A stretch of DNA of 64,000 nt from contig NZ_JQMM01000001.1 in the NCBI RefSeq assembly GCF_000744735.1, forward strand, positions 1,798,001 to 1,862,000, read 5' to 3'. Numbering within the stretch: the stretch's first letter is position 1; every line of letters begins with the position of its first letter. The position numbers and the translations under genes were made by a program. Shown piece after piece: positions 1 through 64,000 of the stretch. The notes beneath the pieces are model-generated. The model made no database searches, was not told the origin of the DNA, and saw nothing but the letters and a program-made list of their open reading frames with translations. This DNA is from Porticoccus hydrocarbonoclasticus MCTG13d (GTDB lineage: Bacteria > Pseudomonadota > Gammaproteobacteria > Pseudomonadales > Porticoccaceae).

Positions 1-2
1 CC

Positions 3-860
3 GCCGAGCGACTGTCATTGTCGAAGTCGGTGATCAGCAAGTACGTAACGCGGCTAGAAGACCGGTTGGGTGCACGGTTACTGAATCGCACGACGCGAAA
101 GCTCAGCTTGACCGAGGTGGGACGGGCGTTTTATGAGCGCAGCGAGCGGGGTCTGCAAGAAATCGCCGAAGCAGAAGCCGAAGTTTCACGACTGCAGGGG
201 GAGCCTCGAGGGACTCTGCGCATCAATGCACCGATGTCTTTTGGTGTGCTGCATATCGCGCCTGTCTTACCAGAATTTCTGGAACGATATCCCCAACTCA
301 CCGTGGATATGAATCTCGACGATCGAAAAGTTGACGTCATAGAGGGCGGCTTTGATGTCTCTGTGCGCATTTCAGATCTTGGAGACTCGTCCCTGGTTGC
401 CCGGCGAATAGGGCCATGCCGCCATGTAGTGGTGGCATCACCAGCCTACCTTAAACGCTATGGAATACCTCGCACTCCCGAAGATCTGGAGGATCACAAT
501 GTGATTACCTACCAGTATCAAGACTCAGCAAAAGAATGGGAGTTTCGGTTACCTGGTCAAAAACCGAGCATGGTTTCTGTGTCTGGATCAATTCAAATGA
601 ACAACAGCCTGGCACTGCGGGAAGCATTGTTAAATGATGCGGGAATCACGAGAACGCCAACATTTGTCGTTGGCAGGGATATACAGGAAGGGAGATTGCA
701 ATCTGTTTTGACAAACTACGAATTACCCGAAATATCAATCTACCTTGTATTTCCACAACGTAAGTATCTTTCACCAAAGGTACGGGTGTTTGTGGAATTT
801 ATGAGAGAGTATATTTCGGATACTCCGAGCTGGGATCAAAAAACTAAAGTAGACCGGTAG
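3..860 (+). CDS. LysR-family transcriptional regulator (5' end missing)
   Basis: A DNA-binding LysR regulator with a winged-helix N terminus and a periplasmic-binding-like effector domain. The open frame runs to the first bases of the window: before the TTG at 18 it reads AERLS, which joins to LSKSVISKYVTRLEDRLG, the usual LysR recognition-helix region. The gene therefore starts upstream of the window and about 40 residues are missing. The effector domain follows from about residue 85 (GTLRINAPMSFG) to the end. The C-terminal part is close to the CrgA/DmlR-type subgroup. No target gene is visible here: the next 660 bp hold no divergent partner. The family call is firm; the regulated pathway is unknown. 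Confidence 0.9.
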   Translation, partial: AERLSLSKSVISKYVTRLEDRLGARLLNRTTRKLSLTEVGRAFYERSERGLQEIAEAEAEVSRLQGEPRGTLRINAPMSFGVLHIAPVLPEFLERYPQLTVDMNLDDRKVDVIEGGFDVSVRISDLGDSSLVARRIGPCRHVVVASPAYLKRYGIPRTPEDLEDHNVITYQYQDSAKEWEFRLPGQKPSMVSVSGSIQMNNSLALREALLNDAGITRTPTFVVGRDIQEGRLQSVLTNYELPEISIYLVFPQRKYLSPKVRVFVEFMREYISDTPSWDQKTKVDR

Positions 861-1524
861 CTGAGATTGTCAGGTATCTGATTATGTTTCTGGTTTTGCT
901 TATGAGAGTGCGTGTTGATTTCCGAGCGCTCAGTTATCCGAGAATAGTAAAAGAATTTTAAGAAATTTCTGAGCATGGCATTTTTCATGGTATTAGCGAT
1001 TATAAGGAAAATAAGCTATTGAAAATAAAAGATGAAAAATGCGTATTGATAATAGAGTGAGAGTAGGCGCGCAGTACCGCCAGCTTTGGTCAGGTCGCCG
1101 CCGGCTAAGTTGAGACTCAGGATGACCTTACAAAGATGCGAGCATTTTGCCATTGGCGGCTGGCCGTTTGACTGGCATGGCTCGAAACAGTGCGCTGGCG
1201 CGGGAGGCCATTTCGGTGGCAAGGACTGAATGGAGCAGGATTTAGACGGGCTAGTGGGCCCGCCTCCACCCGTGAATAACCGGTTGACCGGCTCGGAAAA
1301 GGGTGTTTATCCTACTACCCCCAACTCAACACAAGACCAAAATCCTTTTGCCTTTTTTGCATTATTAAGCGCCTCAAGCCTAGCTACGAAAAAAGACTTG
1401 ATTTTACGCCAGTGAAGGATAAAGACCGCGCTTTTCGCCTTCAACTAATAGGCCACTTCGCGTTATTTGGTACGCCTACCGGGTTTGATTCAGCTATAGT
1501 TGAAATTTAATAGAGGAGTCCTAC
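861..1524. other. long intergenic region, no supported gene
   Basis: There are short reading frames on both strands here (a 68-codon minus frame and a 61-codon plus frame), but neither has a ribosome site, a recognisable motif or a sensible composition. The left half is AT-rich and the middle (1080-1290) is GC-rich, so it may be a patchwork of old fragments. The last 20 bases carry the GAGGAG ribosome site of the next gene. Confidence 0.5.
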
Positions 1525-2160
1525 GTGTCAAAATTTTTTCCCCAACATCTTGCAGCATTTACAATTGCCGTTTTGTTGATGACAACATTTTCGTTCAGTG
1601 CGTTTGCAGAAAACCCGCAATGTTATAAAAAGATCGAAGGGATTTCACTTGATCAAAGCGTTGGCGACATTACAAATAAGTTGCAGCAATTGGGACTGCA
1701 AGACATTACCTGCAAACAAAGATCAAAGATGCCTTGTGCCGCCAGAAAAAAACAAATGCAGACTTATGCCACGAACGATCAAGGTTCTCTGCATAAGGTC
1801 GGTGATAAACTGGCGAGACTGACATTTGATAATACGGGAAAGCCAAGAAGCTTTGCGTATGAATATTATACTGACGGCCCTTCGACGCTACAGGCACATG
1901 ATGAAAACAGAAGCTGGGAAGGCTGGACATATAAGGATACGATCGAATCCCGCATCAATGAATATTGCAAAGGCTCCACACCAGAGGGCGTCAGAGTTGG
2001 CTGTAAATACGGCAGCGCACTTACCATTAATGTTATATACGGCGAACCACGCGATAAAGATTGCTCGTATAAGTTCAACGTCATGTTCAGTGCTGTGAGA
2101 GGAAAGCCGGAAGCCCCGACAAATCATAAAATTATCGAGACGATAACGCTCAATAAATAA
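1525..2160 (+). CDS. secreted protein of unknown function with six cysteines
   Basis: I do not recognise this family. It starts with GTG behind a GAGGAG ribosome site. The first 28 residues are a clear Sec signal peptide (Lys near the start, a hydrophobic stretch of Ala, Val and Leu, then SAFA before ENPQC). The mature part, about 183 residues, has six cysteines (in NPQC, DITC, MPC, EYC, VGC and DKDC), an even number that suggests disulfides in the periplasm or outside. There are no membrane segments after the signal. Its AT content is higher than that of the genes to the right, which suggests an accessory origin. Function cannot be inferred. Confidence 0.75.
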   Translation: MSKFFPQHLAAFTIAVLLMTTFSFSAFAENPQCYKKIEGISLDQSVGDITNKLQQLGLQDITCKQRSKMPCAARKKQMQTYATNDQGSLHKVGDKLARLTFDNTGKPRSFAYEYYTDGPSTLQAHDENRSWEGWTYKDTIESRINEYCKGSTPEGVRVGCKYGSALTINVIYGEPRDKDCSYKFNVMFSAVRGKPEAPTNHKIIETITLNK

Positions 2161-2170
2161 GGATTATTTT

Positions 2171-2309
2171 GATGCATTATCTTGAATATTTTTATGCACG
2201 TTCTTACTGCTAAGCCCGTTTACAGTTGCCTATGCGGATGTTCTGAGTGAGCAGGGTGCAGAGAACTGGCTTGGTGCCAGAACCGACCTAGCTGGGCTTT
2301 TCTTTTCCT
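2171..2309 (+). pseudogene. possible small secreted protein interrupted in a T run
   Basis: An ATG at 2171, ten bases after the previous stop and behind TAAGGA, opens a short frame that soon ends. If the run of five T near 2189 were six, the frame would continue as about 45 residues with a signal-peptide-like start (CTFLLLSPFTVAYA, then DVLSEQGAENW) and stop near 2309. So either a small coupled gene is broken by one base, or the T run slips, or this is chance. The hydrophobic core followed by AYA/D is the only positive evidence. Confidence 0.3.
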
Positions 2310-2407
2310 GACCTCGCAATAAGCTGACATGCGCAGGTAACGAATATTTACCTTCCCTGTTACCAGTACTCTCACATTGATTTTGAAAAAGTGTTTCTGA
2401 GTTAATT

Positions 2408-2425
2408 GACTGTACTATTACAGTC
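2408..2425. promoter_or_regulatory. antitoxin operator 1 (palindrome) overlapping a promoter
   Basis: GACTGTA and TACAGTC form perfect 7-bp arms around four bases. The site overlaps a TTGACT -35 box at 2406-2411; a weak -10 (TAGGCT, 2429-2434) lies 17 bp further. Antitoxins of this family usually repress their own operon, so this is most simply their operator. The promoter call is weaker than the palindrome itself. Confidence 0.6.
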
Positions 2426-2444
2426 TGCTAGGCTGCATTTAAGC

Positions 2445-2460
2445 ACTGTAAAAATACAGT
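2445..2460. promoter_or_regulatory. antitoxin operator 2 (palindrome)
   Basis: ACTGTA and TACAGT with an AAAA spacer repeat the core of operator 1. The two centres are 36 bp apart, a little more than three helical turns, which would allow cooperative binding of antitoxin dimers on one face of the DNA. It lies 25 bp before the antitoxin start codon. Confidence 0.6.
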
Positions 2461-2484
2461 CTTAATGCTGCTTAGGAGGAAATC

Positions 2485-2886
2485 ATGAGCGCTCAGGCCG
2501 AACAACTACTGCAACGGGGTTCCAGTGTCACCCGTTCACTGCTGCCGGCGATTTTCAATATCTTCAGCCAATGGCGTCTGACCGGCGCCCAGCAGATGAC
2601 CCTGCTGGGGCTCAGCAACGAGAAGACCCTCTATAACTGGAAGAGCCAACCCGAGAAGGCAAAGCTGACGCGAGACCTGTTGGAGCGGACCAGTTACATT
2701 CTGGGGATCTACAAGTCCCTGCAAATCCTGTTGCCCGATCAGTCGCTGGCCGACAAATGGTTGGACACACCTAACGACAATCCGCTGTTCAATGGCACCG
2801 CACCGCTGGACCGGTTGCTGGCTGGCCATGTGGTCGACCTGGCGGTGGTTAGGAATTTCCTTGATGCGGAGCGGGGTGGCTGGTGA
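2485..2886 (+). CDS. Xre/MbcA/ParS-type antitoxin
   Basis: Antitoxin of a RES-type toxin-antitoxin pair: it binds the toxin and represses the operon. The 133-residue protein has the family layout: an N-terminal helical DNA-binding part (about residues 15-60, with LTGAQQMTLLGLSNEKTLYNW) and a C-terminal toxin-binding domain of the MbcA/ParS/Xre kind (DUF2384), recognisable by the W-L-x-x-P-N-x-N-P-L-F-N-G motif near residues 91-105 and the DLAVVRNFLDAERGGW tail. A GGAGG ribosome site precedes the ATG. The stop overlaps the toxin start (GTGA), so the pair is translationally coupled. The palindromes upstream fit autorepression. Confidence 0.9.
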   Translation: MSAQAEQLLQRGSSVTRSLLPAIFNIFSQWRLTGAQQMTLLGLSNEKTLYNWKSQPEKAKLTRDLLERTSYILGIYKSLQILLPDQSLADKWLDTPNDNPLFNGTAPLDRLLAGHVVDLAVVRNFLDAERGGW

Positions 2887-3587
2887 TTGCTATTAATACG
2901 CTACCCAGTAGCGAGGTCAATGAACCGGTCTATCGGGTCATCCTGGCGCGCTACCCACAGATTCACCTGTTTGAGCGCGTCTCCAATCCACAGGATTGGG
3001 AGGTGCTCTATGCCGTGGAGTCCCTGACCAACCCCCGACTGCGCGATGAAGTCGGCGATATTCGCCTGGTGCCGCCGGAAGACAGGGTCTATGGCGACGG
3101 TGCCTCCTGGATCATGGCTACCTTCACTCATCTTCCGGTGGACAGACGGGGCGGTCGCTTCAACCGGGATTTCGGTATCTATTACTGCGCTGCCGATGAG
3201 GCGGTCGCCATTGCTGAATCGTCCTTCCACCGGGCGCGCTTTCTGCGTGAATCCCGAATCGACAAGACCACCCAGGAGATGCGCGTGATTCGCGCACAGT
3301 TGGGGCCGACCACCCTTCACGATGTACGTCACCTGGCCGGAGACGGGATCTACGATCCCGACCAGTATGGCGAAGCTCAGCAACTGGGTTACGCATTGCG
3401 TGATGCCAAAAGTTTTGGTGTTCACTACCAAAGCGTGAGAGCGGAAGGGGAGTGCTACGGAGTGATGCGTGCCCGAGTGTTGTCCGATGCGATCCACTGG
3501 CGCTATCTGCGCTACCACTATGACCAGGGGGCAGTCGTCAACGTTGAATCCCTCGATGGTAATAGTGGCGGCAGTGGCAGGAGGTGA
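2883..3587 (+). CDS. RES-domain toxin (NAD+-consuming)
   Basis: Toxin partner of the Xre/MbcA antitoxin. Characterised RES toxins break down NAD+, by phosphorolysis in MbcT, or modify a target with it as in ParT, and stop growth. The 234-residue protein has the RES layout: a conserved Arg-rich region (YRVILARYP near residue 17), RRGGRFNRDFGIYYCAADEAVAIAE (about 84-108) where the family has R-F-N, G-x-Y-x-A and a Glu, and a late Gly-rich SVRAEGECYGVMR segment that corresponds to the R-x-x-G stretch. It starts with GTG inside the antitoxin stop. Its stop overlaps the region upstream of the exonuclease, so three genes form one transcript. Confident on family, less on exact chemistry. Confidence 0.88.
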   Translation: MIAINTLPSSEVNEPVYRVILARYPQIHLFERVSNPQDWEVLYAVESLTNPRLRDEVGDIRLVPPEDRVYGDGASWIMATFTHLPVDRRGGRFNRDFGIYYCAADEAVAIAESSFHRARFLRESRIDKTTQEMRVIRAQLGPTTLHDVRHLAGDGIYDPDQYGEAQQLGYALRDAKSFGVHYQSVRAEGECYGVMRARVLSDAIHWRYLRYHYDQGAVVNVESLDGNSGGSGRR

Positions 3588-3592
3588 TGGCA

Positions 3593-4189
3593 ATGTATAA
3601 AGAGCTGCTATGGATCTTCACGCAACTGCCGGACGATTACATCGTCCTTGATACCGAAACCACCGGGCTCCCCGACGAAAATGGCCTACCGGATATCGTG
3701 ACACTTGGCCTCACCGTGGTGAGGAACCGTGAGATAGCGGAATCTGTAGAGTTTAAAACACGACCGCAAAAACGCATTTCAGAAGAAGCACAGTCGATAC
3801 ACGGCATTACCAACGAACAGGCTGTCGAATTTGAATCCTTCAAATCCCAGTGGGATAAGGTCGCCGAATACCTGAAAGATCAGCTAATCGTCATTCACAA
3901 TGCCAGTTTTGACTGGCCAATCCTACTGGATCATATCGCCCGATACGGTTTGCCAATGCCGCCAATTCAAGGTGTATTTTGCAGCCAAAAAGCGGCCATT
4001 CCCTGGGCGCAGGCATTGAATCTCCCATGCAGCCACAGAGGACCGTCGTTAGATACGTTGACGGAAGTGTTGGGCGTTGAAAACCTCAGAGAAAAGAGCA
4101 GTGGAATACATGGAGCAGAGATAGATAGCCAGCAAGCTGCTCAAGTTACAGAGATAATGAGACGCAATGGCGATATGGATTTACTTTAA
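3593..4189 (+). CDS. DnaQ-like DEDDh 3'-5' exonuclease
   Basis: A 3'-5' exonuclease of the DnaQ/epsilon fold. The ExoI motif is DTETTGLP (first Asp and Glu), ExoII is HNASFDWPIL, and ExoIII is HGAEIDSQQAAQV, giving the DEDDh set complete, so it should be active. Length is about 198 residues, a stand-alone exonuclease domain. In-frame starts exist at 3584 (GTG), 3587 and 3593; I chose the ATG at 3593 because the AGGAGG at 3579-3584 sits 8 bases before it. It follows the RES toxin without a gap, an unusual third gene for this toxin-antitoxin family, and precedes two reverse transcriptases. It could process nucleic acid in defence or be an ordinary passenger. Confidence 0.88.
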   Translation: MYKELLWIFTQLPDDYIVLDTETTGLPDENGLPDIVTLGLTVVRNREIAESVEFKTRPQKRISEEAQSIHGITNEQAVEFESFKSQWDKVAEYLKDQLIVIHNASFDWPILLDHIARYGLPMPPIQGVFCSQKAAIPWAQALNLPCSHRGPSLDTLTEVLGVENLREKSSGIHGAEIDSQQAAQVTEIMRRNGDMDLL

Positions 4190-4522
4190 ATCTTGAGTCA
4201 TTAGGATTGAAAATCACTCAATGTGTCGGGTTACGACTACGAAGCAGATACTAATTGAGTAAGGTACCGCGAGAATACCCACAAATGAGTTCCGAGTGGC
4301 GATAGAAATTATTTGTGGTGTGCTTTGCTTTGGGATACATGGTTTGTGTAGTGCTGTTTGATACTAATTAGTCGATTACAACATCAAAAGAATATCTGTG
4401 TGTGACAATACGGCTTAGTGAGAATTGGTGTTGGGCAGTTCTCGGAATACTCGCAGGCCAAACGGCTAGGGCGCATGTACATCCTAGACAAAGGGTGGCT
4501 TATTAATGGAGGCAAGCTGTAG
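4190..4522. other. intergenic region upstream of the reverse transcriptase pair
   Basis: This AT-rich stretch must hold the promoter of the two reverse transcriptase genes, but no convincing -35/-10 pair stands out. It contains a repeated GATACTAATT (4247-4256 and 4360-4369), a TG repeat at 4397-4404, and a purine-rich GGAGG at 4508-4512 before the start codon. Confidence 0.5.
4363..4372. promoter_or_regulatory. palindrome and direct repeat before drt3a
   Basis: ACTAATTAGT is a perfect 10-bp palindrome. The longer word GATACTAATT that overlaps it also occurs at 4247-4256, 113 bp upstream. This could be a regulator site for the defence genes, but the words are short and AT-rich, so chance is possible. 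Confidence 0.3.
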
Positions 4523-5869
4523 ATGCTTGATCAGATGTTCACTGCGGAAAATTTCCGCCGTATCTATGATAGTGAAAACCGGAAGGGTCTTGATCTTGCA
4601 GGTCTCTATTTCCCCGATCTTGAGCCCCATACTCTTGCTGTCCGCAACAAGGTGCAGGAGATTCGTGCGCATCGATCAAGGGAATCCAGCCTCAATGCCG
4701 AAGATTTCAAGCAGCAACTAGACGATCTAAAGGCTGAACTCGCTCATTTGAAAGCAACAAAGTCCGCTGCGATTGACGAGAAAATGAATGAAATTAGCCT
4801 CAAAGTACTGCAGCCTAGCTTCAAAATCGAACTTAGCCAAAAGGGCGGGCCCAAGGGAAAGCCCGTTTATTGTATAGACTCGAAGCCAGAGACCTTTTTT
4901 GTCATCAAACAGCTTCAGCGTAATATCTACCGGATTTATGGCGTCAAACAGGCCAATCGCCACGATCTCGTATGCCAAGTGCGTGATACCGTCGGGACAA
5001 AATTTCCTTTTGAGATGGTTCGGACAGACATCTCAACGTTCTACGAAAGTATTGACAGAAAGAGGCTCACCAAGAAACTTGATAAGGATCAGCTCCTAAG
5101 CCCTTCCTCAAAAAAGTTCATTAATCAGGTATTGGATTCCTACGGGGTTCTATCCGGAACATCCACCGGTATTCCTCGGGGTGTAGGCATCAGCGCTTAT
5201 TTAGCTGAACTCTACTTGCGTCCAGTTGACAAGGCAATTCGCGCCATTCCAGGGCTTATTCTTTACTGCCGTTTTGTCGATGATGTAGTGTCAATCTTTG
5301 CACGTCCTCCCACTGGCACGGATCTTGGCTCATATAAAGATCACGTCATCAAAGTTTTTGCAGAAAATGGTCTGACACACAATCTGGACAAGACTTATGA
5401 GTTTGATTTGAAGAGGCAGGAGCCGAAGAAGTTCGAGTACCTTGGCTATCGATTTCTGGTCCAGCCTGGCCAGTGCCAAATTAAAGCCAGTTCTGCGAAA
5501 ATTCTGAAGTATAAGAACCGCATGAACGCTGCATTTGAAGACTACTGGAAAAACTGCTCCACTGACTCCAGGCGGGCTTATCGTGTTCTTGTATCGCGAA
5601 TAAAGTTTCTAACAGGTAACACTCGCCTTTCGAATAGCAAGTCACGGGCGGTAACGGGGATATATTACAACAACTCCATTGCAAACGATCTCTCTAGTTT
5701 CGAGATGCTGGATAAACTACTGAAGAAACGTGTGGCGAAGATTAAGCGTGCAAGTCTTCGGAAGCGGCTCAAAACTTACAGGTTCACGGATGGTTTTAAG
5801 ACTCGGCGTTTTCATAATTTCAATTCGCGTGAGCTGCAAACGATAGTAAAGGCTTGGAAATATGAGTAA
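4523..5869 (+). CDS. drt3a: DRT type 3 reverse transcriptase A (UG3-like)
   Basis: An RNA-directed DNA polymerase of the unknown-group/Abi class used in phage defence. Within 448 residues: an N-terminal extension with a short charged coiled-coil-like stretch (about 58-95), motif A around Asp169 (VRTDISTFYESID), motif B GIPRGVGIS (216-224), and the catalytic F-V-D-D at 251-254, then YLGYRF (306-311). No maturase, endonuclease or protease domain is present, so it is neither a group II intron protein nor a retroelement. The stop overlaps the start of a second, different RT by 8 bases. Paired overlapping RTs of about 450 and 690 residues are the signature of DRT type 3. The UG3 assignment is by architecture, not by search. 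Confidence 0.82.
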   Translation: MLDQMFTAENFRRIYDSENRKGLDLAGLYFPDLEPHTLAVRNKVQEIRAHRSRESSLNAEDFKQQLDDLKAELAHLKATKSAAIDEKMNEISLKVLQPSFKIELSQKGGPKGKPVYCIDSKPETFFVIKQLQRNIYRIYGVKQANRHDLVCQVRDTVGTKFPFEMVRTDISTFYESIDRKRLTKKLDKDQLLSPSSKKFINQVLDSYGVLSGTSTGIPRGVGISAYLAELYLRPVDKAIRAIPGLILYCRFVDDVVSIFARPPTGTDLGSYKDHVIKVFAENGLTHNLDKTYEFDLKRQEPKKFEYLGYRFLVQPGQCQIKASSAKILKYKNRMNAAFEDYWKNCSTDSRRAYRVLVSRIKFLTGNTRLSNSKSRAVTGIYYNNSIANDLSSFEMLDKLLKKRVAKIKRASLRKRLKTYRFTDGFKTRRFHNFNSRELQTIVKAWKYE

Positions 5870-7928
5870 ACGACGAGCCACTCTCACCCATAGAAAGCAG
5901 CGATCTGTTCTAACAGATATGCTGCCGTTTGAGGTGCCTCCGACCTTCTCCAATCGAGGTTTTTACCGATTTTTAAGAGATCACGATATAGAGATTGATG
6001 ATGGATATATTCGCTGGGTTTCAGATGCCAATGATCTAGATGCAACAATGCAACTGTTATTTGGCATCGAAGACGTGGGCTCGATTAAAACCGAAATTTT
6101 AAGCGAATGGGGGAGGACGAAGACGCGTAGGTATGTTCGTTTGAAAAAATGCAATATGACAACAATACCTTTTAATTTCCAGATTTCTCACAATCTCGAC
6201 GGTCGAACCCTAAGTGTCGTGCATCCTCGCAATCAGGTTGCGGTCGCGAGTTTCTATGCGGCGCAAAGCGCGCTAATTGTTTACTACACTTCTGTAAGTG
6301 ACTTCTCGATTCGGCGGCCGGTTTCGGTATCTCGCCATGCATATTTCAATGACAGATTGCATCAGGAAAAGCTGGATTCCGTCGCCGGTGTGGAAGAAGA
6401 AGACAAGGAATATGAACAGCTTGGCTCTTATTTTGTTTACAAAAAGTACCGCAATATTCACCAGTTCTTTGAGTCGTACAAATATCATCGATGTGAGAAA
6501 AAATATGACGCGATGGTCCAAATAGACGTAAATAAATGCTTTGACAGTATTTATACTCACTCTCTACCTTGGGCTGTGCTCGGCAAGTCGCAGACAAAGT
6601 TCAGTTTATCGGAATCCAAACATACGTTCGGTGGATTGTTCGATACATTGATGCAGAACCTTAATCACAATGAAACCAACGGGATTGTGATCGGGCCAGA
6701 ATTCTCCCGAATTTTTTCAGAGATTATCCTGCAGGCGGTCGATGTCGAGCTTTCGAAGCGTCTGTCCGAAGATTCTAATCTTACGCATAAAATTGATTAT
6801 GAGATTTTTCGTTACGTTGATGACTACTTTGTTTTTTACAATGAGGAGTCTACACAGTTAAAAATTATAGAAACGCTGCAAGTTTTTTTGAAGGTCAATA
6901 AGTTAAGTATTAATACCTCCAAGATTAAGCACTATCAAAAGCCCATCATCACCGAAATCACGATTGCCAAGAATCGCATATCAACGCTACTGAATAACGA
7001 AATCAATCCGGCCACTGAAGATGTTGTAGAGGGCCCTGAGGAGGCAGGGGCTATAAAGCTCGCATGTCCCGTAAATTCAAATCGGCTCATCATTCGCTTC
7101 AAGACGGTAATTAAAGAAACGTCTGTTACCTACGGCGAGCTACTGAATTACACTCTCGCTATTACCGAAAACAAAATCGAAAAACTCTTTCAATCCTATC
7201 TGGCGTGTGACAAAACAATACATGATCAAAAGCAGCTACTTAAATCGCTTTTGGCTATTATGGAGTTCGCATTTTTTGTGTATTCTGCAAACCCGCGCGT
7301 AAATCATACGATTCGGCTTTGCCGGATGATTACAGCCTCAATTGACTTTCTTTGCGTTAATTCACTTCCTTATGAATTGAAGCACTTGCTGTTCAAATAT
7401 GTCCATGACAATGTATTGCAACAGCTGGAAAAAAACGCGATGAAAGCTCATTGTGAAGTCGAAAGCTTATATCTTCTCATTTCTTTGTCGCAAATCGGGC
7501 GAGAGTATTGGCTACCTGAGTCAGTCTTGCTGCGGCATTTTCTCATTACGGAGGAAGAGGCTACGCACAAGTATCAGCGTGTCGGATTCATGAGTCATTT
7601 TTCCATTACGGTGCTGTTGTCTTACATAAAGGATAAAGTCCGCTATGCGAAACTTAAGGCCTTCACTGAAGAGCACATCGTTCGTAAGCTCGAGTATATG
7701 AGAGCGCATTGCCACAATGATGCGGAAGCCATGATCCTTCTATTGGATTTGATTGTATGCCCCTACATTAGCATCGCTACTAAGGACGCGATAGGCCAGA
7801 TTTTCGGGCTGGATGCCACAACACTTGCAGCTATTCAGAAGACCAATGACCACTGGTTTACGGCATGGGGAGACAAATTCGATCTCGGTAAAGAGCTAGA
7901 CGCCAAGCGCAGTCGTGAAGTATATTAG
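5862..7928 (+). CDS. drt3b: DRT type 3 reverse transcriptase B (UG8-like)
   Basis: The second reverse transcriptase of the pair, 688 residues. The N terminus has LPFEVPPTFSNRGFY (21-35), a segment that recalls Abi-type RTs. Motif A is VQIDVNKCFDSI with Asp222, motif B is NGIVIGPEFSRIFSEIIL (273-290), and the catalytic motif is F-R-Y-V-D-D-Y at 316-322. After about residue 360 there is a long all-helical C-terminal domain of roughly 320 residues with no recognised motif, as in Abi-like RTs. It overlaps drt3a by 8 bases, so the two are made together. In this class both proteins are needed for defence and work with a small RNA; a candidate for that RNA begins right at the stop codon. Confidence 0.82.
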   Translation: MSKRRATLTHRKQRSVLTDMLPFEVPPTFSNRGFYRFLRDHDIEIDDGYIRWVSDANDLDATMQLLFGIEDVGSIKTEILSEWGRTKTRRYVRLKKCNMTTIPFNFQISHNLDGRTLSVVHPRNQVAVASFYAAQSALIVYYTSVSDFSIRRPVSVSRHAYFNDRLHQEKLDSVAGVEEEDKEYEQLGSYFVYKKYRNIHQFFESYKYHRCEKKYDAMVQIDVNKCFDSIYTHSLPWAVLGKSQTKFSLSESKHTFGGLFDTLMQNLNHNETNGIVIGPEFSRIFSEIILQAVDVELSKRLSEDSNLTHKIDYEIFRYVDDYFVFYNEESTQLKIIETLQVFLKVNKLSINTSKIKHYQKPIITEITIAKNRISTLLNNEINPATEDVVEGPEEAGAIKLACPVNSNRLIIRFKTVIKETSVTYGELLNYTLAITENKIEKLFQSYLACDKTIHDQKQLLKSLLAIMEFAFFVYSANPRVNHTIRLCRMITASIDFLCVNSLPYELKHLLFKYVHDNVLQQLEKNAMKAHCEVESLYLLISLSQIGREYWLPESVLLRHFLITEEEATHKYQRVGFMSHFSITVLLSYIKDKVRYAKLKAFTEEHIVRKLEYMRAHCHNDAEAMILLLDLIVCPYISIATKDAIGQIFGLDATTLAAIQKTNDHWFTAWGDKFDLGKELDAKRSREVY

Positions 7929-8064
7929 GCGTGGCGCACCGCTCTACCCTTAATGGCTGTTGGCAGCCCACACACAAGCGCCTTCACGACTCCTATATCA
8001 ATTGGGGGTTGGGTAACCAGACGTGCAGGAGCGGGCCGTCTTCCCCACCCACTCTGGCGCCACA
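7929..8064 (+). ncRNA. candidate DRT3-associated structured RNA with ACACACA
   Basis: The sequence directly after drt3b folds into a compact element. GTGGCGC (7931-7937) pairs perfectly with GCGCCAC (8057-8063), closing the whole unit. Inside, 7946-7954 pairs with 8001-8009 over nine positions, two of them G-U. A hairpin with stem GGCTG/CAGCC and loop TTGG (7955-7968) stacks directly on that helix. Immediately after the hairpin comes CACACACAA (7969-7977) with no evident strong partner. A further AGACG/CGTCT stem (8019-8023/8037-8041) and an alternative CTCCT/AGGAG pairing (7990-7994/8027-8031) could form a pseudoknot. As I recall, DRT3 systems use an RNA with an AC-repeat template to make GT-repeat DNA. 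Exact ends and transcription are inferred. Confidence 0.68.
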
Positions 8065-8168
8065 AAAAATGCAGTTTTACTGATGACCAAGCTGGTTTCG
8101 CTTCGAGACTCGGTTTGTCAATGGCGTTGTAGCCGGTACTACCCCAGTGTCTTGATCACATTTGTATT

Positions 8169-8198
8169 CAGAATTCCGGGGACAGTTTACTTAATTAA
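8169..8198 (+). mobile_element. possible solo end of an IS200/RAYT-like element
   Basis: AATTCCGGGGACAGT followed by TTACTTAATTAA closely resembles a sequence I know from next to REP-associated tyrosine transposase genes in many proteobacteria. No transposase gene is present here, so it would be a leftover. It sits at the right edge of the accessory block. The match is from memory. Confidence 0.35.
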
Positions 8199-8520
8199 AT
8201 GTCTGTTATTGGCCGACTGCGAACTAAAGCCTTGATTAATCTCGGGGTTTTTTCTATTCGCTCTTCCTCCGTGCGCAGACTTGAAATAACAACTAGAAAA
8301 CCACCCCACCCACCGAATAGATTTCCCATCGTCTACCGCCTCTAATTCTTGCACAATGCCCCCCGTAACAACTTGCGGGAGCAGCAGTGCCATAAAACGC
8401 CAATTTTGACCATCGACTTTTCTGATCCTAGGCTTGCCTGTCACGTCAGTGGCTTTTACGGATACAGACACCGCCCATGAGCACGGCCTTTTTTACCAGA
8501 TCGTTTAGCAGCACCACTTG
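8187..8520 (-). pseudogene. degraded reading frame, family unknown
   Basis: On the minus strand a frame reads GEYQVVLLNDLVKKAVLMG and then stops, while the neighbouring frame continues from 8471 as VKATDVTGKPRIRKVDG and WRFMALLLPQVVTGGI. Both halves look protein-like and are joined by what would be one frameshift, which suggests a broken gene. The tail runs into the mobile-element-like sequence. I do not recognise the product, and the whole could be chance. Confidence 0.3.
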
Positions 8521-8545
8521 GTATTCACCGCCGGTTTTGGACTAT

Positions 8546-9907
8546 TCACTTAATCCATATCTGCTTGGCATTAACAAATTCTTTTATGCCTTGCGGCCCT
8601 AGCTCACGGCCATAACCGGAACCTTTAATGCCGCCACTGGGTAGTCGTGGATCGGTTTTAACAATGCCATTAATGGCCACCTGGCCGGAGTCGATTTGTA
8701 AAGCCAGTGATTTTGCCAGCGAGGCGTTTTCTGTCCAGATCCCGGCCCCCAGGCCATATTCAGTGTCATTGGCCATTTCAAGCGCATGATCGACATCATC
8801 TGCTTTGATGATCACCATCACGGGTCCAAAAGTTTCCTCCTGAAAGGCGCACATGGTGGGTGTCACACCAGTCAGTAATGTCACCGGATAGAAAAACCCG
8901 GCCTCTTCCGGCAAGTGACCGCCAAGCAGACATTTGGCGCCGGCGGCGATCGTTTCTTCGACCTGGCGGTGCAAATTCAGTTGTAAATCCTCACGGGCAA
9001 TTGGACCGATATCCGTGTCGGCCTGCAGGGGGTCACCAAGCCGTAACTTGCCAAGTCGCTGTTCGACCAGCTCGATAAAACAATCATGGACATCCGCCTC
9101 AACGATTACCCGTTTGGCGGCAATACAGGACTGGCCGGCATTAATGATCCGCGACAGGCAGATAATATCCGCCGCCTGTTCGAGATTGGCATCGTTTAAC
9201 ACCAGTACTGGATCCGAACCGCCGAGTTCCAATACACAGGGCTTAACTTCACTACCGGCTATGGCTGCCACTTTTTTGCCTGCGCTGTTGGAGCCGGTAA
9301 ACGACACTGCCGCTATGCGTGGATCGCGAATCGCCAGTTCCACTTCCGGTGTTTCCAGTGGCAGGTTGACCATAATATTATCCGGCGCACCGGCCTTTAA
9401 AAATGCGTTGGCAATTGCCTGGGCAGATCGCGGCACATGCGGGTCATGTTTCATCACGCAGGTATTGCCAGCCATCAGTGCCGGCGCCAAATAGCGAAAG
9501 GCCAGCCATAACGGTGCATTCCACGGCAAAATACCCAGCAGGGTGCCGAGTGGCTGGTAGGTCACATAACTCAGGCTGGCATCGGATGGCAGGGTCTCGT
9601 CGGCCAGATAGGCCTCGGCATGGTCGGCGTAATACTCGGCGCAGGTCGCGGCTTTTTCGACTTCTGGCATACCTTCTTTGATGGGTTTGCCCATTTCCAG
9701 TGCCATTAACTCGGCAATGTCCTGTTTTTCGGCGCGCAATTGTTTGGCCACGGCTTGCAGCACTTTGGCACGCTCGGCAAAACTCGTGGTACGCCACTTC
9801 GCAAAGGCGGCACTTGCATCGCCAATGCGAGCGTGCATTTGATTTTTATCAAGCGAGGGGAAACCTCCGAGCTGTTGTCCGTTATAGGGATTGGTTGCTA
9901 CTAGCAT
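8546..9907 (-). CDS. doeC: aldehyde dehydrogenase, ectoine pathway (DoeC-like)
   Basis: An NAD(P)-dependent aldehyde dehydrogenase, 453 residues, close to the succinate-semialdehyde dehydrogenase subgroup (Sad/GabD-like). The catalytic Glu lies in ELGGSDP and the catalytic Cys in NAGQSCIAAKR; LPWNAPLW, SFTGSNSAGKK and QEETFGPV are the usual cofactor and structural motifs. As the last gene of an ectoine degradation operon it should oxidise aspartate semialdehyde to aspartate (the DoeC role). It starts 7 bp after doeA behind a GAGGA ribosome site. By sequence alone it could use succinate semialdehyde; the pathway assignment comes from its neighbours. Confidence 0.82.
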   Translation of the reverse strand: MLVATNPYNGQQLGGFPSLDKNQMHARIGDASAAFAKWRTTSFAERAKVLQAVAKQLRAEKQDIAELMALEMGKPIKEGMPEVEKAATCAEYYADHAEAYLADETLPSDASLSYVTYQPLGTLLGILPWNAPLWLAFRYLAPALMAGNTCVMKHDPHVPRSAQAIANAFLKAGAPDNIMVNLPLETPEVELAIRDPRIAAVSFTGSNSAGKKVAAIAGSEVKPCVLELGGSDPVLVLNDANLEQAADIICLSRIINAGQSCIAAKRVIVEADVHDCFIELVEQRLGKLRLGDPLQADTDIGPIAREDLQLNLHRQVEETIAAGAKCLLGGHLPEEAGFFYPVTLLTGVTPTMCAFQEETFGPVMVIIKADDVDHALEMANDTEYGLGAGIWTENASLAKSLALQIDSGQVAINGIVKTDPRLPSGGIKGSGYGRELGPQGIKEFVNAKQIWIK

Positions 9908-9914
9908 AATGTCC

Positions 9915-11171
9915 TCAGGAAGGGTGTTTGGTGGTGGTTTTTTTAACGTCTGTGGTGGCCTCGTTGTGACGCGCGCTATCCAGACTCAGCAGTTTTTTAC
10001 TGCTGTTTGTCGGTTTGACGCTAAAATCCCGATCCATTGTGAAGAAAGACTCACAGCCATCCTCGGTAATGTAGATGGTGTCAGAAATACCGCAGGTTTT
10101 ATCGCCATCGACACCCCACATCCAGGGAATAATGTGGAAGGTCATGCCGGGTTTTAGTACTGCGGATTCACCTTGCTTAAGGCTGACGATATAGCCCTCA
10201 TCCCAACTGGGTGGGAAGGCGATACCAATCGAATAACCAGAGCGGGTCACCAGCCGGGCACCCACATCATTTTTGGTAATGATATTGCGGATCATGTTAT
10301 CGGCATCGGACACCGTCATACCCGGCTGAAATTTATTGTGTACGACATCCAGAGCCATTTTCATGATCTCCTGGGCCTTGTACATTGATGTACTGAGTTT
10401 TCCCAGCACAACGGTGCGCATCATCGCTGTGTGATAACGCCGGTAACAGCCAGCGACTTCGAGAAACACATGTTCGCCGGGTTGCACCACGCGACCTTCC
10501 CATGTGGCATGACCAATCATGGTGCGCGGTCCGGATGTCACGTAAGGCATCACGGCCGGTGGTTCTCCGCCAGCTTTAAACATGGCAGAACTTATCGCCG
10601 CACCAATTTCATTTTCAGTGACACCAGCTTCCGTGGCATCGATACCCGCCTGCATGCCCGCTTCGGTAGCTCTTGTGGCATTTTGCATGACAGCAATCTC
10701 TACCGGCGACTTGCAGACCCGTCCCTCTTCAACAATGCCAAAACAATCCAGCAATTTACCATCGGTCAGTGTGTTGTGAATGCAATCCTGATGATACGCC
10801 GGGAAGAAGTAGCTGTTGCGCTCATAGCCGATACGTTTTTTATCAAGACCAAATTCACGCAAGGCATCGACCAGCATTTGAATCGCATCACCGGTATCCG
10901 GATACGGCCGGGTGATTTCCACCCAGGTGCGGGCCGTGATATTCGACTCTTCCAGTTTCCGGGTGATCATAAACGGCTCATCTTCGAGTGGCACGACCAG
11001 GGCCTGAAAGAAGGAATAACCCGTCGTCTGATAATCCGTCAGATACATAATGTTTTCCGGATCGGAAATTACCACCGCGTCCATGTGGCGCTCGGCTATC
11101 CGCTCACGCAATTCGCGCAATCGTCGCGCATATTCCTCAAAAGGAAAGGTCATATCATCGCGTTTTCTCAT
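9915..11171 (-). CDS. doeA: ectoine hydrolase DoeA (peptidase M24 fold)
   Basis: Opens the ectoine ring to N-acetyl-2,4-diaminobutyrate in the cytoplasm. The 418-residue protein has a creatinase-like N-terminal domain (about 1-165, VVISDPENIMYLTDYQTTGY) and a pita-bread M24 domain (GGEPPAVMPYVTSGPRTMIGHATWEG, HIIPWMWGVDGD). Metal ligands of ordinary M24 peptidases are partly replaced, as is typical of DoeA/EutD. The ATG at 11171 overlaps the doeD stop (ATGA) and has AGGAG five bases upstream, which favours it over the Met six codons later. The last 25 residues look like a low-complexity tail. The neighbours (transaminase, deacetylase, dehydrogenase) make the pathway call strong. Confidence 0.9.
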   Translation of the reverse strand: MRKRDDMTFPFEEYARRLRELRERIAERHMDAVVISDPENIMYLTDYQTTGYSFFQALVVPLEDEPFMITRKLEESNITARTWVEITRPYPDTGDAIQMLVDALREFGLDKKRIGYERNSYFFPAYHQDCIHNTLTDGKLLDCFGIVEEGRVCKSPVEIAVMQNATRATEAGMQAGIDATEAGVTENEIGAAISSAMFKAGGEPPAVMPYVTSGPRTMIGHATWEGRVVQPGEHVFLEVAGCYRRYHTAMMRTVVLGKLSTSMYKAQEIMKMALDVVHNKFQPGMTVSDADNMIRNIITKNDVGARLVTRSGYSIGIAFPPSWDEGYIVSLKQGESAVLKPGMTFHIIPWMWGVDGDKTCGISDTIYITEDGCESFFTMDRDFSVKPTNSSKKLLSLDSARHNEATTDVKKTTTKHPS

Positions 11172-12445
11172 GCCGGCTCCTGCATCATGACGTTATCGGT
11201 GGCTTTAATGAGGATTTTCAGCCCTTCTTCCAAATCAGCTTTGGGCGTGGTCAATGGCGGTATCAATTTCACTACCCGACCGCCAGTGCCGCAACTGGCA
11301 ATCATCAGACCGGATTCAAAACACTGACTGACAATTTGTTTGGCGCGATCACCATTACCGACGTCGAGGCCCAGGATCATGCCTTTGCCAGTCAGGTTCA
11401 CCAGCGGATGCCGATCCACCAATGGCTGCAGGCTATCTGCCATCATGGCACCATGGGCTTTAACGGTTTGCATCAGTTCATCGTCGTCAAAATACGTCAG
11501 TGCCTGATCGCCGGCGATAAAGGAAATATCCTGGCCCCGAAAGGTGCCGGTATGTTCGCCCGGCAACCAATGCTGGTCATGTTCGGGTTTGACCAGATTC
11601 ATGGCCATTGGCGTACCCAGACCGCCGATACCTTTGGCAAGGCAGATAATATCGGGATCCACATCCAAATCATCGAAACTGAAAAACGAACCGGTGCGAC
11701 CGACGCCGACCTGAATATCATCGATAATCAGCAGGGCGCCGACGTCTTTGGCTAGTTTGGCCAAGGCCTGTAACCAGCCTTTATCGGCGACCTTGACGCC
11801 ACCTTCGGCCTGAATGGTTTCCAGTAAAAAACCTGCTGGCGGTGAAATACCACTGGAGCTGTCAGCATAAATAGCGCGCAGTTGTTCGATGCTCTGCATG
11901 CCACAACCCAGTTCACAGCCGGGACAGACGGTTTCGCAACCAAATGGGAAATGTTGAACATGGGTCAGTGGCACACCGGCCGCGTTACGGAAATGCTGGT
12001 TAGCGGTGGCACTCAGCGCTCCCAGGGTCATGCCATGAAAACCATGGCTGAAAGCAACAATATCCTGCCGGCCGGTTACCCGACGGGCCATTTTCATGGC
12101 GGCTTCAACGGCATTGGTGCCGGTCGGACCCATAAACTGCATTTTGTGCGGCATTTTACGCGGTTCAAGAATGGTCTTGGTGAAATGTTCCATAAATTGC
12201 CGCTTGGCAGTGGTGTGCATATCGAGACTGTGGGTGACACCGTTCGATTGAATGTAGGCAATCACCGCTTCGGTCATTCGCGGATTGTTGTGGCCAAAAT
12301 TCAGCACCCCGGCACCGGCAAAAAAGTCGATATATTCCCGGCCATTTTCATCAGTTTGCCGGGCATTCAACGCCTTATCAAAGACTACCGGATACACTCG
12401 GCAATAAGCCCGAATTGCCGATTCTCTTTGTTCAAATATGCTCAT
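11168..12445 (-). CDS. doeD: L-2,4-diaminobutyrate aminotransferase DoeD
   Basis: A PLP-dependent class III aminotransferase, 425 residues, that turns 2,4-diaminobutyrate into aspartate semialdehyde. Family marks: FFAGAGVLNFGHNNP, MQFMGPTGTNAVEAAMKMAR, FSHGFHGMTLGALS, LIIDDIQVGVGRTGSFFSFD and LAKGIGGLGTPMA with the PLP lysine. It resembles EctB of ectoine synthesis, which runs the reverse reaction, but no ectA or ectC is nearby and hydrolase and deacetylase genes flank it, so degradation is the better reading. Its stop overlaps the doeA start; the gap to doeB2 is 18 bp. Confidence 0.9.
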   Translation of the reverse strand: MSIFEQRESAIRAYCRVYPVVFDKALNARQTDENGREYIDFFAGAGVLNFGHNNPRMTEAVIAYIQSNGVTHSLDMHTTAKRQFMEHFTKTILEPRKMPHKMQFMGPTGTNAVEAAMKMARRVTGRQDIVAFSHGFHGMTLGALSATANQHFRNAAGVPLTHVQHFPFGCETVCPGCELGCGMQSIEQLRAIYADSSSGISPPAGFLLETIQAEGGVKVADKGWLQALAKLAKDVGALLIIDDIQVGVGRTGSFFSFDDLDVDPDIICLAKGIGGLGTPMAMNLVKPEHDQHWLPGEHTGTFRGQDISFIAGDQALTYFDDDELMQTVKAHGAMMADSLQPLVDRHPLVNLTGKGMILGLDVGNGDRAKQIVSQCFESGLMIASCGTGGRVVKLIPPLTTPKADLEEGLKILIKATDNVMMQEPA

Positions 12446-12463
12446 CTAATTCTCCTTACGTAT

Positions 12464-13648
12464 TTACGCCTTGCCGACGTTGGACAGATCCTCCGGAACA
12501 GGTGCGCCACAAAGGCGTGCAAACAGGGCCGTGACCAAAGGAATCAACCGGTCGTTAAAATCATAGTATGGACTGTGGCACGGTGCCTGATGTTCAGGGC
12601 CATCATCGCTACCAATCAGCGCAAAAGCGCCGGGGATTTCCTGCAGGTAATAACTGAAATCTTCGGAGGCCATAATTGGCAAGCGAATATCGCTATACAG
12701 GGCATCAGCGCCGAATAAGGTCTTCCACTGTTCACGTATCTGCAAAGCGGGCAGGGCGTGATTGGTGGTCGCTTCATAGCGCGGATAAATATTGACCTCG
12801 CAATGCACGCCATAGCTGATCGCGGTTTGTTGACTGATTTCAGTGATAAGGCGGTTGAGTGTTTCGCGCGTGGCTTTATCGGGAACGCGGATGCTGCCAC
12901 CAATTTTGGCCTGTTGCGGTATAACGGTCGGTGCGCTGGGCGCCTCAATAGACGTAACACTTAATACTGCGGCCTGTTGCGGGGGTAGACGCCGGCTGAT
13001 GACCTGCTGCAAGTTTAAAGTGATGGCACTGGCGGCCAGCACTGGATCCCGGCATAACTCAGGCTGACTGGCATGACCGCCCAAGCCGTTAATAATCAGC
13101 TCAAATGTGCCATTTCCAGACATGACAATGTCATCGGGGCAGACCAATTTGCCAAATGGTATCGCCGGCCAGTTGTGCCAACCATAAATCACATTAATAC
13201 CGTCTAACGCGCCATCATGGATCATTTCCCGCGCACCATGACCGCCTTCCTCCGCAGGCTGAAAAATCAAGGTCACCGGTCCTGGCAATACAGATTCCTG
13301 CATTTTCAGCCAGTGGGCTGCGGCCATAAGCGTTGCGGTGTGACCATCATGCCCACAGGCGTGCATGCAGCCGGGCTGTTGGGAAGTCCAGTTTTTTTGG
13401 CTGTTTTCACTGAGAGGCAGCGCATCAATATCACCGCGCAGCGCAATATGCGGGCCTTTGCCTGTCGAGTTCAGCCAGGCCAGGGTGCCGGTGCCGGCAC
13501 AAGCGCGCCAGGCAATATTCAACCTGCTGAGCGTCTCGCGAATACGATCAGCGGTACGGTATTCCTGCCAGCCCAACTCAGGATGCGCGTGTAAATCCCG
13601 TCGCAACATTTTTGCGTTGGTGATGGTTTCCTGCCAGCTATCTGACAT
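12464..13648 (-). CDS. doeB2: N2-acetyl-diaminobutyrate deacetylase, M20 type (DoeB2)
   Basis: A zinc amidohydrolase of the M20D family, 394 residues. It carries the metal motifs GCMHACGHDGHTA and PAEEGGHGAREM, a dimerisation/lid domain (GLGGHASQPE), and a terminal His in EHQAPCHSPYYDFND. In this operon it should remove the acetyl group from N-acetyl-diaminobutyrate released by DoeA. Halomonas uses an unrelated aspartoacylase-like DoeB for that step; the M20 form is the DoeB2 variant. It is the first gene of the operon, so the promoter lies in the 220 bp to its right. Specificity is inferred from context: hippurate- or indole-acetyl-amino-acid hydrolases look similar. Confidence 0.85.
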   Translation of the reverse strand: MSDSWQETITNAKMLRRDLHAHPELGWQEYRTADRIRETLSRLNIAWRACAGTGTLAWLNSTGKGPHIALRGDIDALPLSENSQKNWTSQQPGCMHACGHDGHTATLMAAAHWLKMQESVLPGPVTLIFQPAEEGGHGAREMIHDGALDGINVIYGWHNWPAIPFGKLVCPDDIVMSGNGTFELIINGLGGHASQPELCRDPVLAASAITLNLQQVISRRLPPQQAAVLSVTSIEAPSAPTVIPQQAKIGGSIRVPDKATRETLNRLITEISQQTAISYGVHCEVNIYPRYEATTNHALPALQIREQWKTLFGADALYSDIRLPIMASEDFSYYLQEIPGAFALIGSDDGPEHQAPCHSPYYDFNDRLIPLVTALFARLCGAPVPEDLSNVGKA

Positions 13649-13741
13649 GGCCCCCCCCTATTGTGGCTCGCACATCACGGTTTGGTGATAATGCAACTTC
13701 ACACTGTAAAAAAAATCGGCGCATTGCAAGAAAAATCATCA

Positions 13742-13778
13742 GCTTTTCAGTCATGTTGATTGATTGACATGAAAAAGC
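13742..13778. promoter_or_regulatory. two-part inverted repeat upstream of the ectoine operon
   Basis: GCTTTT-cag-TCATGT on the left mirrors ACATGA-AAAAGC on the right, with a ten-base centre made of TGATTGATTG. It lies about 95-130 bp before doeB2, in the only space where the operon promoter can be. It may be a regulator site (ectoine operons are often controlled by Lrp/AsnC- or GntR-type proteins), or a hairpin in a transcript ending here. Confidence 0.4.
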
Positions 13779-13870
13779 CGTTTTTTTGCAATAATAATTG
13801 CCCGCTATTGTGGGTTGAATTTAACGAAGATGATGAAGCTGTGGCTTTAGCGAGGACAGCTGAATAGGTC

Positions 13871-15367
13871 TCAGAACGTTGATAGTCCGCTTGCTTCCAT
13901 CATGCGATAAAGCCAGTAGTTGAGGGCGGATTCATCGGCGTACGCTTCATACGGCAGGCTGTGAAATTGCTCTCCAGTGTTGTTCCATTGCTGATCGAAA
14001 AAGGCCAGAGCGCGTTGGGCGGCGGGATGTTCGGAATCGGTCTGCAGGGCGACCTGGGTTTCGAGGTTGTAATTGTCAAGATTGCGCCGGGTGAAATTGG
14101 CGGAACCCAGCATTAGCCAGACCGGCTGGTCGTCACCACCCCGGTGCAGCATGTATTTAAAGTGGCATTGCTCGCCACTTGTGTTGCACCAGCGCAATGG
14201 AATGCCGGCTGCGTGCAACTCGCTGGCAACCTGTCGGTTGGGTACACCATTCTTCTTGCGCCCGAAGGCATCCTCATTGGGATCGAGCAGAATGCGCAAC
14301 TGTACGCCGCGCTGGTGAGCCCGAATCAGGGCCTCGATCAATTCGCGATGGGCCAGGTAGAACATGGCCACGTCCAAGCGGTCACCGCTTGCGGCCCGTC
14401 CGATCTGTTTTAGCGCTGCATCGCGAATAGCCGCCTCCGTCAGGACCTGTATCGTCGCTCCGGAGGTAGTGGATTCACGGGGCGGTGTCCATTGATTTGG
14501 CCAGTTCGGAACCTGACCGGACAGCATGACTGTGGCACGCATGCTGGCCAGCAGATCAGCCGCAGCTGCGCCCGAGAAAGTCAGAGCTACGTTGCTGTGT
14601 CGGCTGCTGGCATCATGGGCGTTACCGGACGACACCCAGCCTCGAAGCTGCCCGGCCCGGTCGACGACCAGCGCTTTGCGGTGATTGGCTTTGAAATTGG
14701 GCAGGGTTAGCCAGGTCCTCAGGCTAACCGGTTTTTCGCCGACCGGGTTGGGCAGCCAGCCCCCCGGAGAGTTGCCGAACCACTGACAGCACATTCGCCA
14801 GGCCGCTGACCACAGTGGATTGGAGTCGCGCAGCATCGAAAGATCGGTTTCGACAACGTCGATTCCCGCGGCCTTCAGCGCATCAAGACGGTCGGATTCG
14901 ACGCCGCCGTAGAGCCGGTTGAAGGGGTCGATAATCAGTATAATCTGCATATCGGGGCGGGCCTGCCGTCGGGCTAGCAATCGCTCGAACACCTGGCCGG
15001 AGAGTGCGCGATATCCGTCGTCAGTGCGGCCGGCGAAATCGTTGATTAAAAACATCTCCAGCACAATCAACTGCTCGGCGTTATCGATCAGGGCTAACAA
15101 TGTATCGAAGATCTCGCTTCGCTGATGCTGCTGACCATCGGCGTCGAGCCAGGTGCTATCGATCAGAAAATCGACATCATTTGCCTCGCGCTGCGGATAG
15201 CCTGTATCCAGGCCGTATGGCAACGGCTTGTAAACATGCCAGACGAACGTGCCTGAGTAGACGATCAGCAAAATGCCAATCAGCCAGGCCACCGGGTGTA
15301 ATTGAAGCAATTGCATAAAAGCTATCGATTTGGCTGGTAGTGCCTTGTTCAGTATGTCTTTAGGCAT
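13871..15367 (-). CDS. phospholipase D-like membrane-anchored protein
   Basis: A PLD-superfamily protein with two catalytic half-sites. The first is NHRKALVVD, a full H-x-K-x4-D motif, followed by GWVSSGNAHD; the second is CHFKYMLHR with GSANFTRRNLDNYNLE, where the usual Asp is not in place. One membrane segment near the start (AWLIGILLIVYSGTFVW) anchors it, the rest probably facing the periplasm. Members act on phospholipids, cardiolipin synthesis or nucleic acids; the substrate here is open. An in-frame TTG at 15472 would add 35 residues; I prefer the ATG at 15367, though neither has a good ribosome site. The stop lies on the far side of the doe promoter region. Confidence 0.8.
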   Translation of the reverse strand: MPKDILNKALPAKSIAFMQLLQLHPVAWLIGILLIVYSGTFVWHVYKPLPYGLDTGYPQREANDVDFLIDSTWLDADGQQHQRSEIFDTLLALIDNAEQLIVLEMFLINDFAGRTDDGYRALSGQVFERLLARRQARPDMQIILIIDPFNRLYGGVESDRLDALKAAGIDVVETDLSMLRDSNPLWSAAWRMCCQWFGNSPGGWLPNPVGEKPVSLRTWLTLPNFKANHRKALVVDRAGQLRGWVSSGNAHDASSRHSNVALTFSGAAAADLLASMRATVMLSGQVPNWPNQWTPPRESTTSGATIQVLTEAAIRDAALKQIGRAASGDRLDVAMFYLAHRELIEALIRAHQRGVQLRILLDPNEDAFGRKKNGVPNRQVASELHAAGIPLRWCNTSGEQCHFKYMLHRGGDDQPVWLMLGSANFTRRNLDNYNLETQVALQTDSEHPAAQRALAFFDQQWNNTGEQFHSLPYEAYADESALNYWLYRMMEASGLSTF

Positions 15368-15625
15368 TTGTGGCTCAGGTATGGCGGCTGTCGGAATGAG
15401 GCCCCCATGGTCGGGGTGGCGGTTTGATATTACGTTAGCCTTGAGGGTTCGGGCAATAATGAGCGTTGCCAAGCGCCGAATCGTCGATGGTCAGGGCAAA
15501 CTGGATAGCATCCAGTCCACGCCGTTGTCCCGCCGCTTCTTCAGTACCACGACGATGCTGTGTTCGGGTTCAGTAAGTCTTCTTGGCAGCCAGCTTCCAT
15601 GATTTCGAATTCAGGTATTGTGGAA

Positions 15626-16873
15626 TCAGAGTATCCATAGGGTTAGTAGTGCCAGCGCAACGGCGAGCAATAAACCGGGCCAGAGAGGGCGGCAAAGAGA
15701 GGCATGTCCTGCAAACAGGGCCAAGCCACCTTTGACCAGTGTGTTGGTGATCGCGGCCAGCGTGATACCGGTTACGGCGGTATCGGTGCCGATGCTGTCT
15801 TGTGCCATGCGGGCCAGAGTCAGGGTGATCGCATCCACATCGGTCAGGCCGGCCACAATCGATACCAGCCAAAGACCCTGTTCTCCCATGTGTTCTTCAA
15901 TACCGTGTGCGATGAGCAGAATTCCGGCCAGCAGGATGCCGAATTTTAGCGCAGGAATGAGCTGGAAAGGTTGTGTAGCCAGCTTCCCGGTATTTATTGC
16001 TGCACTGGATTCACTTTTGCGCCATAGCAAGAAAGCGCCGAGCACACAACCCAGTGTCATAGCCAGCATGGGGGGCAACAGAGTCGGCAGAAGTGCGGGG
16101 TTGATTACGGCGACTTCCAGCAAAATTCGCGGGTACATGATTGCCGAGGCCAGCAGAATGCCACAGGACAACAGGTGTGGCATCGGGACACGGGCGTTCA
16201 TGCGTGCCAGACTGAGGGTCAGTGCAGTACTGGATGCCAGGCCGCCGAGTACACTGGTGATCAATACTCCTTTGTTAGGGCCTGTCAGACGCATGGCAAA
16301 GTAGGCTGCCAGGCTGATGCCAGCGATCAGCACCACCATCAACCAGATTTCGTAGGGATTAAGCGCACCCCAGGGGCCGTAGCTCTGGTTGGGCAATACC
16401 GGCAACAACACGGCTGAAATCAGAGCCAGCTGCAGAATACCGCGCATTTCACTGTCACTCAGATGTCCCATTGCCTGATGCAGGGTTTGTTTGAAGTGCA
16501 GCACGATGGTAGTGATTACAGCTACGGCGACCGCAAGGCTAAGGTCGCCGAGGATGGTAAGCAGTCCTGTGAGATAGGTTACGACGCCAGCTACAACGGT
16601 AGTGATGCCGTAGTCGTGATCATTATTGGAATCGAGCCAGTGGGCCAGCCCGAGTAGTAGAGTGACCGCAAGACCCATGGCGATGGCAATACCGGAGCCA
16701 AGCGGTGTCGTCAGCATGCCTGCCAGTGCGCCACTCAGTGCCAGCAGACCGAAGGTACGGATTCCGGCAATGCGGCCGCCTGCCGGGGTGTCGCGTTCGT
16801 GCCAGCCACGCTGAAGTCCGATTAGCATCCCCAGTGCCAGCGCCACCAGTAACGGCAATAGTTGCGTGTCCAT
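15626..16873 (-). CDS. MgtC/SapB-like membrane protein with DUF4010
   Basis: An integral membrane protein of 415 residues with about eleven or twelve hydrophobic segments. The N-terminal 140 residues match the MgtC/SapB type (LALGMLIGLQRGWHER, AGIRTFGLLALSGALAG), and the remainder is the DUF4010 domain (LTSVLGGLASSTALTLSLARM; GLTDVDAITLTLARMAQ). The two repeated S/D-A-x-T-L-S/T-L-A-R-M segments are a nice sign of internal duplication. The biochemical role is unknown; MgtC proteins are linked to Mg2+ limitation and membrane energetics. It stands alone between the PLD-like gene and the suf operon. Confidence 0.85.
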   Translation of the reverse strand: MDTQLLPLLVALALGMLIGLQRGWHERDTPAGGRIAGIRTFGLLALSGALAGMLTTPLGSGIAIAMGLAVTLLLGLAHWLDSNNDHDYGITTVVAGVVTYLTGLLTILGDLSLAVAVAVITTIVLHFKQTLHQAMGHLSDSEMRGILQLALISAVLLPVLPNQSYGPWGALNPYEIWLMVVLIAGISLAAYFAMRLTGPNKGVLITSVLGGLASSTALTLSLARMNARVPMPHLLSCGILLASAIMYPRILLEVAVINPALLPTLLPPMLAMTLGCVLGAFLLWRKSESSAAINTGKLATQPFQLIPALKFGILLAGILLIAHGIEEHMGEQGLWLVSIVAGLTDVDAITLTLARMAQDSIGTDTAVTGITLAAITNTLVKGGLALFAGHASLCRPLWPGLLLAVALALLTLWIL

Positions 16874-17325
16874 TAAGTATCCTGCAGGGCTGCCTCAGCC
16901 CGATTGACTGACTTACAGGGTAACAGATCTCTATGACAACTGGGCTCTGACAGTCGGTGCTAACAGACAAAGAAAAGGTGCATTGGGATAGGTGCCCGGC
17001 CCTAAAACTAAACTGCCAGTTAACCGAATGGGCGGGGGCGGTATTTTCACAGAGGCACGCAGTGGCCTGGGAGGTGGGTCGATAAGGTGTTCCAATAGCT
17101 TGTGATTAATGGTGTCATTCCGCACGCAGACTTCAGCTCTGTGATCCTGTGTAGTTTGGTATCCGTTGAGCCATGCACTCACTGACAGAGCAAGAACCTG
17201 CGCATTCGAGCAAGTCCCATTATCCATTCATTAACCTCCTGGCAAACCCTCTTTAAATACTTGACTAAATTACTAGGATTTGAGACAGTACAGGCCTAGG
17301 ATTCAAAGCGTTCCAGGAGGTTTCA
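16874..17325. other. intergenic region before the suf operon
   Basis: The right end contains the suf promoter and IscR-type site. The remainder holds a proline-rich minus frame (16931-17227) with no ribosome site or motif, which I do not take as a gene. Confidence 0.5.
17257..17281 (+). promoter_or_regulatory. type 1 IscR binding site overlapping the suf -35
   Basis: The 25-bp segment beginning ATACTTGACTAAATTACT fits the known type 1 IscR consensus (ATASYYGACT-RWWWY-AGTCRRSTAT) at 21 positions, with mismatches in the right half. TTGACT at 17261-17266 inside it would be the -35 box; the -10 is weak. Bound IscR-[2Fe-2S] should therefore block transcription of the operon when clusters are sufficient. 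Confidence 0.7.
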
Positions 17326-17850
17326 TTGCGGGTAACAAGTAAGGCACATTATGCTCTCCGGGCTTTACTGGATTTGGCCAACCATGAGCCGAACCGTTGT
17401 GCAGTGAGTCTGGCTGCGATCGCCGAGCGGCAGGATATTTCCCTTTCGTATCTGGAGCAACTATTTGCCGGGCTGCGCAGGAAAGGACTGGTGGTCGGCA
17501 TTCGGGGACCCCGGGGCGGGTATCGCCTCGGAGGGCGGCCGGAAGACATCAGCGTAGCTCAGGTCACGGCTGCTGTGAGCGAAAATATGGACACCACCCG
17601 CTGCCGGGGGGAGGGCAACTGCCAGCATGGAGCAATCTGCTTGACCCATCATCTGTGGGAGGCACTGAACGAGCATATACGAAACTATCTTCAGGGCATT
17701 ACTCTGGCAGATGTCATGGCTCGCGAAACCGAGTCCGGTAGCAGTGGTTCCCGGTGCCCGTCGGCTTCCGGCAAGGAAGAAAGGATTGAGGCCGTTGAGC
17801 AATTGCAGGGTTCGGCATCAGCATTTAAAGAACAGACAGAGAGTAACTAA
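17326..17850 (+). CDS. iscR: Rrf2-family Fe-S regulator, IscR-like
   Basis: A winged-helix regulator that senses iron-sulfur status. The start is TTG, supported by AGGAGG five bases upstream and by the family start ([17 protein letters not shown]). Residues 1-70 form the Rrf2 DNA-binding domain. The cluster ligands are the three cysteines of [13 protein letters not shown], with the C-x5-C-x5-C spacing of IscR. A 40-residue tail rich in Ser and Glu follows. It is the first gene of a suf operon and ends four bases before the sufB start codon. Some annotators call this gene sufR, but its cysteine pattern is that of IscR, not the cyanobacterial SufR. Confidence 0.9.
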
Positions 17851-17854
17851 CATC

Positions 17855-19291
17855 ATGTCGGAACAGATCAATGATCTTATCAAAAGCCATTATGCGGCCG
17901 GCTTCGTCACCGATATAGAATCGGACACCCTGCCACCAGGATTGAACGAGGACGTTATCCGCTTCATTTCGGCCAAGAAAAACGAGCCGGAATGGATGCT
18001 GGAGTGGCGACTGAAGGCCTATCACGCCTGGCTGGAAATGGTCGAACCCCACTGGGCGCATGTGAACTATCCGGATATTGACTTCAATGCCATGTCCTAC
18101 TTCTCTGCGCCCAAACGCGATGAAGACCGACCCCAGAGCCTGGACGAGGTGGACCCAAAGTTGCGCGAGACCTACGACAAGCTGGGCATTCCCCTGCATG
18201 AGCAGGAGATGCTCGCCGGCGTGGCCGTGGATGCTGTGTTCGACTCGGTGTCCGTGGGTACCACTTTCCGCAAGAAGTTGTATGAGGCGGGGGTCATCTT
18301 CTGTTCTATCAGCGAGGCGCTACAGGACTACCCGGAACTGGTGCGCCAGCATCTGGGTACAGTAGTGCCACAGAAAGACAATTATTATGCGGCGCTGAAC
18401 AGCGCGGTCTTCAGTGATGGTTCCTTCGTCTACATTCCCAAGGGCGTGAAGTGCCCCATGGAGCTGTCTACCTATTTCCGCATCAACGAGGCCAAGACGG
18501 GCCAGTTCGAGCGCACCCTGATCGTGGCTGACGAAGGCAGCGAAGTCAGCTATCTGGAAGGTTGTACGGCACCCATGCGGGACGAAAATCAGTTACATGC
18601 CGCGGTGGTGGAACTGGTGGCCCTGGACAACGCGAAGATAAAGTATTCTACGGTACAGAACTGGTATCCCGGTGATGAGGAAGGCAAGGGTGGCATATAC
18701 AATTTTGTCACCAAGCGGGGTCTGGCCCATACCAATGCCCATATTTCCTGGACGCAGGTGGAAACCGGTTCCGCCATCACCATGAAATACCCCAGCTGTA
18801 TACTCAAAGGCGACAACAGTATCGGTGAATTCTATTCGGTGGCGCTTAGCAGCAATTTCCAGCAGGCTGATACTGGCACGAAGATGATCCATCTGGGCAA
18901 GAACACACGCTCGACGATCATATCCAAGGGTATTGCCGCCGGACATGGCTCCAACACGTATCGTGGTCTGGTGCGAATGAATCCGGGTGCCACCGGTGCA
19001 CGCAACTACACGCGCTGCGACTCGCTACTGATCGGAGATCAGTGCGGCGCGCACACGTTCCCCTATATTGAAAGTAAAAATCCGACCGCCATCATTGAGC
19101 ACGAGGCCTCCACCTCCACGGTCAGTGACGAACAGTTGTTTCTGTGTCTTCAGCGCGGCATTAGCGAGGAAAAGGCGGTATCCATGATTGTCAACGGTTT
19201 CTGCAAGGAAGTGTTCCGGGAATTGCCTATGGAATTTGCGGTGGAAGCCGGCAAGCTACTGGAAGTTAGCCTCGAAGGCGCTGTCGGTTAA
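17855..19291 (+). CDS. sufB: Fe-S assembly scaffold subunit SufB
   Basis: Core scaffold of the SUF machine, forming SufBC2D and building clusters in the cytoplasm. The 478-residue protein reads [17 protein letters not shown] at its start and contains family blocks [56 protein letters not shown] and [14 protein letters not shown]. The frame is open further upstream inside iscR, but the ATG at 17855 fits the family start and follows iscR directly. Strongly conserved, no oddities. Confidence 0.97.
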
Positions 19292-19334
19292 TGGTCGGTC
19301 TCATAGAATTTTATACAGGAGAGTCAGAATAGCG

Positions 19335-20084
19335 ATGTTATCTATCAAGAATTTGCATGCCACCGTCGAGGGCGAGGAAATCCTGCGTGGTATCAACCTG
19401 GAAATCGGCGCAGGCGAAGTGCATGCCATCATGGGTCCCAATGGCTCGGGCAAGAGTACCCTCGGCCATGTACTGACGGGCCGTGAAGGTTATGAGGTCA
19501 CCGCTGGTGAGGTCACCTTCATGGGTCAGGATCTGCTGGCCCTGGCACCGGAAGAACGCGCTCTGGCTGGTCTACTCCTGGCTTTTCAGTACCCAGTGGA
19601 AATTCCTGGTGTCAGCAACATGGAATTCCTCAAAACCGCTGTGGATGGGATTCGCAAGTATCGCAAGCTGGAAGCGCTGGATTCCGTGAGTTTTATGAAA
19701 CTGGCACGTGAGGTTTGCAAGCGCGTGGATCTGGATCAGAATTTTCTCAAACGCGGTGTTAATGAAGGTTTTTCTGGTGGCGAGAAAAAGCGAAACGAGC
19801 TGATGCAGATGATGCTGCTTGAGCCGCATTTAGCCATTCTGGATGAAACCGACTCGGGCCTGGATATCGACGCGCTACAGGTGGTGGCAGCCGGTATCAA
19901 CAGCATGCGCGACGGCAAGCGTTCCTTTGTACTGATCACCCATTATCAGCGCCTGCTCAATTTCATCGAGCCAGACCATGTTCATGTGCTGGGAGGCGGT
20001 CGTATCGTCCGTTCCGGTGACAAGTCACTGGCACTGGAGCTTGAAGATAAAGGCTACGGCTGGCTGGAAAGTGAGGCCGTGTAA
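19335..20084 (+). CDS. sufC: Fe-S assembly ATPase SufC
   Basis: ABC-type ATPase of the SufBC2D complex, 249 residues. Walker A is GPNGSGKST, the ABC signature is FSGGEKKRNE, Walker B is LAILDETDSGLD, and the switch His is in LITHYQR. The ATG at 19335 follows a GGAG site. The last base of the stop is the first base of the sufD start (TAATG), so the two are coupled. Confidence 0.97.
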   Translation: MLSIKNLHATVEGEEILRGINLEIGAGEVHAIMGPNGSGKSTLGHVLTGREGYEVTAGEVTFMGQDLLALAPEERALAGLLLAFQYPVEIPGVSNMEFLKTAVDGIRKYRKLEALDSVSFMKLAREVCKRVDLDQNFLKRGVNEGFSGGEKKRNELMQMMLLEPHLAILDETDSGLDIDALQVVAAGINSMRDGKRSFVLITHYQRLLNFIEPDHVHVLGGGRIVRSGDKSLALELEDKGYGWLESEAV

Positions 20085-21409
20085 TGAGTGATTTTATTGC
20101 CGAAGCCCTGCAAAGGCTCCCCACCGAGACGCCGGGTTGGCTCAGTGAACAGCGTCGCAGGGGCAGGGCTAGCTGGAAGTCCAGCACCATGCCTACCCGC
20201 AAGACCGAGGACTGGAAATATACTCGGTTGAGAGTCCTGGAAGAGGGCGCTTACCTGAGTTGGGCTGAACGCCAGGATCCTTCGTCGCCAGCGCTGAGGG
20301 CCCTTCGTGATCAGGTCAAAATCCCTGAACTGGACGCCCGTATGCTGGTGTTTGTGAATGGTTTCTACAGTCCCGAGCTGTCAAGCGCAAAAGCCATGGA
20401 TGCTATGGAAGTCGTGCATTTCAGTGATGCCGATGAGACACAGGTGGAGAACATACGCACCCACCTGGGCACAGCTGCCAATCGCGACAAATACATGTTC
20501 ACAGCCCTCAACGATAGCTGGCTCGATGATGGCGTATTCGTGCACGTAAAACAGGACAGCAAGGTCACAACGCCACTGCACGTTGTCTGGTTGACGGTGC
20601 CCCAGCGCGAGGCTTTCAGTCTGTCCCAGCGGCTACTGGTCGTTATGGAGCCTGGCAGCGAGGCCACGGTAGTGGAACACTTCGCCAGCGACGGGGCCCA
20701 ACAAAACAGTTTCACCAACGGGGTCACTGAACTGGTATTGAGTGCCAATGCCCGTCTGTGTCACTACCGATTGCACCTGGAGGAAGAGCATGCCCTGCAT
20801 ATCGGCGGTGTGCATGCCCGGCTCGATCGCGATGCCAGACTCAACAGCTTTCACCTGGGGCTGGGCTCGACACTCAAGCGTCTGGATGTGGTGGTGCGCC
20901 ATGAAGGTAATGGTGCCCACTGTGATCTCAACGGTATCTACCTGCCACGGCACAGCCAGCATATCGATTACCATACCTGTATTGAGCATGCTCGACCGCA
21001 CTGTACGACCAACGAGGTTTTCCGGGGTGTTATCAGCGATAACGCACGGGCGGTGTTCAACGGGCGCATCCATATTCATCCGGATGCCCAGAAGACAGTG
21101 GCGCAACTGAGTAATAAAAATCTGCTAACCAGCAACAGGGCCGAGGTAGACACCAAGCCGGAGCTGGAGATTTATGCGGACGATGTCAAGTGTACCCATG
21201 GGGCCACGGTCGCACAGCTCGATGACTATGCGCTCTATTATTTGTGCAGTCGCGGCATTGCCAGAGAGCATGCACAAGTGATGCTCAGTACCGGTTTTAT
21301 CAACGAACTCATCAACAACCTGCAGCACCCCACCCTGGGCGAGTATCTCAAGCCCGTACTGAGTGACATGTTTGTGCAGCAGGTGACACAGAGAGAGAGG
21401 ACAGAATAG
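20084..21409 (+). CDS. sufD: Fe-S assembly subunit SufD
   Basis: SufB paralogue and third part of the SufBC2D scaffold, 441 residues. The N terminus (RKTEDWKYTRL) and the C-terminal beta-helix region (FNGRIHIHPDAQKTVAQLSNKNLL, CTHGATVAQLDDYALYYLCSRGI) are diagnostic. Four bases separate its stop from the sufS start. Nothing unusual. Confidence 0.96.
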   Translation: MSDFIAEALQRLPTETPGWLSEQRRRGRASWKSSTMPTRKTEDWKYTRLRVLEEGAYLSWAERQDPSSPALRALRDQVKIPELDARMLVFVNGFYSPELSSAKAMDAMEVVHFSDADETQVENIRTHLGTAANRDKYMFTALNDSWLDDGVFVHVKQDSKVTTPLHVVWLTVPQREAFSLSQRLLVVMEPGSEATVVEHFASDGAQQNSFTNGVTELVLSANARLCHYRLHLEEEHALHIGGVHARLDRDARLNSFHLGLGSTLKRLDVVVRHEGNGAHCDLNGIYLPRHSQHIDYHTCIEHARPHCTTNEVFRGVISDNARAVFNGRIHIHPDAQKTVAQLSNKNLLTSNRAEVDTKPELEIYADDVKCTHGATVAQLDDYALYYLCSRGIAREHAQVMLSTGFINELINNLQHPTLGEYLKPVLSDMFVQQVTQRERTE

Positions 21410-21413
21410 GCGC

Positions 21414-22670
21414 ATGGAAACATCGGCAAAAAACATCAGACAGCAAGAGCGGGTTTTCGATGTGGAGGCCGTACGCCGTGATTTCCCGATCCTGCAACAG
21501 CAGGTCAACGGACATCCATTGGTGTATCTGGACAATGCCGCTACATCACAGAAGCCCAATGCCGTGATCGACGCCATCAGCGACTATTATCGCGGCTACA
21601 ATGCCAACGTGCATCGCGGTATCCACGCTCTGGCGGAAAAGGCGACGACCGCGATAGAAAATGCGCGTCAATCGTTGGCAAATTTCATCAACAGCCCGGC
21701 TCCGGAGCAGGTGCTCTGGACACGTGGCACCACAGAGGCCATCAATCTTGTGGCTTACAGCTGGGGCCGGAGCAATCTTAAACCGGGTGACCGGGTGTTG
21801 GTCCCGATACTGGAACATCATTCCAGCATTGTGCCCTGGCAGATGGCGACTGAATCCACCGGTGCCGAAGTGGTGCCGGTTCCGGTAACTCCAAGCGGCG
21901 AGATTGACATGGTGGCGCTGGATGCGCTGCTCGATGAACGCGTGAAGATGGTGGCTGTCAGTCACATCTCCAATGCCCTGGGAACAGTGAACCCGGTGGC
22001 AGACATTGTGGTGAGAGCTCATCGGGTGGGGGCAAAAGTCCTGATCGACGGGGCCCAGGCGGTGGCGCATACCCCTGTTGATGTGCAGGCGCTGAATTGC
22101 GATTTTTATGCTTTTTCGGGGCACAAGATGTTCGGCCCCACGGGTATCGGTGTGCTCTGGGGGCGCCGGGAACTGTTGGAAGCCATGCCGCCCTGGCAGG
22201 GTGGCGGTGAAATGATAGAACAGGTCAGTTTCGCCGGCACCAGCTATCAGGGGCTGCCGTATCGCTTTGAGGCCGGCACCCCGGACATAGCCGGTGCCAT
22301 CGGTCTGGCCGCAGCGGTGGACTACCTGCAGCACCTGGATCGAGTGGCCGTGGCCGCACATGAGGCCGATGTGCTCGAATATACCCTGGCACAGGGGGCG
22401 GCCTTTGATGGCCTTACCCGTTTCGGTGAGGCCGACCATGTGGCCGGTGTGTTCAGCTTCCTGCTGGATGGCATACCGCCATCCGATGTGGGTATGCTAC
22501 TGGATCAACAGGGCATTGCCGTTCGCACTGGTCATCATTGCGCTCAGCCGATCATGGCGCAATACGGGATACCCGGCACGGTCAGGGCCTCGTTTGCCCT
22601 GTACAATACCCGCGCAGAAGTCGACCGTCTGTTCGAGGGGCTTGCCAAAGCCCGACGGATGTTGGGCTAA
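21414..22670 (+). CDS. sufS: cysteine desulfurase SufS
   Basis: PLP enzyme that takes sulfur from cysteine and hands it to SufE. The 418-residue protein has the PLP lysine in FSGHKMFGPTG and the persulfide cysteine in RTGHHCAQP, the short group II form without the long IscS loop. An ATG just after GCGC starts it four bases after sufD. Confidence 0.96.
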   Translation: METSAKNIRQQERVFDVEAVRRDFPILQQQVNGHPLVYLDNAATSQKPNAVIDAISDYYRGYNANVHRGIHALAEKATTAIENARQSLANFINSPAPEQVLWTRGTTEAINLVAYSWGRSNLKPGDRVLVPILEHHSSIVPWQMATESTGAEVVPVPVTPSGEIDMVALDALLDERVKMVAVSHISNALGTVNPVADIVVRAHRVGAKVLIDGAQAVAHTPVDVQALNCDFYAFSGHKMFGPTGIGVLWGRRELLEAMPPWQGGGEMIEQVSFAGTSYQGLPYRFEAGTPDIAGAIGLAAAVDYLQHLDRVAVAAHEADVLEYTLAQGAAFDGLTRFGEADHVAGVFSFLLDGIPPSDVGMLLDQQGIAVRTGHHCAQPIMAQYGIPGTVRASFALYNTRAEVDRLFEGLAKARRMLG

Positions 22671-22738
22671 CAAAATTTCATACGGTAAGCGGCACCGTAT
22701 CCATTCAGGATAAGATTGCCGCAGGAAGGTGAAGCATT

Positions 22739-23104
22739 ATGAGTGTAGAGAAATTTGATCTTGCACAGACAATTACCATTACGCCGGCTGCCGCGTCACA
22801 TTTTCGCGAACAACTGCAGCGCAACGGTGGTGCCGGTGTGCGCATTGGGCTGAAAAAAAGCGGCTGCACCGGCTTCAAGTATGTTATCGAGGAGGTGCCT
22901 GCTCCGGAAGAAAACGATGTAACCCTGACGCTGGATAATGGCGTGGCCATCTATTTTAGTCGTGAAGGTGCCATTGCCCTGCGCGGTATGGAAATTGACT
23001 ATACCCGCGAGGGCGTCAATCAGACACTGAAGATCGAAAACCCCAATGTCACCGATATGTGTGGCTGTGGCGAGAGCTTCGATATCAAGACACAAGAAAC
23101 ATGA
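22739..23104 (+). CDS. sufA: A-type Fe-S carrier SufA/HesB-like
   Basis: A 121-residue A-type carrier that receives clusters from the scaffold and passes them on. The three ligand cysteines are in KSGCTGFKY and MCGCGESF. It has an AAGG ribosome site at 22724-22728. Its stop overlaps the next start (ATGA). Alone it cannot be told from IscA or ErpA, but its place in the suf operon decides. Confidence 0.9.
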   Translation: MSVEKFDLAQTITITPAAASHFREQLQRNGGAGVRIGLKKSGCTGFKYVIEEVPAPEENDVTLTLDNGVAIYFSREGAIALRGMEIDYTREGVNQTLKIENPNVTDMCGCGESFDIKTQET

Positions 23105-23640
23105 GTCAGGAACGCAGTATTGTCAATGTTGCACGTGACTGCCCGGGGCGACTGGTTCCTGTGGGTGATTCCGTGACCATCCCGGCCGGATCCTTCGTCA
23201 CCATCGTGCAGTCCCTCGGCGGCAACTATACCGTTGTGCATCAGGGCAATATGGTGCGGGTGGATGGTGTGGATGCGGATGCGCTGGGTCAAAAAAAGTT
23301 AGAGCTCAACTTCGCCGATCCTGGCAATGACCGCATCGATGAAGATCAGGTCTGGCAGGCATTGGAGACTGTCTACGATCCCGAAATCCCCGTTAATCTA
23401 CGCAGCCTTGGGCTGATCTACGATCTGGATATTGATCAGGACAGCGGCAGGGTGGATATCCAGATGACCTTGACAGCCCCGGGTTGTGGCATGGGTCCGG
23501 TACTGGTGGGCGATGTGGAGCAGCGGGTGAAGCTCGTGCCGAACGTAAAGAGTGCTCATGTGGAGCTGGTCTTCGATCCACCCTGGAGCCGGGAGATGAT
23601 GTCCGAAGAGGCGCAGCTCGAAACCGGCATGTTTTTCTAG
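23101..23640 (+). CDS. sufT: Fe-S assembly factor SufT (DUF59/MIP18)
   Basis: A 179-residue protein with a unique N-terminal part (about 1-80) and a DUF59/MIP18 domain (QALETVYDPEIPVNLRSLGLIYDL, TAPGCGMGPVL). SufT helps mature Fe-S proteins, mainly under high demand; the exact step is not settled. I chose ATG 23101, which overlaps the sufA stop, over an upstream frame opening inside sufA. Confidence 0.9.
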   Translation: MSQERSIVNVARDCPGRLVPVGDSVTIPAGSFVTIVQSLGGNYTVVHQGNMVRVDGVDADALGQKKLELNFADPGNDRIDEDQVWQALETVYDPEIPVNLRSLGLIYDLDIDQDSGRVDIQMTLTAPGCGMGPVLVGDVEQRVKLVPNVKSAHVELVFDPPWSREMMSEEAQLETGMFF

Positions 23641-23661
23641 TTACCGGAAACCCCATCCATC

Positions 23662-24132
23662 ATGACGACAATCGAGAACATTCCCAGTAATCCTTTCGGA
23701 AGCTCTATCCGCGCCGAGGACATCAAGGAGACACTGGCCTTCTTCGATACCTGGGAAGATCGCTACCAGTACATCATCGACCTGGGTAAGGAGCTGCCAC
23801 CCATGGATGATGAATTGAAAACCGATGAGCGGCTCGTGCGTGGTTGCCAGAGCCAGGTTTGGCTCAACACTCTGCAGAAAGATGACCGCCTCTTCTTTGA
23901 GGTGGACAGCGATGCCTTCATCGTCAAAGGCCTTCTAGGCATTATTCTTGCCGCCTATAATGGCAAAACCACCCAGGATATTCTCGATTTCGATATTGAG
24001 GGCTACTTCGAAACTCTTGACCTGATACGTCACCTCAGCGCCACTCGCGGCAATGGCCTGCGTGCGCTGGTGCAGAGTATCCAGTCCGCAGCTCGCCACT
24101 CAAATCACTCTGAACCCAATGCAGTGAAGTAG
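23662..24132 (+). CDS. sufE: sulfur acceptor SufE
   Basis: A 156-residue protein that accepts the persulfide from SufS and stimulates it. The active cysteine is in VRGCQSQVW; ETLAFFDTWEDRYQYIIDLGKELPP is the usual start. It closes the operon. After it there is an AATTGG/CCAATT repeat near 24155-24177 but no T run, so I do not call a terminator. Confidence 0.94.
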   Translation: MTTIENIPSNPFGSSIRAEDIKETLAFFDTWEDRYQYIIDLGKELPPMDDELKTDERLVRGCQSQVWLNTLQKDDRLFFEVDSDAFIVKGLLGIILAAYNGKTTQDILDFDIEGYFETLDLIRHLSATRGNGLRALVQSIQSAARHSNHSEPNAVK

Positions 24133-24231
24133 CTTCCCCAAGTTCTAGCCGGGTTAATTGGGCTTGTTCCTCCAATTTACTGTCGCTGTTGCGTATACTG
24201 ACCCGACCAGTGTTTCAGGGGCAGTCCGGAG

Positions 24232-25482
24232 ATGCAGATCACCACAATCACACCGGTTCACTATCCACTGTCAGTCAGGGCAGGTGTGAACGAATTCTCT
24301 GCTGCCTACGGCGAACTTGTGCAGCGTATAACCGCACTGGGCGACGGGCAGGTACTATACGCCCCAGACTGGCATTGCCCCGCAGAGGCGGGCGATCAGG
24401 CAGATCGGCCCGGCTCCACTGCCTATTCGGATATCACCCGTGACGACCGCGATATACGGCTGGGCTACTGGCGGGGTCGAACCGTCGACGGCTTTGAACT
24501 GACATTGCACTGCTTCAACAGCGAGCTGGCCGTGGTCGAACTGGTGCTGGAGCCGGCGTCGGATATTGCCGCCCATGCACTGAAAGAGTGGGCCGAAGAG
24601 CAAACTAAACTCGCCATAAGTCAATTTGCCAACCGGGAATTTGCCCGCATTATGGCTGCCCTGCGCGAGGCAAATATTGAAAACCTGCAATTGCGCGAAG
24701 AATGCAGCGGTCTGAAGTGTCTCTGGGTCGGCAGTATACTCAACCTGTCATCAGATGACGTGCAGCACAAAGACACCCAGATTCTGCTTCATCAATGGCT
24801 GGATGCGACCATCCGGCCCGAAGATGCCGATGATATTATCAACGGACGGCTGCGCCATTCGTTGCGCTGGCTGAATTATGTGATAGTCGCACAGGAACAC
24901 CAGACGGATCGCCAGAAAGTTGAAGCCATGATTCTGGCCCAGTATTTTTATGCGGTACAACACTATATCAATCGCGATCTTCTCGCGGATATTTCCGATG
25001 TGTTTCTCGAGAAGAACCTGAAAACCAGCGAGCTGAAACTGCAACGGGTAAGGGCCCGCACACAGCTTCACATTACGACCTATTACGAAGCACGCAATCA
25101 CCTGGTGCGGGCAAAAAAACAGTGGATGGAAGAAATACTGCAGGCCTGGGATTTCGACGACCTACTGGAAAATGCACAGCGGATGGTGGATGTCTGTTCG
25201 ACCCGCATTAACGAAATCAATAATAAAAAGCGCTCCCTGGCCTCTATTCTTACCGATAGTCTGCTGGCACTGATTGGCCTGTTTGCCATACTTGATCTTG
25301 CGCTTCAATTCGTTACCTACAGTAGGGAGATGGTGACTTCGCCAACACTGAATTACTACGACGAGCAGACGTCGGGACTGCTCAGTGTACTGGCGACCTG
25401 GAATATTGATCTTTTCATGGGGGTTAATTTACTGATTGTGGTTTTGTTGGGAGCGTTGTATGCGGTTCTCAAACTGCGTTAA
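24232..25482 (+). CDS. membrane protein of unknown function, two C-terminal TM segments
   Basis: I do not recognise this 416-residue protein. About 330 residues of soluble, charged, mainly helical sequence are followed by two membrane segments (about 343-363 and 393-413), so it is a C-terminally anchored cytoplasmic protein. Helices between 240 and 340 (KLQRVRARTQLHITTYYEAR and after) could form a coiled coil. GGAG close to the ATG serves as ribosome site. It overlaps the next gene, a periplasmic binding-protein-like product, by 23 bases, so the two probably work together across the inner membrane. No enzymatic motif is seen. Confidence 0.75.
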   Translation: MQITTITPVHYPLSVRAGVNEFSAAYGELVQRITALGDGQVLYAPDWHCPAEAGDQADRPGSTAYSDITRDDRDIRLGYWRGRTVDGFELTLHCFNSELAVVELVLEPASDIAAHALKEWAEEQTKLAISQFANREFARIMAALREANIENLQLREECSGLKCLWVGSILNLSSDDVQHKDTQILLHQWLDATIRPEDADDIINGRLRHSLRWLNYVIVAQEHQTDRQKVEAMILAQYFYAVQHYINRDLLADISDVFLEKNLKTSELKLQRVRARTQLHITTYYEARNHLVRAKKQWMEEILQAWDFDDLLENAQRMVDVCSTRINEINNKKRSLASILTDSLLALIGLFAILDLALQFVTYSREMVTSPTLNYYDEQTSGLLSVLATWNIDLFMGVNLLIVVLLGALYAVLKLR

Positions 25483-26500
25483 AAGCGCACTGTTGTGTTC
25501 TCTGCTACTGTCGGGTCTTGTTGCTGCAGGACCTTTCACCGCGGTGGAGGTCTACACAGACGCGTGGCCGCCTTATGTGAACCGGGAGCCAGACAAGGAG
25601 CCGGGGGCTATCACACGTATTGTCGAACTTGCTTTGCGCAATATGCGCCTTGATCCGCAGTGGCAACGTGTGGATTTTTCGCTGGCCTACGAAATGGTCA
25701 ACAATAACGAAATTCGCCTGTCCTTTCCGTATTTCGAGACGGCTCGCCGCAAACAGCTCTATCCCGATGTGCGCTTTTCTGCACCCCTGATGACAGTGGA
25801 CAATGTACTCTACTACAGCCGGGAGCACTGGGATTTTTCCTCTCCACCGGATTCCATCGGTGATCTTCGACTCGGTCGTGTAGCCGAGTATGCCTACGGT
25901 GAGAAATTCGAGGCATGGCTGGTAGGTGCTACGGAGTATCAGTCGGAAGTACTCGCCCTGCGCGCTTTGTTCAACGGTGATATTGATCTGTTGCCCATGG
26001 CCAGGCGCGTAGGACAGGCATTAGTCCTCGAGTATTTTCCCTGGCAATACCGTTCCTTTCGCCACATCCCTGGCGATGACTATTTATCACAGGATACGGT
26101 TCATCTGGTAACGCATGACGATCCTCAGGGGGAAGCATTTATCAAGGCCTTCGATGAAGCACTGGAAAAATTGGCTGGCGTGAAAAAACAGGATGAGGTG
26201 TGGGAAACCTCGCTGGATGCCGGGCGCAGTACCGGCTATGTGCGTCTGGTGGTGGGGGAGGGGCATCCTGTGATCATCGGACAGACTCAGCGGCAGGGAG
26301 AGCACCCCGACAACCACTACGTGATGATTCCGCCGGGCAGCCGCGGGCTGGTGCTGGACTGGAGCGATGCAGTATTTAAAGAGTTCAACTCCCCCAAACT
26401 ATACGCTGCCATGGTGGCATTATCGAAAATCCGTATCGTCGACGGTCCCCACGTTGGTCGTGAACTCTACGTCAAGAACCTGCACATCGAAATTGAGTAG
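25460..26500 (+). CDS. periplasmic solute-binding-like protein (SBP_bac_3)
   Basis: An exported protein of 346 residues with a type 3 solute-binding fold. The ATG at 25460 gives a good signal peptide (MRFSNCVKSALLCSLLLSG, cleavage after VAA), and GGGAG precedes it; the frame opening earlier does not. YTDAWPPYVNREPDKEPGAITRIVELALRNM and FPYFETARRKQLYPDVRFSAP are typical of this fold. No ABC permease is present nearby, so it may act as a sensor or partner of the membrane protein before it rather than in transport. The C-terminal 110 residues extend past the usual domain. Confidence 0.8.
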   Translation: MRFSNCVKSALLCSLLLSGLVAAGPFTAVEVYTDAWPPYVNREPDKEPGAITRIVELALRNMRLDPQWQRVDFSLAYEMVNNNEIRLSFPYFETARRKQLYPDVRFSAPLMTVDNVLYYSREHWDFSSPPDSIGDLRLGRVAEYAYGEKFEAWLVGATEYQSEVLALRALFNGDIDLLPMARRVGQALVLEYFPWQYRSFRHIPGDDYLSQDTVHLVTHDDPQGEAFIKAFDEALEKLAGVKKQDEVWETSLDAGRSTGYVRLVVGEGHPVIIGQTQRQGEHPDNHYVMIPPGSRGLVLDWSDAVFKEFNSPKLYAAMVALSKIRIVDGPHVGRELYVKNLHIEIE

Positions 26501-26502
26501 CT

Positions 26503-27078
26503 ATGACCGGTTTTGAATTACTGGGGTGGTTCGGCACTCTGCTTTACCTTGCCAATTATGCTTACCTCGCCTTTTATCGGCGCTGGCGTCGACCAGTGTA
26601 TTTCTCGGCCAATGGCGTTGCCGCCCTGTCCCTGGTGGTATCTTCTGCAGCCATCGCCTCCTGGCAGGCGGTGGGCATAAATTTTTTCTGGGCGGCAATC
26701 AGTGTCTGGTTGTTAATAGGAGGGAGTTTCAGGTTCGTAAGGGTAGGGCCAGGCGTCCTCGCAGTCGGTGTCGGATTGTGTTGGGTGGCCGCGTTGCCCG
26801 CGCTATTCTGGCAATGGCAATGGCAATGGCAATGGCAGTTGGCAGTGGCGATCATTGGCTGGAGCTCAACATTTGCCTTCAGTGCCGCCTATCTGTTATT
26901 CGCTGCACGTCGCCTGACTATTGGCCCCTACCATCTGTGGAATGCCTATGCGGCATTCGTACTGTTGCCACAGCTATACCTCGACGCCAACTGGCCGGTG
27001 CTGGCGATGGAGGTTTGCTGGTTTGTCATCTCACTATCGGCACGTTTCAACCTGCATCAACCTGACGAACCGCGCTAG
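26503..27078 (+). CDS. small polytopic membrane protein (CBU_0592-like) with (WQ)5
   Basis: A 191-residue inner-membrane protein with about six hydrophobic segments. The beginning (FELLGWFGTLLYLANYAYLAF) and the following repeat-like half resemble CBU_0592-type domains. Role unknown. The segment WQWQWQWQWQ in the middle comes from a hexanucleotide repeat. The ATG is two bases after the previous stop, so it belongs to the same transcript as the two genes before it. Confidence 0.75.
   Translation: MTGFELLGWFGTLLYLANYAYLAFYRRWRRPVYFSANGVAALSLVVSSAAIASWQAVGINFFWAAISVWLLIGGSFRFVRVGPGVLAVGVGLCWVAALPALFWQWQWQWQWQLAVAIIGWSSTFAFSAAYLLFAARRLTIGPYHLWNAYAAFVLLPQLYLDANWPVLAMEVCWFVISLSARFNLHQPDEPR
26809..26838 (+). 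repeat. hexanucleotide repeat inside a coding region
   Basis: Four perfect copies of TGGCAA and a fifth TGGCAG in tandem encode Trp-Gln five times in the membrane protein. Because the unit is six bases, copy changes would lengthen or shorten the protein without breaking the frame. Confidence 0.9.
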
Positions 27079-27298
27079 GGATGCGACTGGTTCGATGCAG
27101 CAAACGAAGAGGACGGACGGTGGCGCCGGTGAATTTTAAAGTGGGCGATGAAGAAAAAGAATAGCTCTGTCGTGTCGTTCTGGGATCAGCAAATGGTGTT
27201 TTATTTATGGCCAGTGTCTGAAAGGCGCTGATTGACACCGCCTGTCGGCATCCGATAATGTCCGTTGCACTTCTCATAATTCTGGCAAACAGTTCCCG

Positions 27299-27772
27299 AT
27301 GAAGTGGTACCTCCGTCGTTATCTGCATTCGCACAGCCGCCTCGCGCAGTTTCTGCGTTTCGCCACCGTTGGAGTGAAGGTTTCTTTGATTGACGCCGGC
27401 GGTACTTACCTGCTGCCCTGGCTGTTCGGCATGAATCTACATGTCGCCCGTGTCATTTCGCTGACCACGGCGATCATGGTGGGCTATCTGCTCAACCGTT
27501 ACTTCACTTTCGGACGCGACCAGCGCGGTAGTTTTCATCGCCAGATGGCCGGACATTTCGGCCTTCATGCCGCCGGAGGTCTCCTCAACTATGCCGTGTT
27601 CAGCGGCGTAATTGCACTGGGTTACAATCATCTGATCCAGCCGCAGGCACTATTGCTGTTGCCACTGGTTGCTATCTGGATCGGCGGGCTGGTCGGCCTG
27701 GCATTCAACTTCTCCGTGTCCAGTAAGCTGGTGTTCAGCCACAGGGCCGAAACCGCCCCTATGCCTCCATGA
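27299..27772 (+). CDS. GtrA-family membrane protein
   Basis: A 157-residue protein with four membrane segments of the GtrA type (RFATVGVKVSLIDAGGTYLL; GYLLNRYFTFGR; FNFSVSSKLVFSHR). GtrA proteins help move lipid-linked sugars across the inner membrane or partner with glycosyltransferases. It is the first of four genes that overlap by four bases each (GtrA, sulfotransferase, glycosyltransferase, deacetylase), which points to a role in making a modified glycolipid or glycan. Confidence 0.88.
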   Translation: MKWYLRRYLHSHSRLAQFLRFATVGVKVSLIDAGGTYLLPWLFGMNLHVARVISLTTAIMVGYLLNRYFTFGRDQRGSFHRQMAGHFGLHAAGGLLNYAVFSGVIALGYNHLIQPQALLLLPLVAIWIGGLVGLAFNFSVSSKLVFSHRAETAPMPP

Positions 27773-28935
27773 GAGACGCGTTCCTGCTCAGTGTGCGACT
27801 TCACGTGCGATGGTTTATAGAGGCTTTTGGCGTTGAAGGTCGCCGTGCTGGGCCATTGGGTCCCCGGCGGCTGGTCGTCCTGCTGATACTGTTTCCGCTG
27901 TTCCTGTTGTTGCAGGCCATACACTGGCTGGGTTTTCTGCTCGACGAGCTGTTTTTTTCCGGCTGGCGCCGCGTCAAAATCCACCAGCCATTGTTCATCA
28001 GTGGTGTGCCCCGTAGCGGAACAACTTTTCTGCACCGAACACTGGCCCGCGATACGGCCAGTTTCACCACTTTCCATACCTGGGAAGCTCTGTTCGCTCC
28101 ATCGGTTTCCGAGCGGAAATTGTTTGGTATGTTCGCCGCTCTGGATCGGTTGATCGGCAAACCGCTGCAGCGGCTCGGCGATGCGCTTACCCGTCGTGTG
28201 ACCGGGGGATTTGCCCATATCCACGAGGTCGGCCTGCAGGCTGCCGAAGAGGATTACCTTGCGCTGTTGCCCGTGGGCGGTTGTTTTATCCTCGTGCTGG
28301 CCTTTCCCGCCAGTGAGTCGTTGTGGTTACTGGGACGATTGCGAGAACTGCCGGATTGCGAACGCTCGGTGCTACTGAATTTTTATCGGTCCTGCCTGCA
28401 GAAACATCTCTACGTCAATGGCAGAGGGCGTCGACTATTGTCGAAGAACGCTGCCTTTGGTTCCTGGCTGCCCGAACTCGCTGAAAGTTTCGATGACTCG
28501 CGCTTTCTGGTCTGTCTGCGTGAGCCGGGTGGTGCACTGCGCTCCCAGCTCAGTTCCATTCGCAACGGCCTGGTTTTCTTTGGCACGACGGCGGCAGCGG
28601 ATCTTGTCACGCATGAGTTTCAAGTGAGCCTGGAACAGGTCTATCATCAACTACGTGAGCAGCGCCGTTGCCTACCTGCGGCACGTTTCGCCGTGGTTGA
28701 TCACAGTCAATTGCGGGAGCGGGCACAGACCGCCATTGCCACAGCACTGCGCCAACTGGATATTCCCCTCACCGATGTACTGCAACGGATACTGGAGGAC
28801 GCCGCCAGGGAAGCCCGCGACTATGGTAGCGGTAGCGTGCACGTCCACTCGCCGCTGTCAGAAGCCATGGCGCCGCAACCTGACCTGGTAACCATTTACC
28901 GTGAGATACTCGAACCACCGGCGGACTCCTTATGA
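27769..28935 (+). CDS. sulfotransferase-family protein
   Basis: A 388-residue sulfotransferase that would move sulfate from PAPS. The 5'-phosphosulfate loop is SGVPRSGTTFLHRTLARD (about residues 79-96), and the 3'-phosphate site may be in DSRFLVCLREPGGALRSQL. An N-terminal hydrophobic stretch (LVVLLILFPLFLLLQAIHWLGFLL) probably ties it to the inner membrane. The start overlaps the gtrA stop (ATGA). The acceptor is unknown; sugar lipids are likely from the neighbours. Some family members use other donors. Confidence 0.85.
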   Translation: MRDAFLLSVRLHVRWFIEAFGVEGRRAGPLGPRRLVVLLILFPLFLLLQAIHWLGFLLDELFFSGWRRVKIHQPLFISGVPRSGTTFLHRTLARDTASFTTFHTWEALFAPSVSERKLFGMFAALDRLIGKPLQRLGDALTRRVTGGFAHIHEVGLQAAEEDYLALLPVGGCFILVLAFPASESLWLLGRLRELPDCERSVLLNFYRSCLQKHLYVNGRGRRLLSKNAAFGSWLPELAESFDDSRFLVCLREPGGALRSQLSSIRNGLVFFGTTAAADLVTHEFQVSLEQVYHQLREQRRCLPAARFAVVDHSQLRERAQTAIATALRQLDIPLTDVLQRILEDAAREARDYGSGSVHVHSPLSEAMAPQPDLVTIYREILEPPADSL

Positions 28936-30086
28936 GTAACGATATCAAGGTTGAGGCTGCATCAGATTCTGAAATGGGCCACCGACAACGGGATGCGAGT
29001 CGCTTGCGGGTGGCAATTTTTTCAGACGCACTACCCGCACGCAATGGGGCCGGGGCCTATTACGATGACCTGGCCGTGCAGCTCGGACCGCAGCTCGGTG
29101 AACTGACACTGTTTCAACCGGTGGCAAAAAAACGTTTTTTACGCTTTGCCCTGCCTCTGCCCGGTGACTCTACCCAGAAACTCATCACGCCCAATGTACT
29201 GCGTATCTGCCGCGAATTCCGGGCGCTGCAGCCCGATCTGGTGATATCGGTAACGCCTGGGCCATTCGGGTTGTTGGGGCTTTGGCTTGCCAGACGCAGT
29301 GGTGTTGGATTTCTGACCGCGTTCCACACGCATTTCGAAGGGCTGGTGAAACTTTACGGCAATACCTGGTTTTTCCGCCTGGCGCACTGGTACCTGGAGC
29401 AGGTCAATCGTATTCTTTGCCGGAACAGTGACTCGGTGCTGGTCAACAATCCCGGCCTCAACGCCACGGTGGAACGCCTTGGTGCGCGGCACGTGGATGT
29501 GATGGGGACTCCGTTATCGCGAGCATTTCTCGATACCCCGATTGTGTCTCCCACAGAGAATCTGCGGCAGGTACTGTTCGCCGGACGTCTGGCGCCCGAG
29601 AAAAACCTGCCCGTTATCCTCGATGCTGTGAAAGCACTGCCGGACATCCGCTTTGTCATAGCTGGCGACGGTCCGCTGCGTAGTGGACTCGAGCGTGAGG
29701 CACAATCGCTGCCCAATCTGCGGTTGACCGGCTGGCTGGAACGTGACGCCCTGCGCGCGGAAATGGACGCCGCCGGGTTGCTGATATTGCCCTCCCATAT
29801 GGAGACTTTTGGTACGGTCGCACTGGAAGCCATGGCGCGCGGACGTCCTGCACTGGTGGCCGCCAACGCCGGCATTCACGATTGGCCATTGCTGGAGAGT
29901 TCGCTGTTTACCCTCGGTGAAGGCGAGTCGCTGGCGCAAGTGTTGCACCAGCTGAGCGAACTTCCGGCAAGTATCTGGCAGGACAAAGCTGTCGCTGCAC
30001 GCGGGGCCGCCGAAACCCTGAATAACCAGACCATTGATCAGTGGCTGGGTTTTGTAGAACGGTATGCACGCAAAAAACCGGTATGA
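28932..30086 (+). CDS. glycosyltransferase family 4
   Basis: A 384-residue retaining GT-B glycosyltransferase. The N-terminal acceptor domain has RNGAGAYYDDLAVQLG; the donor domain shows FAGRLAPEKNLPVILDA, FVIAGDGPL and LPSHMETFGTVALEAMARGRP with the E-x7-E pattern. Closest in style to MgtA/SqdX-type glycosyltransferases that act on diacylglycerol. It overlaps both neighbours by four bases. Next to a sulfotransferase and GtrA it suggests a sulfated glycolipid. Confidence 0.88.
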   Translation: MSNDIKVEAASDSEMGHRQRDASRLRVAIFSDALPARNGAGAYYDDLAVQLGPQLGELTLFQPVAKKRFLRFALPLPGDSTQKLITPNVLRICREFRALQPDLVISVTPGPFGLLGLWLARRSGVGFLTAFHTHFEGLVKLYGNTWFFRLAHWYLEQVNRILCRNSDSVLVNNPGLNATVERLGARHVDVMGTPLSRAFLDTPIVSPTENLRQVLFAGRLAPEKNLPVILDAVKALPDIRFVIAGDGPLRSGLEREAQSLPNLRLTGWLERDALRAEMDAAGLLILPSHMETFGTVALEAMARGRPALVAANAGIHDWPLLESSLFTLGEGESLAQVLHQLSELPASIWQDKAVAARGAAETLNNQTIDQWLGFVERYARKKPV

Positions 30087-30787
30087 ATAGCCAATCCCGA
30101 GCAGTGCTGTCGATGCATGACGTCATCCCCGAGACACTCTCGCTGGTAGAAGATTTCCTGACACTCTGCCGCAGTTACACCATCCCCCCTATGACCCTGC
30201 TGGTTGTTCCCGGATGCGACTGGCGTGACGTTCAACTCGACCGGCTACGGGAACTTGCTGGACTCGGTCATGAGCTCGCCGCACACGGCTGGCTGCACCG
30301 AGTGGGGACACCGCGCGGCCTTTACCACCGACTTCACTCGGCTCTATTGTCGCGCAACGTGGCCGAACACCTTGCGCTTGACTGTGAAGGCATCCTGGCG
30401 CTGATGCGCCGCTCACACGCCTGGTTTGCCGAACACAACCTGCCTTCACCGTCACTGTACGTACCCCCGGCCTGGGCGCTGGGCGCAGTTGCCAGGCACT
30501 CGCTGACATCGCTGAATTTCGAGCGGGTTGAGGTTCTGCGCGGTGTATTGGACCTGCGTACCACCCATCTGCATACACTGCCACTGGTGGGTTTCGAAGC
30601 CGATTCAGGGTTTCGTGCGGCGAGCCTCCGGCTATGGAACAGCAGCCAAATCGGGATGGCCCGCATCTCCCGGCGAACCCTGCGCATCGGTGTTCATCCG
30701 CAGGATCTGAATCTTCGCCTGGGTGACTCGTTGCGCGAGTTGTTGCAAGAGCACTGGCACTTTATCAGCTATGGCGACGCGCTCTGA
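30083..30787 (+). CDS. polysaccharide deacetylase-like protein (DUF2334)
   Basis: A 234-residue protein of the NodB-like deacetylase fold in the DUF2334 branch. LSMHDVIPET carries the metal Asp, ELAAHGWLHR the His pair region, and YVPPAWAL the substrate Arg/Pro strand of the family. No signal peptide, so it acts in the cytoplasm, perhaps on a lipid-linked sugar made by the preceding glycosyltransferase. The ATG at 30083 overlaps the previous stop; an upstream frame opening at 30041 lies inside that gene. Confidence 0.85.
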   Translation: MNSQSRAVLSMHDVIPETLSLVEDFLTLCRSYTIPPMTLLVVPGCDWRDVQLDRLRELAGLGHELAAHGWLHRVGTPRGLYHRLHSALLSRNVAEHLALDCEGILALMRRSHAWFAEHNLPSPSLYVPPAWALGAVARHSLTSLNFERVEVLRGVLDLRTTHLHTLPLVGFEADSGFRAASLRLWNSSQIGMARISRRTLRIGVHPQDLNLRLGDSLRELLQEHWHFISYGDAL

Positions 30788-31029
30788 TCAGGCTAACAGG
30801 GTGGTAGCAATAACGGCATTTTAGACATGCTTTCACCCGTCTGGTGCGGGATTTAGAACTTCCTGTTTTCTCACCGAACCCATTCACTTGACTCTCCAGA
30901 AACTGGCCGCTAGTGCGACAGGAAAGGGGGATGGGACGCTAGTCAGGGAAGGCCGGAAGTTGTGACCTTCCTCATTTGGGAGAAACCGTTCGCTCGCTTG
31001 ACTCCAGGGATGGTAGAGAGGTTACAATT

Positions 31030-31048
31030 AAGACTAATTATCATTATC
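31030..31048 (+). promoter_or_regulatory. Fur box upstream of the iron permease
   Basis: Fifteen of nineteen positions match the Fur consensus; the right half ATTATCATTATC is perfect. It lies 26 bp before the start codon, inside a very AT-rich promoter region. Fur with iron should repress the FTR1 gene. Confidence 0.7.
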
Positions 31049-31073
31049 AAATAATCAATCAGAGATCTCGTAA

Positions 31074-33071
31074 ATGCAGACTCACTGGGTAGGCCGTTTT
31101 ACACATCAGAAGCAACTGGTTCTGAATATCTCAGTAATACTGGTGACCCTGGCCTGTTTGTATCCTGGGATTAGCCAAGCGTCTGTGAATGACAGCTTCA
31201 CCCAGGTGCGTCAGTTGGCACAGCTGGCCGAATATATTGCTGTGGATTACGTGGAAGCCGTTAGGGACGGGCAGGTGATCAATGGTGATGAGTATCAGGA
31301 AATGCTCGAATTTTCCCAACTTATCGTGACTAAGGTTTCCGCGATTCAAAATGAACAGACTAGGGGTGCCGAGCTGGCGACCCAGGCAAATGCATTACAG
31401 GACGCCATTCAAAAGAAACAAGATACCGAGACGATTCGGCAAATGAGCAGCAGCCTGCGAGGCACTTTGTTGGCTCTGATGCCACAGTCGGCTCTGCCGG
31501 ATCGGCTTTTGCCTAAAACGAGTATCAAACAGTTGTTTGAGAATCAGTGCGCCTCTTGTCATGGTGAGTCCGGTGGCGGCGATGGTGTGCTGGCAGCGCA
31601 ATTAAAGCCAGCCCCAACCGATTTCTCTGACAAAGAACGTGCCCTGAACCGATCACTGTTGGGCCTGTACGATGCCATCTCTCGTGGTATAGATGAAACC
31701 GCGATGCAGGCTTTTGACCAATTGTCAGAACAGGAGCGTTGGTCTCTGGCCTTCCACGTTGGCAGCTTGGCATTTCAATCCGGCTCGCCTGTGGCGGGTG
31801 AGGCATCCAATGTCACTTTGCAGCAATTGGTCAACCATACCCCGGCGCAACTGGCCGCCGATCTCCCCGAGGTCACTCTGCAGACGGTGCAAGGCTTGCG
31901 AGCCAATCCGAAACCGCTATTCGAAGTATCAGACGATCCCCTTAAAATCACCCGTGACCAGTTGCTGCTTGCACAAGCGGCGCATCAGCGAGGCGATTAC
32001 CAGGTCGCACAGACATTGGCGGTCAGCGCCTATCTGGATGGTTTTGAGTTGATCGAGAACAGTTTGGACGCGCAGGATAAAGCACTGCGACGGTCCCTGG
32101 AGGTCGATATGATGGCTATGCGGCAACTGATGAAACAGCCGCAAGCCGCGGGCGAGGTAGAAGGAGCTGTGAGCCAGATACTGATACAGCTGGATGATGC
32201 GGATCGATTGTTATCCGAGTCCACGCTGTCCAATGTCACACTGTTTAGCGCCAGTCTGTTTATCCTGTTAAGGGAGGGGCTTGAAGCGTTACTGGTGGTT
32301 ATTGCCATGGTCACCGTGTTAGTGCGAACCGGGCGCAAGGATGGGCTTCGCTATGTGCATTTGGGCTGGGTTGCGGCATTGCTGGCCGGCGTTGCCACCT
32401 GGGCGGCGGCACAGTCACTGATCAGTATCAGCGGCGCCAGCCGGGAAGTTATGGAGGGTGTAGCGGCGCTGTTGGCGGTGTTGGTGTTACTCTACGTCGG
32501 TATCTGGATGCACAGTAAAACCCATGCAGCGCAGTGGCAGGCCTATATCCAGCAGCATATCAATACTCACCTGACGTCGGGGACACTGTGGGGCCTGGCG
32601 TTACTCGCATTTATCGTGGTGTATCGCGAAGTGTTTGAAACTGTGTTGTTTTATCAGGCGTTGCTGACACAGACGGCATCCACTCAATACCCATCTGTTA
32701 TCGGCGGCTTCTCCCTCGGTGTTGCTTTTCTGCTGTTACTGGCCTGGGTATTGGCCCGTTATTCGGTAAAACTGCCTATTGCCAAATTCTTTTCCATTAC
32801 CACCTATCTGTTACTGGCTCTGGCGTTTATTTTGATGGGCAAGGCGGTGTCGGCACTGCAGGAAGCAGCTCTCCTTGGTATTACCCCATTACCTGTCAGT
32901 TTCGAAATCGACTGGGTTGGTGTCAAGTCCAACTGGCAGGGAATACTTGCGCAACTTTCAGTCTTACTGATTTTTATGATGGTGACAGGGTCGAGAAAGA
33001 AAGCTTCCTGCCCGACATCCCGTACAGGCGATTTTAAAAATCCAGGTATTGCCCCTTCGAAGCCGGACTAA
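31074..33071 (+). CDS. cytochrome c-FTR1 iron permease fusion
   Basis: An iron importer with its own heme domain, 665 residues. After a signal/anchor segment (about 15-36) comes a helical periplasmic part, then a cytochrome c domain with CASCH (about 159-163) and distal Met candidates, a further helical linker, and from about 395 the seven-helix FTR1 permease with the iron motifs REGLE and REVFE. Bacterial FTR1 (EfeU-like) takes up Fe with an oxidation step; the fused cytochrome could do the electron transfer. It stands alone and a Fur box precedes it. Confidence 0.9.
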   Translation: MQTHWVGRFTHQKQLVLNISVILVTLACLYPGISQASVNDSFTQVRQLAQLAEYIAVDYVEAVRDGQVINGDEYQEMLEFSQLIVTKVSAIQNEQTRGAELATQANALQDAIQKKQDTETIRQMSSSLRGTLLALMPQSALPDRLLPKTSIKQLFENQCASCHGESGGGDGVLAAQLKPAPTDFSDKERALNRSLLGLYDAISRGIDETAMQAFDQLSEQERWSLAFHVGSLAFQSGSPVAGEASNVTLQQLVNHTPAQLAADLPEVTLQTVQGLRANPKPLFEVSDDPLKITRDQLLLAQAAHQRGDYQVAQTLAVSAYLDGFELIENSLDAQDKALRRSLEVDMMAMRQLMKQPQAAGEVEGAVSQILIQLDDADRLLSESTLSNVTLFSASLFILLREGLEALLVVIAMVTVLVRTGRKDGLRYVHLGWVAALLAGVATWAAAQSLISISGASREVMEGVAALLAVLVLLYVGIWMHSKTHAAQWQAYIQQHINTHLTSGTLWGLALLAFIVVYREVFETVLFYQALLTQTASTQYPSVIGGFSLGVAFLLLLAWVLARYSVKLPIAKFFSITTYLLLALAFILMGKAVSALQEAALLGITPLPVSFEIDWVGVKSNWQGILAQLSVLLIFMMVTGSRKKASCPTSRTGDFKNPGIAPSKPD

Positions 33072-33107
33072 TCGGAAGATTTTTTAATCTACCTACTCAG
33101 CCGTCCT

Positions 33108-34910
33108 CTAGTTTGAGCAATCGCTGGCATCCCCTGGGCAAAAATAGATTAAGGTCCAATCAGTGGAGAACTTAAAGGGCTGTTCGCTCGAACAAATCCG
33201 TAATTTACCCTGTGGAGACAGACTGCCGAGCAATAACCAGTCAACGCCGGATTCACCCAGCCGGCTTTTCAACTGGTCGAGATTGAAATCCTCGCTCAGG
33301 CGTGTTGATTGTATTGTCCAACCATCGTTCAGGCGTTGTTGGAGGGTATAAAAATCTGTTGGTGGCTCAAAGGCGAAATAGCCGCGCTGCTGCAGGGTCA
33401 GACGTTTCTGTTCCTGGACTGACTCTTCGTGAGGGCGCAGCTGAAAAGTACGGTGGTGTCCGAACTGGGCGCCCTGTGCCTTGCAGACCAGCGCGTTGTA
33501 GTAATGATTGTCGGTAGCGCACAGCAGAAAACTCAAATGTTCATCATCTAACTCATGCTCGGCATGTTCGGAGAGAATCTCTCCATAGTAGACCTTGATG
33601 CCATCCATGCGGATTGGTTTAAGGCGTTGATAAGATCCATCGGTGACAACCACGTCCACCTCGAGATCCTTGAGGGCCTTTGCTAGGGCCTGAGTCCAGG
33701 GAGAGGCTCCTACGATCAGCAGACCGTTTTCTTCCTTTGCCGCCAGAAACAATTTTCGCGCCAGCGGCCCCAGCGTGAGACCGTGTGCCAATACGGTCAC
33801 GATAATGATTAGAAAAACGATCGGTAGAAGCAGTTCAGCGTCCTGATAGCCGGCAGCAATCAGTGCCGGGCTAAAGATGCCCGCAGTGGCTGCGGCGACG
33901 ATACCTCTCGGCGCAATCCACGCCAGCAGCAGTTTGTCCTTGCCGCGCATGGGTGCACTCAGCGTTGCCAGAAAGATAGACAGCGGCCGCACCAGCAACA
34001 GGATAGCCAGCACGAAGGCCACCACTCGCCAGTTCAGCAGCTCCAACTGATCGATTCTGAGCTGGGATGGGATGACGATAAACAGCACCGATACCAGCAC
34101 AATGGTAAGATTTTCCTTGAAGTGACGCAGTGGCTCACGCTCGACCAGTTTCATATTACCGATGACCAGACCCATCACCGTCACGGTCAGCAACCCCGCC
34201 TCATGCTGGACCAGATTGCTGGCCCAATAAGCCGCCAGCACCAGCAACATCAGTAGCGGTGGCTTGAGGTGAGGGGGGACCCCTCCGCGACGGTAGAACC
34301 AGCCTATCAGCCATCCCCCCACACCGCCAAACAGCGCTGCTGCGGCGATTGCCGCGCCGAGTCCTGTGAGCACCTGAGACCAATCGCTCCCAGCGAGGGT
34401 GAAGTATTGAAAAGTGAGTACCGCCAGCAATACCCCCATTGGGTCATTGACGATTCCCTCCCATTTCAACAGTGAAGCCGACTCCCCGTTGAGGCGGGCC
34501 TGACGTAGCAAAGGCAGGATTACGGTCGGACCTGTGACCACCAGAATAGCGCCCAGTACCCAGGCGACCGGCCAGCTCAGTCCGGCAACAAAATGCGCGG
34601 CCAGTGCACCGAAAATCCAAGCCAGCGGCGGGCCAAGAATTGTCAGGCGGCCAACGCCGTGTCCAACACGTCGGATTTCGCCAAGCTTTAAATCCATACC
34701 GCCTTCGAACAGGATAATGGCGACCCCCATACCAATGAGCTCCGTCAGTTCGGTTTGAGATAAACCCAGTTCGATGATGCCGCTCACAGGCCCCAGAACA
34801 AGGCCGGCTGCAATCAACACAACGATTGCCGGCAGATGGATTCGCCAGGCAATCCATTGGCTGACAAGTCCGGCGCTCAAAATAATCAGCATAAGGGTGG
34901 CGGCGTGCAT
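33108..34910 (-). CDS. CPA1-type Na+/H+ antiporter with C-terminal nucleotide-binding-like domain
   Basis: A 600-residue cation:proton antiporter. The N-terminal 390 residues contain about twelve membrane helices with the transport signature TGPTVILPLLR and EGIVNDPMGV, the latter with the N-D pair typical of NhaP-like exchangers. The C-terminal 200 residues form a TrkA-N-like fold (GLLIVGASPWTQALAKALKDLEVDVVVTD), likely a regulatory domain. The likely job is Na+ or K+ efflux against protons. It stands alone; the upstream region is very AT-rich. Confidence 0.9.
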   Translation of the reverse strand: MHAATLMLIILSAGLVSQWIAWRIHLPAIVVLIAAGLVLGPVSGIIELGLSQTELTELIGMGVAIILFEGGMDLKLGEIRRVGHGVGRLTILGPPLAWIFGALAAHFVAGLSWPVAWVLGAILVVTGPTVILPLLRQARLNGESASLLKWEGIVNDPMGVLLAVLTFQYFTLAGSDWSQVLTGLGAAIAAAALFGGVGGWLIGWFYRRGGVPPHLKPPLLMLLVLAAYWASNLVQHEAGLLTVTVMGLVIGNMKLVEREPLRHFKENLTIVLVSVLFIVIPSQLRIDQLELLNWRVVAFVLAILLLVRPLSIFLATLSAPMRGKDKLLLAWIAPRGIVAAATAGIFSPALIAAGYQDAELLLPIVFLIIIVTVLAHGLTLGPLARKLFLAAKEENGLLIVGASPWTQALAKALKDLEVDVVVTDGSYQRLKPIRMDGIKVYYGEILSEHAEHELDDEHLSFLLCATDNHYYNALVCKAQGAQFGHHRTFQLRPHEESVQEQKRLTLQQRGYFAFEPPTDFYTLQQRLNDGWTIQSTRLSEDFNLDQLKSRLGESGVDWLLLGSLSPQGKLRICSSEQPFKFSTDWTLIYFCPGDASDCSN

Positions 34911-35269
34911 TGGTGCTCCAATAAGCCATGTTGAGTCGAAAAAACTTATCAGTTATTAGGATTCTTTAAAAAATTATCAATAAAATTAAATAATTATATT
35001 TATCTATTAAAGGTATTTCGAGAAATATTCCAGCAACTGTCAAGTAGGGCTAGAAGTAATAGTTAAACGACATATTCCGTGTTCTCCATTTGATGAAACT
35101 GAATTCATAGTAATCCAGGATAAGTTTTTGAACAGCTGTAGACCAATAATTTTGCCAAACCAAGAGGTTCGGTAAATGGCTATTTTGTTACGGGCAATGC
35201 TGGCACTGTGACTGAATCAGTTGGGTTCTGGCCAAAACCCGATGTTGCTCCAGGGCACTGAAAGTTTAC
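34911..35269. other. AT-rich intergenic region
   Basis: It holds the promoter of the antiporter (bases 34950-35040 are mostly A and T) and the tail of the transglycosylase transcript. No gene, RNA or terminator stands out. Confidence 0.5.
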
Positions 35270-36484
35270 TTAGCGCCTGTCATGGGTGGCGATAGCCTCC
35301 AGCGTTGATGAGTTGGGATAGCCGTCCGCAACCATATTATTGGCGAGCTGGAAGTCGCGCAGCGCACTGCGGGTTGCGGAGCCCAGCACACCGTCGACGG
35401 GACCCACATCATAACCGAGCGCGTTAAGTGTCTTCTGGGCGAGTTCAATATCAGTTTTTCGCAGGGGCTCCTGGGCGCTGGAGCCATCGCGCAGTGCACC
35501 AGCACCGGCGATGCGATCGGCCAGGTGACCAACGGCAATGGCGTAGAGCTCGGACCGATTCCAGCGCATGATGATCTCGAAATTATCGTAGACCAGAAAG
35601 GCGGGACCGCGGTGTCCTGCTGGAACCAGTAACGCGGCATCCGCACTGGCGATGGGCAGTTTTCCACCATTACTCTGTTTTACCCCATAGTCGGCCCATA
35701 CCTGTAGCGGGTGGCGTTGGTCGCGCTGACCGGCAAGCTGAAACGGGAAGTTGTCGGGCAACTGCACCTCTCGACCCCAGCGAAGACCAGACTGCCAGCC
35801 CAGGGATTTCAGGTAGTTGGCCCCGGATGCCAGGGCATCGTGTTCACTGCGCCAAAGGTCGATCTGGCCATCGCCGTCACCGTCTACGGCATAGTGCAAG
35901 TATGAAGAGGGCATGAATTGGGTATGCCCCACAGCACCTGCCCAGGACCCCTGCATATCCGCAGGTTCGAGGGATTCGCGCTGCATCAGTTGTAGGGCTG
36001 CGATGAACTCACCTGAGAAGAAATCACTGCGCCGCTGATCACAGGCCAGGGTCGCCAGTGAGTCGAGTGTTGGCATGCGACCGAGGTAGCTGCCGTAATT
36101 GGTTTCAAGACCCCAGAAGGACACGAGGTATTGTGGAGGTACGCCATACTGTTCCTGCAAATCCAGAAGAAACGGCCGATGCTGCTCCAGTAGTGCCCGC
36201 CCGCGTTCGACACGCTCCGGAGTGACCCGCAGATCAAGGTACTCGGAAAAGGTCTGCAGGAACTCGGGTTGCTTCCGGTCAAGACTGATGACCCGCTCCT
36301 GTTGCTGCAGGCCGGGGACGACATCCCTCAGAATGCTTTCGTTGATGCCCGCGCTGCGGGCCTGTGCCTGAAGCGACATGAGGCAAGTGGAAAACTCAGT
36401 ATTTGCCGACGATGGTGCTGTGATGGCGAGTGCCCCTAAGGCGAGGATAACGACGAAGTGGCGACGTACTGCGAATGTATTCAC
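35270..36484 (-). CDS. MltB-type lytic murein transglycosylase
   Basis: A periplasmic enzyme that cuts peptidoglycan glycan strands, 404 residues. Signal peptide in the first 27 residues; SLT2/MltB catalytic domain about 30-325 with the catalytic Glu in SFWGLETNYGSYLG and the GAVGHTQFMPSSY and DGDGDGQIDLW blocks; C-terminal peptidoglycan-binding domain 1 (about 340-400, LGYDVGPVDGVLGSATRSALRDFQ). No lipobox, so it is soluble in the periplasm, unlike MltB itself. Monocistronic as far as I can see. Confidence 0.93.
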   Translation of the reverse strand: MNTFAVRRHFVVILALGALAITAPSSANTEFSTCLMSLQAQARSAGINESILRDVVPGLQQQERVISLDRKQPEFLQTFSEYLDLRVTPERVERGRALLEQHRPFLLDLQEQYGVPPQYLVSFWGLETNYGSYLGRMPTLDSLATLACDQRRSDFFSGEFIAALQLMQRESLEPADMQGSWAGAVGHTQFMPSSYLHYAVDGDGDGQIDLWRSEHDALASGANYLKSLGWQSGLRWGREVQLPDNFPFQLAGQRDQRHPLQVWADYGVKQSNGGKLPIASADAALLVPAGHRGPAFLVYDNFEIIMRWNRSELYAIAVGHLADRIAGAGALRDGSSAQEPLRKTDIELAQKTLNALGYDVGPVDGVLGSATRSALRDFQLANNMVADGYPNSSTLEAIATHDRR

Positions 36485-37045
36485 GTTTTGCGTCTCAGGG
36501 GGCGGTTAGGAACACATCGATGATGATTATCCACGGGTATTGCCAGCTGTCCACGCCTGAGTGTAACTCCAGATCGGGTTGTAACCGTAGCAAAGTGAGG
36601 CATGAATAGAACCAATTGTTATCATCTGCACTGATTTAATCCTTATTGATATACTGGAAAGCCCGGTGCACGTACGGTACCACCGCCTGAAACAGCTTAG
36701 CAAAATAAGATGTTTGCAAGGGCAGAATACCCCGCTCGGGATGCTGCACCAGTTCTAAGGGGCAACCAGCATAGATTGTACATATGGCATCGTATACAGG
36801 CGATTGACCTACAAGATTAACTGTTTCCACCAAAGCCCCATGGGCCTGTTGTTGTGGAAGCTGGGAGTGTTGAAGTGTCGGGCGATTAACAACAAAGTTG
36901 CGTGTGGACCTGAACAAAAAGGCATTTATTCTTTGTCATTTTACGTTTGCCAAAATCTTCATAACTCAGTCTCGGGATTGGCCATTTTAAAAGTAGGTAT
37001 TTTAAAAAATGGATAGTAAAATCATGAGAAAACAGGAAACAGTAG
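36485..37045. other. intergenic region, no supported gene
   Basis: A 93-codon minus frame (36636-36917) is the longest here; it has no ribosome site and I recognise nothing in it. The right end is AT-rich and probably holds the promoter of the EAL-HDOD gene. Confidence 0.5.
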
Positions 37046-38242
37046 ATGACAAATATAGTTGTCGGACGTCAGGAAATTCTTGATTCAAACATGTCAATTC
37101 ACGCCTATGAGCTTTTGTTCAGAGGTCAGGATTTTGACCTGAGCAGCAAGGATGGTTCAAGCGAGGCCACCAATCAGATAATTACGGACACTATTCTTGA
37201 AATCGGACTTAATAACGTAGTTGGTAACTCAAAAGCATTTATTAATTTTACCGCCCAAAATCTGTTGGAAAAAATACCACTTTATTTACCCAAGGATCGC
37301 ATCGTTATCGAGGTTCTGGAAAGTGTGGCAGTTGATTTGCGAATAATCAGCGCGCTTAAAGAGCTTTCTAACGAAGGGTACACCCTTGCATTGGATGACT
37401 TCCAGATGAGTTCAGAATGGCGCCCACTTCTGGAGTTCGCTCATATTGTGAAACTCGATGTGCTAGCCAACCCGCTACAGGAAACTCTGGATCTAATTAA
37501 AGAGCTCAAACCATACAACCTGACCATTTTGGCCGAGAAGGTTGAAACTCATGAAATGTTTGAGTTGTTTCGTGATGCAGGTTGTGAGCTGTTTCAGGGC
37601 TTTTTCTTCAGTAAGCCAAATACTGTTAAAGGCCGGCGAGTAGGCGTTAATCATCTCGCTGCGGTGAAGCTGTTAACACTGGTAAATGACCCTGATGTTA
37701 CTTTTTCGGAGCTTGCCTCAATCGTTTCTCAAGATGCTGGTTTAAGTTATAAATTGCTTCGTTATATTAATTCCGCATTTTTTGGCCTGCGAAATAAAAT
37801 GGAGTCCATAACACACGCTGTATCTTATCTGGGCCTGAACGAAGTAAGACGTTGGGTCAACGTTTTGACATTAGCGACATTGTCAGGCAAGCCCGGTGCC
37901 AGTTTCCAGCAAGCGCTGATCCGGGGAAAAATGTGCGAATTGACTGCGCTTCAGTGCGGAGAGCAGGCGGGAAATCTATTTCTGATAGGAATGTTGTCTT
38001 CTCTTGATAGTATGTTGGATATCCCCCTGGCGGAAGCATTGGAGCAGATGCCAATTGGTGAGCAAATGCGACAGGCGATTCTTTTCCAGGAAGGTCCTGC
38101 TGGAGATATCCTTAATGATGTCCTCTCTTATGAACGCTGGGAATTGGCACATGAAAACTTAACCTGCCTAAGCCCGGAAGAACTTGGCAGCCTGTATTTG
38201 AAAAGTATCGAATGGGCCAAAGACGCCTTTGGTCAACTATAA
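37046..38242 (+). CDS. EAL-HDOD signalling protein (YuxH-like)
   Basis: A 398-residue cytoplasmic protein. Residues 1-195 form an EAL-like domain whose catalytic motifs are degenerate (YELLFRG where active enzymes have E-A-L-L-R), so it should bind or sense rather than break c-di-GMP. Residues 200-390 form an HDOD domain (LASIVSQDAGLSYKLLRYINSAFFG, ITHAVSYLGLNEVRRWV). This pair is common in gammaproteobacterial motility and surface-behaviour regulators. A diguanylate cyclase follows 390 bp downstream on the same strand. Confidence 0.92.
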   Translation: MTNIVVGRQEILDSNMSIHAYELLFRGQDFDLSSKDGSSEATNQIITDTILEIGLNNVVGNSKAFINFTAQNLLEKIPLYLPKDRIVIEVLESVAVDLRIISALKELSNEGYTLALDDFQMSSEWRPLLEFAHIVKLDVLANPLQETLDLIKELKPYNLTILAEKVETHEMFELFRDAGCELFQGFFFSKPNTVKGRRVGVNHLAAVKLLTLVNDPDVTFSELASIVSQDAGLSYKLLRYINSAFFGLRNKMESITHAVSYLGLNEVRRWVNVLTLATLSGKPGASFQQALIRGKMCELTALQCGEQAGNLFLIGMLSSLDSMLDIPLAEALEQMPIGEQMRQAILFQEGPAGDILNDVLSYERWELAHENLTCLSPEELGSLYLKSIEWAKDAFGQL

Positions 38243-38634
38243 ATACCGAGCAGACATATTGCTGGTTTAATATAAAAAATCAGCTGTTTTATGTGCTGAT
38301 ATGTGGGAACGATCATCAGGTTTTTAGCTCTCTGGTCTTGGTAGATATCCTTCGCCTCAACAACGTGTTTGTTTTCCTCGACTCGGTATGAACAGAGTTT
38401 GGAGGGTGCTTATCACCTGATGGCAAGCTAGAAAGGCAACGTAGTAATCTGGGTAATCTGGGGTATTATCTCGTCTCCAAGTGAATAAATCGGGTAAATC
38501 AGCTAACTTGAACCTTCGTTATCCTACAAACCAGACATGTTTGTGTCGGCCAATAGTAATTGAGATAATAACAAAGTACTTGTGTGCTATGCCTCAGAAG
38601 CAAGCCACCTGTCAGCCAGGATCAACCCCCATTT
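38243..38634. other. intergenic region before the diguanylate cyclase
   Basis: No gene or RNA recognised. The frame of the next gene is open back to a GTG at 38584, which would add 17 residues. Confidence 0.45.
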
Positions 38635-40119
38635 ATGACGGATTTAAACACCAGTAGGTTTGCCAGTCTGGCAGACCATTTTCGTGAATTTCACCGGCTC
38701 AGCTTGAGCCGATATCATTCCTACAGTGAACTCTATGCTGATTATCTTAAAACGGGGATGCGGTTATTCGACATGCCGACGGGTATTGTCAGTCGAATCC
38801 GCGATGATCAATATACGATCCTTGCTATTGAACCCGATACCCCTGGCTTGATCATCGGGGATACCCTGCCACTCGGTGAAACCTATTGCTCGGTAGTAGT
38901 CAGCAAAGACTCGACCTTGGCTGTCACCCACGCAGCACAGGATGTTGCTTTCTACGGTCACCCAGCTTACCGACAGATGCGACTGGAAGCTTACCTTGCC
39001 ACACCTATCCGCGTTAATGGAGAGATTTATGGCACCCTGAATTTCACAGCGCCAGAAGTCCGAGAGCACCCTTTTGATGACATTGATATAGAACTCATTG
39101 AACTCATGGCCGGGCGAATCGGTCAGGTCATCGAGCAGCATCAGGTTGATCGTGAGAGACGGGAAGCTGTCAACCGGTTGCATGACAACATCAGACTGTT
39201 TGAGAGTGCGTTCGAATATGCCCCGATCGGGATGGCTTTGGTGAGCCCTGAGGGCCGCTGGTTAAGGGTCAATCGTGCGATTACCAAAATTTTAGGTTAT
39301 ACGGCAACCGAATTGTTGGCTATTGACTTTCAGGCCATCACTCATCCGGATGATCTGGATACCGATTTGAAGCTTCTGCGTGAAATACTGGCGGGTGAGC
39401 GCGACACTTATCGGATGGAGAAGCGGTATTTTCATAAGGATGGGCGTGAGATTTGGGTCCTTCTGAGTGTTTCAGTGGTTCGCGACGAGCAAGGCAATCC
39501 AGAGTATTTTGTTTCACAGATTCAAGAAATCACGGCCCAGAAGCACGCAGAAGCGGAGTTGCTCTGCCGTCAAAAAGAGTTGGAGTCAGTGAATCGAAAA
39601 CTAAAGCTGTTGTCCGCTACGGACCCACTGACTCAACTTGGTAATCGACGTGCACTGGATAAGCGGATGCAGGAAGAGTTACAGCGTAGTTCGCGAACTG
39701 GGGAGCCACTGTCGCTAGTGATCGTGGATGTTGATCACTTTAAACATTATAACGATACGTACGGTCATCCCGCGGGGGATGTGGCACTCCGGAAACTGGC
39801 TATCGCTCTCAAGCAGGTGGCTCGTATAACTGATACCGTTATACGGCTAGGCGGTGAGGAGTTCTTGCTCCTGCTGCCACATACTGATGAAGCTGGTTGT
39901 TATACCGTGGCAAAGCGCCTTTCCCGGTTAGTTAGTAAACTGGACAATCTGGAGGCAGCGATTACTGTGAGCACGGGAGGAGCGACACTGATATCCGCCA
40001 TAGGAACGACACATATACCCGAAGCAGACGCCCTGTTAAAGCAGGCCGATGATGCGTTGTACCGTGCCAAGCAAGAGGGAAGGAACCGCCATTGCCAGTC
40101 GCCATTACTGACCTGCTGA
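38635..40119 (+). CDS. GAF-PAS-GGDEF diguanylate cyclase
   Basis: Makes the second messenger c-di-GMP. In 494 residues: GAF domain (about 10-155), PAS with PAC (about 170-300, FEYAPIGMALVSPEGRWLRVN and HKDGREIWVLLSVS), a short coiled linker, and a GGDEF domain from about 325. The active-site motif is G-G-E-E-F, intact, and R-I-T-D five residues upstream is a full inhibitory site, so product feedback is likely. No membrane segment. The start at 38635 is the first ATG, but the ribosome site is poor there and at the alternative GTG 38584. Confidence 0.9.
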   Translation: MTDLNTSRFASLADHFREFHRLSLSRYHSYSELYADYLKTGMRLFDMPTGIVSRIRDDQYTILAIEPDTPGLIIGDTLPLGETYCSVVVSKDSTLAVTHAAQDVAFYGHPAYRQMRLEAYLATPIRVNGEIYGTLNFTAPEVREHPFDDIDIELIELMAGRIGQVIEQHQVDRERREAVNRLHDNIRLFESAFEYAPIGMALVSPEGRWLRVNRAITKILGYTATELLAIDFQAITHPDDLDTDLKLLREILAGERDTYRMEKRYFHKDGREIWVLLSVSVVRDEQGNPEYFVSQIQEITAQKHAEAELLCRQKELESVNRKLKLLSATDPLTQLGNRRALDKRMQEELQRSSRTGEPLSLVIVDVDHFKHYNDTYGHPAGDVALRKLAIALKQVARITDTVIRLGGEEFLLLLPHTDEAGCYTVAKRLSRLVSKLDNLEAAITVSTGGATLISAIGTTHIPEADALLKQADDALYRAKQEGRNRHCQSPLLTC

Positions 40120-40631
40120 AGTATCTCCCCCTCAAGCGCTGATTACAATTCCGGTGATCTGTCGGAGATAATAAGAGACATGGTATGTCGAGGTCTTGCA
40201 GATAGGCAGTGGCTCTACTTTTGAAAGCCCGACTCGATTGTTGAAAGTGGTTTTGTTCCTAAAATTTCTAACCACACTGGCCCTCTACGCGAGGGGCCAG
40301 AGCACTGAAAGGTAGCGCCTGAGGAAGAAGGATGAAGGCAACTGCCCAAGCCCAGGTTGAAACTGTGCTGGCCCGCCGGCAGCAATAGCAGGGCGATTGT
40401 CATCCAGAGCATTCGTAGATCTAGTATCCTCAATAGTGGTTCTCTGCCCATCAATCTGCTCCATCAGAAACCTGGCCCATAGTGCCGCCGTAACGACAAT
40501 CAATACACTTACCGCCGAGCTCCGACCCAGCAAAGCGGCGATCAGACGACCGGTCAGGCAAACCAACCACAACAGAAACCCGCACTGGATTCGATGTACA
40601 TGAATGGCGGAACACTGCTGCTAGGCAGTGT
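40120..40631. other. intergenic region with one doubtful small frame
   Basis: Between two convergent genes. A 95-codon minus frame (40285-40572) begins with a hydrophobic stretch (RLIAALLGRSSAVSVLIVVTAALWARFL) and could be a small membrane protein, but the rest is low in information and no ribosome site is clear. I leave it as a possibility only. Confidence 0.4.
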
Positions 40632-42272
40632 TTACTCCGATCGAGAGGGTTCCCCTTGACTGACCTGTTCTATCAGTTCATCTCGCAGTTCATCAAATTC
40701 TGTTGGTCGCTCCGACTCCCCAAGGTGATCGCTGCGGTCCAGTAGCCGCAGCAACCGCTCGCGAGTCATGGCTTCGTGCAACTCCTGCTGGCGACGCTCG
40801 GTGCGCAGGGAACGGAGCAAAGAGGCGGCCATAAAAATCATCAGAATCATAAACGGAAAGGCAGCCACAATGGAGATGGTCTGTAGTGCCGCCAGTCCGC
40901 CACTGAGTAGCAATACGCCGGCCACCAGCACCTGAATCACGCCCCAGGTCACCCGCGACCAGCGGCTGGGCGTGAGTAAACCCTTGCTGGTGAACATGCC
41001 CAATACAAACGTAGCGGAGTTGGCCGAGGTAATCACAAACAGAATGATCAGCACCAGCATCAGAATACTGACAATCTCCGCTCCCGGTAGAAGTGCCAGG
41101 GTGGCGAACAGGGCAGAGCTCATCTCCTGCACCACCGCATCGCCCAGGGCCGCACCTTCAAACAGTTCAAAATACAGTGCCGAGCCGCCAAAAGTTGAAA
41201 ACCACAACACACTCAGCAGCACCGGCATGCCGATCACACCCACGACAAATTCCCGGATGGTGCGACCGCGGGAGATACGGGCAATAAAACTGCCCACAAA
41301 TGGGGCCCAGGAGAGCCCCCAAGCCCAGTAAAAAATCGTCCAGCGCTCGACCCAGTCATCGCCGGTGTAGGGGGTCATCACCAGGCTCATGCCCATGATA
41401 TTGCCAAAATAATCTCCGATGGCGTTGGTCATGGCGGCGGTAATGAAATCGGTGGGACCGGCAAAAAACACAAATACCAGCAGCGCACCCGCCAGCAACA
41501 TGTTCAAATCACTAATGTAACGCACGCCGCTCTCCAATGGTGCCAGCGCACATACCAGAAAAATCATCGAGATGCCGGCCAGAATCATCAGTTGCTGGGT
41601 AGTACCAAAGGGTACATCACCCACTGACACCAGTCCGCTGTTAATCTGGATGACACCCAGCCCCAGCGTGGTAGCCACACCAAATACCGTCGAGACCACC
41701 GCCAGAATATTGATCAGATGGCCGCGAGCACCGTCCACCCTGTCACCCAGCAGCGGCCGGAAAGTCTCGCTGATCAGCCCTGGGCGCTGCATCCGGAAGC
41801 GCACATAGGCAATGGATAACCCGACCAATGCGAAATTGGCCCACTGGTGAAACCCCCAGTGAAACAGCGCGTAGCGCATGGCCGCTCCCGCCGCCTGGGG
41901 ACTGCGGGGCTCGGCCTCGCCGAAAGGCGGGCTGACAAAGTGACTCATGGGTTCGGCTACTGCCCAGAAGACCAGCCCCACACCCATGCCAGCCGAAAAA
42001 ATCATCCCCAGCCAGGTGAGATAGGGAAATTCCGCTGCCTCTCCCTCCGTACCAAGACGGATGTGGCCGTAATCGCTCGTGGCAATGCCGATGCAGAACA
42101 GCAGAAAGCCACTGGTGGCAAACAGGTACAGCCAACCAAAATGCTCGGTCGTAAACTGCAGACCAACCCCGGCCCATTCCGACAGCCGTTCGGGATTGGT
42201 GGCCCCCAGTCCGACAAAAGCCGCCAACAGAATCAGCGACGTGTAAAAGACCCAGCCGGGACGGTTGTTCAT
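40632..42272 (-). CDS. BCCT-family osmolyte transporter
   Basis: A secondary transporter of the betaine/carnitine/choline family, 546 residues, with twelve membrane segments. Signature blocks: GMGVGLVFWAVAEP and WTIFYWAWGLSWAPFVGSFIARISRGRTIREF. The C-terminal cytoplasmic tail (about 45 residues, many Arg and Glu) could sense osmotic strength as in other BCCT carriers. The substrate could be glycine betaine, ectoine or choline; the sequence alone does not say. It lies 87 bp after the amidohydrolase gene on the same strand and may share its transcript. Confidence 0.93.
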   Translation of the reverse strand: MNNRPGWVFYTSLILLAAFVGLGATNPERLSEWAGVGLQFTTEHFGWLYLFATSGFLLFCIGIATSDYGHIRLGTEGEAAEFPYLTWLGMIFSAGMGVGLVFWAVAEPMSHFVSPPFGEAEPRSPQAAGAAMRYALFHWGFHQWANFALVGLSIAYVRFRMQRPGLISETFRPLLGDRVDGARGHLINILAVVSTVFGVATTLGLGVIQINSGLVSVGDVPFGTTQQLMILAGISMIFLVCALAPLESGVRYISDLNMLLAGALLVFVFFAGPTDFITAAMTNAIGDYFGNIMGMSLVMTPYTGDDWVERWTIFYWAWGLSWAPFVGSFIARISRGRTIREFVVGVIGMPVLLSVLWFSTFGGSALYFELFEGAALGDAVVQEMSSALFATLALLPGAEIVSILMLVLIILFVITSANSATFVLGMFTSKGLLTPSRWSRVTWGVIQVLVAGVLLLSGGLAALQTISIVAAFPFMILMIFMAASLLRSLRTERRQQELHEAMTRERLLRLLDRSDHLGESERPTEFDELRDELIEQVSQGEPSRSE

Positions 42273-42359
42273 GACGAATAATCCAAACAGTGTGCATTGA
42301 AAAAACAGCGTGATGACGAACTTAACATAGTTGTTCAGTCCTATAGATGTATGGCTTTT

Positions 42360-43070
42360 TCAATACTTCAGTCCGTCTATGTGTTCTTTACGTGTTTTTG
42401 CATGCCTGACAACTTCCTTGAACAGGGCGCGCTGACGACGCATATATAACAAGAATTCAGGGTGCCATTGCACACCCAGCAAAAAATCTCGGGAAGGGTC
42501 TTCAATGGCCTGTACGATGCCATCAAGGTCGTGACCGGTGACCACAAGACCATCACCAACGCGGTCGATACCCTGATTGTGCAGGCTGTTGATCCGTGAA
42601 CGACCATGTCCAAAAAGTGCGGCCAGCACACTGTTCCCTGTTTCCAGTCCAGCGGTAATACACAGTGTCTTGATCGGCAGGATGGTCCACCGGTTGGAAG
42701 TTTGCCTACGCCGGGAGCGCAATTCCTGGTGCAGCGATCCGCCCCGGCAAATATTGAGTAATTGGTTGCCCCGACAAATACCCAGCAAGGGTAGCTTTCG
42801 TTCGAGCGCATCGTTGATCACTGCGATTTCCAGCGCATCGCGAGCTGTATCGTAGTTGGGTTCAATCTCAGGTTCCGCTGCGTAAAGTACCGGTTCGACA
42901 TCGTGGCCGCCGGTCACAACGACACCGTGATATTCAAGGTCCCGCTGCTCATCACCCGGACGGAGTTGTAGCGGATTCCCGCCGTAAAGGCGGATCGCCA
43001 TTGCCACCAGCAACCGTGGACCAATCGCCCCATGCTGGGGCCCCGTAATGGCAATTACTGGTCGAGCCAC
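42360..43070 (-). CDS. class I glutamine amidotransferase-like hydrolase (peptidase C26)
   Basis: A gamma-glutamyl hydrolase-like protein, 236 residues, of the PuuD type. The nucleophile is in GICRGNQLLNI and the His-Glu pair in GVQWHPEF. I chose the GTG at 43070 because it gives the family start (ARPVIAITGPQHG) and overlaps the amidoligase stop by 16 bases; the frame is open further inside that gene. Hydrolases of this class often sit beside amidoligases and cut or transfer gamma-glutamyl-type amide bonds. The substrate is not known. Confidence 0.85.
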   Translation of the reverse strand: MARPVIAITGPQHGAIGPRLLVAMAIRLYGGNPLQLRPGDEQRDLEYHGVVVTGGHDVEPVLYAAEPEIEPNYDTARDALEIAVINDALERKLPLLGICRGNQLLNICRGGSLHQELRSRRRQTSNRWTILPIKTLCITAGLETGNSVLAALFGHGRSRINSLHNQGIDRVGDGLVVTGHDLDGIVQAIEDPSRDFLLGVQWHPEFLLYMRRQRALFKEVVRHAKTRKEHIDGLKY

Positions 43071-44053
43071 CTGTTCTCCACCGTGGTTGCCCAGTTGCTG
43101 AAGATACGCTTGAGGGGGCTGTTGAGATATTGCAGATACGACGCACAGCAACGTTGCAGGCGGGCTTCATCCGCCGCGAGACGCTCCACCTCTACCCAGT
43201 CATTCCACGACACATAAAGCCCCCATTCGGGCTTGTCAATTTCGCAATCCGGCAGGCGGTAATGAAAGGTGGGGCGTGCCTTGATCAGGGTGTCATCGGC
43301 CCCTGAACGGACGCGATCTTCGTCGAGAAACATGAATAGCGGTAGCATATCGAGGGCACGATTGCGCGTTGGATTATCGGCGAGGTAGTCGTCAATCAGA
43401 GTTGAAAGATCGGGCCAGTAATCCGCTGCAATGACCTTTTTCACGTAGTTGGTAGGGAAAGGGTCGACGTAACTGGTGACACGGCGGGTGAAATTGATGT
43501 CGGCGCGAACGTATAACCAGTCGTAAAGGCAGAGAAAAGCTTTCAGACAAGCGGTAATAAGCCTCGGTTCGAGACTCGGAAGTTCTGGATTAAACTGCAT
43601 ACCAAAGGCATTGGTGGCGCGATCCGATGTACCCTTAGCACCCCTTTCGCGCAACTGAGTGATGAGCTCCTCGACTTCGCCAAGCCTGGCCAGCGGCAAC
43701 GGTGGACTCACGACCTCATGTGGCACCAGTGATTCGGCAGCCCAGGCTAATATGTCCTCGGATGTCTCTTCCAGTTGTCCGCCAAAGGAATCGCTGGAAC
43801 GTGGCTCCCGCCCGAGCCGTTTGAGCAGATCGAAATCAAGTTCCACCAGCCAGTCACCATCGGAGTCGCCCTTGAGGAGACGCTCGTAACGCCCTTTGGT
43901 TTCTATATCAAGTCCAAGAATTTGCGCCACACTACCAGCCAGCACATCGAGATCAAGCCCGTTGATCTCGAGCTCGACACCGACACGACGACTCTCTCCA
44001 TGGCTGTTTTTTAACCAAGGTGGCTGTTTCAGTTTCTGGTATTTGTCTTGCAT
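43055..44053 (-). CDS. amidoligase family protein
   Basis: A 332-residue protein of the amidoligase-2 type, a glutamine-synthetase-like fold that should join a carboxylate and an amine at the cost of ATP. Visible marks: RRVGVELEINGLDLD near the start (the conserved E-x-E of the first metal/ATP site), GDWLVELDFDLL, HEVVSPPLPL, RATNAFGMQFNPELP, and INFTRRVTSYVDPFP. The frame is open another 260 codons upstream, but that part is opposite tadA and has no family similarity; the ATG at 44053 fits the family start. It overlaps a class I amidotransferase-like hydrolase, a pairing described for this family and thought to make small peptide-like metabolites or modify proteins. Confidence 0.85.
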   Translation of the reverse strand: MQDKYQKLKQPPWLKNSHGESRRVGVELEINGLDLDVLAGSVAQILGLDIETKGRYERLLKGDSDGDWLVELDFDLLKRLGREPRSSDSFGGQLEETSEDILAWAAESLVPHEVVSPPLPLARLGEVEELITQLRERGAKGTSDRATNAFGMQFNPELPSLEPRLITACLKAFLCLYDWLYVRADINFTRRVTSYVDPFPTNYVKKVIAADYWPDLSTLIDDYLADNPTRNRALDMLPLFMFLDEDRVRSGADDTLIKARPTFHYRLPDCEIDKPEWGLYVSWNDWVEVERLAADEARLQRCCASYLQYLNSPLKRIFSNWATTVENRWLDQ

Positions 44054-44325
44054 TTTCGTTTTCTCAGCTATAACCGGTTCCCGGTAATACAATGTTCTGG
44101 CTTCACCATCTGCCAACCGGCCACTTTCGGTATCTTCACAAACAGTTGGTGGCTGTCTGTCGAGAGGGCCAGCTGCCAGCGTATCATAGGCAAATCCGTT
44201 GAGGGGTGCGTTCGTTCTGCTTAAAGGCGCATCCAGAGAGATAAAGAATTGCGGTTTGTCTGTCTGCTGTATTATGACGGCAGCCAATTGGCTCGGAAAC
44301 GCAAAACAGAGTAGGGGATCAGTGG

Positions 44326-44520
44326 ATGAAATTCCTGTTATTGGCTCTAGTTGTACTTGGCGTACTTTATGTGGTGATGATCGGCGGCAAAAAAACGTCT
44401 GTCTCCGCTGAGCAACCGGCAGCCATTTATCAGCGGGAAGTTGAACGCGTCGAAAAGCTCGACGACTTTTTACAGGATACGGTGGACCGGCAGGGCAGTG
44501 AAATGGATGTGGTGAAATGA
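44326..44520 (+). CDS. small membrane-anchored protein of unknown function
   Basis: A 64-residue product with an N-terminal hydrophobic helix (FLLLALVVLGVLYVVMIGG) and a charged tail that may form a short coiled coil (QREVERVEKLDDFLQDTV). AGGGGA before the ATG is an acceptable ribosome site. It ends 22 bp before tadA and probably shares its transcript. I do not recognise the family. Confidence 0.6.
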   Translation: MKFLLLALVVLGVLYVVMIGGKKTSVSAEQPAAIYQREVERVEKLDDFLQDTVDRQGSEMDVVK

Positions 44521-44542
44521 TTGATGTCAGCGAGGACCTGTA

Positions 44543-45034
44543 ATGATCAGCAAAGGCTACAAACCACAGGACAGGGAGTGGATGCTGGAAGCTATGTCGC
44601 TGGCAGAACAGGCTGGGGCTGCCGGTGAGGTGCCGGTAGGTGCTCTGGTGGTACGCAACGGTTCGGTGATCGGCCGTGGCTGGAATTGCTCGATAGGCGA
44701 TTGTGACCCCACTGCCCACGCTGAAATTGTCGCCCTCCGCGATGCTGCAAGATCTGTCAGCAACTATCGCCTTCCCGATACGACGCTCTATGTCACCATT
44801 GAGCCATGTACCATGTGCGTTGGTGCAATGATTCACGCCAGAATTGGTCGCCTGGTCTACGGTGCTTCAGAACCACGTGCCGGTGCAGTGGTCAGTCAGT
44901 TGCAATTAACCGAACAGGCGCATTTCAATCATCATATTGATGTCGTCGGCGGCCTGTTGGCCGAGCAATGCGGAGAGCTGGTCAGCCAGTTCTTTCGTCA
45001 GCGTCGCAAACAGTCGGGCCAGTCCGGGTTGTAG
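44543..45034 (+). CDS. tadA: tRNA adenosine(34) deaminase TadA
   Basis: Converts adenosine to inosine at the wobble position of tRNA-Arg(ACG). The 163-residue protein has the zinc deaminase motifs: HAEIVALRDA (His ligand and catalytic Glu) and PCTMCVGAMIHARI (two Cys ligands). GAGGACC precedes the ATG. Convergent with mltF, 14 bp apart. Confidence 0.96.
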   Translation: MISKGYKPQDREWMLEAMSLAEQAGAAGEVPVGALVVRNGSVIGRGWNCSIGDCDPTAHAEIVALRDAARSVSNYRLPDTTLYVTIEPCTMCVGAMIHARIGRLVYGASEPRAGAVVSQLQLTEQAHFNHHIDVVGGLLAEQCGELVSQFFRQRRKQSGQSGL

Positions 45035-45048
45035 CGCCTTCTTGACCG

Positions 45049-46509
45049 TTACAGCGACAACATGGAGCCGGTATTCCAGTCACTGGAGTTTGGTAGCTCA
45101 AGGCGATTTTCCCGTTCCAGGCGACGTTTCTCATCCAGTGTGTGCCAGTTGAGTATGGTCCGGAAATGACGCACGTTTCTGACATAGCTTACGGGCTCGT
45201 AGCCCCGTGCATAGCCGTACTTAACTGTGCTGTAATATTTTTTCTGTTGTAACAGTGGCAGGAACTCTTTGACATCGTTCCACAGGTGGGGGTTTCTGCC
45301 CGCCCGCTCGGTTAGCACCCTTGCATCTTCAAGATGACCGAGACCGATGTTGTAACCTGCCATGGCAAACCAGGTGCGGTCTGGCTCACTGATATCGTCG
45401 GGAATACGTGATTTGGTCTGGAGGAAATATCGGGTGCCGCCATCAAGGCTCTGTCTGGGGTCAAGGCGATTTTTTACTCCCATTTCTTTAGCCGTGGGCA
45501 GGGTGAGCATCATCAACCCACGAACCCCGGTCGGAGATGTTGCCTTGTGATCCCAATGCGACTCCTGATAGGCGATGGCTGCCAGGAGTTGCCACTCAAG
45601 GCCGTATTTCTGTGCTACCTCCTGAAACATTTCCTGATAATCGGGCAGTCGACTACTGACGCGTTTCATGAAGAGCTGGGATCCAGCAAAATTAAATTCG
45701 TTGGTCTGAATCAGCGAGCGTTTTTTTAATCGATCCAGCTCTCCCGATGCTGCATATTCCTCCAGAAAACGATTTGCTGCTTCCACCAGGCTATCGTCGC
45801 CGTGACGGGGAAAAGCCCAGGCGATTGGCTGTGGATCGGAGATATCAAAAGCGCCTCGAGCTCGGGGATAAATGCCCCGATCCACCTGGAAGGAGATTGA
45901 GTCCACAATGGCGTACTCCACTTCGCCGGAATCTACCATTGCCATTAAATCCAGCATTTCGAGGCCAGACGCCTCCCGCCATTCAAGTGATGGATACTCA
46001 TTTTTCAGTTCTTCCAGTCGTTCGCTGTGAGAGCTCTGGGGAATGACCAGCAGTTGGCCACCGGCCAGATCCTCTATATCGCGGGGTCGCCTTGATCCAT
46101 TTCGATAGATCAGCTTTTGGGTAACTTCATAGTAGGGCTCGCTGAAACGAAGCACTTTCTGACGCTGGGGTGTCACCGTTAATCCCGCTGCGGCCATATC
46201 GCCCAATGGGCCGCCGACAGCAACGATCGCGCCACTGACAGATTCCCTGGGAGTTATCTTGAGCTCAACACCGAGAGACGCGGCAAAAGCACTGGCAAGC
46301 CAGTACTCAAAGCCGCCCTCGCCCTTGGCATTTTGAAAATAGGTGGTCGAGCCCATCAGGGTGATAACACGCAATTCTCCCCGATTAATCACCTCTTCAA
46401 GTTGAGTGGGTGCGCGGCTGGTAGAAAGTGTCAGGGCAAACAAAAAGAGCAGTAGGCCATACAGGATGCGTTTTGTGGCTTTTTTCAGATGGAAGTAGAA
46501 ACCCAGCAC
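45049..46509 (-). CDS. mltF: membrane-bound lytic transglycosylase MltF
   Basis: Cleaves peptidoglycan in the periplasm. In 486 residues: N-terminal anchor (about 10-32), a type 3 solute-binding-like regulatory module (about 40-265, INRGELRVITLMGSTTYF), and a C-terminal SLT domain with the catalytic Glu in AAIAYQESHWDHKATSPTG and the MLTLPTAKEMG block. In other bacteria muropeptide binding to the first module switches on the second. It lies divergent to purL, the usual arrangement in gammaproteobacteria. Confidence 0.95.
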   Translation of the reverse strand: MLGFYFHLKKATKRILYGLLLFLFALTLSTSRAPTQLEEVINRGELRVITLMGSTTYFQNAKGEGGFEYWLASAFAASLGVELKITPRESVSGAIVAVGGPLGDMAAAGLTVTPQRQKVLRFSEPYYEVTQKLIYRNGSRRPRDIEDLAGGQLLVIPQSSHSERLEELKNEYPSLEWREASGLEMLDLMAMVDSGEVEYAIVDSISFQVDRGIYPRARGAFDISDPQPIAWAFPRHGDDSLVEAANRFLEEYAASGELDRLKKRSLIQTNEFNFAGSQLFMKRVSSRLPDYQEMFQEVAQKYGLEWQLLAAIAYQESHWDHKATSPTGVRGLMMLTLPTAKEMGVKNRLDPRQSLDGGTRYFLQTKSRIPDDISEPDRTWFAMAGYNIGLGHLEDARVLTERAGRNPHLWNDVKEFLPLLQQKKYYSTVKYGYARGYEPVSYVRNVRHFRTILNWHTLDEKRRLERENRLELPNSSDWNTGSMLSL

Positions 46510-46770
46510 CTATACACCCAATGTGTCACGCATTCTCGGAAAGCCCCTGGCCCGGTGAATATTGTTGCTATAGATAAAGAACAACCCTGCGGATAACACG
46601 TCCATACGTTTGTGATAATAGCTTAATGCGGGGCCTAGGTTAGTGAGAGAGGTCTCAGGGTTCAACCGTTTTCTGTGCACATGCCGGGTCGGAATCTCCC
46701 GATGACGCTCAGAGGGCAATTCCAGTACAATGTCGCCCCTTCGGAATGGCCCCATACGAGTTACCTTAAG

Positions 46771-49700
46771 ATGCAGATTTTTCCCGGAAACCCCGTACTT
46801 TCGAGTTTCAGGCAGCGACAGTTACTGGCGTCTCTTCAGTCAGTCGATCCCGCTGTGGAATCCGTTTACGCTGAATACAGACATTTTGTGGATCTGGTCT
46901 CGCCCCTGAGCGAAACCGAGCATCTGACACTGACGTCATTACTGGAATACGGCCCGAAAATCCCCCCTGAGAATAACGATGGCATGCTGATACTGGCGAC
47001 GCCCCGTGCCGGAACCATCTCTCCCTGGTCGAGCAAGGCCACAGATATCCTTCACAATGCTGGAGTGAAATCGATCGAACGGATAGAGCGCGGTATTGCC
47101 TACTATTTGAAGGGTGATATTGATCCAGATGCCAGAGTAGTGCTGGCCAATACCCTTCATGATCGGATGGTGGAAATGGTCTATTTCGACCTGCAAGAGG
47201 CAGAGAGCCTGTTTCACCACCAGCAACCGGCACCCATGATCAGTGTCCCGCTGCTCGCAGAGGGACGGCAGGCGCTATCCCGCGCTAATATTTCATTGGG
47301 GCTGGCCCTTGCGGATGATGAAATCGACTATCTGGTGAACTGTTTCAATGACCTGCAGAGGGACCCCACCGATGTGGAATTAATGATGTTTGCCCAGGCT
47401 AATTCAGAGCATTGTCGCCATAAAATATTCAATGCCTCCTGGACAATTGACGGTCAGAAGCAGGAAAAATCCCTGTTTGCCATGGTCAAAAATACGTTTG
47501 AAAAAAGTGGTGAAGGTGTCTTGTCCGCTTATTCAGATAATGCGTCTGTGATCGTCGGCAGCCATGCTGGCCGATTTTTCCCGAACCCGGACAGCAAAAT
47601 CTATCAATTCACGCAAGAACCTGTTCATCTCCTGATGAAGGTTGAAACCCATAACCACCCGACGGCAATTGCCCCCTTTGCCGGCGCCGGTACAGGTGCC
47701 GGCGGTGAGATACGCGATGAAGGGGCAGTAGGTAGAGGGTCTAAACCAAAAGTGGGTCTTACCGGCTTTTCAGTTTCCAATCTCAATATTCCCGGTTTTG
47801 AATGCCCATGGGAAACGGATTACGGCAAGCCCGACAGGATCAGCAGTGCCCTGGACATCATGCTTGAAGGGCCTATCGGTGGTGCAGCATTCAATAATGA
47901 GTACGGTCGACCCAATCTCTGTGGCTATTTCCGCACATTCGAGCAGGACTTTAATGGCGAACGCCGCGGCTATCACAAACCCATTATGATCGCTGGCGGT
48001 TACGGCAACATTCGTGAAGAACACATTGAAAAGAAGCCCTTTGATAGTAGCTGTAAACTGATTGTGCTGGGTGGACCGGCAATGTTGATCGGTCTCGGTG
48101 GCGGCGCCGCGTCATCAATGAGCTCCGGTAGCAGTGCCGAGGATCTTGATTTTGCCTCGGTACAGCGGCAAAACCCCGAAATTGAACGCCGCTGTCAGGA
48201 GGTGATCGACCAGTGCTGGCAGCGGGGTAATGGTAATCCCATCGCCTTTATCCACGATGTGGGTGCAGGCGGACTGTCCAACGCCTTCCCCGAGTTGGTA
48301 AAAGATGGTGGTTGCGGCGGCAGGTTTGAACTGCGCGATGTGCCCAATGATGAACCCGGCATGTCACCGTTGGCAATCTGGTGCAACGAAGCTCAGGAAC
48401 GTTATGTGCTCGCCGTGAGACCTGAGCAACTGGCCGATTTTGAAGAAATTTGCCAGCGTGAACGCTGCCCCTACGCGGTTGTTGGCGAAGCCACTTCCGA
48501 AAGGCATTTGCTGCTGAACGATAGGCATTTTTCCGCCAGGCCGGTGGATCTCCCCATGTCAGTGTTGTTCGGTAAACCGCCGAAAATGCACCGCACAGCA
48601 GAAAAACTGACGGTCACAACGGCGCCTTTTGAGCGCACGGACATTGTGCTGGATGATGCCATCGATCGCGTGCTTACCCATCCGGCCGTGGCCAGTAAAA
48701 GCTTTCTTATCACTATCGGCGATCGCAGTGTTACCGGCATGGTTGTCAGGGATCAGATGGTGGGGCCTTGCCAGGTTCCTGTCGCCGATTGTGCCGTGAC
48801 CACGGTCAGTTATGACAGCTACTGTGGTGAGGCAATGGCGATAGGCGAACGATCACCCGTTGCGTTGCTGGATGCCCCGGCATCGGGCCGCATGGCGGTT
48901 GGGGAGGCGATTACCAATATTGCGGCAGCGGCCATTGACCGGCTTGCGGACGTCAGATTATCCGCTAACTGGATGTGTGCCGCAGGCCATCCTGGCGAGG
49001 ATGAGAAACTGTTCCGCACGGTACAAGCAATCGGTGAAGAGCTCTGTCCAAAATTGGGCATTTCGATTCCGGTCGGCAAGGACTCCATGTCCATGCGCAC
49101 TACCTGGGAGGAACAGGGACAGGAGAAGTCGGTGACATCACCATTGTCACTGGTTATTTCTGCTTTTGCCCCTGTTTCTGATGTTCGTAAAACACTAACG
49201 CCGGAGTTGCGCTCCGACCTTCGCGATACAGTACTGTTGTACATCGATCTCGGCGAAAATCGCAATCACCTGGGGGGCTCAATCCTGGCTCAGACCTACA
49301 GCCAGCTGGGCGATAAACCGGCCGATTTGCTGAGCCCAGAGAAACTCAAAGCTTTTTTCAACGCTATCCAGGCCGCCAATCAAAGCGGAGAAATGATCGC
49401 CTATCACGATCGGTCTGATGGTGGTTTGATGACCACATTGGCAGAGATGGCTTTTGCCGGTAATACAGGTATCAGAATTTGCCTCGATGAGCTGCCAGGC
49501 GATGCACTATCGGTTCTATTTAACGAAGAACTCGGGGCCGTTGTTCAAGTACTTGGAGACCGGGCCGCTTCCTTTAAGCAGCGCTTCGCCGATATCGCCA
49601 TCCCTGTCAGTGTCATAGCAACGCTTGATGACACTGACAGTATTGAGATTTATGAGGATGGCGATTGTCTGTTCAGTTCCGGCCGCACCGAATTATTGCG

Positions 49701-50637
49701 CCGCTGGAGTGAAACCAGCTACGAGATTCAAGCGCTTCGAGACAATGAAGATTGTGCCAGGCAGGAATTTGACGGGCTGTTTTTTGATAATCCCGGATTG
49801 AGCACAGCCCTCAGCTATGACATCAATGAAGATATTACCGCCCCCTATGTCAACTGTGGGGCCCGACCTCGCGCAGCTATACTCAGGGAGCAGGGAGTCA
49901 ACGGACAGATGGAAATGGCCGCTGCATTTGATCGGGCCGGTTTCGAAACTGTCGATGTCCACATGAGTGATATCCTCGCTGGCCGTGTCGTTCTTGATAG
50001 TTTTAAGGGGTTGGCTGCCTGTGGTGGTTTTTCTTATGGCGATGTACTCGGTGCAGGGGAGGGGTGGGCGAAAACCGTACTGTTCAACCCTTTAGCCCGT
50101 GCACAGTTTGAGCAGTTTTTTCATCGGCCTGATACGTTTACTTTCGGTGTTTGTAATGGCTGTCAGATGTTATCCAATCTAAAATCCCTCATTCCGGGGG
50201 CCAATCATTGGCCTCGCTTTGTCAGGAATCTCTCAGAACAGTTTGAAGCACGGTTTTCCCTGGTAAGGGTAGAGAAATCACCCTCGGTTCTGCTTGCAGA
50301 TATGGCGGGCTCCCATATGCCGATCGCGATTGCTCACGGTGAGGGGAGAGTGGAGTTCGCATCATCGGTGGATCCGGAAATATTTGATGGCTCCGGTGCG
50401 GTAGCACTGCGTTTCCTCGATAATTTCCTGGAAATTGCAGAGACCTATCCGGCCAACCCCAATGGATCACCTCTGGGCATCACGGGTGTGACCAGCGAGG
50501 ATGGTCGCGCAACGATCATGATGCCACATCCAGAGAGAGTATTTCGGACAGTGAACAATTCCTGGCACCCGGATGACTGGAAGGAAGATGGTGCCTGGTT
50601 GCGGTTGTTCCGCAATGCCCGTCGATTTGTGGATTGA
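46771..50637 (+). CDS. purL: phosphoribosylformylglycinamidine synthase PurL
   Basis: Fourth step of purine synthesis: FGAR plus glutamine plus ATP gives FGAM. The single-chain 1288-residue form is typical of gammaproteobacteria. The N-terminal PurS-like part, two FGAM synthase halves ([27 protein letters not shown] is the ATP region; the second half begins near [14 protein letters not shown]) and a C-terminal class I glutaminase with GVCNGCQML and MPHPERVFR are all present. I chose the ATG at 46771 ([15 protein letters not shown]), the family start, over the frame that is open to 46675. Confidence 0.97.
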
Positions 50638-50646
50638 GGCTTCTGA

Positions 50647-50683
50647 CCATAAAAAACCCGGCTTGTTGCCGGGTTTTTTATGG
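50647..50683. terminator. bidirectional intrinsic terminator
   Basis: A perfect inverted repeat with 16-bp arms: CCATAAAAAACCCGGC, loop TTGTT, and its complement. The GC core CCCGGC with six A on one side and six T on the other works in both directions, ending purL and the converging cytochrome c transcript. Confidence 0.95.
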
Positions 50684-50699
50684 GTTATTCGGCGTATTC

Positions 50700-51005
50700 C
50701 TACAGGCTGGCAAAATAGGCAGCCAAATCCAGAATATCCTGATCCGACAGGGGTTTTGCCATACCGGACATTACCGGGTCAGTACGATTTCCTTCACGGA
50801 AATCTCTTAGTTGTTTAGCGGTGTAGCCAGCTTTCTGGCCCGCCAGGTTGGGCCACATGTCGTTGTTGCTGATGCCATTGGCACCGTGACAACCGGCGCA
50901 GGCCATAGCCTTGTTTTTGCCAGCCTCTATGTCACCGGCAGCCAATGCATGGCCCGTAGCAGTTGTCAGCACCAATGCTAGGATAGTTCCAGTCAGTTTT
51001 TTCAT
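50700..51005 (-). CDS. periplasmic monoheme cytochrome c (c4/c553 type)
   Basis: A 101-residue electron carrier. Signal peptide of 22 residues (ending HALAAG), heme motif CAGCH, and DPVMSGMAKPLSDQDI with the axial Met; the C terminus DLAAYFASL is usual. It lies 46 bp before nothing but the heme A synthase gene on the same strand, so both may serve the aerobic respiratory chain. Confidence 0.92.
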   Translation of the reverse strand: MKKLTGTILALVLTTATGHALAAGDIEAGKNKAMACAGCHGANGISNNDMWPNLAGQKAGYTAKQLRDFREGNRTDPVMSGMAKPLSDQDILDLAAYFASL

Positions 51006-51051
51006 TTGATCACTCCAGACTTGAGATATAAAAAGATAACAAAAAAGGCCA

Positions 51052-52083
51052 TTAGTTCCCTAAACGGTGACACACAAACAACACACTGGTGAAGAGCAGA
51101 ATAGCACCCCCCTGATGAGCCGCCGCCAGGGGAACCGGCATATGTAATAACAGGGTTGAAATACCCAGCGTAACCTGTAACGCCAGCATTATAAGTACCA
51201 GTTTGACACCTACCCGGGCTTCCGAACGAATATTGCCATGTTTCAGTGTGCTGATCGAAAAACTGAGAATCACGACTATCAATAGGTAGGCAAATATCCG
51301 GTGGTTGAACTGAATTGTCGTGATATCTTCAAAAGCCGCCAGCCAGAAAGGCTCTGTGTCATAAATACCAGGGGGGATAAAACTGTCACCCATTAACGGA
51401 AAAGTGGGGTAAGCGTATCCCGCATCAGTACCCGCGACAAAACCTCCGGAAAGAATCATCAAAAAAACCAATCCCGAAAGGGCAACGGCGAAACGCCAAC
51501 AGGTCGGCTGGCCCTGCTCCAGATCAGATTCTGGTGGATAAAGTAAGCTGAAAGCCACCCAGATAATGTAGCCATAGATGATGACGGCAGTACCAAGGTG
51601 AGCTGTCAGGCGATATTGGCTAACGCTCGGGTTATCTACCAAGCCACTTTTGACCATATACCAACCAAGTAAACCCTGCAGGCCTCCCAGAACAAACATG
51701 ACCATAAGTTTTGGCGTCAACCCGGGTTTGATTCGGTGACTAAAATAGAAAAACAGAAAAGGCACCAAAAATAGGACGCCAATCAGTCTACCGAGTAAAC
51801 GGTGAGCATATTCGTAGAGAAAAATTCGCTTGAACTCAGGCAGGCTCATGCCGCTGTTGACTTTCTGATACTCGGGGAACTGCTTATATTTGTCGAAGGT
51901 CTGCTGCCATTCCTGCTCGTTCAATGGCGGCAGAACGCCGGAAACGGGCGCCCATTCAACAATGGAAAGCCCCGAACCCGTCAACCGGGTAACACCGCCC
52001 AAAAGTATCATACTCAGAATAACGGCAGCGCATACAATCAGCCAGGAAGCCAACTGTCTATCATATCGAGTCTGCAAATCCAT
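51052..52083 (-). CDS. ctaA: heme A synthase (CtaA/COX15)
   Basis: Oxidises heme O to heme A for cytochrome c oxidase in the inner membrane. The 343-residue protein has eight membrane helices and the family blocks GGVTRLTGSGLSIVEWAPVSGVLPPL, YEYAHRLLGRLIGV, FNHRIFAYLL and AAHQGGAILLF, which contain the His ligands. A COX15-type long form. The cytochrome oxidase genes are not in the window. Confidence 0.94.
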   Translation of the reverse strand: MDLQTRYDRQLASWLIVCAAVILSMILLGGVTRLTGSGLSIVEWAPVSGVLPPLNEQEWQQTFDKYKQFPEYQKVNSGMSLPEFKRIFLYEYAHRLLGRLIGVLFLVPFLFFYFSHRIKPGLTPKLMVMFVLGGLQGLLGWYMVKSGLVDNPSVSQYRLTAHLGTAVIIYGYIIWVAFSLLYPPESDLEQGQPTCWRFAVALSGLVFLMILSGGFVAGTDAGYAYPTFPLMGDSFIPPGIYDTEPFWLAAFEDITTIQFNHRIFAYLLIVVILSFSISTLKHGNIRSEARVGVKLVLIMLALQVTLGISTLLLHMPVPLAAAHQGGAILLFTSVLFVCHRLGN

Positions 52084-52373
52084 AAGAGATTTATACCTTC
52101 CTGTCCAGTGGGGAAGACCATTGACATGGATCTTTGCGAGAAAACCCCGATTAAGTGGTTTTTAAAATACCTCGAGGCGGTAAAAGCCGTGGGCTTACTA
52201 TCGTCAACTACAGCGATCCAATATTACCAAATACAGCCGTGTATTTCCGGCAAAAATGTCCCTCACAGGAATATTTTTGACAATTCCGGTCCGTCAGTTT
52301 GCTAGCCTAGCCTTGCTGAACAAGAGGCAATCCTGCAAAGTCATTGAACTTAAAAAAATTCGGAGAGTGAAAG

Positions 52374-53156
52374 ATGCAACAGACGACCGTCAATGGCGTC
52401 AGAATTACCTACCTGGACGAAGGGCAGGGTGATGTAATTATTTTTTTACACGGCCTGGGAGTCAGTAGCAGGGACTGGGATGGGCAGATCGATTATTTTC
52501 GCGATCACTGGCGGGTAATTGCCCCGGATTTTCGGGGGCACGGTGCGTCGGACAAACCCGATAGCCATTACGATATATCGATCCATGCCAATGATGTTCT
52601 CGGGTTGATGGATCAGCTGGATATTGACCGGGCACACCTTGTTGGCCTGTCCATGGGTGGGATGGTCGCTTTTCAGATTGCAGCCATGGCGCCACAACGC
52701 TTAAAAAGCATGACAATCATCAATTCTGGTCCCGCACTCCCCGACAATACCTTCGCCGCAAAAAAAATGCTCTGGACACGAGTGCTGTCAATTCACTTGC
52801 TGGGTATGCACCGTTATGCACACAAAGTAGCCCAGAGTATGTTTCCGGGGGAGGGGAAAGAGGCATTAATCGATATCTTTACGCGACAGATTGCTTCAAA
52901 CCCCAAAAAAGTTTATCTGAAAAACCTCAAGTCCCTGTTTGGCTGGGGAGTTCTGGAACATTTGGCCGACATTGAGGTGCCGACCCTGATGTTAACGGGC
53001 GACCGGGATTATTCCCCTGTAGCGGTGAAACAGGCGGTGGTCGATGCCATGAAAAATGCCAAACTGGTGGTCATTTCCGATACCGGCCACGGTACACCGA
53101 TTGAGAAGCCCGGTGAGACCAATGAAGCCATAGCACACTTCATTGAAGCTGTTTGA
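52374..53156 (+). CDS. alpha/beta hydrolase
   Basis: A 260-residue alpha/beta-fold hydrolase. Oxyanion region FLHGLGVSSRDWDGQ, nucleophile elbow GLSMGG with Ser, an acid in LTGDRDYSPV and the catalytic His in SDTGHGTPIEKP. No signal peptide. Specificity is unknown; 3-oxoadipate enol-lactonase-like and esterase-like members look the same. A GGAG site precedes the ATG. Its last 17 bases overlap the patatin gene on the other strand. Confidence 0.9.
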   Translation: MQQTTVNGVRITYLDEGQGDVIIFLHGLGVSSRDWDGQIDYFRDHWRVIAPDFRGHGASDKPDSHYDISIHANDVLGLMDQLDIDRAHLVGLSMGGMVAFQIAAMAPQRLKSMTIINSGPALPDNTFAAKKMLWTRVLSIHLLGMHRYAHKVAQSMFPGEGKEALIDIFTRQIASNPKKVYLKNLKSLFGWGVLEHLADIEVPTLMLTGDRDYSPVAVKQAVVDAMKNAKLVVISDTGHGTPIEKPGETNEAIAHFIEAV

Positions 53157-53970
53157 GCTGGCGATTGAGCTTGCGCTTCAGTTCACTCTTGGTTTTTGAG
53201 CCATTATTGAGAATCAAATTCGCCTTGTAAAACTCCAGCATCCTCACGGCCGCCACACTTGGCTCAATATAAATATCCGGGGCTTCCTTGGCCAGTTTTT
53301 CCCTGATGATACTTTTTTGCATGATCTGGTAGGTGTTGAATACGGCTTCTGACAGGGATGGGAGTTTATTGGATACAGTCCGCGTGCCAATCACATCAAC
53401 AGCAATCGTAATGTCACAGTCATCGGGCAACAGGTCAAAGGGCACAGGGTTTACCGCGCCACCATCTATCAGCACCTGTCCATCTATGGTGACTGGCTGA
53501 AAGAGTCCGGGGAGAGACATGCTGGCACGAATGGCAGGTATCAGCGCCCCATGTTGAAGAACAACCTGTTCCCGGCTCCAGAAGTCCGATGCCACAACCT
53601 TTAGAGGGGTGTCAAGTTCAGAGAACTGGGTAGCATGAACAGATTCAAAGAGATAATTCAGGAGGTTCTCAACCCGAATCAGTCCCCGGCCACGAAATTG
53701 CGGGCTAATAAAATCCAGCCATTTGAACAAGTGTTTCCTGGTGACAAGATGTTTGAGCGATTCATTATCGCGAAGGCTAAACTGGAGAAAAATCTGCTTG
53801 ATGTCTGCTGTTGTCATGCCAGCACAATACATGGCGCCAATTAATGCACCGATGCTGGTCCCAGTGATGAAATAAGGTTTAAGCCCCATTTCCTCCAGTG
53901 TCTCCAGAATCAGTAAGTGGCTGATGCCCTTGGCTCCACCCCCCCCCAATGCAAGTCCAATTTTTGTCAT
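53140..53970 (-). CDS. patatin-like phospholipase
   Basis: A 276-residue patatin-domain lipid hydrolase of the RssA/NTE type. Oxyanion loop LALGGGGAKGISHL, nucleophile G-T-S-I-G, and the catalytic Asp in IDGGAVNPVP. No signal peptide or membrane anchor, so it acts in the cytoplasm on phospholipids or lysophospholipids. Confidence 0.92.
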   Translation of the reverse strand: MTKIGLALGGGGAKGISHLLILETLEEMGLKPYFITGTSIGALIGAMYCAGMTTADIKQIFLQFSLRDNESLKHLVTRKHLFKWLDFISPQFRGRGLIRVENLLNYLFESVHATQFSELDTPLKVVASDFWSREQVVLQHGALIPAIRASMSLPGLFQPVTIDGQVLIDGGAVNPVPFDLLPDDCDITIAVDVIGTRTVSNKLPSLSEAVFNTYQIMQKSIIREKLAKEAPDIYIEPSVAAVRMLEFYKANLILNNGSKTKSELKRKLNRQLKQLQ

Positions 53971-54069
53971 ACAAGGTACACCCGGCGGTTTTCACGATGA
54001 TCGTTGGTTGATTTGAAGTAGAAATTCCGGTTTATTACACAGCTTTACCATCATAACCGGAAGAAACCT

Positions 54070-54765
54070 GTGGCAGAAATCCAGCATATCAAGCTCGATC
54101 CTTCCTGGCTGGTCAAACTTGAAGACCAGTTTCAGTTGCCCTACATGGTCAAGCTAAAACAGTTTCTGCAGGCCCAAAAAAAAGCGGGTAAAACCATCTA
54201 TCCCAGTGGATCAAACTGGTTTGCAGCGTTCGATAGTACGCCTTTTGATAAGGTCAAGGTGGTAATTATCGGACAGGATCCCTACCACGGCGACCATCAG
54301 GCACATGGTCTTTGTTTCTCGGTGCTGCCCGGCGTGGATATTCCGCCATCCCTGCGAAATATTTTTCGGGAGTTACAGCAGGATTGCGGGATTCAGCCAC
54401 CCCAACACGGTTGTCTGAGGGGCTGGGCTGCCCAAGGTGTATTTTTACTCAATGCGACATTGACCGTTGAAAGGGGCCTTGCCGGATCTCACCAGGGGCA
54501 GGGGTGGGAGCAATTTACCGACCGGGTAATACAATTGTTAAACGATGAACGTCGCGGGTTGGTCTTTATGTTATGGGGCAGTTATGCTCAGAAAAAGGGG
54601 GCTATTATCGATACCGATAAACATCTGGTGCTCAAAGCGCCGCACCCGTCGCCACTATCGGCCCATCGAGGTTTTCTGGGTTGCGGGCATTTTTCAAAGG
54701 CAAATCAGTACCTCAAGGAACAGGGCCTGGAGCCAGTGGACTGGCAGGTACATGAGGTAGCCTAG
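54070..54765 (+). CDS. ung: uracil-DNA glycosylase
   Basis: Removes uracil from DNA in base excision repair. The 231-residue family 1 enzyme has the water-activating motif [13 protein letters not shown] and the minor-groove loop [21 protein letters not shown]. The start is GTG behind GGAAG. Confidence 0.97.
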
Positions 54766-54773
54766 GGCAAAGT

Positions 54774-55190
54774 TTAGGGTTTATCCACCTTGAGTGCGGG
54801 CAAATGCCGTTTTGCCCTCAACCAGTTCAACCCTTTTAAAACAGAGGGCGTACTGACAATACGCTTTTCCAGTGTGTATTTCCCAGGGTAGTCCAGCAGT
54901 AATAAGCCTACCGCCATGGTTAGGATGCCTTGTCCGGGCATGAACAGCATCAAAAAACCACCACACAACAGGATCAAACCCAGCAGGTTTTTCCCAACAA
55001 GCAATAAACCCCGGATGACAGGATGCCTTTGTTTCAATGTTGTTGTCTCGCGGTTTCTGTAAAGAAAATAATTCTCTGGGATCATTGCCACCATCCATGG
55101 CAGAGCGAGCAGGCTCCCAATGAAGGTTGCAAAAGATGCAATGCTAAGCCATGTCAACAGCACCTGATGTTCAGATAACCAAGCCAGCAT
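54774..55190 (-). CDS. PGPGW-type membrane protein
   Basis: A 138-residue inner-membrane protein with two hydrophobic hairpins. FMPGQGILTMAVGLLLLDYPGKYTLEKR fits the PGPGW family; its role is unknown. It lies between ung and ygfZ, convergent with ung (8-bp gap). Confidence 0.8.
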   Translation of the reverse strand: MLAWLSEHQVLLTWLSIASFATFIGSLLALPWMVAMIPENYFLYRNRETTTLKQRHPVIRGLLLVGKNLLGLILLCGGFLMLFMPGQGILTMAVGLLLLDYPGKYTLEKRIVSTPSVLKGLNWLRAKRHLPALKVDKP

Positions 55191-55247
55191 CGGCTACCCC
55201 TGATATATTGATAAATGGAGTTAACTTTTTATTTCAACTTAATGATT

Positions 55248-56237
55248 TTATTTAATTTCGTATGGAATAGACAGTTTTTCAATAGCAGAATACGGCTGTA
55301 TACCTATCACAAGTCCATCGCTCCCTGCCGCTTCTTCATTCAACACTACCAACATCTCCAGTCGTTCAGTGTCGCAGCGCGCTGTAGATACGACGTGTCC
55401 GACAGATTGATTCTGGCCCTGCAGATAACAGGGCATGCCCGGCAACAAACGATCCTTGGGGGCGGGTACTCCGATACGATACATGCGGCGCTTCAGCCTT
55501 CCCAAATACTTCATGCGTGCGACCACTTCCTGCCCTGTGTAACAACCTTTCTTGAAGCTGATTGCACCGATCGCCTGAAAATTCAGCATTTGTGGTATAA
55601 ACAGATCAACAGTGTCCACTTCTACATGGCCAAGGCCGGATCGGATATCCATAAGTTGCCAGAGCTCGGTTCCCACCGGTTTTACTGTATCGCGTAGTGC
55701 CTCCCATACAGACGGTACTTTTTCAGCGGAAACTATAAATATTTTTCTGCCGTCGGCCAACGGATACTGATAGGCCGTATCAGTCAGACTAATTTTTTCA
55801 TCAGATTTTCCGGCGCTCCCCAACAAGCAGTAGCGATCACTGATATCAGATAGCTCAACTTTGAAAAACACCGCATATTTGGCCAACTCGTCGATCAGTG
55901 GGGTAATCAGACTGCGGTGTAATTGAAGAAAAAAGTGCTGATTTTCTGCATGGAACAGAACAAAACTGGCCAGCATCCGACCTTTGGCATTACAGCGGGC
56001 ACCAGAAGTTGATTCACCGACTGCCAACTGAAGTACATCACTGGTTATCTGGCCTTGCAGAAAACGAGCCGCATCCGGGCCTTTTACTGATATCAAACCC
56101 TGGTGAAGAAGAGGGCTCATGATACCATCGTCCTCTGCCAACAATGCCTGGAAGTCTGTTGGTGATTCATGGAAATGTATTTGGTCATCATTGATGACCG
56201 CGCCCTGAGTGGATAGGTATCTTTGCCAATCGTTCAT
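55248..56237 (-). CDS. ygfZ: tRNA-modifying/folate-binding protein YgfZ
   Basis: A folate-dependent protein that helps maintain certain Fe-S enzymes. The 329-residue protein has the GcvT-like fold and the YgfZ signature KKGCYTGQEVVARMKYLG with its conserved cysteine. The ATG at 56237 matches the family start; ten codons of open frame lie upstream. It faces sdhE, as in many gammaproteobacteria. Confidence 0.92.
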   Translation of the reverse strand: MNDWQRYLSTQGAVINDDQIHFHESPTDFQALLAEDDGIMSPLLHQGLISVKGPDAARFLQGQITSDVLQLAVGESTSGARCNAKGRMLASFVLFHAENQHFFLQLHRSLITPLIDELAKYAVFFKVELSDISDRYCLLGSAGKSDEKISLTDTAYQYPLADGRKIFIVSAEKVPSVWEALRDTVKPVGTELWQLMDIRSGLGHVEVDTVDLFIPQMLNFQAIGAISFKKGCYTGQEVVARMKYLGRLKRRMYRIGVPAPKDRLLPGMPCYLQGQNQSVGHVVSTARCDTERLEMLVVLNEEAAGSDGLVIGIQPYSAIEKLSIPYEIK

Positions 56238-56340
56238 GATTTGCCCGGTTGAGGTGAATGTAACCATCCTGATGAGTTTAAACTCACTTGTTCCATTATA
56301 ATGCCTGACATTCTATTTATTGAGACAGAGGCGACCGCCG

Positions 56341-56586
56341 ATGGAAAGAAATCGACTATTTTGGGCAAGCCGACGCGGAATGCTGGAACTGGATTTGGTG
56401 TTGCAGCCTTTTCTGGACGACATTTATCCTACACTTGAAACGGCAGACCAGGAACGCTACCACAAACTTCTCGAGTGCGAAGATCAGGATATGTTCGGTT
56501 GGTTCCTCCGCCGGGAAACCCCGGAAGACCCTGACTTGCAAAAAATTGTGCAGATCATTCGTGACTCAAGATCCCGTCCCGGTTGA
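56341..56586 (+). CDS. sdhE: FAD assembly factor SdhE (YgfY/CptB)
   Basis: An 81-residue helper that promotes covalent FAD attachment to succinate dehydrogenase. The key RGMLELD motif (R-G-x-x-E) is present, with F-L-D-D and [20 protein letters not shown]. The ATG at 56341 gives the family start. It overlaps ygfX by 26 bases. Confidence 0.93.
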
Positions 56587-56965
56587 GATAGAACTTTATC
56601 GTTCGTTGCTGCTGCTGATCTGGATTCTATCCATTCACAGTCTTGCTGCATGCCTCCTTATTGGCTCGGCAATACCTCTATGGCTGAAGGTTTTAACGAT
56701 CATCTCGATATTAGTGGGTGGCGCACACGCTTGTCTTATGTGGTACAGACAGCCGGTCAAGCGACTGAGCTGGACAAGCGGCCATTGGCAATTGATCTAT
56801 GCCGGTCAGCGAGAGGATGTTGCCTTGCAGCATTTTTTTATACTGGGCAGACTATTACTACTTCGGTTTCACGGCTCCAGAAGGCGTCATTCTGTTCTGG
56901 TATTGCCTGACAGCACCTCGCCAGCGAACCTGCGCAGGATTCGTGTAACGCTACAGTTGGGTTAG
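56561..56965 (+). CDS. ygfX: YgfX-like membrane protein
   Basis: A 134-residue protein with two membrane helices near the start (about 13-60) and a soluble beta-rich tail ([38 protein letters not shown]). The position directly after sdhE, with overlap, is that of ygfX. The GTG at 56561 is the likely start; the frame continues upstream within sdhE. Proposed roles in cell division control are not settled. Confidence 0.8.
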
Positions 56966-56966
56966 G

Positions 56967-58589
56967 TCAACGTTTGCTGACGATGAAGTTTTGCCCGGCG
57001 AAATTGATTGGCACCATGATGGTGTCTTTGGCGACTGTGGACAGGTCCGGGTAATCCAGTGTGTAATGCAGGCCGCGACTCTCTTTGCGTTGCTCTGCAG
57101 AACGAATGATAAGCTCTGCCACTAACACCAGATTGCGCAGCTCCAGCAAATCCCGGCTGATTTTATAGTTGCTGTAATATTCGTGAATTTCTTTTTGCAG
57201 CAGTTTAACCCTGTGATGAGCCCTGGCCAGTCGTTTCCGGGTTCTGACAATGCCTACGTAATCCCACATAAAGCGGCGCAACTCATCCCAGTTATGCGCG
57301 ATAACAACATCTTCATCTGAATGGGTAACACGACTTTCATCCCAGGGTCTCGCCTTATCCGGTTCCGGAATCGACTCAATACTTTCGCGAATGGCGCTGG
57401 CAGCTGAATGCCCATAAACCACACACTCAACCAACGAATTGCTGGCCATGCGGTTCGCGCCATGCAAGCCCGTAAAAGCTGTCTCACCAATCGCGTATAA
57501 ATTCCAAAGATCGGTCTGACCCTTTTGGTTTACCACGATACCACCACAGGTATAGTGAGCGGCGGGAACCACGGGAATGGCTTCTTTTGTGATGTCGATT
57601 CCATACTTCAGGCACTGAGCCATAACCGTGGGAAAGTGGTTTTTCAGAAACTCTTTCGGCCGATGTGATATGTCCAGATAGACACAATCGATGCCCAGCC
57701 GCTTCATTTCAAAGTCAATGGCTCTGGCAACAATATCCCTGGGAGCCAATTCCGCCTTCGGATGGAACTTGTCCATAAACCGCGCACCATTGGCCAGCGT
57801 CAGGTAAGCGCCTTCACCACGCAGGGCTTCAGTGACCAGAAAAGCCTTGGCGTTGGGGTGATAGAGACAGGTGGGATGAAACTGGTTGAATTCCATGTTG
57901 GCTACCCGACAACCGCGACGCCAAGCTACAGCAATGCCGTCGCCGGTGGCACCGTCGGGGTTGGTGGAGTAAAGGTAAGCCTTACTGGCACCACCGGTTG
58001 CCAATACAACAGCTTTTGCCTGAAAAACACGGACACAGTCCTGTTCGTTATCCAGCACATAAGCTCCCGTACATCTCATGCGGCTGGAACCTCTGTCGGC
58101 CTGAGTGATCAGGTCAACAACCACATGGCTGGGAAAAACCTGAATATTGGGATGCTGAAGCACTCTGTCTGCCAAAGAAGATGAAACCTCCTTTCCCGTG
58201 GCATCGGCAGTATGCAAAATTCGACGGTGACTGTGGCCACCTTCCCGTGTCAGATGATAATCAACGTTGTCCTCATTGCGGGTGAACTGAACGCCTTGCT
58301 TGACTAGCCAGCGGATGGCATCAGGCCCGTTCTCAACGGTGAATCTCACCGCATCTTCATGACACAGCCCGGCGCCAGCTTCCAGGGTATCTTCAACGTG
58401 GGATTCAATAGAGTCTTCAGTATCAAAAACAGCGGCGATGCCTCCCTGTGCATACCAGGTAGATCCCGACTGAATGGCACTTTTGCTGATCAGCGCAATT
58501 TGATATTTATCAGCCAGTTCAAGCGCCACAGTCATCCCTGCAGCGCCACTGCCAATCACCAACACATCATGACAATGGGGGGTTTTCAT
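56967..58589 (-). CDS. nadB: L-aspartate oxidase NadB
   Basis: First step of NAD synthesis: FAD-dependent oxidation of aspartate to iminoaspartate. The 540-residue protein has the dinucleotide motif [49 protein letters not shown] and [10 protein letters not shown], and a helical C terminus. The ATG at 58589 ([15 protein letters not shown]) fits better than the one 18 codons upstream. It is divergent from rpoE, as in Pseudomonas and relatives. Confidence 0.96.
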
Positions 58590-58750
58590 TAACTGCCTAA
58601 AGTCCTCGAAACCAATGTGGAGCATGATAGTATAGCGGGCCAAAAATAAATACAGACCCGGAAATCATCCCTTTACCCGGCGGGTTTGTTGTAATTGAAT
58701 GCCCTGAGACGCAATCACTACGAAGCGATTCGGGGACAATCGGAGCGACT

Positions 58751-59335
58751 ATGGATAACGAGCAGGCAAAAGATACTGACAAGCTACTCGTCGCTCGTGT
58801 TCAAAAAGGCGATAAACGCGCTTTTGACTTGCTGGTGATGAAATACCAGTACAAAGTCCATGCGATTGTCAGTCGCTATGTCAAAGATTTTGATGAGGTT
58901 AACGATGTTGTGCAGGAGGCCTTTATCAAGGCTTATCGGGCATTGGCCAAATTTCGTGGTGAAAGTGCTTTTTATACCTGGCTGTATCGTATCGCCGTCA
59001 ATACGGCAAAGAATTATCTCGTCGCTCGGAATCGGCGCCCACCTGCCAGTGATGTCGATGCTGAGGAGGCCGCTTTTTATGAGGGCAGCGAAAAACTCCG
59101 CGACATTGACTCGCCTGAAAACCTTCTCTACAGGGATGAGCTGGAGGCCGTGGTAGATTTGGCCATAAAAAATCTTCCGGAAGATTTGCGTACTGCGGTA
59201 ACTTTAAGAGAGTTTGAGGGTCTCAGTTATGAGGAGATCGCAGAGATAATGGGGTGTCCGGTAGGGACTGTAAGGTCGCGCATTTTTCGTGCCAGGGAAG
59301 CCATAGATGAAAAAATTCGGTTACTTGAAGGCTGA
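58751..59335 (+). CDS. rpoE: extracytoplasmic stress sigma factor RpoE/AlgU
   Basis: Sigma-E, 194 residues, which directs RNA polymerase to envelope stress promoters. Region 2 (FDLLVMKYQYKVHAIVSRYVKD, EVNDVVQEAFIKAYRAL) and region 4 (LPEDLRTAVTLREFEGLSYEEIAEIMGCPVGTVRSRIFRAREAI) are complete. It is held by RseA, encoded next. Confidence 0.97.
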   Translation: MDNEQAKDTDKLLVARVQKGDKRAFDLLVMKYQYKVHAIVSRYVKDFDEVNDVVQEAFIKAYRALAKFRGESAFYTWLYRIAVNTAKNYLVARNRRPPASDVDAEEAAFYEGSEKLRDIDSPENLLYRDELEAVVDLAIKNLPEDLRTAVTLREFEGLSYEEIAEIMGCPVGTVRSRIFRAREAIDEKIRLLEG

Positions 59336-59349
59336 CGTCCCATATCAAT

Positions 59350-59377
59350 GAACTTTTTCAGCCAACGAGCTGTCGTA
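59350..59377 (+). promoter_or_regulatory. possible sigma-E promoter before rseA
   Basis: GAACTT (59350-59355), then 17 bases and TCGTA. The -35 is perfect for sigma-E, the -10 is poor (consensus near TCTGA). A promoter here would make rseA-rseC partly independent of rpoE. Weak evidence. Confidence 0.3.
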
Positions 59378-59453
59378 TATGGAATTATTTGATCAATAGC
59401 TGCATTGAGTACCATTGTCTGTATTGATGATGAATTAAAAACGGGTTTTACGA

Positions 59454-59469
59454 CCACGGCATACCGTGG
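59454..59469 (+). other. hairpin in the rpoE-rseA gap
   Basis: CCACGG, loop CATA, CCGTGG: a perfect 6-bp stem about 35 bp before the rseA start. No T run follows on the plus strand, so it may tune translation or RNA stability between the sigma factor and its anti-sigma rather than end transcription. Confidence 0.45.
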
Positions 59470-59505
59470 CATGGTCACTAATAGTTAGTTTCGAGGTAGT
59501 TTCTT

Positions 59506-60165
59506 ATGACCGCTAGCACTGATCGCGAGAAAGAGTCCCTGTCAGCATTAATGGATGGTCAGGCAGGCGAGCTTGAGGTCCGTCGGGTTCTGAAAAGTAT
59601 TTCCGATAATGATCAATCTCGTGACACTTGGCGTCGCTATCAGATGGCGGCGGCTGCCATGAGAAGGGATCTTCCGGAGCAGGTCGTTGACTACTCTGCC
59701 AGCATAAGTGCGGCTCTGGAAAATGAAAAAGCCCTACAGGTAAACACACTTTCTGCCCGCATGCTTAAGCCTCTCGGTCGTTTTGCAATTGCCGCCTCAG
59801 TGGCCACTGTTGCCATCATTGGTTTTCAACAGTACAACATGCCGGCTACCAATCAACCTGCTGTTGCATCGGCCAAAACTGTTGACAGCAAGTTCTCTCC
59901 AGCCCAACTTAGAACCTCTGCCGATTTCGGAATACCTTCTGTCACAGCCCGGACAGTCAGCGTCAACAACAATGCTGAGAGTTACCGGGCCAGTCAGGCG
60001 CAGCCGGTCATTGTGGTCGATCAAGCCACCGAACCTGAAGTCACTCGCGAGCAGGTGCAGGCTTACCTCAATAGCTTAATGATTGAGCATACCGGCCACG
60101 CGGCAATGAATACCAATCAGGGCATGCTGCCATTTGCTCGCATGCCCACTACGCATGATCAGTAA
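59506..60165 (+). CDS. rseA: anti-sigma-E factor RseA/MucA
   Basis: Holds sigma-E at the inner membrane until cut by stress proteases. In 219 residues: N-terminal sigma-binding domain (about 8-75, ESLSALMDGQAGELEVRRVL), one membrane helix (about 86-108, FAIAASVATVAIIGF), and a periplasmic tail that should bind RseB. The last residues QVQAYLNSLMIEHTGHAAM are typical of MucA-like proteins. Confidence 0.93.
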   Translation: MTASTDREKESLSALMDGQAGELEVRRVLKSISDNDQSRDTWRRYQMAAAAMRRDLPEQVVDYSASISAALENEKALQVNTLSARMLKPLGRFAIAASVATVAIIGFQQYNMPATNQPAVASAKTVDSKFSPAQLRTSADFGIPSVTARTVSVNNNAESYRASQAQPVIVVDQATEPEVTREQVQAYLNSLMIEHTGHAAMNTNQGMLPFARMPTTHDQ

Positions 60166-60178
60166 TTCACTGGGAATT

Positions 60179-61144
60179 ATGTCAATTCCCAGATCTTTTG
60201 TGGCTATATGCCTATTTCTCATTGTTGCGCCATATGGGGTGATCGCGGAGACTTTCTCTCCAACTACCATTCTTGCCAAAATGGCGGATGCCAACCGAAC
60301 GCTCGACTACAGTGGGATATTTACCTACGAACACGGCGGCATACTCAGGACGATCAAGGTTTTTCACTCTGTGAGGGATGGTCAGGAGTTTGAGCGCCTA
60401 TTTTTATTGAGTGGACCGAAAAAGGAAGTCACTCGTCAAAGTGGCGAACGTCGATGCGAGCGACTCGGAGATCTTATGCTCAAGAGTTCTGTTGCAGCCG
60501 CCGCCTCTGTACCGAAAGACCACCTCGAAAAACTCTACCATGTACAGCCCAAGGCCAAAGATAGAATAGCCGGTCGTGAGACGCTAATCGTTCATGTAAT
60601 CCCAAAAGATAGCTACCGCTATGGATACATATTGGGGATTGATCAGGAGACGGGGTTATTACTCCAGTCCATGCTGATTGGTGACAACAATCGCGTCCTG
60701 GAAAGATTTCAATTTGCAGATGTTGAAATTGGAAAATCAATTGACGAGGCATCACTGGATTCCTCTGAGCCGGAAGTGCACCGAGTTTCGTCGAAAGTTT
60801 CTACCTGCCTGAACAATGTGGAGTCATCGGCAGCCCAGTCAAATTGGCAGCAATCCTGGCTTCCGCCGGGTTTCGGTTTGGCGGGTTACCTGAAATCTGG
60901 TGACTCTGGCCGAGAGACACTGATCTACACTGATGGGTTGGCAATTTTTTCAGTGTTTATCGATAGCAGTGAAACCGTCGACATACCTAAAATGCAAGCC
61001 CAACGGGGTGCGACTGTGGCCTACCTCACCAAGGCCAAAATCAGCCAGCAAGACTTTCTGATTTCAGTGGTTGGCGAAATACCGGTCGAAACCGCCAGAG
61101 CCGTTGCACATGCGGTAATACCTGTTCAACATAACTACCAATAA
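60179..61144 (+). CDS. rseB: sigma-E regulator RseB/MucB
   Basis: Periplasmic protein that shields RseA from proteolysis and senses lipid or LPS signals. From ATG 60179 it is 321 residues with a signal peptide of about 23 (MSIPRSFVAICLFLIVAPYG); an ATG at 60155 overlapping the rseA stop is possible. The LolA-like first domain (YSGIFTYEHGGILRTIKVFHSV) and the MucB C-terminal domain (SWLPPGFGLAGY) are clear. Confidence 0.93.
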   Translation: MSIPRSFVAICLFLIVAPYGVIAETFSPTTILAKMADANRTLDYSGIFTYEHGGILRTIKVFHSVRDGQEFERLFLLSGPKKEVTRQSGERRCERLGDLMLKSSVAAAASVPKDHLEKLYHVQPKAKDRIAGRETLIVHVIPKDSYRYGYILGIDQETGLLLQSMLIGDNNRVLERFQFADVEIGKSIDEASLDSSEPEVHRVSSKVSTCLNNVESSAAQSNWQQSWLPPGFGLAGYLKSGDSGRETLIYTDGLAIFSVFIDSSETVDIPKMQAQRGATVAYLTKAKISQQDFLISVVGEIPVETARAVAHAVIPVQHNYQ

Positions 61145-61222
61145 CGATGATAGGTGTATCTGTTTCATCATAGCGCAGACACTCTTTGGCAAAATTCATG
61201 GCATTGCAGGCATTGAACTGAA

Positions 61223-61693
61223 GTGATTGAAGAGCGGGGCAGGATCACCACCGTGGAGTCAGACGGTTTCTGGGTCGAGACGATTCAACGTTCGGCGTGC
61301 CAGGTATGCGTGGCTGAAAAGGGTTGTGGTCAGAAGCTTCTCCATCGGCTTTCCGGTAAAACCGCACTGATCAGAGTATTGCCCGGTAACTGCGACATGC
61401 AATTACTTAAAGCTCATGATCAGGTAGTGATCGGGATTCCCGAAGATGTTGTTGTTAAAGGTACACTTCTGGTCTACCTTTTTCCATTGCTGACAATGAT
61501 AGGGGCTATCTCTATTGGCACCCTGATCTCTTCCAATGACGCCATCGTTCTGACAAGTGCCTTGATCGGCTTCATTCTGGGTGGAGTTCTTGTCAGGCTG
61601 CATTCCTGGCTTAATAAAAATAATCATCGAGTCCACCCCGTATTGCTGGAGAGGCTGGTTCCATCCAGTGAGCATCGGGTTCTGTCTGAGTAG
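61223..61693 (+). CDS. rseC: SoxR-reducing/sigma-E modulator RseC/MucC
   Basis: A 156-residue membrane protein with an N-terminal cysteine cluster (SACQVCVAEKGCG) and two membrane helices (about 85-125). Members modulate sigma-E or help reduce SoxR as part of the Rsx complex. GTG start. It follows rseB by 78 bp. Confidence 0.9.
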   Translation: MIEERGRITTVESDGFWVETIQRSACQVCVAEKGCGQKLLHRLSGKTALIRVLPGNCDMQLLKAHDQVVIGIPEDVVVKGTLLVYLFPLLTMIGAISIGTLISSNDAIVLTSALIGFILGGVLVRLHSWLNKNNHRVHPVLLERLVPSSEHRVLSE

Positions 61694-61779
61694 TCTCTGC
61701 CTCCAGACCTACCTTCTGTGGTCATATGGCAAGGATGGAATATATAAAAGGGTGACTCGTCTATAAAAAGGATGCACAT

Positions 61780-62856
61780 ATGTTTAAGTGGTTTTCTTTG
61801 GTGGCATTGCTCTTTGTAGTTATAGCACTGAATGTCAGTCAATCTAATCGGCAGGGTTTGCCAAATTTTAATCAATTAATTCAAACCTCATCCCCCGCGG
61901 TCGTGAAAATTGATTCCGTTCAAAAAATCATTGGGACAGGAATGACCCAGATGAACGAACGAAATATTCCTGATATGTTCCGTGAGCCCCATGAAGGCAG
62001 TAGAGCGGGAGAGGCGCATGCAACCGGTTCCGGCTTTATCATTTCCGGTGACGGTTACGTTCTCACTAATGAACATGTGGTCGAAAATGCCCATGAGGTG
62101 ATCATTAGATTAATAGACCGCCGCGAGTTTGAAGCAAAGGTTATCGGCATTGACCATCGCTCGGACTTGGCATTACTCAAGATTGATGCTCAGGACCTCC
62201 CAAAAATCAATTTTGCTGATCCCGACAAGGTCAAAGTGGGTGATTGGGCCCTGGCAATAGGCTCGCCATTCGGTCTTGATTATTCGGTGAGCGCCGGGAT
62301 TATCAGCGCAATTGGGCGTAGCATACCTACCGAAAATGGCGATAACTATGTGCCGTTTATTCAAAGTGACGTTGCTATCAACCCAGGCAATTCCGGTGGC
62401 CCCTTGCTGAACCTGGATGGTGAGGTCGTGGGTATAAACTCTCAGATATTTACCCACTCCGGTGGATCGATAGGCCTGTCTTTTGCTGTACCTGCAGGTG
62501 TCGCTGTAGATGTTGTGTCACAGCTCAAATCAAAGGGGCGTGTTGATCGTGGCTGGCTTGGTGTCTACGTTCAGGAGGTCGACAAGTCTCTGGCCCGATC
62601 ATCGGGGCTGACAAAAACGCAGGGGGCACATGTTGCCCAGGTCGAAACTGGAAGTCCGGCAGATGTTGCCGGCATTCGGGCCGGCGATATTATTCTGTAC
62701 TTTGATAATGAAGAAATTATCGAATCAGGGGATCTGCCCCATGTGGTTGGTTTATTGTCGCCTGGCAGCCAAATCAAGGCTCAACTGATCCGGGGAAAGA
62801 AAAAGAAAACGCTTGATGTGATCGTCGGCACTTTGCCGGACGGACTGAACCCCTGA
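61780..62856 (+). CDS. DegP/MucD-like periplasmic serine protease with one PDZ
   Basis: A trypsin-like envelope protease of 358 residues in the mucD position. The triad is His in TNEHVVEN, Asp in DHRSDLALL, Ser in NPGNSGGPL. The N-terminal hydrophobic segment (about 5-20) could be a signal anchor rather than a cleaved signal. Only one PDZ follows (about 255-350); full MucD/DegP have two and about 470 residues. So it is closer to DegS/AlgW in layout, perhaps the RseA-cutting protease itself. The stop is clean with no PDZ2 remnant in the next 185 bp. Confidence 0.9.
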   Translation: MFKWFSLVALLFVVIALNVSQSNRQGLPNFNQLIQTSSPAVVKIDSVQKIIGTGMTQMNERNIPDMFREPHEGSRAGEAHATGSGFIISGDGYVLTNEHVVENAHEVIIRLIDRREFEAKVIGIDHRSDLALLKIDAQDLPKINFADPDKVKVGDWALAIGSPFGLDYSVSAGIISAIGRSIPTENGDNYVPFIQSDVAINPGNSGGPLLNLDGEVVGINSQIFTHSGGSIGLSFAVPAGVAVDVVSQLKSKGRVDRGWLGVYVQEVDKSLARSSGLTKTQGAHVAQVETGSPADVAGIRAGDIILYFDNEEIIESGDLPHVVGLLSPGSQIKAQLIRGKKKKTLDVIVGTLPDGLNP

Positions 62857-63041
62857 CCTACTGCTATCTACCCATTCCATATTCGAGAAAATCAAAAATA
62901 AGTTTCTGGAATCCCATACTTTTTGCAGAGCGTTTAGCTGTTTGGCGTGGTACTCATAGCGTCCGCACAGCAAATACGCTAGACTGCAGGGCCTAAAATT
63001 AACCCCCCCAGCCCGACCGGCTGCAAACTGATTGAATCGCT

Positions 63042-64000
63042 GTGTCCGACCTTAGTTATATCCGAAACTTCTCTATTATCGCGCACATCGATCATGGGAA
63101 ATCCACCATTGCTGACCGCTTTATTCAAATTTGCGGTGGGCTTTCTTCCCGTGAAATGGCTGAGCAGGTTCTCGACTCGATGGATATCGAGCGAGAGCGC
63201 GGTATAACAATCAAGGCACAGAGCGTGACACTTGATTATCGCGCCAGAGATGGCAAAACCTATCAGCTCAACTTCATTGATACCCCCGGCCATGTGGATT
63301 TCTCCTATGAAGTGTCGCGATCACTGGCGGCCTGTGAAGGTGCTTTATTGGTAGTGGATGCAGGGCAGGGTGTTGAGGCCCAGTCTGTTGCCAACTGCTA
63401 CACCGCCATTGCTCAGGGCCTCGAAGTCATTCCTGTTCTGAATAAAATGGATTTACCCCAGGCAGAACCCGAGAAGGTCATTGCCGAGATAGAGGATATC
63501 ATCGGTATTGATGCCCATGATGCCGTGCGTTGCAGCGCAAAAACCGGGCTCGGTATAGAGGACATACTGGAACAGCTTGTGGCTAAAGTGCCAGCTCCGG
63601 TAGGTGATCTGGATGCACCCTTACAGGCGCTTATCATCGACTCCTGGTTTGACAATTACCTCGGCGTCGTTTCCCTGGTGCGGGTGACCCAAGGTACCCT
63701 AAAAGCGAAAGACAAAGTGATTACCAAATCCATCGGTAAAGCACATGTGGTAGATAATATCGGCGTTTTTACTCCCAAGCGAAAAGATACCGGCATTCTA
63801 AGAGCTGGTGAAGTCGGTTTCGTCGTTGCAGGAATTAAGGATATTCATGGTGCGCCAGTAGGCGACACATTTACTCACAGCCATACCCCCGATACTCCTG
63901 CACTACCTGGCTTTCAACGTGTCAAGCCGCAGGTGTATGCCGGCATGTTCCCGATTAGTTCAGATGATTTTGAAGACTTTCGTGAGGCACTGGCCAAACT
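63042..64000 (+). CDS. lepA: elongation factor 4 LepA (3' end cut by window)
   Basis: Ribosome back-translocation GTPase. The frame starts with GTG ([21 protein letters not shown], containing the P-loop AHIDHGKST), then [23 protein letters not shown] and SAKTG, the five G motifs. About 319 of the usual 600 residues are present and no stop is reached. No clear ribosome site precedes the GTG. The position after mucD-like genes is standard in gammaproteobacteria, although lepB is not visible. Confidence 0.95.

Follow-up and report, generated by a model that had tools for sequence, protein, structure and literature searches.

A probable DRT3 template RNA behind drt3b in Porticoccus hydrocarbonoclasticus belongs to a structurally distinct branch of DRT3 RNAs

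A conserved stretch directly behind drt3b in Porticoccus hydrocarbonoclasticus MCTG13d (positions 7933 to 8041) is very probably the template RNA of a DRT3 antiphage system, acting by the mechanism proposed in the Discussion. All positions are those of the window, the 64,000-nucleotide stretch of contig NZ_JQMM01000001.1 that we analyzed. This kind of RNA and its role as a template are already known; the architecture found here, which we call S-type, differs structurally. A first-pass annotation of the same DNA had interpreted the stretch as an RNA template, and that interpretation is supported. Only the secondary structure that it drew had to be replaced.

Results

The locus encodes two adjacent reverse transcriptases. 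PADLOC identified positions 4523 to 7928 as a DRT3 pair, with Drt3a and Drt3b adjacent (Table 1). Drt3a is the expected user of the RNA template. We matched Drt3b residues to the E. coli enzyme with L071 as the reference: E24, R115, D222, F227, R283, Y318-V-D-D, and Y688 correspond to E. coli E22, R71, D182, F187, R241, YVDD, and Y666. These include the base gates and the priming tyrosine of DRT3 (E22, R241, and Y666), which are present as E24, R283, and Y688; the C-terminal Tyr688 is the presumed priming residue. The two genes overlap by 8 bases, so the window has no room for an RNA between them.

The genome is a single contig of 2,474,654 bases with one copy of drt3b. When 38 genomes were searched with the Drt3b protein, the only match was in the window's own genome; 16 of the 37 others are from the same genus. 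The GC content is 0.44 in the drt3 genes, 0.52 in the window, and 0.61 in the RNA. The low GC content of the genes and their absence from the 37 relatives suggest that they were acquired from elsewhere. Upstream of drt3a (2485 to 4189) are three overlapping open reading frames, which we take to resemble an MbcA/ParS-type antitoxin, a RES-domain toxin, and a DEDD exonuclease.

Table 1. Features of the DRT3 locus (window positions)
Feature	Positions	Strand	Description	Evidence
drt3a	4523..5869	+	Class-2 reverse transcriptase, 448 aa	PADLOC Drt3a E 3.5e-121; PDB relative 9z6y_A E 5.7e-23
drt3b	5862..7928	+	Protein-templated reverse transcriptase, 688 aa	PADLOC Drt3b E 5e-198
Candidate RNA promoter	7897..7926	+	-35 TAGACG, 18 nt, -10 TATATT overlapping the drt3b stop	Consensus scan: 1 found, 0.8 expected by shuffles
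DRT3 template RNA, conserved core	7933..8041	+		22-locus alignment, 87% mean column identity; RNA model R1
P1 5' strand	7933..7937	+	GGCGC	Pairs with 7978-7982 in 22/22 loci, no variation (one end pair excepted)
Candidate pseudoknot strand	7939..7945	+	CCGCUCU; partner GGAGCGG 8028-8034 in P6 loop	99.4% of cells paired, 22 loci, no both-side change
P3 hairpin	7955..7968	+	GGCUG-UUGG-CAGCC	100% of cells paired, one pair changed on both sides
Template loop	7969..7976	+	CACACACA	ACACAC within 420 nt behind drt3b in 53/53 tabulated loci
P1 3' strand	7978..7982	+	GCGCC; one base (A7977) after the 8-nt template	RNAalifold and pair counts
P5 hairpin	7985..8013	+	7985-7987/8011-8013 and 7990-7995/8003-8008, loop UAUCAAU	Both-side changes in 6/9 pairs
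P6 hairpin	8019..8041	+	AGACG..CGUCU; loop contains GGAGCGG 8028-8034	Both-side changes in 3/6 pairs, 100% of cells paired

A conserved RNA with an AC repeat follows drt3b. Among relatives of drt3b (20 loci, 70 to 75% identity), ACACACAAGCGCC occurs after a hairpin at a near-constant distance in all 19 that have downstream DNA, and blastn of 7929-8064 found matches in 24 of 27 loci. An RNA model built from the S-type set (R1) identified a single place in the 2.47-Mb genome, behind drt3b (E 1.7e-24), which ruled out a second copy. The first-pass annotation had described a hairpin at the P3 position with an AC repeat right after it. Both are there: every P3 cell is paired across the 22 aligned loci, CACACACAA is read at 7969-7977, and the CACACACA loop is unpaired in the RNAalifold consensus fold. 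However, the conserved part stops short of 8064, the end of the closed structured unit that it had described. The 3' end of the RNA is uncertain, perhaps near 8050. A scan of the window found no Rfam family at gathering score. Ordinary annotation therefore overlooks the DRT3 template RNA, as had been anticipated.

Comparison defines the secondary structure. We aligned 22 loci and derived a consensus with RNAalifold, which contained P1, P3, P5, and P6, with changes on both sides at 10 of 27 pairs. When a pseudoknot (see below) was added to give the named structure, 98.8% of cells were paired, and 10 pairs had changes on both sides, compared with 2.2 in shuffles. Shifting the partners by 1 to 3 columns reduced pairing to 57% or less. 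P3 is the presumed 5' boundary of the template.

P1 is nearly invariant in the 22 loci; the only covariation in its favor is seen in a few distant lineages, in which we chose the strands by hand. Distant S-type versions of P1 are CGCGC/GCGCG (L022), AGCGC/GCGCU (L072 and L074), and UGCGC/GCGCA (L078), and a shorter helix is at the same place in L051 (GGGC/GCUC) and L079 (GAGC/GCUC). In L072 and L074, another helix near the template outscores P1. Folding energy was no better than that of shuffles (RNAfold, z -0.34). A single-sequence fold of 7931-8049 formed the 7939-7945/8028-8034 helix and left P1 and P6 open, and among five sequences folded singly, only L016 adopted the P1/P5/P6 fold. Because the energy is uninformative and the single folds differ, the structure model rests on comparison rather than on energy.

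The P5 loop UAUCAAU (7996-8002 in the window) is present in 19 of the 22 aligned loci by manual count. UAU-NNA-Y loops that resemble it can be read in L072, L051, and L079. It is perhaps a protein contact.

Two helices drawn in the first-pass annotation were rejected. The strands of its 7-bp closing helix, GTGGCGC (7931-7937) and GCGCCAC (8057-8063), are complementary, and they pair in the best RNAfold structure of 7929-8066. However, the helix was found in the window alone (1 of 22 loci): none of the 21 close relatives has the 7-nt distal partner in the first 220 nt after the stop, and one of them (L005) has a bare GCGCC at +182. Some perfect 7-bp helix also formed in 320 of 1,000 dinucleotide shuffles. 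The nine pairs of its inner helix (7946-7954/8001-8009) can form, but the helix is missing from the best RNAfold structure and no pair has changed on both sides; 89.2% of its cells are paired, which equals shuffled columns. An alignment and covariation comparison of the kind that it had recommended gave a fixed ACACAC and compensatory changes in P3, P5, and P6, with none in the inner helix and a closing helix seen only in the window.

A candidate pseudoknot links P6 to the P1 region. In six lineages with differing sequences, the segment after the P1 5' strand is complementary to a segment 45 to 48 nt after the P1 3' strand. The pairs are CCGCUCU/GGAGCGG in the window, UUCGUCAG/UUGGCGAG in L022, GCGUCC/GGGCGC in L051, and GCAUCC/GGAUGC in L079, with weaker ones in L072 and L078; by manual reading, the best helix in the last two takes part of the apparent P6 stem rather than the P6 loop. 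In L053, where a wider stretch was tested, the pair is CAGCCGUC/GGCGGUUG (p 0.034). In L016, the best helix is elsewhere. Per-locus shuffle tests were weak (p 0.008 to 0.28 in ten loci and L053, the latter over the wider stretch), and Fisher's test over six loci with p values of 0.04 to 0.28 each gave 0.014. An offset of 45 to 48 nt shared by six lineages arose in none of 200,000 random draws, and by four lineages in 50 of 200,000, figures that assume independence for sequences that are related. These complementarities make a pseudoknot between 7939-7945 and 8028-8034 somewhat probable.

DRT3 loci fall into S-type and L-type. We tabulated 53 loci including the window, from genome contigs, plasmids, E. 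coli genomes, phage-like contigs, and other genomes. ACACAC is within 420 nt after the drt3b stop in all 53, whereas base counting predicts it in an estimated one in ten. The residue at the E24 place is E in 49 and D in 4, and the one at the R283 place is R in all 53. In the 30 S-type loci the template starts at +25 to +68 from the stop, and Drt3b has 56 to 69 residues between positions 42 and 104 of the window protein. In the 23 L-type loci the template starts at +92 to +262, and the same interval has 20 to 43 residues. S-type RNAs have a short P1, and the greater part of their length is 3' of the template. The window is S-type (template at +42, 5-bp P1 at +5, 63 residues in the interval), and its RNA differs from the L-type layout, in which a long closing helix encloses a template that starts 92 to 262 nt behind the stop and is close to the 3' end of the RNA.

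R1 matched the RNA place of other S-type loci: L022 (E 1.4e-9) and L072, L073, L074, and L052 (E 1.7e-4 to 2.7e-4). With the most distant S-type RNAs there was no match in L053 or L078 and a weak one in L079 (E 0.11) and L051 (E 0.48). R1 matched none of the L-type loci searched at the RNA place; one weak match (E 0.32) was to the opposite strand, at the end of drt3b in L084. We looked for L-type closing helices in 20 of the 23 loci, omitting L081, L087, and L089 as near copies. The best helices were 6 to 16 bp, with p ≤0.05 in 14 loci and >0.05 in 6. In 16 of the 20 the 5' strand begins between +15 and +23, and in 13 the 3' strand begins 10 to 12 nt after ACACAC.

In a tree of 52 Drt3b proteins, a branch supported at 100/100 set all 29 S-type rows apart, with the program warning that long branches might be joined falsely. 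Therefore, the match between RNA type and protein insertion counts as one event and not as repeated evidence. The S-type branch occurs in E. coli too, where its drt3a matched in 9 of 5,426 genomes, of which we examined 3. No solved structure of the S-type branch was found among the PDB relatives, and the solved Drt3b chains look L-type. Searches of viral_contigs found no locus with a single Drt3b query, 2 with a pattern search, and 32 with an alignment query; one further pattern search had no match.

The 53 loci do not include L018 (contig ends inside the gene), L052 and L093 (drt3b annotated in two pieces with ACACAC at +43, and an in-frame stop with ACACAC at +222, respectively), L095 and L096 (early stop, ACACAC 916 and 928 nt further on), L098 and L100 (partial, ACACAC at +262 and +141), L099, L101, and L108 (no ACACAC within 420 nt behind drt3b), or L109. 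Also left out were L102-L107, L024-L050, and L061-L067, partial matches taken collectively as other reverse transcriptases, and the duplicates L021, L023, L060, L068, L069, L075, L110, and L111. L020 and L070 were kept; L020 was omitted from the tree and codon count, and L070 from the promoter table.

Three loci have an irregular drt3b reading frame or annotation. L020 drt3b (4001-6076) has one in-frame stop, and its RNA is kept. In L070 (E. coli CFSAN064035, drt3b at 4460-6499), the C-terminal reading frame of the annotated Drt3b is unlike that of near copies and there is no terminal Tyr; ACACAC is kept. L052 (E. coli plasmid CP083496.1, 4001-6044) keeps ACACAC behind a drt3b annotated in two pieces, and copies annotated as a single drt3b are on E. 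coli chromosomes.

The end of drt3b may contain the promoter for the RNA. Of the 30 S-type loci, 29 have a motif T(A/T)TA(C/T)T across the drt3b stop, which is TATA(C/T)T in 27. The last four letters of TATA(C/T)T are forced by the Tyr and stop codons, and the Val codon is free. Nevertheless, the Val687 codon is GTA in all 21 loci counted, although GTA makes up only 130 of the 920 Val codons in these genes. It is the sole invariant codon among 167 four- or six-fold codons, out of 370 codons at which the residue is conserved and synonyms exist; invariant codons also number 2 among the 177 two-fold and 1 among the 26 three-fold ones. An invariant Val codon that builds TATA(C/T)T suggests that the RNA has its own promoter. 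L051 and L079 have TTGACA exactly 18 nt before TTTA(C/T)T. At L-type loci, the best-scoring promoter-like pair ends its -10 box at +9 to +12 in 13 of 22, several of which are near copies; the closing helix usually starts about 7 nt further on. A start about 7 nt downstream of the -10 box would therefore fall at P1 in the S-type and at the start of the closing helix in the L-type, which, as an argument from consensus, favors an internal promoter.

Alternatively, TATA(C/T)T might not be a promoter; the RNA might be cut from the operon mRNA, with GTA conserved for a different purpose, for instance as a processing site. Apart from the Val codon, the motif is dictated by the Tyr and stop codons; most loci have a weak -35 match (TAGACG or TGGACG), the highest-scoring pair in L019 and L053 is at another place, and the consensus scan of the window found about what shuffles predict (Table 1). 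However, processing would have to account for a choice of Val codon that no other four- or six-fold position matches, for the TTGACA boxes in L051 and L079, and for the spacing in the L-type loci, and we consider it possible but the less likely explanation. An internal promoter at the end of drt3b is what we favor, with some reserve, and the RNA probably starts at about 7933, a position predicted from the motif.

Readings that place the template RNA elsewhere or dispense with it are very improbable. The stretch could be merely the 3' untranslated region of the drt3 mRNA, or its terminator, with a coincidental AC repeat. By chance, 64 kb of DNA should contain CACACACAA about once (approximately 0.76 times), and neither the folding energy nor the varying single-sequence folds distinguish an RNA. 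However, ACACAC behind drt3b in every tabulated locus and the compensatory changes in the helices make this reading unlikely, and a scan of 7700-8500 found no terminator-like site within 7929-8064, the sole one being at 8226-8251. We give this reading hardly any weight. We regard as equally improbable a working RNA in another place, such as the 333-nt gap before drt3a (4190-4522) that the first-pass annotation had named as an alternative: divergent pairs with a TGTGT run between their genes (L099, L101, L108, and L109) might hint at such an arrangement, as no ACACAC is within 420 nt behind drt3b in the three checked, but the gap had blastn matches at E 1e-3 in 0 of 27 loci (L022 and L068 have little or no DNA upstream of drt3a), compared with 24 of 27 for 7929-8064, and the overlapping drt3 genes of the window have nothing between them.

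The divergent DRT3-like pairs are in phage or phage-like records (L101 2426-6007, L099 2449-5815, L108 3493-7004, and L109 1883-5390), with PADLOC Drt3b E values of 1.7e-113 to 3.1e-130. Their genes are 97 to 289 nt apart, and the TGTGT run is on the + strand (TGTGTGTG in L101). The E and R gates are kept, and the place of the priming Tyr has Ile or Val, followed by Phe. With MAFFT, the four intergenic stretches were hardly alignable. As a lead only, these pairs are possibly a third architecture, with the repeat possibly read from the other strand. If they are counted as DRT3, then ACACAC behind drt3b is not universal.

Discussion

The window holds all the parts of E. coli DRT3, so we infer by analogy the same reactions, products, and defense function. 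Transcription would begin at about 7933, from a promoter with its -10 box over the drt3b stop. In the folded RNA, hairpin P3 and helix P1 would flank the 8-nt loop CACACACA and hold it in place. Drt3a would begin at the 3' side of this loop, copy as far as P3, and then slip back a whole number of AC units for the next round, producing poly(dTdG). P3, directly before the template, would be where copying stops on the 5' side. The complementary strand, poly(dCdA), would come from Drt3b, which would synthesize it out of its own active site (E24 and R283) with Tyr688 as the primer, and the two strands would anneal.

This scheme follows what is described for E. coli DRT3 in the accessible part of the primary report (PMC13174585). 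There, ACACAC in a downstream RNA templates poly-dTdG synthesis by DRT3a, and E22 and R241 of DRT3b direct the synthesis of poly-dCdA, for which Y666 is the primer. Mutations in ACACAC abolish defense and poly-dTdG, Drt3a requires the RNA in vitro, and there is read-through into the stem-loop adjoining the template (PMC13174585), the place that P3 takes in the window. Its covariance model of the DRT3 noncoding RNA is given as having 32 unique hits in the Methods and as covering 41 systems in the legend to Figure 1C (PMC13174585). The first-pass annotation had described DRT3 as using an AC-repeat RNA to make GT-repeat DNA, and poly(dTdG) synthesis by Drt3a in E. coli bears this out (PMC13174585). 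It had also named the RNA as the third DRT3 component, presented to a reverse transcriptase; this agrees with the E. coli literature (PMC13174585) and with the same RNA and template in relatives.

A review from 2026, in the part available, treats it as open whether a single architecture is common to all DRT3 systems or whether subtypes exist whose motif outputs differ (PMC13314766). Our survey is a first answer: the template repeat is constant across 53 loci, and the RNA scaffold is not. A broader proposal, which we put forward tentatively, is that there are at least two DRT3 ribonucleoprotein designs. The 3' domain of the S-type RNA might kiss back onto the P1 region and dock on the extra N-terminal part of Drt3b, the promoter might lie in the last drt3b codons, and the output might be locked to ACACAC because the protein template in Drt3b cannot change alone. 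The S-type branch would allow the needs of the template to be separated from the role of the scaffold. The second architecture, its 3' domain, and the stop-codon promoter may be new. The S-type fold, pseudoknot, and promoter were absent from the DRT3 literature searched, a body that did not extend to two main primary papers, and they are possibly described in Deng et al. 2026.

The window RNA resembles the E. coli DRT3 noncoding RNA in lying behind drt3b, in having an ACACAC loop beside a stem-loop, and in its partners, Drt3a (UG3) and Drt3b (UG8), as far as that RNA is described (PMC13174585). It differs in layout. The template is 42 nt after the stop in the window but 129 nt after it in the E. 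coli-type loci L071 and L081. In L071 the best closing helix is 10 bp from +16 (p 0.08 by shuffles), whereas the window has a 5-bp P1 directly behind the template. The window RNA also has two hairpins 3' of the template. Deng et al. 2026 reportedly describe a 6:6:6 DRT3 complex, of which PDB 9z6y and 9z6z are presumably the entries; from the chain as read, we take PDB 26cz to be the E. coli Drt3b. The window shares with the 6:6:6 complex a Drt3a, a Drt3b, and an RNA with ACACAC. However, the 9z6y Drt3b chain (650 residues) aligns to the L-type L056 over 7-650 and is without the long N-terminal insertion of the window protein. In the DRT3 complex, Glu26 and Arg253 are said to contribute to base choice (PMC13213688, in part). 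More broadly, the RNA is like those of DRT10 and DRT9, class-2 DRT RNAs with a confined template for tandem-repeat DNA, in the passages available (PMC13174585 and PMC12632851). Compared by description, those systems have one reverse transcriptase rather than two and other template sequences.
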